In this document: positions 1 through 33,531 of the stretch, piece after piece
How positions within the stretch are numbered: the stretch's first letter is position 1
How the letters are laid out: each line of letters begins with the position of its first letter
Assembly: GCA_036389795.1 (NCBI GenBank)
Contig: DASVWD010000013.1
Coordinates: forward strand, 1-33,531
Source: Longimicrobium sp.
GTDB lineage: Bacteria; Gemmatimonadota; Gemmatimonadetes; Longimicrobiales; Longimicrobiaceae
Length of the DNA stretch: 33,531 nucleotides
Direction of reading: 5' to 3'
Program-made: the position numbers and the translations under genes
Notes under the pieces: generated by a model
The model's input: the letters and a program-made list of their open reading frames with translations, nothing else
What the model was told of the DNA's origin: nothing
The model's database searches: none

Positions 1-11
1 TCTGATAGAGC

Positions 12-93
12 ATCACACAGAGGACACAGAGGACACAGAGAAACTTCAATCGCGTCTTCAGTTCCTCCGTGTTCTCTGTGTCCTCTGTGTGAT
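12..93. repeat. Intergenic inverted repeat (long hairpin)
   Basis: A 20-base arm at 12-31 is the exact reverse complement of 74-93, with about 42 bases between. Each arm is built from the unit CACAGAGGA, and the left arm carries an extra copy of the unit. Transcribed from either strand this would fold into a long, GC-moderate hairpin. No gene overlaps it. It looks like a dispersed intergenic repeat rather than a terminator, because no T-run follows. The DNA up to 283 holds only this hairpin and a short AGTGCG repeat. Confidence 0.8.
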
Positions 94-146
94 TCCAATC
101 TGTTCGGAACCAGAACAATGCTCGGCAATCTGGTATGACTCCCGCG

Positions 147-165
147 CGTGAGTGCGTGAGTGCGC
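147..165. repeat. Short AGTGCGTG tandem repeat
   Basis: Two and a half units of an 8-base repeat (AGTGCGTG) lie here. The same unit recurs after the receptor gene at 9874, and 7-base relatives occur near 6529 and 15783. This copy lacks the opposite arm seen at the other sites. It sits downstream of the minus-strand lipoprotein gene that ends at 284. Confidence 0.6.
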
Positions 166-283
166 AGGATACAGACTGCGAAAGGCCGGGGAAAGCGAGG
201 GATACGGGCGACGGAAAGCTCCGGGCTCCGCCGTTCGCCGGCGGGCCCGGACGCTCTCCTCTCGCGAGACCGGAGGCTCGGGC

Positions 284-730
284 CTACGGCTCCGCGAGGC
301 CGGTGACCAGCCAGACCTTCGCGCTGTCGCAGGATGCGTCCGGCGCCCGCACCCACGAGAGCGCTCCGGCCCCGTTCTTCACCTCCCCGCCGCCGAACCC
401 GCCCGTCGCGCCGACGCGAAGCACCCGGTCTCCCACCCGGACGGCCCGGTCCCCGGGGTTCCAGTCCGTTCCGGGCGACGGGAAGGCGGCGAGCCAGCGC
501 TCGCCGCCCTCCCGGACGATGTAGAGGCAGGGGCCTTCCAACTCCAGCCTGCCCCGAAGCAGGGCGCCGTGGCCCTCGGGGCTGGCCGGGTACAGCGCGA
601 GCGGGCTCGCCGCCGCGCCCGTGCGCTGCCCCGCGGGCGCCCCCGGCGAAGGCCGCTCGCCGCCGGGCGAGCAGGACGACGCCAGGAGCAGGACCCCGAG
701 GCGGAGAATGCAGCCGTGGCTACGGGCCAT
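284..730 (-). CDS. Small hypothetical lipoprotein
   Basis: A 148-residue protein of unrecognised family. The N-terminus is a short signal peptide with the lipobox-like sequence LLLASSC, so it is probably lipid-anchored after cleavage before Cys20. After a Pro/Gly/Ala linker, the remainder reads as one compact beta-rich domain (RGRLELEGPCLYIV and later VGDRVLRVGATGG), which resembles a small oligonucleotide-binding-like or beta-barrel fold, but this is inference. Its ATG overlaps the last 11 bases of the upstream protease gene, so the two are probably translationally coupled. A role connected with the protease, such as an inhibitor or partner, is possible but unproven. Confidence 0.7.
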   Translation of the reverse strand: MARSHGCILRLGVLLLASSCSPGGERPSPGAPAGQRTGAAASPLALYPASPEGHGALLRGRLELEGPCLYIVREGGERWLAAFPSPGTDWNPGDRAVRVGDRVLRVGATGGFGGGEVKNGAGALSWVRAPDASCDSAKVWLVTGLAEP

Positions 731-1979
731 AGACCAGTGTAACCCCCAGGTCAGAGATGTAGTCGGTGGACATGTACACCGCGTAGCTGCACTGGCCCGC
801 GCCGGGACCCGTGGAGGACACCGACTTGTGGATCCCGAAGGCGGTCTGGCCGTTGAAGAACGGGCCGCCGCTGTCGCCGAGGTCGCACAGGAGGCTGGCG
901 CCCTCGACCCGGATGAACAGGGCGCTGCACGTGACGGTGCCGCACGCGCCGGAGTAGGCCGGCTGGTGCGTCGTGCTCGCGACCGAGCCGCAGCTGTACC
1001 CGGTCGTCATCCCGCGGTGGCAGACGGTGTTGCCAACCGCCGTGCTGCTCCTCAGCCGCCGGCCGGTCAGGACGCGGGCGGTGGTGGTGAGGTCGGCGTA
1101 GAACTCCGGGTACTCGTCGTGGGACGTGGTGTGCCACTGCACGTCCGCGTCCGCGTCGAGGCTCTCGGACACGAAGGTGATCGCGTAGCTCGTGCCACCG
1201 AACTCGAAGTAGGTCTGCGTGTTGCCGCAGTGGGCGGCGGTCAGCACGCCGCGGGTGCCGGCACTGTTCTGCACCACGAAGCCCGACGTGCAGGTGGACA
1301 GGTTCGCGCCGCCGCGCGTGTGCGCGTCCCGTTCCGGGGCGTCGACGAGCCGGATGCGCACCGGGTGGCCGAGCTGCCTGGAGAACTCGGCTCCCTGGGC
1401 CTTCGCCGCCTCGCCCGCCGCGCCGGTGGCGTGGACGATGAGCACGATGTCGCCGGTCTTCACGTCCATGTCCGTGGCCATCAGGCCGGGAAGTGCCGCC
1501 CTGAACTGCGGCAGCGACGCCTGGATCCTGCCGAGGACCTGCGACTCGGTGGCGGCGGCCCCGGTGACGAACACGACCGGAGTCGGCGAGTTGGCGGCCG
1601 CGGCCTGGAACTCGGGCGGAGCGGGGGCGTCTCCCGCCAGCCGGACGACGATGCGGAACTCGGGCTGGTGCTCTACCCACAGCCCCGCGAAGCGGCCGGG
1701 GTTGGCCTTCCTCAGCCGGTCGATCACGTCGCCCTGCTGCTCCTGCGCCCGGAGCCGGCGCACCGCCTCGTCGACGCCGACGTTGAACTGGGCCGCGTAG
1801 GCGCGGGCGTCCGCCTGGATCACCTCGGCGGCGGTCGCCCGGCGGACCGGGGGGCCCGGATGGGCGGGCACTTCCTGCGCGGCCGCGTCGATCGCCGAGA
1901 AGGACGCGGCAGCGGCACTGGTGGCGGCGAGCACTCCCAGGAGCCCGAAGAGACGGCTCGCCCTACGAGGTTGGTGCAT
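720..1979 (-). CDS. Secreted S1-family (chymotrypsin-fold) serine protease with prodomain
   Basis: A 419-residue preproprotease. The start is the ATG at 1979 because AGGAGG lies a few bases upstream; the open frame continues to 2081 but without such a site. Residues 1-34 form a signal peptide ending AAAQ. Residues 45-220 look like an N-terminal propeptide as in bacterial S1 proteases. The catalytic domain starts near 225 with the triad His250 (LTAAHCG), probably Asp279 (in LDADADV) and Ser370 (GDSGGP). Six or more cysteines (230, 251, 320, 330, 346, 351, 365, 397) fit disulfides in an exported enzyme. Substrate specificity cannot be read. It overlaps the downstream lipoprotein gene by 11 bases. 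Confidence 0.93.
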   Translation of the reverse strand: MHQPRRASRLFGLLGVLAATSAAAASFSAIDAAAQEVPAHPGPPVRRATAAEVIQADARAYAAQFNVGVDEAVRRLRAQEQQGDVIDRLRKANPGRFAGLWVEHQPEFRIVVRLAGDAPAPPEFQAAAANSPTPVVFVTGAAATESQVLGRIQASLPQFRAALPGLMATDMDVKTGDIVLIVHATGAAGEAAKAQGAEFSRQLGHPVRIRLVDAPERDAHTRGGANLSTCTSGFVVQNSAGTRGVLTAAHCGNTQTYFEFGGTSYAITFVSESLDADADVQWHTTSHDEYPEFYADLTTTARVLTGRRLRSSTAVGNTVCHRGMTTGYSCGSVASTTHQPAYSGACGTVTCSALFIRVEGASLLCDLGDSGGPFFNGQTAFGIHKSVSSTGPGAGQCSYAVYMSTDYISDLGVTLVYGP

Positions 1980-2499
1980 GGTACCCTCCTGCGCCGAGTG
2001 GACGAATCCCGGAGCACCGGAGCCCCGGAGCCGAGCAGAGACAGCCCGGCACCGATCGTCACCAAGCAAGAGATATTCCACCTTTACGTCTCATAAGATG
2101 CGCAACTGTGGAAACTTTCCTGGGCGGGAGCGGAGAATCCGCCCGTTCAGGCGGATTGCCCTGCGAGCGAAATGACACCACCGCTCACAGGGCGGAGCTC
2201 ATGGTTGCCACGGTTTGCGAAGGAGGAGCCGCGGGTCTCGGCGAGGCAGCGACGCTGCGGTGTCCGGCGCACCGTGCTGCCTGGTCGGGCACGCTCCCCC
2301 GAACCGGCCTGGACGCTCCTGGCGCCGGTGGGGATGGACGCCGGGCGGTAGCGGCGCCGGGTCAGGGCTCCCGCCGTCGCGCGGCGTCCGCATTTACGCA
2401 CTTCCCCACTCCCCCCGCGCGCCTTATCCTTGGGCGCACCCTCGACTCCTCGCCCGTCGAGACCGCCCGCGCTCTTTTTCCCGCCGCGGCCCGTTCCCG
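1980..2499. other. Divergent intergenic region with one hairpin
   Basis: This 520-bp spacer separates the minus-strand protease from the plus-strand NRPS and must hold both promoters. The stretch 2060-2120 is more AT-rich than the rest and is the likely promoter area of the protease, but no clear hexamer pair was found. An 8-bp perfect stem with a 6-base loop lies at 2136-2157 (AATCCGCC paired with GGCGGATT). Open frames crossing the spacer have no ribosome binding site and look like extensions of the flanking genes. Confidence 0.5.
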
Positions 2500-6507
<4,008 letters not shown>

Positions 6508-6528
6508 TCTCCGGCGTCGGGACAGTCA

Positions 6529-6570
6529 CGCACTTCGCACTTCACACTTCGCACCTCGCACTTCGCACTG
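6529..6570. repeat. CGCACTT heptamer tandem repeat after the NRPS gene
   Basis: About six imperfect 7-base units (CGCACTT, with CACACTT and CGCACCT variants) begin 22 bases after the NRPS stop. They are the reverse complement of the AGTGCGA units at 9874-9962 and 15783-15866. Only one arm is present here, and it runs directly into the 146-bp structured repeat that follows. Confidence 0.75.
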
Positions 6571-6577
6571 CGGTCCT

Positions 6578-6723
6578 GGGCGTGTCCCTCCGCTGCGCTC
6601 CGGGCCGGGCTGCGCGCGCGGTAGGGCACGATACGACCGTGCCCAACCGCGCCGGGCCCGCGTCGGCCGAAACAGCCCGGCCGCCACGGTCCCGGCCCTG
6701 TCGGGCGCGCATCCCTCACGCGG
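6578..6723 (+). repeat. Dispersed structured repeat, family A, copy 1
   Basis: A 146-bp element that recurs in opposite orientation at 15630-15776. The outer parts (about 50 bases at the left and 35 at the right) are nearly identical in both copies. The middle differs but folds the same way: a 7-bp stem at 6624-6630/6638-6644 (GGGCACG with CGTGCCC) and a second stem at 6664-6669/6778-equivalent positions 6678-6683 (CGGCCG with CGGCCG). It is non-coding and lies between the NRPS and the receptor gene. Confidence 0.85.
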
Positions 6724-6799
6724 AACGGCAGGGAATAGGGGACAGGGGACAGGGAACAGCCAGCACCACCCCACCCTCGCCCCCGGCTCGTAAAGTCCA

Positions 6800-6823
6800 C
6801 CCTCTCCCGAAGTTGGGAGAGGG
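6800..6823. repeat. Hairpin CCCTCTCCC / GGGAGAGGG
   Basis: A perfect 9-bp stem (6800-6808 with 6815-6823) and a 6-base loop. A similar CCCCTCCCC/GGGGAGGGG hairpin lies at 23934-23959. It is followed by GTTGCCGC rather than a T-run, so a dispersed intergenic hairpin is more likely than a terminator. The remaining spacer to 7005 contains TTGACA at 6900, a possible -35 box for the receptor gene, without a convincing -10. Confidence 0.55.
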
Positions 6824-7005
6824 TTGCCGCTCTCAGGCGGCGGGTGAGGGCCCCCGCCGCCGCGCCTGGATCGGCCGCGCGGGGGTAAGCCCCCCGCCGT
6901 TGACACATTGTCCTCCCCCGCGCGTTCTTCATTGCAGTCCCTCTCCACCCCGCGGTCCGCCGCCTGCCCGGCGGGCACGCGGCCACCTCCGTCTCCGCTG
7001 GACCC

Positions 7006-9873
7006 ATGCGACGCAGCCTCCTCGCCCTGCTCCTCCTGGCGCTGCCGGCCACCCCGCTCGCCGCGCAGACCGGCGTCGTCCGCGGCCGCGTGAGCGACCC
7101 CGCCGGGGCGCCGCTGGCCGGCGCCACCGTGCATGCACAGCGGGTCCGCGCCGTCACCGACTCCGCGGGGCGCTTCGCCCTGTCCGGCCTCGCCCCGGGC
7201 ACCGTGCGCGTGCGGGCAGGCCGGCTGGGGAGCGAGACGCAGGAGCGCGCGGTGGAGGTGGCGGCGGACGGCGCGGCCGAAGTCGACTTCGTGCTCCCGC
7301 TGCAGGCCATCATCGTCGACTACCGTGGGGACACCGTGGCCTGGCACACCGGGCCCGCCGGCGCCGCCGTCCACGGCATCCGGCCCGACAGCGCGGGGCG
7401 CGTCTCGGCCGAGAGCTTCTCCGAGCTGGTGCAGGGGCGCGCGCCGGGGCTCTTCGTGCGCCGCGCCAGCGGCAGCGTGGGCGCCGCCTCGTTCATCGAG
7501 ATGCGCGGGCCCACCACCATCTCCCTGCACCGCTCCCCGCTCCTGGTGGTGGACGGCGTGCGCACCGCCAGCGAGAACGTGGCCGGCCTCTTCGACGTCG
7601 ACGGCCTCACCCCCATCTCGGGCTACGACGACCTGGACCCCGACCAGGTGGAGAGCGTGGCCGTCCTCCCCGGCCCCGCGGCCGCCGCGCTCTACGGCCC
7701 CGCCGGCGCCAGCGGCGTCATCGAGGTCCGCACCCGCCGCGGCGCGCCCGGGCGCCCCCGCTGGCGCGCCTTCGCCGAGGCGGGCGCGCGCGAGGACCCC
7801 GGCGGCTACCCCGCCAACTTCGCCCAGATCGGCCGCACCCCCGCCGGCGTCCGGGTCGCCAACTGCCTCCTGGTGTTCCGGGCCGCCTCGCTCTGCACCC
7901 CCCTGGCCGACTCGCTCGTGGCCTTCAGCCCGCTGGACCAGGCCAGCCCCTTCCGCACCGGCGCCCGGCGCGGCGCGGGGTTCGGCGTGGACGGCGGCGG
8001 GGGGCGGGTCTCCTACGCCGCCGGCGCCGGCCTGGAGCGCGCGCTGGGCGTGCTGGAGGAGAACGACGAGACGCGCTGGGACCTGCGCGGGCGCGTCACC
8101 GTGCGCCCCCTGGCCGGGGTGGAGGTGACGGCGCACACCGCCCACGTGCGCCGCGACCAGCGGCTCCCGTACGAGGGGAACAACAGCCTCAGCATCGTCC
8201 TGGGCGGCCTCCTGGGCACCGCCGACGAGGCGCTGCGCAGCGGCTACCGGCCCCCGTTCACGGGCCCCGACGCCGACTTCTACGAGAACACCCTGCAGAC
8301 CTGGCGCGCCACCGCCGGCCTGGAGGCCGCCTGGAGCGCGCGCGAGTGGCTCACGCTGGGCGGGCGCTTCGGGATCGACCGCCTGGGCCGCGACCAAGTG
8401 CGCACGCGGCAGACGCTCTCCAGCGTGCAGCCCGCGTTCACCGAGGGCGCCGAGGTGGACCGCGAGCTGCGCGACGTGGCGCTCGAGGCCGCCGCGGCGC
8501 TCGGGCGGCCGGACGCGCTGGGGCTGCGCGCCACCCTGGGCGTGGAGCGGCTCTCCGACCGCTACGCCGCCCGCGAGCGCTCCACCCTCTCCACCACCCC
8601 CACCGAGTCCGCCGCGCTGGCGCGGCGCGTGGTGCTGGGGGCCTACCTGCGGCCGGAGCTCGCCTGGCGCGGCACCGTGCGCCTGGACGGGGTGCTGCGC
8701 CGCGACGAGCCCCGCAGCCGCGACGCGCTCTGGTCCGCCTCGCTGGGCGCCGCCTGGTCGCTCGCCGACGAGTGGTTCTTCCCGGCCCCGGAGTGGCTCT
8801 CGGGGCTCACCCTGCGCGCCGCCTGGGGGCGCATCGCGCGCAACGCCGAGACGGCGCCCGGCCTCGACCGCCAGGGCGAGCTCACCCTCTGCCCGCTGGG
8901 CCAGGCGTGCGTGGCGCCCGCCCCGCAGCGCTCCGAAGAGCTGGAGGGCGGCCTCGACGCCGCCCTCTTCGGCGGGCGCCTGGGGGTGGGGCTCACCGCC
9001 TACCGGCGCCACGACCGCGACGTGGTGGTGTTCGAGCGCCTCCCCGGCGAGCCCGCCGTCCCCTCGTTCCACAACGGCGCCGACGTGCGCAACGCCGGCG
9101 CCGAGCTGGCGCTGCGCGCGCGGCTCGTCGACCGGGCCTCGCTGGGGTGGGAGGTGGAGCTGCTGGGGGCCGCCAACCGCAACCGCGTCACCCGGCGCAG
9201 CGGCCCGTTCCTGGTCACCGAGCCCGTGCGGCAGCGCATCCAGGAGGGCTACCCGCTGGGCGCCTACTTCGCCCTCCCGCTCCTCTCCTGGGGGGACCGC
9301 GACGGCGACGGGCTCATCGACGCGCAGGGCTGCTTCACCGGCAACCCCGACTGCGAGGTGGTGGTGGGCCGGGAGCAGGTGTACCTGGGCGCGCCGCTCC
9401 CCACGCGCATGCTGGCGCTGGCCAGCCGCCTGCGCCTGGGCCAGCGGGTCACGCTCTCCGCGCGGCTGGAGCACCAGGGCGGCGCCCGGCTCTGGAACGC
9501 CGCCCGGCAGCTGCGCTGCGCCAGCCTGCTCACCTGCCGCGAGGCCGTGGAGGCTTCCGCCCCGCTGGAGGACCAGGCCGCGGTGGTGGCGGGGCTGCTG
9601 GGGGTGAACGGCCCCTTCGTGGAAGACGCCGACTTCGTGAAGCTGCGCGAGGTGGCCCTCACCCTCTCTGCGCCCCCCGCGTGGACGCGCCGGATCGGGG
9701 CCGCCGGGGTGGAGCTCACCGTGGCCGGCCGCAACCTGGCGACGTGGACCCCCTACTCGGGGCTGGACCCGGAGGTGAACGCCTACGTCTTCGCGGCCCC
9801 CACCGCCGTGGTCGACCTCGGCTCCCCCCCGCTGCCGCGCACGGTCACGACGCGGGTGGAGGTGCGGTTCTGA
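7006..9873 (+). CDS. SusC/RagA-like TonB-dependent outer-membrane receptor
   Basis: A 955-residue outer-membrane protein. Residues 1-21 are a signal peptide ending PLAAQ. Next is a carboxypeptidase-regulatory-like beta domain (about 24-95: GRVSDPAGAPLAGATV, then TDSAGRFALSGLAPGTVRV). The plug domain follows, with SFSELVQGRAPGLFV, a polar E-M-R-G segment and LLVVDGVRT, typical of SusC-type plugs. The rest is a beta-barrel with the usual acidic loop DRDGDGLID late in the chain and a terminal Phe. No SusD partner gene follows, so this is a lone SusC-like protein. Its ligand is unknown. Proximity to the NRPS invites a product-uptake idea, but the 498-bp repeat-filled spacer argues against one operon. 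Confidence 0.9.
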   Translation: MRRSLLALLLLALPATPLAAQTGVVRGRVSDPAGAPLAGATVHAQRVRAVTDSAGRFALSGLAPGTVRVRAGRLGSETQERAVEVAADGAAEVDFVLPLQAIIVDYRGDTVAWHTGPAGAAVHGIRPDSAGRVSAESFSELVQGRAPGLFVRRASGSVGAASFIEMRGPTTISLHRSPLLVVDGVRTASENVAGLFDVDGLTPISGYDDLDPDQVESVAVLPGPAAAALYGPAGASGVIEVRTRRGAPGRPRWRAFAEAGAREDPGGYPANFAQIGRTPAGVRVANCLLVFRAASLCTPLADSLVAFSPLDQASPFRTGARRGAGFGVDGGGGRVSYAAGAGLERALGVLEENDETRWDLRGRVTVRPLAGVEVTAHTAHVRRDQRLPYEGNNSLSIVLGGLLGTADEALRSGYRPPFTGPDADFYENTLQTWRATAGLEAAWSAREWLTLGGRFGIDRLGRDQVRTRQTLSSVQPAFTEGAEVDRELRDVALEAAAALGRPDALGLRATLGVERLSDRYAARERSTLSTTPTESAALARRVVLGAYLRPELAWRGTVRLDGVLRRDEPRSRDALWSASLGAAWSLADEWFFPAPEWLSGLTLRAAWGRIARNAETAPGLDRQGELTLCPLGQACVAPAPQRSEELEGGLDAALFGGRLGVGLTAYRRHDRDVVVFERLPGEPAVPSFHNGADVRNAGAELALRARLVDRASLGWEVELLGAANRNRVTRRSGPFLVTEPVRQRIQEGYPLGAYFALPLLSWGDRDGDGLIDAQGCFTGNPDCEVVVGREQVYLGAPLPTRMLALASRLRLGQRVTLSARLEHQGGARLWNAARQLRCASLLTCREAVEASAPLEDQAAVVAGLLGVNGPFVEDADFVKLREVALTLSAPPAWTRRIGAAGVELTVAGRNLATWTPYSGLDPEVNAYVFAAPTAVVDLGSPPLPRTVTTRVEVRF

Positions 9874-9962
9874 AAGTGCGTGAGTGCGGAAGTGCGTGAG
9901 TGCGCTCGACTCTGTCTCCTACCATCTTCGCACCTCGCACCTCGCACTTCGCACTTCGCACC
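9874..9962. repeat. Two-armed AGTGCG repeat (imperfect hairpin)
   Basis: The left arm at 9874-9904 has four AGTGCG units spaced at 8 bases. The right arm at 9928-9962 has five units of the reverse complement spaced at 7 bases. The two arms can pair into a long imperfect hairpin with about a 23-base loop. The element begins directly after the receptor stop codon and ends about 10 bases before the aldo/keto reductase ATG, so it occupies the whole spacer and the likely 5' leader of that gene. Confidence 0.8.
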
Positions 9963-9972
9963 TGGGGTTGGG

Positions 9973-10779
9973 ATGGAGCATCGCGCGCTGGGCGGGACCG
10001 GGCTGACGGTGCCGGTCGTGGGGATGGGGACCTGGCAGACCTTCGACGTGCGCGGCCCGGCGGGGGAGCGGGGCGCGCGCGAGGTGGTCGACGCGGCGCT
10101 CGCGGGCGGGGCCAGCTTCTTCGACAGCTCGCCGATGTACGGCGAGGCCGAGCGGGTGCTCGGGGAGGCGCTCCGGGGGCGGCGCGAGCGCGCGCTGGTG
10201 GCCACCAAGGTGTGGACGGGCTCGGGCGACGAGGGGCGGCGGCAGGTGGAGCGCGCGCTCGGCTTCTACGGCGGGCGCGTCGAGCTCTACCAGCTCCACA
10301 ACCTGGTGGCCTGGCGCACCCACCTGCCGCTGCTGGAGCGCCTGCGCGACGAGGGGCGGGTCGACGCGATCGGCGCCACCCACTACGCGCCCTCCGCCTT
10401 CGGCGAGCTGCGGCGCGTGATGGAGACGGGGCGCGTGACCGCCGTGCAGGTGCCGTACAACCCGCTGGAGCGCGAGGTGGAGCGTGAGATTCTCCCCCTG
10501 GCGGCGGAGCTGGGGCTCGGCGTGGTGGTGATGCGCCCATTCGGCGAGCGGAGCCTGCTGCGCCGCGTCCCCGAGCGCGAGCTGGAGCCGCTCCGGCCGT
10601 TCGGGGTGCGCACCTGGCCGCAGGCGCTGCTCAAGTGGATCCTGAGCGACCCGCGCTGCCACGTCGCCATCCCCGCCACCTCCAGCCCCCGCCACATGGC
10701 CGACAACGCCGCCGCCGGCTCGCCCCCCTGGCTCGGCCCCGAAGAGCGCGCCTGCGTGGCCCGCCTGGCCGCGCGGTGA
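9973..10779 (+). CDS. Aldo/keto reductase
   Basis: A 268-residue cytosolic NAD(P)H-dependent oxidoreductase of the AKR (TIM-barrel) superfamily. The catalytic tetrad is visible as Asp51 (FFDSSPMYG), Tyr56, Lys79 (LVATKVW) and His109 (LYQLHNL). The phosphate-binding end is recognisable late in the chain (CHVAIPATSSP). The ATG at 9973 is chosen because the family starts with this strand (MEHRALGGTGLTVP); the open frame extends to 9880 only through the AGTGCG repeat. The length is slightly short for the family (usually about 280-330). The substrate cannot be predicted. Confidence 0.93.
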   Translation: MEHRALGGTGLTVPVVGMGTWQTFDVRGPAGERGAREVVDAALAGGASFFDSSPMYGEAERVLGEALRGRRERALVATKVWTGSGDEGRRQVERALGFYGGRVELYQLHNLVAWRTHLPLLERLRDEGRVDAIGATHYAPSAFGELRRVMETGRVTAVQVPYNPLEREVEREILPLAAELGLGVVVMRPFGERSLLRRVPERELEPLRPFGVRTWPQALLKWILSDPRCHVAIPATSSPRHMADNAAAGSPPWLGPEERACVARLAAR

Positions 10780-10817
10780 GGGTGACCGCCTGGCTCGCAT
10801 GGGCACGGCCCGCGACT

Positions 10818-10855
10818 GCATTGACACTATAGTGTAATAACACTATGCTGTTAAT
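10818..10855 (+). promoter_or_regulatory. Left inverted repeat with sigma70-like promoter
   Basis: An AT-rich island in GC-rich DNA, 27 bp upstream of the ATPase gene. It contains TTGACA (10821-10826) and TATGCT (10844-10849) with exactly 17 bases between. The spacer holds the perfect 12-bp palindrome ACACTATAGTGT (10824-10835), a good operator candidate. The 38-bp segment is the reverse complement of 12401-12438 at about 31 of 38 positions, 20 of 22 in the core. Confidence 0.8.
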
Positions 10856-10882
10856 CTCTCCACGACCACTTACACCGGCCCC

Positions 10883-12366
10883 ATGGCGATTCCGAAGCTG
10901 CCCCTACCACCCCTGGTCGACCGCGAGCGGGAATTGAAGGAGCTGCGCTCCATGGTGGAGCGGGGCGGGCCGGCGCTCGCGCTGCTGTACGGCCGCCGGC
11001 GGGTGGGAAAGACATTCCTCCTGGACCACGCCTTCGAGGGGCGGCGGTTCTTCTACTTCCTGGCGGGCGACACCACGCCGGAGCTGAACAAGCAGGAGCT
11101 GCTGCGCGAGATCGCCCCTCTCCTCTCCGACCCCGCCGACGCGGACCCGTCGCTCTTCCCGAGCTGGCGCAACGTGTTCCGGCTCTTCGCCGACCTGGCC
11201 GGCGAGGGGCCCTTCACCGTGGTGCTCGACGAGTTCCAGTACCTGCTGGGAGGCGAGGAGGACATCGCCTCCCAGCTCATGGCGGTGTGGGACCGCGAGC
11301 TGCGCGGGCGCCCGCTGGTGCTGGTGGCTGCGGGTCGGCGGTGGGGACCATGGAGCGGCTGGAGCACGGGGCAGGCCCGCTCTACGGGCGCTGGAACTGG
11401 GCCGCCCGGCTGCGCCCGTTCGACTACTTCGACGCCGCGCGCATGCTCGGCGAGCGGCCGGCGCGCGAGAAGGCGCTGGCGTACGGCATCCTGGGCGGCA
11501 CGCCGCGCTTCCTGGCCATCCTGCGCCCCGGCGAGCCCCTGGCGGGCCGGGCGGCCGAAACGGTCCTCTCGCCGCGCGGCGAGGTGCACATCCAGCTGGA
11601 GCGGGTGGTCGAGCAGGAGAAGGGAATCCGAGACCCCGCCGAGTACCGCGCCGTTCTCGCCGCGATCGCGGCCGGGAAGACGCAGATCGAGGAGATCGCC
11701 GGCGCCACGGGGCTCGGAGACCGGCCGTACGTGGTCCGCCGGGCCGTGCGCGTGCTCGAGGAGCTGGAGCTGGTCTGGCGCGAGCGGAACTTCGACGCAC
11801 CTCCCAAGGCGGCGTACCGGTACCGCATCGCCGACAACGCGGTGCGCTTCTGGTACCGGTTCGTGCACCCGAACCGCAGTCTGCTGGAGACCGGCGACGC
11901 GCTGGGCGTCTGGGAGGCGCGCGTGGAGCCGCTCCTGAACGACTACATGGGGAAGGTGTTCGAGCGCCTGGTGCGCGAGGCCTTCACCCGCTGCCACGCC
12001 TCCTGGGGTCTGCCGGCCGCCGGCGAGTGGGCGCGCTGGGAAGGGCGCGACCGCAACCGGCGCAGCATCGAGGTGGACCTGGTGGCGCGGCTGGAGGACG
12101 GCCGCATCCTCGCGGGCGAGGTCAAGTGGTCGACCCGCCCGGTGGGGAGCGACGTGCTCACCGACCTCCTGCGCGACCTCGACGACCTGGGGCGCTCCGG
12201 GCAGGGGTGGGCCAGGGACGCCCTCTCCGACTCACGCTCCGCGGGCTTCCTCTTCGTCGCCTCGACGGCGTTTACCGCGGAGTTCCGGACCCGCGCGAGG
12301 AAGGACCCGCGCATCCGGCTGGTGACGCTGGAGGAACTCTACGCGGGGGCCGCCCCCTCGCCTTGA
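10883..12366 (+). pseudogene. AAA ATPase + DUF234 (PD-(D/E)XK-like) protein, frameshifted
   Basis: Two overlapping frames together give one protein of about 494 residues. The first frame carries Walker A GRRRVGKT (37-44) and Walker B VVLDEFQ (113-119), as in the archaeal-type ATPase_2 family. It reads correctly to about 11323. Family logic then requires CGSAVGTMERL, which is found one frame over starting at 11329, so one base appears to be missing near 11324-11328. The second frame continues with a winged-helix-like segment and a C-terminal DUF234 domain, with EVDLV and GEVKW (12070-12129) matching a PD-(D/E)XK nuclease core. No slippery heptamer is evident. It could be a true decay mutation or a sequencing error. 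Inverted repeats flank it. Confidence 0.85.
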
Positions 12367-12400
12367 CCGTCCCGACCACCTCCTTCGCGTTGCAAATCCT

Positions 12401-12438
12401 ATTACCATTATAGTATTATTACACTGTAGTGTTAATAC
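12401..12438 (-). promoter_or_regulatory. Right inverted repeat with minus-strand promoter
   Basis: This is the partner of the repeat at 10818-10855, placed 35 bp after the ATPase stop. On the minus strand it reads TTAACA (12435-12430), 17 bases, then a perfect TATAAT (12412-12407). It therefore points back into the ATPase gene and would make antisense RNA. The half-conserved palindrome ACACTGTAGTGT lies at 12421-12432. No minus-strand gene is available for it to serve. Confidence 0.7.
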
Positions 12439-12643
12439 TTAAGGATTAACTCCCGGTGGTCCCCGGCGCAAACCCGCTCGTCCTATCGAGCGGCTACGGA
12501 TCGACACGGCGGAGCGGAGAAACGCCGAAGCGTGGTGGAGGGCGGAAAAAGACGCCGCCCCTGTCGCGCGCGCGGCGGACGCGACAGCTTGTCGGCGGCA
12601 GGTTCGCGCATCTCATCCACCGCCACCCGAGCCAAGGCCGCGC

Positions 12644-14212
12644 ATGCGCCCGCCCGTCCGCCGCTTCCGCCCGCCCCTCGCGCTCCTTCCGCTCGCCCTG
12701 GCCGCCGGCTGCGCGCCGAACCGGCCCGGCGCGCGGCCGCTCCTCGCGGACGCGCCGCCGCCGGTGATGCGCGAGTTCCGGGGCGTGTGGGTGGCGAGCG
12801 TGGCGAACATCGACTGGCCGTCGCGCCCCGGGGTGCCGGCGGACAGCGCCAGGATCGAGCTGGTGGGGATGCTGGACCGCGCGGTGGCGCTGGGGCTGAA
12901 CGCCGTAATCCTGCAGGTGCGCCCGGCGGCGGACGCGCTCTACCCCTCGGAGCTGGAGCCGTGGTCGGAGTACCTGACCGGCGAGCAGGGGAGGGCGCCG
13001 GACCCGCTCTGGGACCCGCTGGAGGTGGCGGTGGCCGAGGCGCACCGGCGCGGGCTGGAGCTGCACGCCTGGTTCAACCCCTACCGCGCGCGGCACCCCT
13101 CGGCCAAGTCGCCGCAGGCGCCCACGCACCTCTCGCGCACGCGGCCCGAGCTGGTGAAGGAGTACGGGCGCTACCTGTGGATGGACCCCGGCGAGCCGGC
13201 GGTGCAGGACCACTCGATCCGCGTGATGCTGGACGTGGTGCGCCGCTACGACGTCGACGGGGTGCACATCGACGACTACTTCTACCCCTACCCGGAGCGC
13301 GACTCGGCGGGGCGGACGGTCGACTTCCCCGACGAGCCGAGCTGGCGGCGCTACGTGGCCTCGGGCGGGCGCCTCTCGCGCGACGACTGGCGGCGCCGCA
13401 ACGTGGACGAGTTCGTCCGGCGCCTGTACGGCGAGATCAAGCGCGAGAAGCCGTGGGTGAAGTTCGGCATCAGCCCCTTCGGCATCTGGCGCCCGGGGTA
13501 CCCGCCGCAGATCACCACGGGCTTCGACCAGTACGCCATGCTCTACGCCGACGCGCGCAGGTGGCTGCGCGAGGGGTGGATGGACTACTTCACCCCGCAG
13601 CTCTACTGGCCGATCGCGCAGACGGGGCAGAGCTACCCGGTGCTGCTGGACTGGTGGGTGGAGGAGAACGTCATGGGGCGGCACCTGTGGCCGGGGAACT
13701 TCACCAGCCGCACCTGGGAAGGGAACCCCACGCCGTGGCCCGCCAGCGAGGTGCTGGGGCAGATCTACGTGACGCGCGGGCGCCCCGGGGCCACGGGGAA
13801 CGTGCATTTCAGCATCAAGGCGTTCTGGATCGACCGCGACAGCCTCTCCGAGCGGCTGGCGCGCGAGGCGTACCGCGAGCCGGCGCTGGTCCCCTCCTCG
13901 CCCTGGCTCTCGCGCGCCCGCCCGGGCCGCCCCCGCGCCACCCTCGTGCGCGACGCCGCGAGCGGCAGGCTGACGGTCGCCCTGGAGCCGGGCGGCGGCC
14001 CCGCGCCGTTCCGCTGGGTGGTCCAGTCCCGCGCCGCCGACCGCCGCTGGACGACCGAGGTGATCCCCGGCTGGATGCGGGAGCACGCGCTGCCTGCCGG
14101 GGCGGAAGTGGTGGCCGTCTCGGCCGTGGACCGGCTGGGGAACGAGGGCGGGCGGACGGTGGTCGTCGCAGGTTCGGGTTCGCGCGAGGCGAACCCGGGC
14201 GCTTCTCGGTAA
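12644..14212 (+). CDS. Lipoprotein of the GH10-like (DUF187/YngK) family
   Basis: A 522-residue exported protein. The N-terminal signal peptide ends with the lipobox ALAAGC (Cys23), so it should be lipid-anchored. The body is the glycosyl-hydrolase-like TIM barrel of DUF187: EFRGVWVASVANIDWPS near residue 44, AVILQVRPAADALYPS, then AWFNPYRARHP and VDGVHIDDYFYPYP, the last carrying the conserved acidic residues. A C-terminal segment (about 430-515) looks like an Ig/Fn3-type beta domain. Members of this family are linked to cell-wall or polysaccharide cleavage; the exact substrate here is unknown. The start at 12644 is the only one that gives the signal peptide. Confidence 0.92.
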   Translation: MRPPVRRFRPPLALLPLALAAGCAPNRPGARPLLADAPPPVMREFRGVWVASVANIDWPSRPGVPADSARIELVGMLDRAVALGLNAVILQVRPAADALYPSELEPWSEYLTGEQGRAPDPLWDPLEVAVAEAHRRGLELHAWFNPYRARHPSAKSPQAPTHLSRTRPELVKEYGRYLWMDPGEPAVQDHSIRVMLDVVRRYDVDGVHIDDYFYPYPERDSAGRTVDFPDEPSWRRYVASGGRLSRDDWRRRNVDEFVRRLYGEIKREKPWVKFGISPFGIWRPGYPPQITTGFDQYAMLYADARRWLREGWMDYFTPQLYWPIAQTGQSYPVLLDWWVEENVMGRHLWPGNFTSRTWEGNPTPWPASEVLGQIYVTRGRPGATGNVHFSIKAFWIDRDSLSERLAREAYREPALVPSSPWLSRARPGRPRATLVRDAASGRLTVALEPGGGPAPFRWVVQSRAADRRWTTEVIPGWMREHALPAGAEVVAVSAVDRLGNEGGRTVVVAGSGSREANPGASR

Positions 14213-14236
14213 CGGGAGGGGCGTGAGCGCGGGGTT

Positions 14237-14575
14237 CTACTGCGGTCCCTTCTGTTCCCCGATGTAGACGACCTCACCGGGGCGAATGTTCTGCAGCGCC
14301 GCGTTTACCTGTGGGATGAGCGGCGCCAGGTCTGCGCGGCGGTTGCTCGGCGCGCGCAGGATGACGATGCCGAGCGACAACGCGCTCACGTTCTGCTGGT
14401 GCGGGATGCCCCGGTCCATCGTGACGAAGGCGTCGAACTCCGTCTGGGCGGCCCGGAGCAGTGCCCCGTTCTTCATGCCGTCCCACCCGCGTTCCAGCAC
14501 GGTCCAGACTTCGAGCTGCGGGTCGAAGAGGGGCTTGAGCCGGTGGTCGAGCTGTTCGTCAAGCAGCACGCGCAT
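14237..14575 (-). CDS. DUF5615 PIN-like toxin candidate
   Basis: A 112-residue protein starting MRVLLDEQLDHRL, with later AFVTMDRGIPHQQN. Both match the DUF5615 PIN-like family, which has the early Asp-Glu and mid-chain T-x-D acidic residues of PIN RNases. It would act as a ribonuclease toxin. An alternative ATG six codons upstream (14593) gives 118 residues. The gene starts inside the last 17 bases of the DUF433 gene, the usual antitoxin-toxin order. RNase activity is inferred from the fold only. Confidence 0.85.
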   Translation of the reverse strand: MRVLLDEQLDHRLKPLFDPQLEVWTVLERGWDGMKNGALLRAAQTEFDAFVTMDRGIPHQQNVSALSLGIVILRAPSNRRADLAPLIPQVNAALQNIRPGEVVYIGEQKGPQ

Positions 14576-14783
14576 GGCCGCCGAGTGCAGCACGGAGCGC
14601 GAGCTCCAGGAACGCCTCGGCCTGCTCGCGGCGTACGTTGGGGAAGCCGGCCAGGAAGTCTTCGAGCGTCTCCCCGGCCTTCAGGTGGGCGATCAGGCTC
14701 TCGACCGGCACGCGCGTACCCGCGAACACCGGCGTGCCGCTCATGACCTCGGGGTCCACCGTGATGATCCGATCCCGCTCCAT
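14559..14783 (-). CDS. DUF433 antitoxin candidate
   Basis: A 74-residue protein with the DUF433 hallmark VMSGTPVFAGTRVPVESL, followed by a helical segment (GETLEDFLAGFP) and a C-terminal helix. DUF433 proteins have a small helix-turn-helix-like fold and commonly precede DUF5615 PIN-like toxins as antitoxin and autorepressor. The ATG at 14783 is preceded by AGGAG at good distance; a longer open frame to 14816 lacks this. It overlaps the toxin gene by 17 bases, so translation is coupled. Confidence 0.9.
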   Translation of the reverse strand: MERDRIITVDPEVMSGTPVFAGTRVPVESLIAHLKAGETLEDFLAGFPNVRREQAEAFLELALRAALGGHARAA

Positions 14784-15154
14784 GGCTGGGCTCCTGCCGA
14801 GTGATGCGCGACCCACTGCCGGGTCGCTCTTTTGAAAGTCTCACCAGAACCAGGCGGAAGCAAGGACTAGTCGTCCCGTGGCTGGACGACTGGCCCGCAG
14901 GAACCTCCCTCGACCAACGCAGCCGGAGGGAAGACACCGTCCCCCGGACGGGTGGAACGGAATGGTGCAACCGGCCGACGTGATGGTACGGGGGAGAAAT
15001 TTGTTCCGGGAGCCCGGCGCGTCCCGGGCGGACGGCGGACCGGCCCTATCTCGTTTTCGGCGTGTTTCTTAGCCTTCGTGGCCCCGGAGGTGGCACGGAA
15101 CTTGGAAAACGAGGGGCGGACTACCCGTTCTCTCCTCGCAGCCGGAGGCGCCGC
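14784..15154. other. Intergenic region between TA pair and small membrane protein
   Basis: About 370 bp that separates two divergent transcripts. Frames crossing it do not look like protein and have no ribosome binding sites. GGAGG lies just before the ATG at 15155. No repeat or clear promoter pair was found. Confidence 0.4.
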
Positions 15155-15490
15155 ATGGACGTGCTGGTGCGCAGGTGGGTGGAGTGGAAGGGCAGGAGAA
15201 AAGCCGCGCAGGTGATCATCTACGACGGCGCGGCAGAGTACGAGAAGACGCGGTCGTTCGTGCGCGGGATCGCGCTGGGGGCTCTGGGGATGACGGTGGT
15301 GTTCGCCCTGACGGCGCCGACGGCGGTGGACCCGCAGCTGGTTGAGCAGTCGGTGCGGCGGCAGACGCTGTTGATGGATGCCAACCGTCGCGCCGACGAG
15401 GCGGTGGAAGTAGCGAACCTCTGCCTGAGGACCGCGTCGAGCATGGAACAGACACTCCACTCCTACCAGGAAATGCTCAGGAAGCCCTGA
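15155..15490 (+). CDS. Small hypothetical one-TM protein
   Basis: A 111-residue protein of no recognised family. The N-terminal 38 residues are basic and polar (RRWVEWKGRRKAAQ). One hydrophobic segment follows (about 40-58, FVRGIALGALGMTVVFAL). The C-terminal half is a probable amphipathic helix or coiled coil rich in Gln, Arg and Glu. The ATG at 15155 has GGAGG at the right distance; an upstream in-frame ATG at 15062 would add a non-conserved-looking 31 residues. The gene is monocistronic, ended by a strong hairpin. Confidence 0.7.
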   Translation: MDVLVRRWVEWKGRRKAAQVIIYDGAAEYEKTRSFVRGIALGALGMTVVFALTAPTAVDPQLVEQSVRRQTLLMDANRRADEAVEVANLCLRTASSMEQTLHSYQEMLRKP

Positions 15491-15494
15491 CGAG

Positions 15495-15520
15495 CGAGCC
15501 CGGCCCCGCGGCCGGGCTCG
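15495..15520 (+). terminator. Hairpin terminator after the 111-aa protein gene
   Basis: An 11-bp perfect GC stem (15495-15505 with 15510-15520) and a 4-base loop lie four bases after the stop codon, followed by GTCGTTTG. The T-run is short, as is common in high-GC genomes. Confidence 0.75.
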
Positions 15521-15554
15521 GTCGTTTGGGGGCTCGGGGGGTCGAGGGCGCAAA

Positions 15555-15609
15555 GGCGGCTGAAGCCGCGGCAACAACCGCAGAAAGCCTCGCAAACCCC
15601 GCGAGGCTT
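15555..15609. repeat. Twin-hairpin repeat, family B, copy 1
   Basis: Hairpin 1 has stem GCGGC (15556-15560) with GCCGC (15565-15569). Then comes the linker GCGGCAACAACCGCAGA, then hairpin 2 with a 9-bp stem AAGCCTCGC (15585-15593) with GCGAGGCTT (15601-15609). The same layout occurs at 20633-20680 with different stem sequences but nearly the same linker. It is non-coding. Confidence 0.8.
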
Positions 15610-15629
15610 CAAACGCAAACGGCAACGAC

Positions 15630-15776
15630 CCGCGTGAGGGATGCGCGCCCGACAGGGCCGGGACGCCGCCGCCACAGGGGTATCGTGGCGGCGGTGGCCC
15701 GGCGCGGTTGGGCAGCGTTGTTTGCTGCCCTACCGCGCGCGCAGCCCGGCCCGGAGCGCAGCGGAGGGACACGCCC
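15630..15776 (-). repeat. Dispersed structured repeat, family A, copy 2
   Basis: The reverse-orientation partner of 6578-6723. Its central stem is GGGCAGC (15710-15716) with GCTGCCC (15724-15730), where copy 1 has GGGCACG with CGTGCCC, so two base pairs are swapped on both sides. Its second stem is 10 bp (15666-15675 with 15685-15694) and unrelated in sequence to that of copy 1. The flanking 35-50 bases are almost identical between copies. Confidence 0.85.
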
Positions 15777-15782
15777 GAACGG

Positions 15783-15866
15783 CAGTGCGAAGTGCGAAGT
15801 CCTGAGTGCGAAGTGCTGAGCGCGCCGATCGATTCCCAGCACTTCGCACTTCGCACCTCGCACTTC
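15783..15866. repeat. Two-armed AGTGCGA heptamer repeat
   Basis: The left arm (15783-15817) has five AGTGCGA-like units and the right arm (15838-15866) has four reverse-complement units. The inner 13 bases pair perfectly (15805-15817 with 15838-15850). The right arm runs into the stop codon of the minus-strand hydrolase at 15865, so the folded RNA would be the 3' end of that message. Confidence 0.8.
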
Positions 15867-16758
15867 ATTTCAGGAAGGCGCGGACGGCGGCGAGCACGTC
15901 GTCGGGCTGCTCTTCATGCGGCCAGTGGCCGGCGGCGGGGAGCTCGACCACGCGCGCGCCGGGAAGCGCCGCCTTCCAGCGCTCCAGGTGGCGCGGCGGG
16001 AACGCGGGGTCGCGCATCCCCCACACGATCAGCGCGGGAAGGCCTCGCAGCGCGTCGCGCCGGCGCCAGAGCGAGTCGTAGAAGGCGCCGGAGCCGAGGA
16101 GGGCCTTCGCCAGCGGCCACAGCACGGCGCCGCGCGACCAGGCGTCGGGGAAGGGGGCCAGGTACTGGCGGTGGACGGCGGGGGTGAGCCTGCTCTTGTC
16201 GCCGTACGCGCCCGGCACGATCACCTTCAGCGAGAAGTTGAGGCGCCGGTACAGCCAGCGCCCGAGCCGGCCGCCGGCGACGCGCGCCTTCGTCTCCATC
16301 GACCGGTCGCCCGCGAAGCTCCACATCCAGGTGTTCAGCACCACCAGCCGGCGCGCTCTGCCGGCCAGGGCGAGCGGGAGCGCGATCGGCCCGCCGTAGT
16401 CGTGCACCACCAGGGTGAAGCCGTCCAGCCCCAGCGCGTCGGCGAACCGTTCGAGCGCCTCGGCGTGGGCCTCGGGGGTGTAGGCGAAGTCGCGCGGCCG
16501 GTCGGAGAGGCCGAAGCCGAGCAGGTCCGGCGCGACGCAGCGGTGCGTGGACGCGAGCCCGCGCACCAGGTGCCGCCACTCGAAGCTCCAGGTGGGGGTG
16601 CCGTGCACGAACAGGATCGGCTCGCCCGCGCCTTCGTCGAGGTAGTGCATCCGGCGCCCGCCGGGGAGCTCGGCCCAGTGGTGCGCGAAGGGATAGGCCC
16701 CGGTGTCCAGCCACGCGGGCGCGCGGCGCTGCTCCAGTGCCACGGTGGTCGTGCTCAT
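15865..16758 (-). CDS. Alpha/beta hydrolase, haloalkane-dehalogenase-like
   Basis: A 297-residue alpha/beta-hydrolase. The oxyanion motif is HGTPTWSFEWR. The nucleophile elbow is VVHDYGG, with Asp in place of Ser, which is characteristic of haloalkane dehalogenases and epoxide hydrolases. The acid is likely Asp in WGMRDPAF and the base is His in AGHWPHEEQPD. The residue after the nucleophile is Tyr, where classical haloalkane dehalogenases have a halide-binding Trp, so dehalogenase activity is uncertain. The ATG at 16758 has GGAGA seven bases upstream. It is divergent from a TetR-family regulator and its promoter overlaps a palindrome, so control by that regulator is likely. Confidence 0.88.
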   Translation of the reverse strand: MSTTTVALEQRRAPAWLDTGAYPFAHHWAELPGGRRMHYLDEGAGEPILFVHGTPTWSFEWRHLVRGLASTHRCVAPDLLGFGLSDRPRDFAYTPEAHAEALERFADALGLDGFTLVVHDYGGPIALPLALAGRARRLVVLNTWMWSFAGDRSMETKARVAGGRLGRWLYRRLNFSLKVIVPGAYGDKSRLTPAVHRQYLAPFPDAWSRGAVLWPLAKALLGSGAFYDSLWRRRDALRGLPALIVWGMRDPAFPPRHLERWKAALPGARVVELPAAGHWPHEEQPDDVLAAVRAFLK

Positions 16759-16803
16759 GGGATCGTCTCCGCGTTTCGGCTTGTTCTTGACACCTTCTTT
16801 GGA

Positions 16804-16833
16804 TGAATGTACGTTCAATCAAAAGTTTGGCAA
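16804..16833 (-). promoter_or_regulatory. Hydrolase promoter overlapped by a TetR-type operator
   Basis: On the minus strand TTGCCA (16833-16828), 16 bases, then TACATT (16811-16806). The -10 box lies inside a 14-bp near-palindrome TGAATGTACGTTCA (16804-16817; 12 of 14 symmetric), the usual shape of a TetR-family operator. It sits in the spacer between the hydrolase and the TetR gene. Confidence 0.65.
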
Positions 16834-16890
16834 GGGTCGTGGTGAGCTCCTGGCGCGCCACGCCCGAGCGACCGCTAACCGGGATTCGAG

Positions 16891-17499
16891 ATGAGCCCTC
16901 GCTCTCCCCAGCAGAACGAGCGGATCCGCGCGGCCAGCCGGGCGCGGATCGTGGAGCACGCGCTGCGGCTGTTCGCGGAGCACGGCTACGAACGCACGTC
17001 GGTGAAGATGATCGCGGACGCGGCGGGGATCTCGCAGGGGCTGCTCTACAACTACTTCGAGAGCAAGGACGCGCTGCTGCGCGCGATCTTCGAGGCGAGC
17101 ATGGACGACGTGCGCGCCTCGTTCGCGGCCGCCGAGGCGGAGCCCGACCCGCGGCGGCGCGTGGAGCGGCTGGTGCGCGGGAGCTTCGAGATCCTGCGCC
17201 GCAACACGCTCTTCTGGCGGCTGTCGTACGGGGTGCGGATGCAGGCGGCGGTGCTGGAGGGCCTCGGCGAGCGGATCCAGGGGTGGACGGGGACGATCCT
17301 GGCCACGCTGGAGCGCTACCTGCGCGAGGCCGGCGTGCCCGACGCCCGGCTGGAGGCGGCGCTCCTCTTCGCGATGATCGACGGGGTGTCGCAGCACTAC
17401 GTGCTCGACCCCGGGCACTACCCGCTCCCCGAGGTCACCGAGCGGATCGTCGAGCGCTACCGGCTGCTGGTGGGCGGGGAGGAGGTGGGAGCCGGGTGA
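16891..17499 (+). CDS. TetR/AcrR-family transcriptional regulator
   Basis: A 202-residue repressor. The N-terminal DNA-binding domain contains RIVEHALRLFAEHGYERTSV, then the helix-turn-helix at about 38-57 (IADAAGISQGLLYNYFESKD). Residues 70-195 form the all-helical ligand-binding and dimer domain. It is divergent from the haloalkane-dehalogenase-like hydrolase, with a palindrome in the spacer, so the hydrolase gene is the likely target and its substrate a possible ligand. No strong ribosome binding site is seen before ATG 16891, but the domain starts as expected. Confidence 0.93.
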   Translation: MSPRSPQQNERIRAASRARIVEHALRLFAEHGYERTSVKMIADAAGISQGLLYNYFESKDALLRAIFEASMDDVRASFAAAEAEPDPRRRVERLVRGSFEILRRNTLFWRLSYGVRMQAAVLEGLGERIQGWTGTILATLERYLREAGVPDARLEAALLFAMIDGVSQHYVLDPGHYPLPEVTERIVERYRLLVGGEEVGAG

Positions 17500-17544
17500 C
17501 AGGTATTCCGCGGACGTGCTCTCGATCCGTCTCCTCCATCCGCG

Positions 17545-17862
17545 TCAGCCCATGAAGAGGAGCTTGTAGGCGAGCAGCACGGCCACGCTCAGGACCGAGG
17601 CGGCGAGCGCGCCGCGGTGGCGCCGGAGGAAGTAGAGCACGACGGCGAGCCAGCAGAGCGCGGCGGCGATCAGCGCGCCCGCCACGTAGTCGTCGACGAC
17701 GGCGAGGGGGAGCCGGCCTCCCTGCACGTGCTTCAGGCGGAAGTACTCGGCCAGGATCCGCACCAGGGCCAGGAACTGGATGGTGATCCCGGCCTGTGCC
17801 CAGCGCTCGGGCCTGCGCCACGGGGATTCTCGCCGGTTCGATGGCGGCGCTGCGTCGGACAT
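17545..17862 (-). CDS. Small hypothetical membrane protein
   Basis: A 105-residue protein of no recognised family. Three hydrophobic stretches are visible (about 24-40, 57-78 and 85-103), separated by short loops with Arg/His, so two or three membrane helices are likely. It is convergent with the TetR gene (45 bp between the ends). No conserved motif was noticed. Confidence 0.65.
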   Translation of the reverse strand: MSDAAPPSNRRESPWRRPERWAQAGITIQFLALVRILAEYFRLKHVQGGRLPLAVVDDYVAGALIAAALCWLAVVLYFLRRHRGALAASVLSVAVLLAYKLLFMG

Positions 17863-17980
17863 CGAGCTTCCCGGTCGGCTTCAGGCAGGGTGGAGGGCGC
17901 GAGACACGGCGCGATGCCCGCGCAACATGCGTGGAACCGGGGGACGGCACCACCCTGGCGTGACGGATGGGAAAGCAGCG

Positions 17981-18014
17981 CCGCCGCCGGACCCGCGGAT
18001 GGGTCCGGCGGCGG
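17981..18014 (-). terminator. Terminator of the Cys-rich precursor gene
   Basis: A 14-bp perfect GC stem (17981-17994 with 18001-18014) and 6-base loop lie 18 bases downstream of the precursor stop on the minus strand. A short TTT follows on that strand. Confidence 0.75.
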
Positions 18015-18032
18015 TGCGTCACCGTGGAGAGC

Positions 18033-18359
18033 CTACTGGTCGCAGTACGGCGGGCAGGTGAACTGGTCGTAGGTCATGCACGGCTCCTCACACGAGTAGC
18101 AGGAGTAGTAGGCGCAGGTGTACTCGTTCTGGCAGGTGTACTCGCAGCTGAGGCAGGTAGCGTCGTCGCAGGTGTTCTGGCACGTCGCGGGGCAGGTGGC
18201 GCAGCAGGTGTTGCAGCACGTACAGCAGCACGGGCAGCAGCAGCAATACGGACAGTACTCCTGCTCGTTCGCGCGCACGGTGCCGCCGCGTTCGGCGCCA
18301 CGGGCGGTGTCGAAGGACTCGACCACCAGCGCGTCCAGGTCCAGTCTGAGCTTCTTCAT
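18033..18359 (-). CDS. Candidate RiPP precursor, extremely Cys-rich (24 Cys)
   Basis: A 108-residue peptide. The ATG at 18359 has AGGAG seven bases upstream. Residues 1-35 are a charged leader (MKKLRLDLDALVVESF, then GGTV) without cysteine. The remaining 73 residues contain 24 Cys, first as clusters (YCCCC, PCCC, TCC, TCC), then as short repeats ending in T-C or S-C (CPATC, CQNTC, CEYTC, YSC). The leader matches that of the 69-aa peptide at 23292 and resembles pinensin-type lanthipeptide leaders common in Longimicrobium. T/S next to C would suit lanthionine formation, but metal binding is an alternative. No LanB, LanC, LanM, radical SAM or peptidase-transporter gene is nearby. Confidence 0.82.
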   Translation of the reverse strand: MKKLRLDLDALVVESFDTARGAERGGTVRANEQEYCPYCCCCPCCCTCCNTCCATCPATCQNTCDDATCLSCEYTCQNEYTCAYYSCYSCEEPCMTYDQFTCPPYCDQ

Positions 18360-18496
18360 CGTGCGCTCCTCTCGTGTCTGGATGACGCCGCCGGCTCGCG
18401 CGCGGCGGCCGAGTGCGATCGGGCACCTGTCCGCTCCGACTGGACGGCACTCAAGCCGCCGGGACGCACTCGACGCCGGATCGCGGGGGCTGACAC

Positions 18497-18525
18497 AATA
18501 GAGGACGGCCGGAATTGTAAGGCAA
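18497..18525 (-). promoter_or_regulatory. Possible promoter of the Cys-rich precursor gene
   Basis: On the minus strand TTGCCT (18525-18520), 17 bases, then TCTATT (18502-18497), in a locally AT-richer stretch. This predicts a leader of about 130 bases before the ATG at 18359. The hexamers are imperfect, so the assignment is tentative. Confidence 0.4.
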
Positions 18526-18633
18526 GCATCACGCGCGCCCCGCTGAATTGAGGCTAATCCACGAGAAAGAAGCGGGCGAGTGAACCGCCTCGTGCGCCGG
18601 CCCACCTGGCGTAGCGGCGGCGCGTCCGGCCGG

Positions 18634-19140
18634 CTACGGGACGGCGGAGTCCGGCGGAGGGGCGTTCGCGGGGCGGCGGGGGAGCCAGCGCGGGACGGCG
18701 GCGCAGTAGCGCTCGTAGGCGGGACCGAACGCCCTGCGCAGGCGCGGCTCTTCGTGGAGGCGCACGAAGAGGTGGTAGGCGATGGCGAGCGCCGCGGCGT
18801 AGGCGAGCAGCACGGGCGCGCCCGTCCAGAGCGCCTCGCCGACGACGGCGAGCACGGCGGCGACGTACATGGGGTTGCGCACCCAGCGGTACAGGCCCAC
18901 GGCGACCAGCTCGCGCGGCGGGTCGTACGGCGCGGCGGTGCCCCGGCCCCGCCGCACGAACTCCACGGAGCACCAGAGGATCACGCCGACCCCGGCGGCG
19001 GCGGCGGCGAGCCCGAGGAGCCGCAAGGGCCCGGCGTCCACCCGCGGCCGCGGCCCGTAGCTCACCAGGGCGGCGGGGACGAGGCCGAGCACCGTCCCCG
19101 GCACCACGAGGAAGAACAGCGCCGCGCGCAGCCAGATCAT
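18634..19140 (-). CDS. Isoprenylcysteine carboxyl methyltransferase-family membrane protein
   Basis: A 168-residue integral membrane protein. Four or five hydrophobic helices are seen (about 5-27, 40-60, 88-105 and 107-125). The signature of the ICMT/PEMT methyltransferase family is present: GLYRWVRNPMYVA, then HLFVRLHEEPRLRRAFG and YERYCAAVPRWLP. Bacterial members methylate lipids or small molecules with S-adenosylmethionine; the substrate here is unknown. It ends a probable three-gene minus-strand operon after DUF4037 and DUF1330, 24 bases after the latter. Confidence 0.9.
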   Translation of the reverse strand: MIWLRAALFFLVVPGTVLGLVPAALVSYGPRPRVDAGPLRLLGLAAAAAGVGVILWCSVEFVRRGRGTAAPYDPPRELVAVGLYRWVRNPMYVAAVLAVVGEALWTGAPVLLAYAAALAIAYHLFVRLHEEPRLRRAFGPAYERYCAAVPRWLPRRPANAPPPDSAVP

Positions 19141-19164
19141 CGCATCACCACCTGCCGCACGGTG

Positions 19165-19467
19165 TCACCCGACCGGTGACGGGACGCCCTCCACCAGGAT
19201 CATGTGGGCGCCGGCGATGGCCTGGCGCAGCGCCTTCGCCTCGGCGTACTCGGGGGAGCTCCACCACGCGCGCGCCCGCTCGGCGGTGGGGAACTCGAGC
19301 ACCACGAGCCGCCGCGGGCGCCAGGAGCCCTCCAGCTGCTCCACCGGCGCGCCGCGCACCAGGTAGCGCCCGCCGTACGCCGCGATCGAGGGCGGCGCCA
19401 GGCGTTTGTACTCCTCGTAGCGCTCGGCGTCGTGCACGTCGATGTCGACCAGGATGTACGCCGGCAT
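19165..19467 (-). CDS. DUF1330 family protein
   Basis: A 100-residue cytosolic protein of the dimeric ferredoxin-like DUF1330 family, seen from MPAYILVDIDVHD, YGGRYLVRGAPVEQLEGSW and VVLEFPTAERARAWWSSPEY. No catalytic role is established for the family. The ATG at 19467 is the family start; a longer open frame upstream overlaps DUF4037. It lies 28 bases after the DUF4037 stop and 24 bases before the methyltransferase gene. Confidence 0.92.
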   Translation of the reverse strand: MPAYILVDIDVHDAERYEEYKRLAPPSIAAYGGRYLVRGAPVEQLEGSWRPRRLVVLEFPTAERARAWWSSPEYAEAKALRQAIAGAHMILVEGVPSPVG

Positions 19468-19495
19468 CTTCGTCTTCTCCCGTCGAAATCCCTGA

Positions 19496-20593
19496 TCAGG
19501 TGCGATAGATGGCCGTGAGCGCCCGCATGCCGCCGACGTCTTCCGCGACGTCGGTGGAGTCGGCGAACTGGTCCACGGCGCCGTAAGCGGGGAGCGCGCG
19601 CAGGCGCTCGGAGCGGATGGCCCCGCGCAGCGCCTCGGCGAAGCGGTCCGCGTGCGGCACAAGGTAGGGCCGCCCGTGGAACGGGGCCATGCGCGCCTCC
19701 AGCGGCGCGGTCACCCCCAGCGCGTTGTGCATCTCGCCCGCGTGCAGGTACGCCGGCCCGAGCGCGGCCTCGCGCGCCTTCCAGCCGCCCGCGTCCAGCA
19801 CCGCGTGGAAGACGGGCGTGAGCCGCGGCGCGCAGGCCAGGCGGGCGAAGGCGCTGCCGAACCACTTCCAGTAAGGAGCGTACTCGCGCTCGGCCAGGAA
19901 GCAGAGGCGCATCAGCTCGATCACCTGCCGCGCGGCCACCAGCCGGGAGCCCAGCTCGTCGCCCGCGTCGCCGGCGCGGGCGGCGAAGGCTTCCTCCTGG
20001 GCCACGCGCACCCACTGGCAGGCCATGCGGTAGAGCCACACGTCGCGCGGGTACCAGCGCAGCCGCTCGCGCACGGCCTCCAGGCCGATGCGGTCGTGGA
20101 AGAGCCGGCCCGCGCGCACGGTGCCGAGCCGCTGCGAGGGGATCGCCAGCCAGTCGAGCTCGCCGACCTCCCGCGTGGCGTCGACGCCCAGGTACTCGGC
20201 CGTGAAGCGCGCCGGGGTGGTGACGGTGACGCCGTGCGCGATCGGGCGGCGGTCGGTGAACGCGATGAGGCCGCCGTCGAAGCCGGGCCGGTCGAAGTGG
20301 GTGGGGTAGCCGTCGACGGTGAACGGCAGCTCCTCGCCCATCAGCGCCAGGATGGCATCCGCGTGCGCCCGGTAGTCGTCCTCGCCGAGGAAGAGCGTGA
20401 GCCGGGCGCCCCAGTGGTGGTCGCGCGACTGGGCGGTGTCGAAGCCCAGGACGTCGGAGCCGCGGTCGAGGCGCCCCGCCGCGTACGCGAGCCCCGGGAA
20501 GCGCTCGGCCAGGAGCGGGCGGACGGCGGCGTGGAAGAAGCGCTCGGAGAGCCGGAGGCCGGGGACGAACGGCGGGAGGGGGTCGAGGGGCAT
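19496..20593 (-). CDS. DUF4037 protein (nucleotidyltransferase-like)
   Basis: A 365-residue cytosolic protein. Residues 20-75 carry a nucleotidyltransferase-like beginning, with GSDVLGFDTAQSRDHHWG, in which the Gly-Ser and Asp/His residues stand where such folds bind nucleotide and metal. The C-terminal part (about 200-320) is the helical DUF4037 domain (YPRDVWLYRMACQWVRVAQEE, then PYWKWFGSAFARL). The substrate is unknown; antibiotic or nucleotide modification has been suggested for related folds. It heads the operon with DUF1330 and the methyltransferase. Confidence 0.85.
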   Translation of the reverse strand: MPLDPLPPFVPGLRLSERFFHAAVRPLLAERFPGLAYAAGRLDRGSDVLGFDTAQSRDHHWGARLTLFLGEDDYRAHADAILALMGEELPFTVDGYPTHFDRPGFDGGLIAFTDRRPIAHGVTVTTPARFTAEYLGVDATREVGELDWLAIPSQRLGTVRAGRLFHDRIGLEAVRERLRWYPRDVWLYRMACQWVRVAQEEAFAARAGDAGDELGSRLVAARQVIELMRLCFLAEREYAPYWKWFGSAFARLACAPRLTPVFHAVLDAGGWKAREAALGPAYLHAGEMHNALGVTAPLEARMAPFHGRPYLVPHADRFAEALRGAIRSERLRALPAYGAVDQFADSTDVAEDVGGMRALTAIYRT

Positions 20594-20632
20594 CGGTCTG
20601 CGGAGGCGGGTCCGGGGCGTCGGGGGAATCGG

Positions 20633-20680
20633 GCGGGTGAGCCCGCGGCGACAACGGCGAAAAGCCCGCCCGCGCGGGCT
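20633..20680. repeat. Twin-hairpin repeat, family B, copy 2
   Basis: Hairpin 1 is GCGGG (20633-20637) with CCCGC (20642-20646). The linker reads GCGGCGACAACGGCGAAA. Hairpin 2 is AGCCCGC (20663-20669) with GCGGGCT (20674-20680). Compared with 15555-15609 the linker is conserved and both stems differ while still pairing. A partial relative (hairpin 1 plus GCGGCAG) lies at 23134-23153. Confidence 0.8.
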
Positions 20681-20730
20681 CGTTCGGCCCGGAGGTCAGC
20701 TCGTGGCCGGCGGCCGGCGCTCGTCCACGC

Positions 20731-21330
20731 TCAGGTGGCCTCGCCCTCGCCGAAGCCCTCGTTCATGCACTGGACGCCGCCGGGGGGGAGGGGGACGAAG
20801 CGGCGGCCCTCCACGTCCACGCGCCAGGCGTGGCGGACCCGGGTGAGGATGGCGGCCTCCTCGTAGGCGACCACCGCGACGGTGTTGTCGTCGCCGCCGC
20901 CGCTCGCGTCACCCACGGCGCACTGGGGGCCCAGGATTACCGTGTCGCCCTGGGCCAGGGGCGGTATGCGCTGGACGGCCAGCACTTCAAGGGAGGGGCG
21001 CCCCTGCGCGTCGTGCCCGGTGGTGCGCGCCAGCCAGAGCATGTCCCCGGCGGCGTCGCGCCGGTGGTCGACCGTGTAGTCCATCGACTTCTGCGGCTCG
21101 ACCACGTACCCGCCCAGCATCCGCACCCCCGCGGGCCCGGGCGGAATCCGCAGGCCCACGTACGACGGCGGCGTGTCGACGGCCGCGGGCGCGCCCCGCG
21201 GCGCCGGCGAGGCCGCGGCCGGGGTGTCGGCCCGGGCCGTGGAGGCCGCGGGCGGATCGTCGGGCTCGGACCGGGCGCACGCCGCGAGCGCGAGGAACAG
21301 CAGGGCGGCGGTGGTGCGATGGATCGCCAT
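20731..21330 (-). CDS. Hypothetical lipoprotein
   Basis: A 199-residue protein of no recognised family. Signal peptide MAIHRTTAALLFLALAAC has a lipobox at Cys18. A low-complexity Ala/Pro/Thr/Asp linker runs to about residue 55. The rest is a single globular domain (GLRIPPGPAGVRMLGGYVV, then DMLWLARTTGHDAQGRPSLEV, and QCAVGD with a second Cys near the end). It follows the amidase gene by 56 bases on the same strand and may be co-transcribed. Confidence 0.82.
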   Translation of the reverse strand: MAIHRTTAALLFLALAACARSEPDDPPAASTARADTPAAASPAPRGAPAAVDTPPSYVGLRIPPGPAGVRMLGGYVVEPQKSMDYTVDHRRDAAGDMLWLARTTGHDAQGRPSLEVLAVQRIPPLAQGDTVILGPQCAVGDASGGGDDNTVAVVAYEEAAILTRVRHAWRVDVEGRRFVPLPPGGVQCMNEGFGEGEAT

Positions 21331-21386
21331 TGCACTCAACCTGTCACGGAGTCGGGGGAGGGCGGCTTCGGTCGTTCCTCCCGGTC

Positions 21387-23048
21387 TCACCCCCTGCGCG
21401 CCGGGTCGTCGCTCCCCAGGTCGGCGGTGGGGAGGAAGCGCGGGGGGCGGCGGGCCTTCGTGGCCTGCTCGAAGGCGTAGGCGACCCGGATCAGCGTGGG
21501 CTCGGACCAAGCGGCGCCGAAGAAGGAGACGCCGACCGGGAGCCCGTGCACGAAGCCGGCGGGGACGGTGACGTGCGGATAGCCGGCCACGGCGGCGGCG
21601 CTGGAGGTGCCGCCCGTGTAGTGGTCGCCGTTCACCAGGTCGGTCATCCACGGGGTGCCGCCGGTGGGGGCCACCAGCGCGTCCAGCCGGTGCCGGCGCA
21701 GCACGGCGTCGATCCCCTCGGCGCGCGAGAGGCGGTGGTTCTTCGCCAGCGCGTCGCGGTACTCGCGGCTGGTGAGCGGGCCCTTCTCCTGCGCCTGGAG
21801 GAAGAGCTCCTGCCCGAAGTACGGCATCTCGCGCTCGCGGTTGCGCTCGTTGAAGTCGATCAGGTCCTTGAGCGTGCGCGGGACGTTGGGGCCGCGCCCG
21901 GCCAGGTAGGCGTTCAGGTCGGCCTTGAACTCGTAGAGGAGCACCTCGAACTCGCTGGCGTCGAACTGCCCGGCGGTGGAGATCTCGACCGGGTCGACCA
22001 GGACGGCGCCCTGCCGCTTCATCGCCTCCAGCGAGTCGTTGAAGACGCGCTCGACCCTGTCGCTCACGCCGCTCCCCTTGCGCAGCACGCCCAGGCGCGC
22101 GCCGCGCAATCCGTTGGGGTCGAGGAAGACGGTGTAGTCGGCGCGCGCGCGGCTCCGGCTGGCGGCGGTCGCCTGGTCGGCCGGGTCGATGCCGGCCAGG
22201 GCGCCCAGCAGGAACGCGGCGTCGGACACGGTGCGCGTCATGGGGCCGGCGGTGTCCTGGCTGTGGGCGATGGGGATGATCCCGGTGCGGCTCACCAGCC
22301 CCAGCGTGGGCTTGATCCCCACGACGCCGTTGGCCGAGGCGGGGCAGACGATCGACCCGTCGGTCTCGGTGCCGACGGCGACGGCCGCCAGGTTGGCGGA
22401 GACGGCCACGCCCGAGCCGGAGCTGGAGCCGCACGGGTTGCGGTCCAGCGCGTACGGGTTGCGGGTCTGCCCGCCCCGCCCGCTCCAGCCGCTGGTGGAG
22501 CGGGTGGAGCGGGTGGAGCGGAAGTTGGCCCACTCGCTCAGGTTGGTCTTCCCCAGGATCACCGCCCCGGCGGCCCGGAGCCGCGCGGCGATGAAGGCGT
22601 CGCGCGGCGCGGGGTGCTCGGCCAGGGCCAGCGAGCCGGCGCTGGTGCGCATGCGGTCGCCGGTGTCGACGTTGTCCTTGAGCAGCACGGGGATGCCGTG
22701 CAGCGGCCCCCGGACGCGCCCCTCCCGGCGCTCGCGGTCGAGCTGCCGGGCGATGTCGAGCGCGTCGGGGTTCAGCTCGATGATGGAGTGGAGCGCGGGC
22801 CCCCTGCGGTCGACTTCCTCGATGCGCTCCAGGTACTGCTCGGCGATGCGCTGCGCGGTGAGCCGGCCGGACCGCATCGCGTCGCGCAGCTCGGCGACGG
22901 TGGTCTCTTCGAGCTCGAAGTCGGGCGGGGCCGCCGGAGGCGCCGGCGCCGGCTCGGCGACCTCGGCGCCGCCGGGGAGCCCCGCGCCCGCGGCGACCGC
23001 CGCCAGGCCGCCGGCCACGCTCTGCTGCAGGAAGGTGCGTCGGTCCAT
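21387..23048 (-). CDS. Amidase-signature family hydrolase, Tat-exported
   Basis: A 553-residue enzyme cleaving amide bonds. The N-terminus has a twin-arginine signal (MDRRTFLQQ, then a Gly/Ala-rich hydrophobic stretch), so export after folding is likely. The Ser-cisSer-Lys triad is Lys124 (PVLLKDNVD), Ser208 (PCGSSSGSG) and Ser232 (GTETDGSI); the 24-residue spacing of the two serines matches the family. The closest general type is the extracytoplasmic amidase or Glu-tRNA amidotransferase A-like group, but Tat export argues against the tRNA role. A 9-base triple repeat inside the gene encodes RST three times at about residues 177-185. Confidence 0.93.
   Translation of the reverse strand: MDRRTFLQQSVAGGLAAVAAGAGLPGGAEVAEPAPAPPAAPPDFELEETTVAELRDAMRSGRLTAQRIAEQYLERIEEVDRRGPALHSIIELNPDALDIARQLDRERREGRVRGPLHGIPVLLKDNVDTGDRMRTSAGSLALAEHPAPRDAFIAARLRAAGAVILGKTNLSEWANFRSTRSTRSTSGWSGRGGQTRNPYALDRNPCGSSSGSGVAVSANLAAVAVGTETDGSIVCPASANGVVGIKPTLGLVSRTGIIPIAHSQDTAGPMTRTVSDAAFLLGALAGIDPADQATAASRSRARADYTVFLDPNGLRGARLGVLRKGSGVSDRVERVFNDSLEAMKRQGAVLVDPVEISTAGQFDASEFEVLLYEFKADLNAYLAGRGPNVPRTLKDLIDFNERNREREMPYFGQELFLQAQEKGPLTSREYRDALAKNHRLSRAEGIDAVLRRHRLDALVAPTGGTPWMTDLVNGDHYTGGTSSAAAVAGYPHVTVPAGFVHGLPVGVSFFGAAWSEPTLIRVAYAFEQATKARRPPRFLPTADLGSDDPARRG
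22494..22520. repeat. In-gene 9-base triple repeat
   Basis: Three perfect copies of GGTGGAGCG lie inside the amidase gene, keeping frame and encoding RST repeats on the minus strand. They fall on a loop between the Lys and cis-Ser motifs. This is a slippage-prone site that can change length by three residues without frameshift. Confidence 0.8.
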
Positions 23049-23108
23049 GGTACTCCAGGGGGTGCTCCAGAGGTGCTCGATTGGAGATGGACCGGAGAAT
23101 ACGAAGGG

Positions 23109-23128
23109 GTTTCGCGGGAGGCCAGGGG
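23109..23128 (+). repeat. 20-bp direct repeat, left copy
   Basis: GTTTCGCGGGAGGCCAGGGG occurs here and exactly again at 23771-23790. The two copies bracket about 640 bp that contains only the small Cys-containing precursor gene. Flanking bases outside the 20-mer differ. Confidence 0.85.
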
Positions 23129-23216
23129 GTTGGGGCGGCTGAAGCCGCGGCAGACGCGCGCCGCGCGTTCAGACCCCGTCACCATCCAGACCCAGTGTAC
23201 AAACGTTTCACGCCTC

Positions 23217-23245
23217 TTGTAATTGAATTCCTGGACGACTATGCT
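23217..23245 (+). promoter_or_regulatory. Possible promoter of the 69-aa precursor gene
   Basis: TTGTAA (23217-23222), 17 bases, then TATGCT (23240-23245), in AT-rich DNA unlike the surroundings. The -10 hexamer is the same as that before the ATPase gene. This predicts a leader of about 40 bases before the ATG at 23292. Confidence 0.6.
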
Positions 23246-23291
23246 TCGCCACAGATCTCCTTTCCTCCCCAAAGCTTCCGAGGTGACGCTG

Positions 23292-23501
23292 ATGAAAAAG
23301 ATTCGGCTGGATCCCGAGAATCTTCGTGTTGAATCGTATGTCGTCAACGACGAAGACAGGTTGCGGCCCGGAACAGTTTTCGGCCACAGTGAGGGCGAGT
23401 CGATCGTTACCTGTAAGAGTTGTGATTTCAGTGGGTGCGACCGGACCTGCGTCAAGACTTGCTACGATTGCGAGCCGGTGCCCACCGCGATGACCGTGTA
23501 G
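23292..23501 (+). CDS. Candidate RiPP precursor (pinensin-type leader)
   Basis: A 69-residue peptide. The ATG at 23292 has GAGGTGA upstream. The leader MKKIRLDPENLRVESY is followed by a GTV motif, then a core with six Cys: SIVTCKSC, FSGC, DRTC, VKTC and YDC. Four of the six are directly preceded by Thr or Ser. The leader aligns with the 24-Cys peptide encoded at 18359-18033. Lanthipeptide-like modification is inferred; no modification or export gene is present within the window. Base composition is lower in GC than the flanks, and 20-bp direct repeats bracket the gene. Confidence 0.85.
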   Translation: MKKIRLDPENLRVESYVVNDEDRLRPGTVFGHSEGESIVTCKSCDFSGCDRTCVKTCYDCEPVPTAMTV

Positions 23502-23770
23502 TTCCCAGTCTCGGCACCATGAGCAGAGCGTAGCACGCGGTACCGGGGTGGTGGGACCCCGCTGATGGCCCGGACCACCTGCACCGGGACGGGGCTTCAG
23601 TGAGCCACTGGAAGAATTGACGCGGGCAGGGGGATGGTCGGCCTGGCCGCGTCCTCAATCACGCCCGAGTTCGGCCGACCCGCGGACTTCCCGCGGGCCG
23701 GCCGGTTTTCGTCCGCCGGACAGACCTGGGAAGCGGATTGCCGCTCCGGTCGCGCCCGGGCCGGGGAGGC

Positions 23771-23790
23771 GTTTCGCGGGAGGCCAGGGG
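23771..23790 (+). repeat. 20-bp direct repeat, right copy
   Basis: An exact match to 23109-23128, same orientation, in the non-coding stretch after the precursor gene. Confidence 0.85.
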
Positions 23791-23933
23791 CGAGAGGCCT
23801 GGGTCTCGCGGCCGGATCCGCGACCGCCTGTGCTGCGCTCCGCACCCGGTTGGGAAGGACTCCAGCGACAAACCTCGAGGAAGCGGGAACCGACGGCGTC
23901 GCATACGATGCGGACCCCCGGGATCACAAAGAG

Positions 23934-23959
23934 CCCCTCCCCCGACGCCTGGGGAGGGG
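23934..23959. repeat. Hairpin CCCCTCCCC / GGGGAGGGG
   Basis: A 9-bp perfect stem with 8-base loop, similar to the hairpin at 6800-6823. It is over 110 bp from the nearest gene end. No T-run is present. Confidence 0.55.
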
Positions 23960-24076
23960 TTCGTGCCTGGGAGCCACGAGGGGATGAGACGGCGTGGCGA
24001 TGCGGCCCCGTGCGCCGCGTCGGCGCGGCAGCCCCCGGGCGCGGACGGCTGGAGCCCCGGCAATCGCGGCGCGCAG

Positions 24077-24592
24077 TCAGGCCGGGAGGTCCTTCCGCAG
24101 GTGCAGGACGAGGTTGTCGTCGGCCACCACGGTCTCGCCGCCCTGGATGATCCGGTCGAGGTAGCTGACGCCGAGCCCGTCGGGCACGTAGCCGCGCCGC
24201 ACGTACAGGCGCTGGGCCGCGCCGTAGTCCGCGTACACCCCGACGCCGATCCCCACGACCGGGGAGCGCGCGCCCGCCAGCCGCTCGGCCTCGTCGAGCA
24301 GCAGGGTGGCGATCCCCCGGCGCCGGAACCGGGGGAGCACGTTGAGGTCCTGGATCTCGGGAATCCGCTCCTCCCGGAACGGCGGGTACTTCGGCTCCCA
24401 GACCACGGTGGCGTATCCGCAGACCTCGCCGCCGCACCACGCGACCAGCACCACGCGCCGCTCGGCGGCCTGCTCGCCGAGGTAGCGCTCGTACTGCTGC
24501 CGGGGCTTCGGCCACCCGGCGGCGGCGAAGGCGGACACGATCGGCTCGATGTCGTCCGCCGCGAGCCCGCGCACCTGGACGGGCGGCTGCAT
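24077..24592 (-). CDS. GNAT-family N-acetyltransferase
   Basis: A 171-residue cytosolic acetyltransferase. The acetyl-CoA binding motif is LPRFRRRGIATLLLDEAE at about residues 85-102 (Arg-x-x-Gly-x-Ala), preceded by the strand EIQDLNVL and followed by YADYGAAQRLYVRRGYVPDG, the usual end of the GNAT core. The acceptor is unknown. It starts 11 bases after the amidohydrolase stop on the same strand, so the two form an operon. Confidence 0.92.
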   Translation of the reverse strand: MQPPVQVRGLAADDIEPIVSAFAAAGWPKPRQQYERYLGEQAAERRVVLVAWCGGEVCGYATVVWEPKYPPFREERIPEIQDLNVLPRFRRRGIATLLLDEAERLAGARSPVVGIGVGVYADYGAAQRLYVRRGYVPDGLGVSYLDRIIQGGETVVADDNLVLHLRKDLPA

Positions 24593-24603
24593 CCGCCCGC
24601 CGG

Positions 24604-25929
24604 TCAGTTGCCCGGGGCCGTGCGGTAGCGGGCGGCGATCTGCTCCAGGCGGGCGTCGATCGCGGACTTCGGGAGCCAGCGGCCGCGCACCATCACCCCG
24701 GCGATGCGGCTGACGTTGCGGACGTCCGCCAGCGGGTCGGCGTCGAGGAGCACCAGGTCGGCGCGCTGGCCGGGGGCGATGGTGCCGACGCGGTCCTGGT
24801 TCTTGAAGTACTCGCCCACGTTGCGCGTGCCGGTCACCAGGATCTCGTACGGCGACATCCCGGCGGCGGCCATGCGCGTGAGCTCGCGGTGCAGCGAGAA
24901 GCCGGGGACGCTGAACTGCTGCGGCGCGTCGGTGCCCATCAGGATGCGGGCGCCCCCCTCGTGCAGCGCCCGCAGCACGCGCATGCGGTGGTCGATCACC
25001 CGCGCGCTGAGGATGGGATCGAACTGCGGGCTGGCCATCCGCTGCCGGAAGGCGTTGGTCCACGCCTGCACCTGCTGCGGCGGCACGTAGCGCAGCTCGG
25101 GGTAGGCCACCAGGCTGTCCAGGCTGGCCGTGCCGAAGAGCACCTCCCAGAGCGCCATGGTGGGCACCACCCACGCCCCGGCCTCGCGGGTGCGGCGGAC
25201 GATGTCGGCCAGGGCCGCGGGGTCGATCTCGCCCTGGAGGCCGTTCAGGTGCTCGACGTAGCCGTCGATGTGGTCGAAGGTCTCCTGCCCCATCTCGATG
25301 GCGTGCAGCAGCCCCACGTCTTTGGGGACGTGCCCGCCGAAGCGCATCCCCACCTCGCGGGCGGTGCGCGCCATGGCGTCGTACTCGTCGCGGGTGAGGC
25401 CCGGGTGCACCTTGAGCAGGTCCCACCCTTCCTGCTTCTGCTGGCGCACCATCTGGACGGCCTGCTCGGGGGAGCTCACCGACTGTCCGTTGAAGGAGGG
25501 GCCGGCCAGGTACAGGTTGGGCGACCAGATCTCGCCCCGCAGCGCGCGCTCGCGCAGCAGGAGCTGGTTGGGCGCGCCCAGCATCCCCCGCACGGTGGTG
25601 ATGCCGTTGGCCAGGTACAGGAAGAGCGTGGCCTCGGTGTACTCGGGCGGGGCGTTGGGCGGGGGGACGTGGCCGTGCATCTCGGCCAGGCCGGGGATCA
25701 GCCACTTGCCGCGCCCGTCCACCACCCGCGCGCCGGCCGGGACGCGCACGCTGTTGCCGCCGCCCACCTCGGCGATGCGGCCGTCGTGCACCACCACCGT
25801 CTGCCCGGGGACGGCGCGCTCGCGGTCCATGGGGACGACGGTGACGTTCACGAAGGCGGTGACGGGGGTCGTGTCCACCTGCGCGGCGGGCGCGCACGCG
25901 GCGGCGAAGAGGGCGAGGGCGGTGAGCAT
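24604..25929 (-). CDS. Metal-dependent amidohydrolase lipoprotein
   Basis: A 441-residue amidohydrolase-superfamily enzyme of the imidazolonepropionase-related group. The signal peptide has the lipobox FAAAC (Cys12), so it is probably periplasmic and lipid-anchored. Metal ligands are visible: His85 and His87 (AEMHGHV), a candidate carboxylated Lys in LLKVHPG, His in FGGHVP, His in FDHIDG and Asp in LMGTDAP. A C-terminal strand segment GQRADLVLLDADPLADVRN is typical of the family. Substrates of such proteins include cyclic amides and dipeptides; none can be picked here. It is followed by a GNAT gene in the same operon. Confidence 0.92.
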   Translation of the reverse strand: MLTALALFAAACAPAAQVDTTPVTAFVNVTVVPMDRERAVPGQTVVVHDGRIAEVGGGNSVRVPAGARVVDGRGKWLIPGLAEMHGHVPPPNAPPEYTEATLFLYLANGITTVRGMLGAPNQLLLRERALRGEIWSPNLYLAGPSFNGQSVSSPEQAVQMVRQQKQEGWDLLKVHPGLTRDEYDAMARTAREVGMRFGGHVPKDVGLLHAIEMGQETFDHIDGYVEHLNGLQGEIDPAALADIVRRTREAGAWVVPTMALWEVLFGTASLDSLVAYPELRYVPPQQVQAWTNAFRQRMASPQFDPILSARVIDHRMRVLRALHEGGARILMGTDAPQQFSVPGFSLHRELTRMAAAGMSPYEILVTGTRNVGEYFKNQDRVGTIAPGQRADLVLLDADPLADVRNVSRIAGVMVRGRWLPKSAIDARLEQIAARYRTAPGN

Positions 25930-26412
25930 GGCGCGTCGGCTCTCTAGGGTCGTCGGGGGATGCGGGGTCGGGATGCGCCTTCAGTCTTCCGCCGCGGGGC
26001 GCGAAGCGCAAGCGCGGAGGAGCGAAACGGGTGCGGCGGGGGCGTGAAGCGTGGAAGGGCGGGACGAGTGGTGCCGTCGATCGCGTAGTTCCACCTGCAT
26101 GGCGGCGATCCAGTGGATGGACGCTCCTCCGTGCCGGCCGTCGTGCCGGAGTGCCGGGCACGGTCGGCGCAGCGCTCCCGGTCCAGGAGCTACCGTCCTG
26201 CATCGTGTCGTGCGCGGGATCGAGGCGGTATATTCGACGCGTCTGGAGGCCGGCATCAGGTCAGGCGTCTCACGGTCGGCGTTCTTGCCCCGGGCGGCGC
26301 TGGCAGTAAGCCTCGAAGGGTCTGCTTCCGGCACAGGAGCTGGGTGAGCATCGCTGGAGACAGGTCGTCTGGTGCGTCGCCCACGTTCTCACCCGCGCTC
26401 CCTTTCGCGAGA
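25930..26412. other. Divergent intergenic region
   Basis: 483 bp between the minus-strand amidohydrolase and the plus-strand DUF6090 gene. A TATATT sequence at 26229-26234 could be a -10 box for the plus-strand gene, but no matching -35 was found. Frames across the region look non-coding. Confidence 0.4.
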
Positions 26413-27315
26413 ATGGCTTCCTCGGCCCCTCCTCCCGCCGACCCGACACGACCGGACGGTGAGGGCGAGACTGCTTCCTGGCAGCCGGTCCAGCGAGCCC
26501 GCGCTGAATCCGGCGTTCTCCGCTTCGCGGCGTGGCCGAACTTCTCCGTGAAGGGGTGGACATCGGCGATCCGCGAGCTTGCGATCATCGTCACAGGTGT
26601 GCTGATCGCGCTCTGGGTCAGCAACTGGAACGCGCGCCGCACCGACGCCAGGCTCGAGCGCGAGTACGTTTCTCGCCTCGCGGAGGATCTACGGTCGGAC
26701 ACGTCGATGTTCCGGCAGACGCTGCAGATGGCGGACAGCAAGTTGGAATACCTTCGCGTTCTGGGCCCACCGCTGCGGACTCCCGCCACCGAGATCACCG
26801 ACACCCTACGTTTCCTGATAGCGATCGCCAGAAGCGCGAACCTGTCCTGGTCCAACCCGCCCGTGCGCAGCACCACCTTCGAGGAGCTGGAAACCACGGG
26901 CTACCTCCGGCTGATATCGGATCCACGCCTCCGCGCACGCATCACCGACTACTACTTCGTGGCAGCGAACGAGGACAGCCGCATCGAGAAGCGCCGGACC
27001 GGATACGGCGCGGTAAGCTATCAACTGGTGCCCCACCTGACCTACGGCATGCTCGGGATGCAGGAAAGGCCCGGCTCCCGGATCGATGAAGACTCCGAAG
27101 CCCTGCGGGCACTCTCCAGCGCGGAGCGAAAGGGCCTTGTCGAGCGCGCCCGCGCCTCCCGGCTGCGTGATCTCGTACAGGCGGAGGAGAACTTCGGGCG
27201 CTTTTACGGCCGGAGCCGGGTAGAGCTGCAGAGAAGAGCGGTCGCGCTGCTCGAGGATATCGAGCAAGAGCTCGGGGGCAGCCATCCTGTACGGAAAGGC
27301 GCGGCAGGTCGCTAG
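26413..27315 (+). CDS. DUF6090 family membrane protein
   Basis: A 300-residue protein. Residues 1-50 are cytosolic and low in structure. One membrane helix at about 53-71 (IRELAIIVTGVLIALWVSNW) ends in the W-N-x-x-R motif, followed by an E-x-E-Y-x-x-x-L stretch; this start of a long helical domain is characteristic of DUF6090. The rest is mostly helical with many charged residues and no catalytic motif. The ATG at 26413 is picked because upstream frame is unlike protein; it lacks a strong ribosome binding site. Its function is unknown. The transcript ends at a bidirectional terminator. Confidence 0.78.
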   Translation: MASSAPPPADPTRPDGEGETASWQPVQRARAESGVLRFAAWPNFSVKGWTSAIRELAIIVTGVLIALWVSNWNARRTDARLEREYVSRLAEDLRSDTSMFRQTLQMADSKLEYLRVLGPPLRTPATEITDTLRFLIAIARSANLSWSNPPVRSTTFEELETTGYLRLISDPRLRARITDYYFVAANEDSRIEKRRTGYGAVSYQLVPHLTYGMLGMQERPGSRIDEDSEALRALSSAERKGLVERARASRLRDLVQAEENFGRFYGRSRVELQRRAVALLEDIEQELGGSHPVRKGAAGR

Positions 27316-27442
27316 GCGCGACGATCTGCGACCTTGCATGCGCGGGAACGTACGTGGTCTCGCCGGCCCGCGCCCCGACCGCGGATGCAGGCGGCGCGGG
27401 GCGTCTGGTGATCCCAGGTCCGTCGCGGCCGGCGTGATTGCA

Positions 27443-27478
27443 AAAGAGGCGGACGACCGGCCGGTCGTCCGCCTCTTT
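27443..27478. terminator. Bidirectional terminator (36-bp perfect palindrome)
   Basis: An uninterrupted palindrome with 18 bases per arm, starting AAAGAGGCGG and ending CCGCCTCTTT. It lies between the convergent DUF6090 (ends 27315) and glycogen phosphorylase (ends 27505) genes. The A and T ends give a U-tail on both strands. Confidence 0.88.
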
Positions 27479-27504
27479 CTTCCGATCCCCGATCCCCCGA
27501 GCGG

Positions 27505-29958
27505 CTACTTCTTCGCGAGGGGGACGCGCCAGACGCGCTCGGCGTACTCGCGCACGGAGCGGTCGCTGCTGAAGCGGCCGCAGCGGGCCACGTTCAGGAT
27601 CGACGAGCGCGTCCACGCCTCGGGGTCGCGGTACGCCGCGTCGACCCGCACCTGCGCCTCCAGGTAGGCGTCGAAGTCGGCCAGCACCATGAAGGGGTCG
27701 TGGTGCAGGAGCCCCTCCACCAGCGGCCGGAAGAGCCCCGGCTCCTCGGGCGCGAGGATGCCGCTGCCGACGAAGTCGAGCACGCGCCGGAGCCGCGGGC
27801 TCTTCTCCGGCTCCTCGCGCGGGTTGTAGCCGGCCGCCTTCCTCGCCTCCACCTGGTCGGAGGTGAGCCCGAAGATGAAGATGTTCTCTTCGCCCACCGC
27901 CTCGGCGATCTCGACGTTGGCGCCGTCGAGCGTGCCGATGGTCAGCGCGCCGTTCAGCGCGAACTTCATGTTCCCGGTGCCCGAGGCCTCGAAGCCGGCG
28001 GTGGAGATCTGCTCGGAGAGGTCGCTGCCGGGGAAGATCCGCTCGGCCAGCGACACCCGGTAGTCGGGGATGAAGGCCACCTTCAGCACCCTGGCCACCC
28101 GCTCGTCGGCGTTGACCACCCCGGCCACGGCGTTGATCAGGCGGATGATCAGCTTGGCCGCGTGGTAGGTGGGCGCCGCCTTCCCGCCGAAGACCACCAC
28201 GCGCGGCACGGCGTCGGGGGCGTCGGCGTCGCGCAGCTCCAGGTAGCTGTCCACCACCCGGAGGGCGTTCAGCAGCTGGCGCTTGTACTCGTGCATGCGC
28301 TTGACGTGCACGTCCATGAGCGCCGCCGGGTCCACCCGCACCCCGGCCTCCTTCCCCACCAGGTGCGCCAGGCGCTGCTTGTTGCGCGCCTTCACCGCCC
28401 GCCAGCGCTCGCGGAAGGCGGCGTCGTCGGCGAACGGCTCCAGGGCGGCCAGCTGGTCCAGGTCGGTGACCCAGCCGTCGTCGATCTTCTCCGTGACCAG
28501 CGCCGACTGGGCGGGGTTGCCCTTGAGCATCCAGCGCCGCTGCGTGACGCCGTTGGTCACCGAGGTGAAGCGCTCGGGCCACAGCTCGTGGAACTCGTGG
28601 AAGATGCGGCGCTGGAGGATCTCGGTGTGCAGCGCGGCCACGCCGTTCACGGTGTGGCTCCCCACGATGGCCAGGTGCGCCATGCGGACCACGCCGCCCG
28701 AGACGATGGCCATGCGCTCCTCGCGGGCGCCGTCGCCGGGGAACGCCTCGCGCACGCGGTCGCGGAAGCGCCGGTCGATCTCGCGCACGATCTCCAGGTG
28801 GCGCGGCAGGAGCCGGCCGAAGAGGTCGGCGCCCCACACCTCCAGCGCCTCGGGGAGCACCGTGTGGTTGGTGTAGGCGAAGGTGCCGCGGGCGATGTTG
28901 AACGCCTGGTCCCACTCCATCGCGTGCTCGTCCATCAGGAGCCGCATGAGCTCGGGGATGGCGACCGCCGGGTGGGTGTCGTTCAGCTGCACCTGCACCT
29001 TGTCGGTGAAGTCGGCGAAGCTCCGCCGCTCGGTGAGGTAGCGCCGGACGATGTCCTGCAGCGTGGCAGAGACGAAGAAGTACTGCTGCTTGAGGCGGAG
29101 CTCCTTCCCCGCCCCGGTGTCGTCGGGGGGGTAGAGCACCTTGGAGATCGTCTCCGAGTCGGTCTTGGCCTCCACCGCCGCCAGGTAGTTGCCGGAGATG
29201 AAGTCCTCCAGGTCGAACTCCTCGGTGGCCTTGGCGGCCCAGAGGCGCAGCGTGTTGACGGTGTTGTTGCAGTAGCCGGGGATCGGCGTGTCGTAGGCCA
29301 TGGCCAGCACGTCGCTGGTGCCGGCCCACTCGAAGTGCACGCGCCCGCGCTCGTCCGGCACGCCGCGGACGTGCCCGTAGAACTTCACCCGGTAGGTGCG
29401 GTCGGGACGGGCGATCTCCCAGGGGTTGTCGTCGCGCAGCCAGCTGTCGGCGCGCTCCACCTGCCGCCCGTCGACGATGGCCTGGCGGAAGATCCCGTGC
29501 TCGTAGCGGATGCCGTACCCCCACCCGGGGAGCTCCAGCGTGGCCATGGAGTCCAGGTAGCACGCCGCCAGCCGCCCCAGGCCGCCGTTGCCGAGCCCGG
29601 CGTCGGGCTCGGCCTCGCGCAGGTCCTCCAGGTCGTAGCCCAGCTCCTCCAGCGCCTCGGCGGTGGGGCCGTCCAGGTCCAGGTTGACGAGCGCGTTGCC
29701 GAGCGTGCGCCCCATCAGGAACTCGAGGGAGAGGTAGTAGACCCGCTTGGCGTCGGCGCGGCGGTAGCGCGCCTCGGTGGCGGCCCACTTCTCGGCCAGG
29801 CGGTCGCGAATGGTCCAGGCCGCGCTCATGTAGACGTCGCGGTCGGTGGCGCTGGCGCGGTCGCGGGCCAGCGTGTAGGTCAGGTGCTCGGAGATGGCGC
29901 GCTTGAGCGACTCCACGCGCGTGGAGCGGCGCCCCGCGTCGAGGGACTGGATGCTCAT
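27505..29958 (-). CDS. glgP: Glycogen/starch/alpha-glucan phosphorylase
   Basis: An 817-residue PLP enzyme that releases glucose-1-phosphate from glycogen or maltodextrin. Strong family motifs are visible: VYYLSLEFLMGRTLGNAL near the start, DDNPWEIARP, VQLNDTHPAVAIPELMR, and the PLP site EASGTGNMKFALNGALTIGT with Lys665. The length and ends are as for full bacterial GlgP. The ATG at 29958 has no obvious ribosome binding site and lies right after an AT-rich TTTTATCTC, so a short or absent leader is possible. It follows the histidine kinase by 155 bases on the same strand; functional linkage is not evident. Confidence 0.97.
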   Translation of the reverse strand: MSIQSLDAGRRSTRVESLKRAISEHLTYTLARDRASATDRDVYMSAAWTIRDRLAEKWAATEARYRRADAKRVYYLSLEFLMGRTLGNALVNLDLDGPTAEALEELGYDLEDLREAEPDAGLGNGGLGRLAACYLDSMATLELPGWGYGIRYEHGIFRQAIVDGRQVERADSWLRDDNPWEIARPDRTYRVKFYGHVRGVPDERGRVHFEWAGTSDVLAMAYDTPIPGYCNNTVNTLRLWAAKATEEFDLEDFISGNYLAAVEAKTDSETISKVLYPPDDTGAGKELRLKQQYFFVSATLQDIVRRYLTERRSFADFTDKVQVQLNDTHPAVAIPELMRLLMDEHAMEWDQAFNIARGTFAYTNHTVLPEALEVWGADLFGRLLPRHLEIVREIDRRFRDRVREAFPGDGAREERMAIVSGGVVRMAHLAIVGSHTVNGVAALHTEILQRRIFHEFHELWPERFTSVTNGVTQRRWMLKGNPAQSALVTEKIDDGWVTDLDQLAALEPFADDAAFRERWRAVKARNKQRLAHLVGKEAGVRVDPAALMDVHVKRMHEYKRQLLNALRVVDSYLELRDADAPDAVPRVVVFGGKAAPTYHAAKLIIRLINAVAGVVNADERVARVLKVAFIPDYRVSLAERIFPGSDLSEQISTAGFEASGTGNMKFALNGALTIGTLDGANVEIAEAVGEENIFIFGLTSDQVEARKAAGYNPREEPEKSPRLRRVLDFVGSGILAPEEPGLFRPLVEGLLHHDPFMVLADFDAYLEAQVRVDAAYRDPEAWTRSSILNVARCGRFSSDRSVREYAERVWRVPLAKK

Positions 29959-30113
29959 GAGATAAAACGGAATCCGGGCGGAGACTGCGAGAGGACCGGC
30001 TCACGGGGTCGCGTCGCCGGTGACAAAGGTACGGCGAGGGACTGCGGACTGGGTGTGTACCGGAAGCTAGCCTCGCGGGTTCCGCCGCGAAAGGGAGGGG
30101 GCCGAAGTGCCCG

Positions 30114-31349
30114 TCACTGCGGCGCTTGCGACCCGCCCGCCGCGCGCCTGTCCTCGGCGCGGCGGCAGGGGAGCGCGATCAGGAAGCGCGAGCCCTCCGC
30201 GCCCTCGAACTCGGCCCAGGCGCGCCCGCCCAGCGCCTCCACCGTCTCGCGCACGATGGAGAGGCCCAGGCCCGTCCCCTCCACCGCGGTGACCGTGTCG
30301 CCGTGGGCGCGGAAGAAGCGGGTGAAGAGCCGCTCGCGCTGCTCGGGGGGCACTCCCAGCCCGTTGTCCTCCACCTCGATCACCAGCTCGCAGACGGGGC
30401 CCTGGGCGCCGGGGGCGCCCAGGCGGGCGCGCACCTCCACCCACTTCTCGGGCCGGTCGGGGTCGGCGTACTTGATGGCGTTGGAGACGTAGTTGGTCAG
30501 GCACAGCTCCACGGCCGCGGCGTTGACCTCCACCTCGGGGAGCTGCTGGACGCGCACCTGCACCCCGCGCGCGTGCGCCATCTCGCGCAGCTGCCGGGCG
30601 ACCTCGGCGGCCACGCGGGGGAGCAGCACGTTGCGCTGCTGGCGCACGCCGTCGGGGTTCATGCGCGAGAGCTCCAGCAGGTTCTGCAGCACCGCCTGCA
30701 TCCCCTCGGCGTTCTCGGCCACCATGCGCGCGAAGCGGGTGCGCTGCCCGGGGTCGGCCGCGATGACGGGGTCGGCCAGGAGCTGCCCGGCGCCCAGCAC
30801 CGCGGCGATGCGGTTCTTCAGCTCGTGGCTCACCATGCGGTTGAAGGAGCGCAGCCGCTCCTCGCGCTCGCTCACCCGCTCGGCGGCCAGGCGCAGGTAG
30901 CGCGCGGTGGTCACCTGCTGGATGACGGACACCGCACGGAAGAGGCGGTGGGCGCACGCCAGCAGCTCGCCGCGCGAGCACTCCTCGTCGATCTCGTCGG
31001 CGGTGCGCGCCAGGAAGGAGAAGAGCACGCCGCCCAGCAGCTCGTACTCCTTCAGGATCTCGTGCGCGTCGAAGCCCTGCGACCAGCGCAGCTCGCCCAG
31101 CTCGATCGCCTTCCCCATGACCGGCGCGTCGGCGGTGATCTCGTCGCGGGGGTCCTCCAGGTAGTCGGCGATGCTGTCCATGAGCAGCGGGACGTGGTCC
31201 AGCAGCTCGTCGGTGGGGAAGACCTGGTTGGGATCGAGCTCCACCCGCGCGGCGATGCGGTCCAGCCAGCGGCGGGTGAGCTCCTCGCGCGAGGCGCGGA
31301 TGCGCCCGGCGAGCGCCCCCGCCAGCCGGCAGTTGACGTTGATCTCCAT
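30114..31349 (-). CDS. Cytoplasmic sensor histidine kinase with RsbRD_N domain
   Basis: A 411-residue kinase without membrane segments. Residues 10-150 form a helical RsbRD_N-type sensory domain (SREELTRRWLDRIAARV, then GFDAHEILKEYELLGGVLF). The dimerisation and phosphoacceptor segment has His175 in RMVSHELKNR. The ATPase domain shows the N-box (LTNYVSNAIKYA), G1 box VEDNGLGVP and G2 box GTGLGLS (358-364). No receiver domain or response-regulator gene is nearby, so its partner is elsewhere. The ATG at 31349 is chosen from domain position; its ribosome binding site is weak, and the open frame reaches 31568. Confidence 0.9.
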   Translation of the reverse strand: MEINVNCRLAGALAGRIRASREELTRRWLDRIAARVELDPNQVFPTDELLDHVPLLMDSIADYLEDPRDEITADAPVMGKAIELGELRWSQGFDAHEILKEYELLGGVLFSFLARTADEIDEECSRGELLACAHRLFRAVSVIQQVTTARYLRLAAERVSEREERLRSFNRMVSHELKNRIAAVLGAGQLLADPVIAADPGQRTRFARMVAENAEGMQAVLQNLLELSRMNPDGVRQQRNVLLPRVAAEVARQLREMAHARGVQVRVQQLPEVEVNAAAVELCLTNYVSNAIKYADPDRPEKWVEVRARLGAPGAQGPVCELVIEVEDNGLGVPPEQRERLFTRFFRAHGDTVTAVEGTGLGLSIVRETVEALGGRAWAEFEGAEGSRFLIALPCRRAEDRRAAGGSQAPQ

Positions 31350-31647
31350 CGCGTCGGAGCGCGTGCCCTGCACGGGTCTCCTCCCCCATCGCACGGAAGC
31401 CGCCGCCCGGGTGACGGCGGGCCGCCGGATGGAGGAGGAAAGCACGATGCGGGCCACGCGGGGGACCGAAGGGAGCGACGAGGGCACCTCACTTGAATTC
31501 CGACAAACTACTGTGTACCCGGTTCCATTAATGTTCGGCGGCGTTCCCAGTCTACTAACCGAAAGCACCCATGCAGAAGCCGCTCCGGAATGTGAACAGC
31601 GGCTCCAATCCTGAAGATGCGCACGGGTGTTGCACAGTGGATGTTTT

Positions 31648-32589
31648 ATGGGACGATACGAGATTGCACTGCTTCCGTTCGCACAACTCTCACCCCAGGC
31701 GTGCGAGGCGCTTGCAGTTGCGCTAGAAGAAGCCCAAGAGGTGCTGATCTCATGGAATCTGAGGCAAACCGAGAATGGAAGAATCGCCAGAGCAATCCGG
31801 CAACTTCATACAGTCGCTATGAATGGCTCGTTCGGTAGCACAAAGGCGCAACTCTATGAAACAGCACGCGCGATTTTTCTCGCGAATGACCTTTACGTTA
31901 TCACCCGTACTCTTCCTAGTGAGCGCGACGATCCTATCGCTCAGGAACTGGCGGCGATACTCGGCGGCTCTTTAACGGAAGACACCCACGATCGACGCGC
32001 ATACGAGATGCAGAGCCAGTTCTGGTTCGGCACGCTCCTGGCCCAGTCTGAGTTACATCCTACCTTACTTGCGGGAGTAGGACGCCGGCCGGACTTCATA
32101 GTTACCGTCGATAACGTACGACTGGCTGTGGAAGTTAAGCGTCCGACATCCATCAGCGCGGCTGAATACGCCGTCCGCAAGGCTCACCGCCAAATACGTG
32201 AGTTGGGAATCCCTGGGATCGTGGCACTCGACCTGTCGGATGCCATCGGCCTTCGGCAACTTGACACAGAGCGTGCACGGGCGAGCGGTGCTGTCCGACC
32301 GCATGATCTGGCTCGACAGCCATTCAATGAAGCTGCGGAACAGGTGCGGCATTACATTGATTCGAACAGACCAAATCGGTTCGAGCGGCTCCTCGGGCTG
32401 ATCTTTTACGCGCGCTACTGCGTGTGGCACGCACCTGAAAGCTCAGACCTGGACTTTGGCCTCTTTCTGAATGGACATATTTTCGAAAACGTCGCTGGAG
32501 GAATCTACGACCATTTCGCTATACGGATGCTAGGGCGGCTAGTGCCCGGTATCGAGAATCTCACCGGCAATCCTTTCATACGTGAGTAG
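31648..32589 (+). CDS. Orphan protein with PD-(D/E)XK-like motif, lower GC
   Basis: About 313 residues from the ATG at 31648; a GTG at 31627 would add seven. The family is not recognised. Residues 145-166 read GVGRRPDFIVTVDNVRLAVEVKRP, abbreviated as PD (148-149), then E162-x-K164, the layout of a PD-(D/E)XK nuclease active site. Glu120 in a helix before it may complete the site. A helical N-terminal region precedes and a C-terminal region rich in aromatic residues follows (LGLIFYARYCVWHAP). GC content looks near half, clearly below its neighbours, and codon use differs, so transfer is likely. No restriction methylase or other defence gene is adjacent. Confidence 0.75.
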   Translation: MGRYEIALLPFAQLSPQACEALAVALEEAQEVLISWNLRQTENGRIARAIRQLHTVAMNGSFGSTKAQLYETARAIFLANDLYVITRTLPSERDDPIAQELAAILGGSLTEDTHDRRAYEMQSQFWFGTLLAQSELHPTLLAGVGRRPDFIVTVDNVRLAVEVKRPTSISAAEYAVRKAHRQIRELGIPGIVALDLSDAIGLRQLDTERARASGAVRPHDLARQPFNEAAEQVRHYIDSNRPNRFERLLGLIFYARYCVWHAPESSDLDFGLFLNGHIFENVAGGIYDHFAIRMLGRLVPGIENLTGNPFIRE

Positions 32590-32679
32590 CGTGGCTCCGC
32601 GTTCTCCCCCTCGCAATTCCCGACCTGTTTGCATACTTTCGACTCTCCTCCATCGACGCATCGATCCCCATCCGTCGCC

Positions 32680-33531
32680 ATGAAGCGAATCGCCCTGCCC
32701 GCCCTGCTCCTCGCCGCCTGCGCGCCGGCCGCGCCGCCGGGCCCCGCGCCGCGCCTGGCGGAGCTGGAGGCGGAGGTGCGCGAGATCATCCGCCGGGGCG
32801 CGGGCGACACGGCCGAGGTGTCGGTGGCGTTCCTGGACCTGGAGACGGGCGACTCGCTCCTGGTCGACGCCCACCGGGTGTTCCACGCGGCCAGCACCAT
32901 GAAAGTGCCGGTGATGCTGGAGCTCTTCCGCCGCGCCGACGCGGGCGAGGTCTCGCTGGACGACCCGGTCGAGGTGCGCAACGGGTTCCGCAGCATCTTC
33001 GACGGGAGCGCCTACACCCTCTCGGCCGACGACGACAGCGACTCCACCCTCTACGTCCGCGTGGGAAGCCGCGTCCCCATGCGCGAGCTGATCGGGCTGA
33101 TGATCACCCGCTCCAGCAACCTGGCCACCAACCTGCTGATCGACACGGCGGACCCGAAGCGGATCGAGCGGACGCTGGCCGGGCTCGGCGCGGCGGAGAT
33201 GAAGGTGCTGCGCGGCGTGGAGGACGGCCCCGCCTACCGGGCGGGGATGAACAACACCACCACGGCGTACGGCTTCGCGCGGGTGCTGGCGGCGGTGGCC
33301 GGCGGCCGCTCCGCCTCGCCCGCCGCCAGCCGCGAGATGGTGGAGATCCTGGGGCGGCAGGAGTTCACGGAGATGATCCCCGCCGGCCTGCCGCCCGGCA
33401 CCCGCTCGGCCAACAAGACGGGGAGCATCACCCGCATCGCCCACGACGGCGCCATCGTCTTCCCCGAGGGGCGCGCGCCCTACGTGCTGGTGGTGCTCAC
33501 CCGCGGCTTCGCCTCGTCGCGGACGGCGGCG
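32680..33531 (+). CDS. Class A beta-lactamase-like serine hydrolase (partial, 3' end cut)
   Basis: At least 284 residues; the frame is open to the window edge. The signal peptide has lipobox LLAAC (Cys14), so it is probably lipid-anchored. Active-site motifs: STMK (Ser72-Lys75), S-S-N (145-147, where class A enzymes have S-D-N), a Glu at 181 in GVEDG where the deacylating Glu is expected, and KTG (246-248). The Ser for Asp change in the second motif and the loose omega loop leave beta-lactamase activity uncertain; another serine-hydrolase role is possible. Confidence 0.88.
   Translation, partial: MKRIALPALLLAACAPAAPPGPAPRLAELEAEVREIIRRGAGDTAEVSVAFLDLETGDSLLVDAHRVFHAASTMKVPVMLELFRRADAGEVSLDDPVEVRNGFRSIFDGSAYTLSADDDSDSTLYVRVGSRVPMRELIGLMITRSSNLATNLLIDTADPKRIERTLAGLGAAEMKVLRGVEDGPAYRAGMNNTTTAYGFARVLAAVAGGRSASPAASREMVEILGRQEFTEMIPAGLPPGTRSANKTGSITRIAHDGAIVFPEGRAPYVLVVLTRGFASSRTAA

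Follow-up and report, generated by a model that had tools for sequence, protein, structure and literature searches.

In the genome of a Longimicrobium species, a single gene for an ATPase joined to a nuclease-like domain lies between two short repeats in inverted orientation, an arrangement that raises the question of whether the repeats are the ends of a mobile element or belong to the gene that they enclose. The sequence-only reading of the locus had favored the former and described a 1.6-kb unit resembling a mobile or invertible cassette that carries no standard transposase. Here, we consider the locus within its window (the whole stretch of DNA that was analyzed, 33,531 nt) and among its homologues. 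Genes of this kind, which encode an ATPase_2 and a DUF234 domain, occur widely across archaea and bacteria, where they count as candidates for phage defense without a known mechanism. We conclude that the feature is real but was misread as transposon-like ends. With a probability of roughly 0.7, the unit would be a self-regulated, single-gene ATPase-nuclease locus that carries an autoregulatory operator array.

Two palindrome arrays around one ATPase-nuclease gene

The repeats that bracket the gene are not a chance match. When the two arms are compared in inverted orientation, 30 of 36 nt pair (83%), whereas the best inverted 36-nt match in 300 trials with block-shuffled flanks reached at most 25. 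The uniqueness of the arms in the genome comes from pattern searches: a 26-nt core has two sites in the window (0 expected) and two in the 7.5-Mb genome, both at the ATPase-nuclease gene, and a looser 28-nt arm pattern had no further site in 21 family genomes. Each arm consists of two palindromes close to AACACTATAGTGTTA with centers 16 bp apart, which is why the arms match in direct orientation as well, at 27 of 36 nt. For such near-symmetric arms, the label "inverted" is therefore not a strong statement.

The upstream arm coincides with the core promoter of the gene, as a sigma70-like promoter lies inside it (−35 TTGACA at 10821-10826, a 17-bp spacer, and −10 TATGCT at 10844-10849). The downstream arm of the window copy reads TTAACA-17-TATAAT on the minus strand, which is antisense and promoter-like. 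The earlier statement that there is no clear target duplication stands, since a target-site-duplication search at the window locus found direct repeats of at most 4 bp outside the arms.

Table 1. Positions of the arrays, of the parts of the gene, and of arrays found without a gene
Feature	Position	Strand	Remarks
5' array	10820..10855	+	palindromes 10823-10837 and 10839-10853, centers 16 bp apart
N-terminal gene part, AAA+ ATPase (ATPase_2, PF01637)	10883..11336	+	Walker A GRRRVGKT, Walker B VVLDEFQYL
Single-base frameshift compared with homologues	11332..11340	+	splits the window gene into two frames
Remaining gene: winged helix, then DUF234 / PD-(D/E)XK domain	11336..12366	+	IEVD...GEVK motif
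3' array	12401..12436	-	two palindromes 16 bp apart; 35 nt past the stop codon
Solo palindromic array, L268 (G006:C110)	4124-4153		no ATPase
Solo palindromic array, L192 (G008:C30)	4364-4421		no ATPase
Solo palindromic array, L269 (G002:C44)	4112-4157		no ATPase; degenerate

Between the arms there is one ATPase-nuclease gene, as had been read, although not one open frame. Because the frame outside the shift is well preserved and the window protein has 67% identity to a Gemmatimonadota homologue (L042), the frameshift is either a recent lesion (mutation) or a sequencing or assembly error. Both of the domains named earlier exceed the curated cutoffs of their models: ATPase_2 scored 46.9 bits against a cutoff of 33.2, and DUF234 (PF03008) scored 58.2 bits against 22.5. 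The PADLOC model PDC-S27 matches the two halves of the gene (E values of 1e-15 and 3.5e-14) and most of the length of intact homologues (1e-31 to 1e-56), and this candidate model is the sole basis for a putative role in defense.

Structure prediction used L043, a homologue with an intact gene (pLDDT 93). The L043 model was closest to the archaeal ATPases 2qen (Z 20.9) and 2fna (Z 20.1), followed by NLR and CED-4 proteins (Z about 15), and it matched the origin-DNA-bound Orc1/Cdc6 protein 2qby with a Z of 14.3. Folded separately (pLDDT 94), the C-terminal domain of L043 took up a PD-(D/E)XK fold, as the DUF234 assignment had suggested, with 1y88 as a match at Z 11.0 and lower matches to EndoMS (Z 9.1) and MspJI (Z 8.6) and also to Can2 and SduA. 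On these models, the protein is best read as an AAA+ ATPase of an ORC/STAND-like type that also has a winged helix and a PD-(D/E)XK domain. The window protein retains the acidic and ExK residues (IEVD and GEVK). In a sister subclade, whose operators are of the TTGCATGCAA or TTGTATACAA type, the glutamate of ExK is replaced by A, S, G, or T, so the family as a whole cannot be presumed to have nuclease activity. The loci concerned (L015, L018, L020, L021, L037, and relatives) have retained their arrays. Among them, L037 is an intact homologue from the window's own genome.

Several other features of these genomes were recorded. The window's own genome holds a third, divergent homologue (G000:C141:160116-161504), and a partial, decayed second copy of the ATPase gene lies near the intact one at L113 (1596-2044). 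Within the window, a long open reading frame at 2215-6507 looks by eye like a condensation-adenylation-thioesterase NRPS module. Two small Cys-rich peptides, at 18033-18359 (minus strand) and 23292-23501 (plus strand), have nearly the same leaders (MKKLRLDLDALVVES and MKKIRLDPENLRVES) and no Pfam or NCBIfam match; they are possibly ribosomal peptide natural products. A dispersed repeat with two window copies in opposite orientations, at 6578-6722 and 15631-15779, also occurs in genomes G002 and G008.

Promoter arrays in the family and their match to the protein

We collected homologues from 61 related genomes and by scanning 84,980 species, and we compared the 200 nt upstream of 85 family members with 167 control regions that precede other open frames at the same loci; block shuffles served as a further control. 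Direct repeats at a spacing of 15 bp were present at 42 of the 85 loci compared to 4 of the 167 controls, and those at 16 bp were present at 21 loci and in none of the controls. Combined, the two spacings account for 74% of the upstream regions versus 2.4% of the controls, and the remaining spacings between 10 and 23 showed no enrichment in the 85 regions. These counts are lower bounds, because arrays farther upstream than the 200 nt scanned, such as that of L042, escape them. The repeats are palindromic, and the arrays have only two to five units. At many loci, the array overlaps, abuts, or directly follows a sigma70-like promoter, and at several it comes immediately after a perfect TTGACA-17-TATAAT. 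An array over the promoter is thus a feature of most ATPase_2-DUF234 genes in bacteria and archaea. This result bears, with a mixed outcome, on two ways in which the sequence-only reading could have failed. The downstream repeat is missing from homologues outside the genus. The upstream one, found in most family members, does lie across a promoter, though only that of ATPase-nuclease genes.

The spacing differs by clade. After the proteins were thinned to less than 70% identity, 19 of 24 clade 1 members had the 16-bp spacing and 20 of 26 clade 2 members had the 15-bp spacing; no clade 1 member had 15 bp, and no clade 2 member had 16 bp. The window protein belongs to the 16-bp clade. All 12 of the plasmid copies, a nonrandom selection from rhizobia, haloarchaea, Fusobacteriota, Rhodothermus, and Clostridia, have a 15-bp array just upstream. 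The literature searched, which covered mostly nonsubscription papers, holds no description of these arrays, and DUF234 as a whole word occurs there in one unrelated paper only. A family-wide array with a clade-specific spacing seems to be undescribed in that literature.

The sequence of the palindrome goes with the protein and not with the host. Operator similarity tracks protein identity in both clades (Mantel r of 0.55 in clade 1 and 0.70 in clade 2; 0 of 2,000 permutations). Among hand-chosen pairs, related proteins from different phyla have 13 to 14 of 14 operator bases in common, while different copies inside one genome share 8 to 11 of 14. In clade 1, covariation between operator and protein, corrected for identity, is concentrated in the winged helix; this signal is weak (P = 0.014), with 5 of the top 20 covarying columns in the winged helix versus 1.7 expected, and it is absent from clade 2. 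Arrays located at promoters could also serve a host regulator or some other shared factor that controls the gene family. This explanation is very improbable and already disfavored, because palindromes differ within one genome and are common to related proteins across phyla, and because the window array occurs in its genome only at the ATPase-nuclease gene.

The locus thus has the two marks of an autoregulatory operator, namely, an array at the gene's own promoter and a specificity that follows the protein. From these two observations, we infer that the protein binds to its own array and controls the promoter of its gene. In such a self-regulated locus, an ATP-controlled oligomer of the protein would occupy the array and repress the gene's promoter. 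A cue, perhaps an invader, would then free the protein, and its PD-(D/E)XK domain could act on nucleic acid. The same fold and repeats might instead suggest an initiator related to Orc1/Cdc6, with the arrays as origin-like, iteron-like sites. The similarity to a DNA-bound Orc1/Cdc6 protein, the fixed spacing of repeats adjoining the gene, and the many plasmid-borne copies are in keeping with this idea, but the genes are single and scattered over chromosomes and large plasmids, and arrays of so few units coincide with promoters, which makes an origin function quite improbable.

The downstream array and the movement of the gene

Autoregulation alone leaves the role of the downstream array unexplained. 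An array matching the upstream one follows the gene in 8 of 13 copies in the genus, compared to 1 of 83 others (Fisher P = 8e-8), and the single match outside the genus is an AT-rich chance match. Between the stop codon and the start of a downstream array lie 0 to about 110 nt. The downstream arrays comprise at least four different palindromes (operator types) and occur in both protein clades. They are present whether the next gene runs in the same or the opposite direction; as 3 of the 8 next genes face the other way, we ruled out that the array is the next gene's promoter. The second array is a peculiarity of the genus Longimicrobium and hints at gain or loss of the gene between arrays.

For the self-regulated locus, the second array is best explained as a genus-specific duplicate behind the gene. 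Right behind the stop codon, it would offer a second nucleation point, from which a loop could be closed over the gene or transcription from behind could be blocked. It is improbable that the downstream arm is a functionless remnant, for example, of an earlier copy or of an array duplication. Its restriction to 8 of 13 copies in one genus and the less symmetric palindrome of the window's 3' arm, compared to the 5' arm, would suit a remnant; its constant position, the variety of operator types, and the retention of a matching sequence argue against one.

Comparisons between genomes show that the gene does move. The copies at G000:C1 and G018:C302, which come from different genera, share 78% identity that ends at the gene. 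Copies of the Moorella type are 97% identical next to a neighboring region with 72% identity. In Rhizobium plasmids that are otherwise 98% identical, a 1,648-bp unit stands in place of 2,161 bp of a kinase-regulator locus, and this replacement ruled out the present/absent pair as an insertion. The unit that spreads among unrelated loci is the size of the gene. One site carries an array both with and without the gene: G006:C110 has an array in a genome without any ATPase hit, and G005:C192, from a sister genome, has array plus ATPase at the orthologous site, with flanks that are 93% identical and no downstream array. This pair shows that the gene was gained or lost at an array, which does not in itself give the mechanism.

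No such pair was seen for the window copy, with no syntenic junction among 10 genus genomes. The downstream GHL10 gene is present in all 10, and the upstream aldo/keto reductase is in none of the 9 others. (A DUF5615 protein adjoins the GHL10 gene at 14237-14593 on the minus strand.) At the L039 locus (G008:C89), the genomes compared gave no clean junction either; three genomes keep the left flank as far as the array, and the right flank is conserved in G009 alone, where the equivalent site contains another 6.8 kb. A domain search found one gene and no transposase domain in the unit, in agreement with the sequence-only reading, and there was no recombinase in the unit, which is known from one assembly and in one orientation. 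None of the 21 family genomes holds another copy with the same ends, and at the loci compared we found no target-site duplication, circle, or clean excision or insertion junction. Together with the near symmetry of the arms, and with an upstream arm that is a promoter array present with or without a second arm, these results do not support the repeats as terminal ends of a mobile or invertible unit. What survives of the proposed mobility is movement of a gene-sized unit, bracketing in the genus, and one site with an array and no gene.

Arrays could nonetheless bound a cassette, as integration or excision ends of which a solo array is left when the gene departs, the agent being the ATPase-nuclease itself or recombination between arrays. 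Bracketing close to the gene irrespective of the next gene's orientation, the gene-sized units at unrelated loci, and the solo arrays at G008:C30 and G006:C110 speak for a cassette. We consider it unlikely, given the lack of duplications, identical copies, and clean insertions at the loci compared, the near absence of downstream matches outside the genus, and the fact that half of the bracketed copies no longer have the ExK glutamate; moreover, without a downstream array in G005, excision between arrays is not needed at that site. It is likewise doubtful that the arrays are both operators and the ends of a minimal cassette, in which an ORC-like AAA+ nuclease would bracket itself and be gained or lost between arrays, leaving solo arrays behind. 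A genus with two-sided and solo arrays provides a natural setting in which to test for such cassette-like coming and going. For the self-regulated locus, an array matched to its protein makes the DNA target readable from the genome beside each gene and lets binding and regulation be tested together, and the rule of 15- or 16-bp spacing should show how the protein assembles.

Relation to known systems

The nearest described family is PDC-S27, whose model matches the window gene and whose domain order (ATPase_2 plus DUF234) is identical to it. PDC-S27 is abundant in archaea, and most PADLOC candidate families of this sort await validation (PMC12988326). Neither a function nor an operator array of PDC-S27 is described in the literature searched, and the two-sided arrangement of arrays sets the window's genus apart. 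The archaeal Walker-type ATPases SSO1545 (2fna) and PABY2304 (2qen) are alike in the AAA+ and winged-helix parts (Z 20 to 21 over about 295 residues), but the match stops near model residue 318, before the nuclease domain, at 19 to 26% identity. In a STAND/MNS comparison by fold, these two were also the best matches, with NLR/CED-4 at a Z of about 15. Orc1/Cdc6 initiators share AAA+ plus winged helix and repeats near the gene, whereas the window family adds a C-terminal PD-(D/E)XK domain and has short arrays at the promoter.

Insertion sequences resemble the unit in having one gene between inverted repeats and in spreading horizontally. The window unit differs from them in lacking a transposase, a target-site duplication, and dispersed identical copies, and its arms are palindromic arrays, the upstream one being the promoter region. 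Tandem palindromic operators are known from autoregulated genes, for example, as ArgR boxes and toxin-antitoxin operators. As in these, the arrays described here lie over the promoter and are probably bound by the encoded protein; the window family differs in being a single-gene ATPase-nuclease, in the 15- or 16-bp spacing of its clades, and in the second array of one genus.

Follow-up and report, generated by a model that had tools for sequence, protein, structure and literature searches.

In the pinensins, LanB is split into two proteins and LanC is related to the cyclase domains of LanM enzymes (PMC7268733). For the prochlorosins and synechococsins (ProcM and SyncM), 29, 79 and up to 143 precursors have been reported (PMC10783134). 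Closer to the organism studied here, the genome note for Longimicrobium terrae lists three antiSMASH regions with lanthipeptide, with no detail (PMC7291104), and no description of the present Gemmatimonadota precursor families was found in the literature searched, an absence that is no proof in itself. The peptide examined below, with 24 Cys, most likely (at a probability of roughly 0.78) serves as an orphan substrate for a trans-acting class I lanthipeptide pathway resembling that of the pinensins.

The window (the whole stretch of DNA analysed, 33,531 nt from a Longimicrobium sp. contig) carries the gene on its minus strand at 18033..18359, encoding 108 aa plus a stop codon. Residues 1–35 (18255..18359, minus strand) form a leader without Cys, MKKLRLDLDALVVESFDTARGAERGGTVRANEQEY, delimited by the family consensus and by the difference between leader and core identity. 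The core begins with a Cys block, CPYCCCCPCCCTCCNTCC (residues 36–53, 18201..18254, minus strand; 12 Cys and 2 Thr in the translation), and continues with residues 54–108 (18036..18200, minus strand), which hold 12 Cys and 11 Ser/Thr in the TCxx spacing that is the norm for the family. The composition given in the preliminary description, with 24 Cys, none of them in residues 1–35, and a region of 73 residues (C36–Q108), is borne out in full by the translation. A plus-strand frame overlaps the gene; its coding score of −0.57 per codon, against +0.12 for the minus-strand ORF, makes it look like a chance antisense reading. The ORF for the 24-Cys peptide is real, as first observed.

The ribosome binding site reported earlier is present (AGGAG, 18366..18370, minus strand, 5 nt before the ATG), while the possible promoter did not hold up, as the promoter scan gave no sigma-70-type promoter for this gene. 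What had been called a strong terminator is a very stable hairpin 3′ of the stop codon (17981..18014, minus strand; 14-bp stem, −40.3 kcal/mol, z −5.15) that lacks a U tract and is therefore not classed by the scan as an intrinsic terminator. Elsewhere in the window, a single-module NRPS-like gene (2500–6507; condensation, adenylation, carrier and thioesterase-like, judged from the translation) lies upstream of a TonB-type receptor-like gene, and an ATPase-like gene at 10883–12366 is seemingly split into overlapping plus-strand frames (10883–11938 and 11287–12366), as if frameshifted.

Although treated singly at first, the peptide belongs to a set of at least 142 such gene products. A search of its own genome with the whole peptide matched 128 places, and a leader HMM located at least 142 distinct loci sharing the leader, spread over 60 of 285 contigs; this figure is a lower bound, counted on retrieved sequence stretches. 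Arrays hold 94 of these loci and 48 are singletons, with an SD-like site at 138 of the 142. The leader consensus is MxKLxLxLDxLxVESFxT...GTVxG. Mean pairwise identity is 51% among leaders and 20.5% among cores (18% for shuffled cores), and in 105 aligned leaders the third codon position is the most variable (0.42 versus 0.26 and 0.24), as expected for a constrained protein. At 141 loci there are two or more Cys after residue 25, and 141 different cores were counted. The window itself holds a second, divergent member at 23292..23501 on the plus strand (69 aa, 5 Cys). Two other variants were seen among the retrieved loci. A divergent subfamily lacks the GTV motif and has several tandem copies with CCTGCxSGCGI cores (L129/L168, G000:C31), and at L164:1291-1386 (G000:C84) the leader runs into a stop codon immediately after GTVHG and has no core, possibly a broken precursor.

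The preliminary description had pointed out that Cys tends to follow Ser or Thr. This pattern is well beyond chance, with 12 Ser/Thr-Cys dipeptides in the core where shuffling of its residues gives 4.0 (p < 5e-5). Twelve of the 13 core Ser/Thr have Cys as the next residue, and within residues 54–108 ten of the 12 Cys come directly after Ser/Thr in a TCxx repeat. The family as a whole has 555 such dipeptides where 214 are expected, and consecutive ones are mostly four residues apart (181 observed, 49 expected).

The family leader is of pinensin type by sequence comparison, and the 24-Cys member is assigned to it through homology with its paralogues rather than through the published model. With NF038180, the NCBIfam model for the pinensin family lanthipeptide leader (cut-off 24 bits), 18 loci of the genome score above the cut-off, and 40 of 58 sampled family members are matched with E values of 10 or lower (4e-8 at best). 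The 24-Cys peptide is below the cut-off and absent from the 99 matches in its genome with E up to 1, and no family in Pfam or NCBIfam was hit when the peptide was run through hmmscan. A leave-one-out leader HMM, built on 90 paralogues with the window copies excluded, gives it 60.2 bits, and 34.6 bits for the second window precursor. The original reading as a RiPP precursor with a pinensin-type leader is thus partly supported, by way of the paralogues and not by a direct match of the peptide to the model.

Leader and LanB occur together. Among 61 relatives, the leader profile was positive in ten (G000, G001, G002, G006, G007, G008, G009, G014, G015 and G020), and LanB was above cut-off in exactly the same ten. 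Such an overlap would arise by chance once in C(61,10) cases, or once in C(21,10) = 352,716 when counted within the organism's family, figures that ignore shared ancestry; since the relatives are not phylogenetically independent, the co-occurrence represents fewer events than genomes. Of 246 genomes sampled across the class, nine were leader-positive, all nine had LanB, and three more had LanB only.

Modification by another RiPP class (radical SAM thioethers, a class V system of HopA1 type, class II LanM, or MNIO) would be suggested by the Cxxx-type spacing, which gives weak matches to models of radical SAM targets, by a HopA1-LanC locus and two LanM in the same genome, and by the similarity of the LanC extension (described below) to MNIO partner proteins. 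The distribution of the SPASM, HopA1 and LanM enzymes and the make-up of the cassettes make it quite improbable. SPASM enzymes do not track the leader, since a search for the SPASM domain in six of the ten genomes that have the leader (the organism's own, G001, G002, G008, G015 and G020) gave no match, and HopA1 is limited to three genomes, one of them leader-negative. Both LanM accompany their own Gly-Gly-leader precursors, no further enzyme gene recurs in the cassettes of the relatives, and no MNIO-like gene was noticed in them.

Other lanthipeptide-type loci were observed in passing. One stretch of the same genome (L036, G000:C28:5000-24900) is a class II lanthipeptide locus in its own right, where two genes for LanM-type synthetases of 1095 and 1043 aa are accompanied by roughly twelve small precursors with Gly-Gly leaders. 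In another (L037:9896-13594, G000:C285), LanC, a HopA1-domain protein and an unassigned 375-aa protein follow one another, an arrangement similar to a class V lanthipeptide synthetase set.

The preliminary description had proposed searching for LanB- and LanC-type genes elsewhere in the genome, and they were found on contig C225, where one LanB (PF04738) adjoins a separate LanB elimination ORF (PF14028) and LanC. No precursor was found on C225, which stops 335 bases past LanC. Neither precursor of the window has a LanB nearby, and the 24-Cys gene is far from any LanB in the assembly, with no modifying enzyme near it. A recurrent enzyme neighbouring the scattered precursors of the genome was looked for, and none was found. 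On contig C206, an array of 13 precursors is followed by genes for an ABC exporter, an HlyD-type adaptor and an S8 protease.

The missing linkage is seen in relatives. In G015, G009, G008 and G002, genes for LanB, LanB-C and LanC lie side by side with precursors and exporter genes (for the last two genomes, the contig or retrieved stretch stops inside the gene set), and LanB, LanB-C and LanC adjoin precursors in G014. G006 and a second locus of G008 have another kind of LanB cassette, accompanied by one or two local precursors. The local precursors of these variant cassettes consist of CSxC repeats (L105:12825-13400 in G008, CSNCSDCSNCSDC...; L107:11000-11242 in G006, CSGCSGCSSCSGC...), and the two from G008 have a more divergent leader. 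Two genomes of other families have clusters with a single precursor: LanB, LanB-C, LanC and precursor in G174, and fused LanB, precursor, LanC, ABC and HlyD in G255. These single-precursor clusters suggest a small operon as the earlier state, with the precursors later multiplied and scattered in the organism's own family.

The cyclase domain of LanC is LanM-like (TIGR03897, E 1e-69 over LanM positions 542–932). Eight orthologues all share residues C309, C356, H357 and H224; we take the first three to be the zinc ligands expected of a LanC, with the zinc or catalytic roles of all four assumed by reference to NisC. At its C-terminus the protein also carries a conserved extension, some 240 residues long and predicted with a pLDDT of 85, for which no Pfam family was above cut-off. 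Its best structural match is chain A of TglHI (Foldseek E 9e-6; Z 13.1 over 206 residues, rmsd 6.2), which is TglI as judged from length and domain order, and NGO1945 also matches (Z 11.3). The second half of the extension gives Z of about 6, unremarkable alone, against the RREs of lasso-peptide B1 proteins, PqqD, NisB and TbtB. TglI comprises a helical domain and an RRE required for binding the substrate peptide (PMC10880893), and NGO1945 is a DUF2063-RRE partner of an MNIO (PMC12452194). From these predicted folds, a leader-binding role may be proposed for the LanC extension.

The resemblance of the extension to TglI, a protein of a PEARL pathway, together with the thiopeptide enzyme TbtB being the closest PDB sequence to LanB and the small elimination protein having a sub-cut-off match to pyridine synthases, raises the question of whether LanB is a PEARL-type ligase, or the elimination homologue a thiopeptide-type cycloaddition enzyme, with a product that is not a lanthipeptide. 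We know of no elimination domain and no LanC in PEARL systems, whereas an elimination protein and a LanC are both present here and the LanC retains its zinc ligands, so that this explanation is very improbable.

The core of the 24-Cys member is atypical. It is the most Cys-rich of the 141 cores in the genome and has the largest excess of Cys by a wide margin, with 24 Cys against 13 Ser/Thr; the next-largest excess is 3, and in 127 of the 141 cores Ser and Thr together equal or outnumber Cys. It has seven CC pairs, close to the 7.1 predicted by its Cys content, and is the only core of the 141 with three or more CC. Two G008 peptides (L140) share the Cys block (CCVCCCDPCCCTCCNTC and CCCCCCPCCC) with no synteny between their genes and the window gene, and its recurrence at an unrelated site shows that it is no sequencing accident. 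The C-terminal half of the core resembles paralogues bearing TCxxTCDDxTC.

With 12 Cys and 11 Ser/Thr, the C-terminal half fits (methyl)lanthionine rings, as far as composition can indicate, while the N-terminal block (12 Cys, 2 Thr) cannot, on the same count, be fully converted to lanthionine. As the core has only 13 Ser/Thr, at least 11 of the 24 Cys would stay as thiols, disulfides or metal ligands, and this excess leaves room for a product that is partly free-thiol or metal-binding. The same excess, and the conservation of CCCCPCCC in G008, would also suit an unmodified metallothionein-like peptide, metal-binding or redox-active, with Zn, Cu or Fe-S bound by the 24 Cys and a leader that is nothing more than an N-terminal region. 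However, the leader is common to 141 other peptides, with cores down to only 2 Cys, so the trait of the family is the leader and not metal binding. The leader is also tightly associated with LanB/LanC, and the peptide has no Pfam metallothionein match (small Cys-rich families are easily missed by profiles). An unmodified peptide is on these grounds unlikely.

For modification, ring pattern, leader removal, export and function under the preferred lanthipeptide reading, we infer a route in which the conserved leader would be bound by the synthetase, probably via the RRE fold of LanB and the second RRE-like domain fused to LanC. The split LanB (a glutamylation protein and a separate elimination protein) would dehydrate Ser/Thr of the core, and LanC would add Cys thiols onto the dehydro-residues, possibly turning the C-terminal TCxx stretch of the 24-Cys peptide into a (methyl)lanthionine ladder. 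The S8 subtilase encoded next to the 13-precursor array probably cuts off the leader, perhaps near the conserved GTV motif, and the ABC exporter and HlyD-type adaptor beside the same array probably export the product. One enzyme set would serve at least 142 precursors with different cores. Judged from sequence, the common leader very probably hands these peptides to a single, distant class I lanthipeptide enzyme set, and the organism seems to operate a combinatorial factory for peptides.

Provided that these enzymes modify the precursors, the genome would amount to a naturally occurring combinatorial library of class I lanthipeptides, and libraries that large are reported, in the literature searched, only for class II cyanobacterial systems. 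The substrate tolerance of leader-guided LanB/LanC enzymes would then be testable on 141 natural cores, with the 24-Cys member as the limit case, having too few Ser/Thr for its Cys. A further asset is the LanC, which is predicted to carry its own leader-binding domain.

By its enzymes and leader type, the family belongs, at the level of sequence homology, to a class I, pinensin-like lanthipeptide system. It shares with the pinensins of Chitinophaga pinensis the leader type, the LanB split in two and the LanM-related LanC, and differs in its phylum, in its 142 or more precursors scattered genome-wide and in cores of up to 24 Cys. The extra RRE-like domain is stated for the present LanC alone. 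In predicted fold this extension, a helical domain plus RRE, is like TglI and the DUF2063-RRE partners of MNIO enzymes (PMC10880893, PMC12452194), and unlike them it is fused to a LanC cyclase. No report of a LanC-RRE fusion was found in the literature searched, and both this fusion and the scale for a class I system look new. With the prochlorosins the system has in common one enzyme set, a common leader, hypervariable cores and many precursors distant from the enzyme. Those are class II LanM products with Nif11 leaders, however, whereas class I LanB and LanC and a pinensin-type leader are found here, and there was no Nif11 match among 58 family members. More tentatively, and with some doubt, the system could be pictured as a class I counterpart of the prochlorosins, in which one split LanB and one LanC with a fused domain like the leader-binding MNIO partners serve more than 140 dispersed precursors per cell, the product of the 24-Cys member combining a lanthionine ladder with a Cys block that keeps free thiols and probably binds metal. 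The system works like a prochlorosin-type system without being one, because leader and enzyme class differ.

What the first reader, a model, noticed from the sequence alone, without database searches (positions are those of the whole stretch)
23292..23501. A second peptide with the same leader but an unrelated core
Seen: MKKIRLDPENLRVESY aligns with the leader of the 24-Cys peptide 5 kb away, and both have a GTV motif before the core, but the core here has only six Cys. Shared leader with divergent cores is the signature of a modification system acting in trans on many substrates. No enzyme lies within the window.
Basis: partly seen in the sequence, partly recalled or inferred. Interest (0 to 1): 0.75.

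Follow-up and report, generated by a model that had tools for sequence, protein, structure and literature searches.

The report
Huge family of in-trans lanthipeptide precursors
This small gene makes one of roughly 150 peptides in a single bacterium that share the same address label but have very different cysteine-rich ends, and one enzyme set encoded elsewhere in the genome probably ties all of them into ringed, antibiotic-like molecules.

Summary
Confirmed: window 23292-23501 encodes a 69-aa peptide (6 Cys) and 18033-18359 (minus) a 108-aa peptide (24 Cys) with one leader type ending in GTV and dissimilar cores. One split class I dehydratase (LanB) and a LanC cyclase lie on another contig. 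Of 41 related genomes the same 10 have leader peptides and the LanB elimination domain; LanC-domain enzymes occur in 19. In six siblings leader ORFs lie beside LanB/LanC. 75 of 92 leaders match NCBIfam's pinensin leader model at a lax cut-off; the window pair does not. LanC carries a C-terminal domain predicted to fold like RiPP leader-binding domains (TglI, NGO1945, TbiB1, PqqD). Best reading: a pinensin-type class I lanthipeptide system expanded into an in-trans library, working like prochlorosins with unrelated enzymes; the largest count I saw in print was 83. In cores 550 of 1061 Cys directly follow Ser/Thr, 2.7 times the shuffled count. Modification, ring pattern and function are unproven.

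The parts
23292..23501 (+). Precursor peptide gene, 69 aa, 6 Cys (P0001)
   Evidence: leader HMM 45.2 bits, E 9.1e-11
23292..23378 (+). Leader MKKIRLDPENLRVESYVVNDEDRLRPGTV: IxLD recognition-like motif, VES[FY], GTV
23379..23498 (+). Putative core: TC, SC, GC, TC, TC, DC cysteines
   Evidence: TC/SC enrichment of the family
23280..23286 (+). Shine-Dalgarno-like gaggtga, 5 nt before the ATG
   Evidence: family-wide 143 of 151
18033..18359 (-). Second precursor peptide gene, 108 aa, 24 Cys (P0002)
   Evidence: leader HMM 57.7 bits, E 1.1e-14
18276..18359 (-). Leader MKKLRLDLDALVVESFDTARGAERGGTV
18036..18275 (-). Putative core with [ST]Cxx[ST]C repeats
18366..18372 (-). Shine-Dalgarno-like AGAGGAG upstream of the second gene

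Best explanation
The window peptide is one precursor of a very large family of pinensin-type class I lanthipeptides in a Gemmatimonadota bacterium. Steps: (1) about 150 short genes, most gene groups being single and scattered and a minority tandem arrays, are translated into peptides with a ~28-residue leader and a fast-diverging core [shown as sequence]. (2) The leader's [LI]xL[DN] box is bound by a leader-binding domain in the LanB dehydratase and by a second one fused to the C-terminus of LanC [fold of the LanC domain predicted; LanB domain by homology; binding inferred]. (3) The split LanB (glutamylation protein plus separate elimination protein) dehydrates Ser/Thr of the core, and the zinc-type LanC closes (methyl)lanthionine rings with the Cys [inferred from family membership]. 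(4) An ABC transporter with HlyD exports the product, and a subtilase encoded beside them probably removes the leader near GTV [inferred]. One enzyme set, encoded once on another contig, serves all precursors in trans. Tandem duplication with faster divergence of cores makes the library grow. The biological role is not shown; a bioactive-peptide arsenal is the likeliest use [inference].
For: Leader family: 92-leader alignment, K3, L6, G27-T28-V29 invariant; 150 places; 151 ORFs on 66 contigs, 79 groups, 56 of them single genes. Leaders 53% identical on average (shuffled 20%), cores 30% (shuffled 27%); in the 25 closest-leader pairs printed of 36, leader DNA is as similar as or more similar than core DNA. 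Enzymes: PF04738 3.5e-46, PF14028 5.5e-41, PF05147 4.3e-49 in one locus; single PF14028 match in the genome; LanB N-part resembles TbtB 6ec7 (3.3e-25) and weakly 9g04. Co-occurrence: same 10 of 41 genomes, 31 with neither; LanC-domain proteins in 19 of 41, so the link is to LanB. Synteny: leader ORFs beside LanB/LanC in 6 of 10 genomes: G002, G006, G008, G009, G014, G015; the same kind of locus in Ignavibacteriales. Pinensin link: NF038180 matched by 75 of 92 leaders at E<=10, best 1.6e-9, and 2 of 8 full-length peptides over its cut-off. H227, C312-H313, C359-H360 invariant in 8 LanCs. LanC tail: TglI Z 12.6 (rmsd 5.3, 198 aligned), NGO1945 Z 11.4, TbiB1-leader complex Z 6.6 (rmsd 2.6, 88 aligned), NisB 122-233 Z 6.6, PqqD Z 6.2. 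[FLIVM]x[LIV][DN] in 125 of 140 leaders (shuffled 32). YcaO absent.
Against: No precursor is seen on the enzyme contig C225 itself (15.4 kb, ends 335 bases after LanC). In 4 of 10 genomes with the enzyme no leader ORF lies beside its main copy in the stretch held (G000, G001, G007, G020). The two window peptides do not match the pinensin model, and P0001 is a weak member (VESY for VESF). Ser/Thr directly before Cys is not expected to form a ring with that same Cys (recalled), so the TC/SC habit is not obviously a lanthionine signature. G000 also has two LanMs and a class V-like set. The GG of Chitinophaga relatives is replaced by GTV. Tail Z values against the classical small leader-binding domains are only 6 to 7.
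Confidence: 0.82

Rival explanations
1. The peptides are modified by another lanthionine machinery of the same genome: the two LanMs on C28 or the class V-like kinase/HopA1/LanC set on C285.
For: Both are present. Some leader peptides have a CSA[IV]DACP[ST]xxC core, a motif that also recurs in large Cys-rich ORFs beside the class V-like set.
Against: The LanMs lie beside their own ELSESELEAVAGG-type precursors. LanC-domain enzymes occur in 9 of 41 genomes without any leader peptide, among them G003, G004 and G005 of the same genus. CSA[IV]DACP peptides also lie in LanB/LanC loci of G002, G008 and G009.
Confidence: 0.07
2. The peptides are exported Cys-rich peptides with disulfides or metal sites; the leader is only an export signal and no lanthionine is made.
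For: Cys content is very high (24 in P0002), TC/SC dipeptides are not a textbook ring signal, and an ABC exporter and subtilase lie beside arrays.
Against: Exact co-occurrence with LanB and synteny with LanB/LanC; leaders resemble the pinensin lanthipeptide leader; Ser+Thr at least equal Cys in 119 of 129 cores.
Confidence: 0.06
3. P0001 itself is a decaying or silent family member although the family is real (not exclusive of the best explanation).
For: Lower coding bias (GC3 minus GC2 of 0.23, mostly 0.3 to 0.5 in the family), VESY in place of VESF, weaker leader score; family members do decay, as C84:5790 has lost its core to a stop.
Against: Intact ORF, SD-like site, the invariant leader positions and six Cys.
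Confidence: 0.15

Closest known systems
Pinensins and the pinensin-family leader NF038180 (Chitinophaga; class I, precursor family I 17 of PMC7268733)
   Same: Leader core [KR]LxLxDLx[VI]ESF; split LanB; LanC closer to LanM cyclase domains (TIGR03897 7.5e-70); LanC with a long C-terminal extension, 197-221 aa in five Chitinophaga loci.
   Different: GTV in place of GG; about 150 precursors in one genome, mostly away from the enzymes; cores of up to 103 residues and 24 Cys with [ST]Cxx[ST]C repeats; five Chitinophaga and Pedobacter genomes searched had 0 to 1 match to this leader model.
Prochlorosins / synechococsins (ProcM, SyncM)
   Same: One promiscuous synthetase, many scattered and tandem precursors, conserved leader and hypervariable core; 29 in Prochlorococcus MIT9313 and up to 83 in Synechococcus MIT9509 (PMC10783134 passages).
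   Different: Class I LanB plus separate LanC rather than LanM; pinensin-like leader rather than Nif11; GTV; different phylum; about twice as many precursors.
TglI, NGO1945 (DUF2063) and TbiB1/PqqD leader-binding domains
   Same: Predicted fold of the last ~230 residues of LanC; 3DEE is called a DUF2063-associated RRE in PMC12710340 (passage).
   Different: Here fused to a lanthionine cyclase.

Membership tests
Class I lanthipeptide system | LanB glutamylation and elimination domains encoded | tested here: met
   PF04738 3.5e-46 and PF14028 5.5e-41 on adjacent ORFs
Class I lanthipeptide system | Separate LanC cyclase with Cys, Cys-His zinc-ligand motifs | tested here: met
   PF05147 4.3e-49; C312, C359-H360 invariant; LanC fold, Z 27.9 to 8cav. 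Assignment as zinc ligands recalled.
Class I lanthipeptide system | Precursor with FxLD/LxLD-type recognition motif and Ser/Thr/Cys-rich core | tested here: met
   125 of 140 leaders; motif from a passage of PMC12710340; core composition
Class I lanthipeptide system | (Methyl)lanthionine rings in the product | not testable with these tools
   needs mass spectrometry
Pinensin-family leader (NF038180) | Score over the curated cut-off of 24 bits | tested here: inconclusive
   2 of 8 full-length peptides scanned pass (25.7 and 24.4 bits); window P0001 and P0002 have no match; 75 of 92 leaders match at E<=10
Pinensin-type locus | Split LanB and LanC related to LanM cyclase domains (PMC7268733 passages) | tested here: met
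Pinensin-type locus | Chitinophaga precursor beside the homologous elimination protein shares the leader | tested here: met
   leader HMM hits in Chitinophaga loci L136, L139, L140, L142, L171, i-E 1e-4 to 8e-4
Pinensin-type locus | GG motif before the core, as in the Chitinophaga relatives | tested here: not met
   GTV instead, in 129 of 138 of the strict set
Prochlorosin | Precursors modified by a LanM, with a Nif11-type leader | tested here: not met
   no Nif11 match; co-occurring enzyme is LanB, not LanM. It works like, but is not, a prochlorosin system.
RRE (leader-binding domain) in the LanC tail | Winged-helix fold related to known RREs | tested here: met
   TglI 12.6, 3dee 11.4, TbiB1 6.6, PqqD 6.2; Pfam PqqD in 6 of 8 tails, best E 0.014, below cut-off
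RRE (leader-binding domain) in the LanC tail | Binds the leader | not tested
   needs a binding assay

The most novel reading that the evidence does not exclude
This is the largest natural in-trans lanthipeptide library seen so far: a single class I machine, with leader-binding domains on both the dehydratase and the cyclase, matures about 150 or more hypervariable substrates of up to 24 Cys. The [ST]Cxx[ST]C repeats are closed into ladders of tandem, overlapping rings, an architecture not described for lanthipeptides.
Probability: 0.35. Interest if true: 0.87.

Novelty: new variant of a known kind. Interest (0 to 1): 0.72.

Why it matters
It would carry the prochlorosin principle, one tolerant enzyme and a diversified set of substrates, over to unrelated class I enzymes, with about twice the largest count I saw in print (83). 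It offers a natural experiment on how a dehydratase and a cyclase handle 2 to 24 cysteines, a ready leader/enzyme pair for making designed libraries, and an explanation for hundreds of small orphan ORFs in Gemmatimonadota. The leader-binding domain on LanC gives a directly testable reason why the cyclase can work in trans.

Tried and rejected
Direct family look-up of the two window peptides gave nothing in NCBIfam or Pfam at E<=10. YcaO-type azoline chemistry was rejected as the main chemistry: no YcaO in the genome (the search rang in 5 of 14 control genomes). LanM or class V-like enzymes as the main maturases were set aside on co-occurrence. Radical SAM enzymes were not searched. Structure search with the whole LanC was filled by LanC folds, so the tail was folded alone. 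Families not listed by the aligner are not excluded. Literature: searches of a library of openly licensed PMC papers listed no paper on these peptides in Gemmatimonadota; most subscription papers are outside it. Papers: PMC7291104 (Longimicrobium terrae genome) read whole, it lists lanthipeptide clusters but no precursor family; passages only of PMC7268733, PMC10783134, PMC9872173, PMC13101482, PMC11271474, PMC11251773, PMC8692599, PMC9486935, PMC12710340, PMC12328550, PMC10352776; others seen as search listings. The family name Longimicrobiaceae for this genome is my inference; the phylum rests on record titles of sibling contigs. Rows left out before counts: one search used 138 ORFs at i-E<=1e-6 with coding bias over 0.1 and not cut by a contig end (of 151), and 129 of these with GTV; one search used 65 sibling cores of 77 hits.

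Full report
Observation. The ORF at 23292-23501 is real: 69 aa, six Cys, ATG with gaggtga five bases upstream. The second peptide lies at 18033-18359 on the other strand with 24 Cys. Both have the KK[IL]RLD...L.VES[FY] leader and GTV. Leader identity of the pair is 57%; cores are 32.5% identical against 25.5 +/- 4.5% for shuffled cores.

Genome-wide search. One protein query found 70 places in the 7.52 Mb, 285-contig genome (E<=10). From ORFs around these I aligned 92 leaders (A1). As a profile it finds 150 places, all at E<=0.005, 138 at E<=1e-6; scoring stopped at 150 of 344 candidates, so the true number may be higher. In 75 stretches fetched from this genome plus the window, a local search finds 151 ORFs at i-E<=0.01 (140 at 1e-6) on 66 contigs, in 79 groups of which 56 are single genes and the largest have 8, 9, 12 and 13. 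Reversed ORFs give no hit at E<=1; 143 of 151 ORFs have an SD-like tetramer within 20 nt upstream against 21% of random positions.

Anatomy. GTV begins at residue 26 or 27 in 114 of 129 strict members. Cys number 1061 in cores and 6 in leaders. The dipeptides TC and SC occur 351 and 199 times against 131.5 +/- 9.8 and 69.8 +/- 7.5 after shuffling, while CT and CS are depleted (103 against 131.5, 32 against 69.3). Cys spacing of four is 270 against 91.5 +/- 8.6, and [ST]Cxx[ST]C occurs 182 times, in 69 of 129 cores. The same TC/SC excess is seen in 65 cores from sibling genomes (118 against 53.6, 94 against 32.0). Leaders average 53% identity, cores 30% (shuffled 20% and 27%). In the closest pairs the leader DNA is as similar as or more similar than the core DNA, in all 25 printed of 36 pairs.

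Enzymes. LANC_like has four matches and Lant_dehydr_C one in the genome. Contig C225 holds LanB N-part (1077 aa), elimination protein (350 aa) and LanC (684 aa) in a row. C28 holds two LanMs beside GG-type precursors, and C285 a class V-like set. Contig C206 carries an ABC transporter (PF00664/PF00005), a HlyD and a subtilase beside 13 precursors; the HlyD and subtilase names rest on Pfam hits of their sibling copies.

Linkage. Of 41 genomes (own plus 40 relatives), 10 have leader peptides at E<=1e-6 and the same 10 have the LanB elimination domain; 31 have neither. Identical sets of ten would have a chance of about 1e-9 if genomes were independent, which they are not; within the own genus 7 of 10 have both and 3 neither. 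LanC-domain proteins occur in 19 of 41, including three congeners without leader peptides. In six of the ten genomes leader ORFs lie next to LanB/LanC (G002, G006, G008, G009, G014, G015); in five of these (not G014) an ABC transporter and HlyD lie in the same stretch. In 395 genomes of the phylum sample only 10 have the leader at 1e-8, eight in the own family and two with a single hit elsewhere; LanB was not tested in those two.

Relatives outside. A scan of named genomes with the elimination protein gives Gemmatimonadota records identical in contig length to contigs of G015, G007 and G020, and homologues in Acidobacteriota, Ignavibacteriales, Chitinophaga, Pedobacter and Streptomyces. Peptides with this leader, GTV or GTI, and TCxxTC or related Cys-rich cores lie beside it in Ignavibacteriales L128 and L130; pinensin-like precursors in Chitinophaga have a weaker leader match (i-E about 1e-4 to 8e-4) and GG. 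Whole-genome counts in ten genomes reached this way are small: 8, 1, 4, 3 and 1 in five, none in the other five. 75 of 92 leaders match NF038180 'pinensin family lanthipeptide' at E<=10; 2 of 8 full-length peptides pass its cut-off and the window peptides do not match.

LanC tail. LanC has ~240 residues after the cyclase domain. The same tail is found by HMM in the main LanC of eight Gemmatimonadota genomes and in L127, L128 and L130, weakly in L078 (G020), and not in G006 (one precursor), in the class V-like LanC, or in L131; Chitinophaga LanCs have 197-221 further residues without an HMM hit. Folded alone (pLDDT 85.3, pTM 0.82) it matches TglI (Z 12.6, rmsd 5.3, 198 aligned), NGO1945 3dee (Z 11.4), TbiB1 with lasso leader (Z 6.6, rmsd 2.6, 88 aligned), NisB residues 122-233 (Z 6.6) and PqqD (Z 6.2). 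Pfam NGO1945_C matches 4 of 8 (best 8e-4) and PqqD 6 of 8 (best 0.014, below cut-off). I read it as a leader-binding (RRE) domain fused to the cyclase. The leader's LxLD box fits the lanthipeptide recognition motif named in PMC12710340 (passages); 125 of 140 leaders have [FLIVM]x[LIV][DN] against 32 on shuffling.

Interpretation. Shown: the peptide family, its size, the shared leader, the single split LanB/LanC set, co-occurrence and synteny, and the predicted fold. Inferred: leader binding, dehydration, ring closure, export and cleavage, and biological role. It works like the prochlorosins (29 and up to 83 precursors per genome in passages of PMC10783134; up to 79 in the abstract of PMC9872173) but with class I enzymes. 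By membership it is closest to the pinensin type, which has a split LanB and a LanM-like LanC (passages of PMC7268733), with GTV for GG and a very large expansion.

Limits. The genome is a draft (98% complete, 3.75% contamination). Arrays break at contig ends. The enzyme contig ends 335 bases after LanC, so precursors may follow there unseen. P0001 is a weak member of the family and could be silent. Adjacent Ser/Thr-Cys does not by itself predict rings; the ring pattern is open.

Noticed in passing
L056:9896-19493 (G000:C285): Class V-like lanthipeptide locus (LxmK-like kinase below cut-off, HopA1, LanC) beside two large ORFs (1242 and 510 aa) made of GSGGGTDTVYY repeats and CPSAVDACPTxxC-type motifs.
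   Followed up: partly
L009:8021-8200, L019:9733-9894, L080:15811-15960, L081:5238-5599, L086:7036-7197, L114:2355-2693: Leader peptides with a CSA[IV]DxCP[ST]-type core, mostly lacking GTV; the same motif as in the large ORFs of L056.
   Followed up: partly
L055:3494-13876 (G000:C28): Two LanMs with several ELSESELEAVAGG-type GG-leader precursors, apparently a separate class II system.
   Followed up: no
L022:5790-5885 (G000:C84): A leader gene whose core is lost: stop directly after GTVHG.
   Followed up: no
L111:2179-2466 (G000:C14): A core built of three copies of VSGGGATQCGGVQTCGGGCQ.
   Followed up: no
L120 (G008:C20:1-11724): 24 leader hits within 11.7 kb of a sibling genome, a dense precursor array.
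   Followed up: no
L128, L130: Ignavibacteriales/Melioribacteraceae loci with the same leader, GTV or GTI, and Cys-rich cores beside a LanB elimination homologue.
   Followed up: partly
window 2539-6504 +: Single-module NRPS with condensation, adenylation, carrier and thioesterase domains.
   Followed up: no
window 720-2081 -: Putative secreted serine protease by eye (ORF, GDSGGP motif); not scanned.
   Followed up: no
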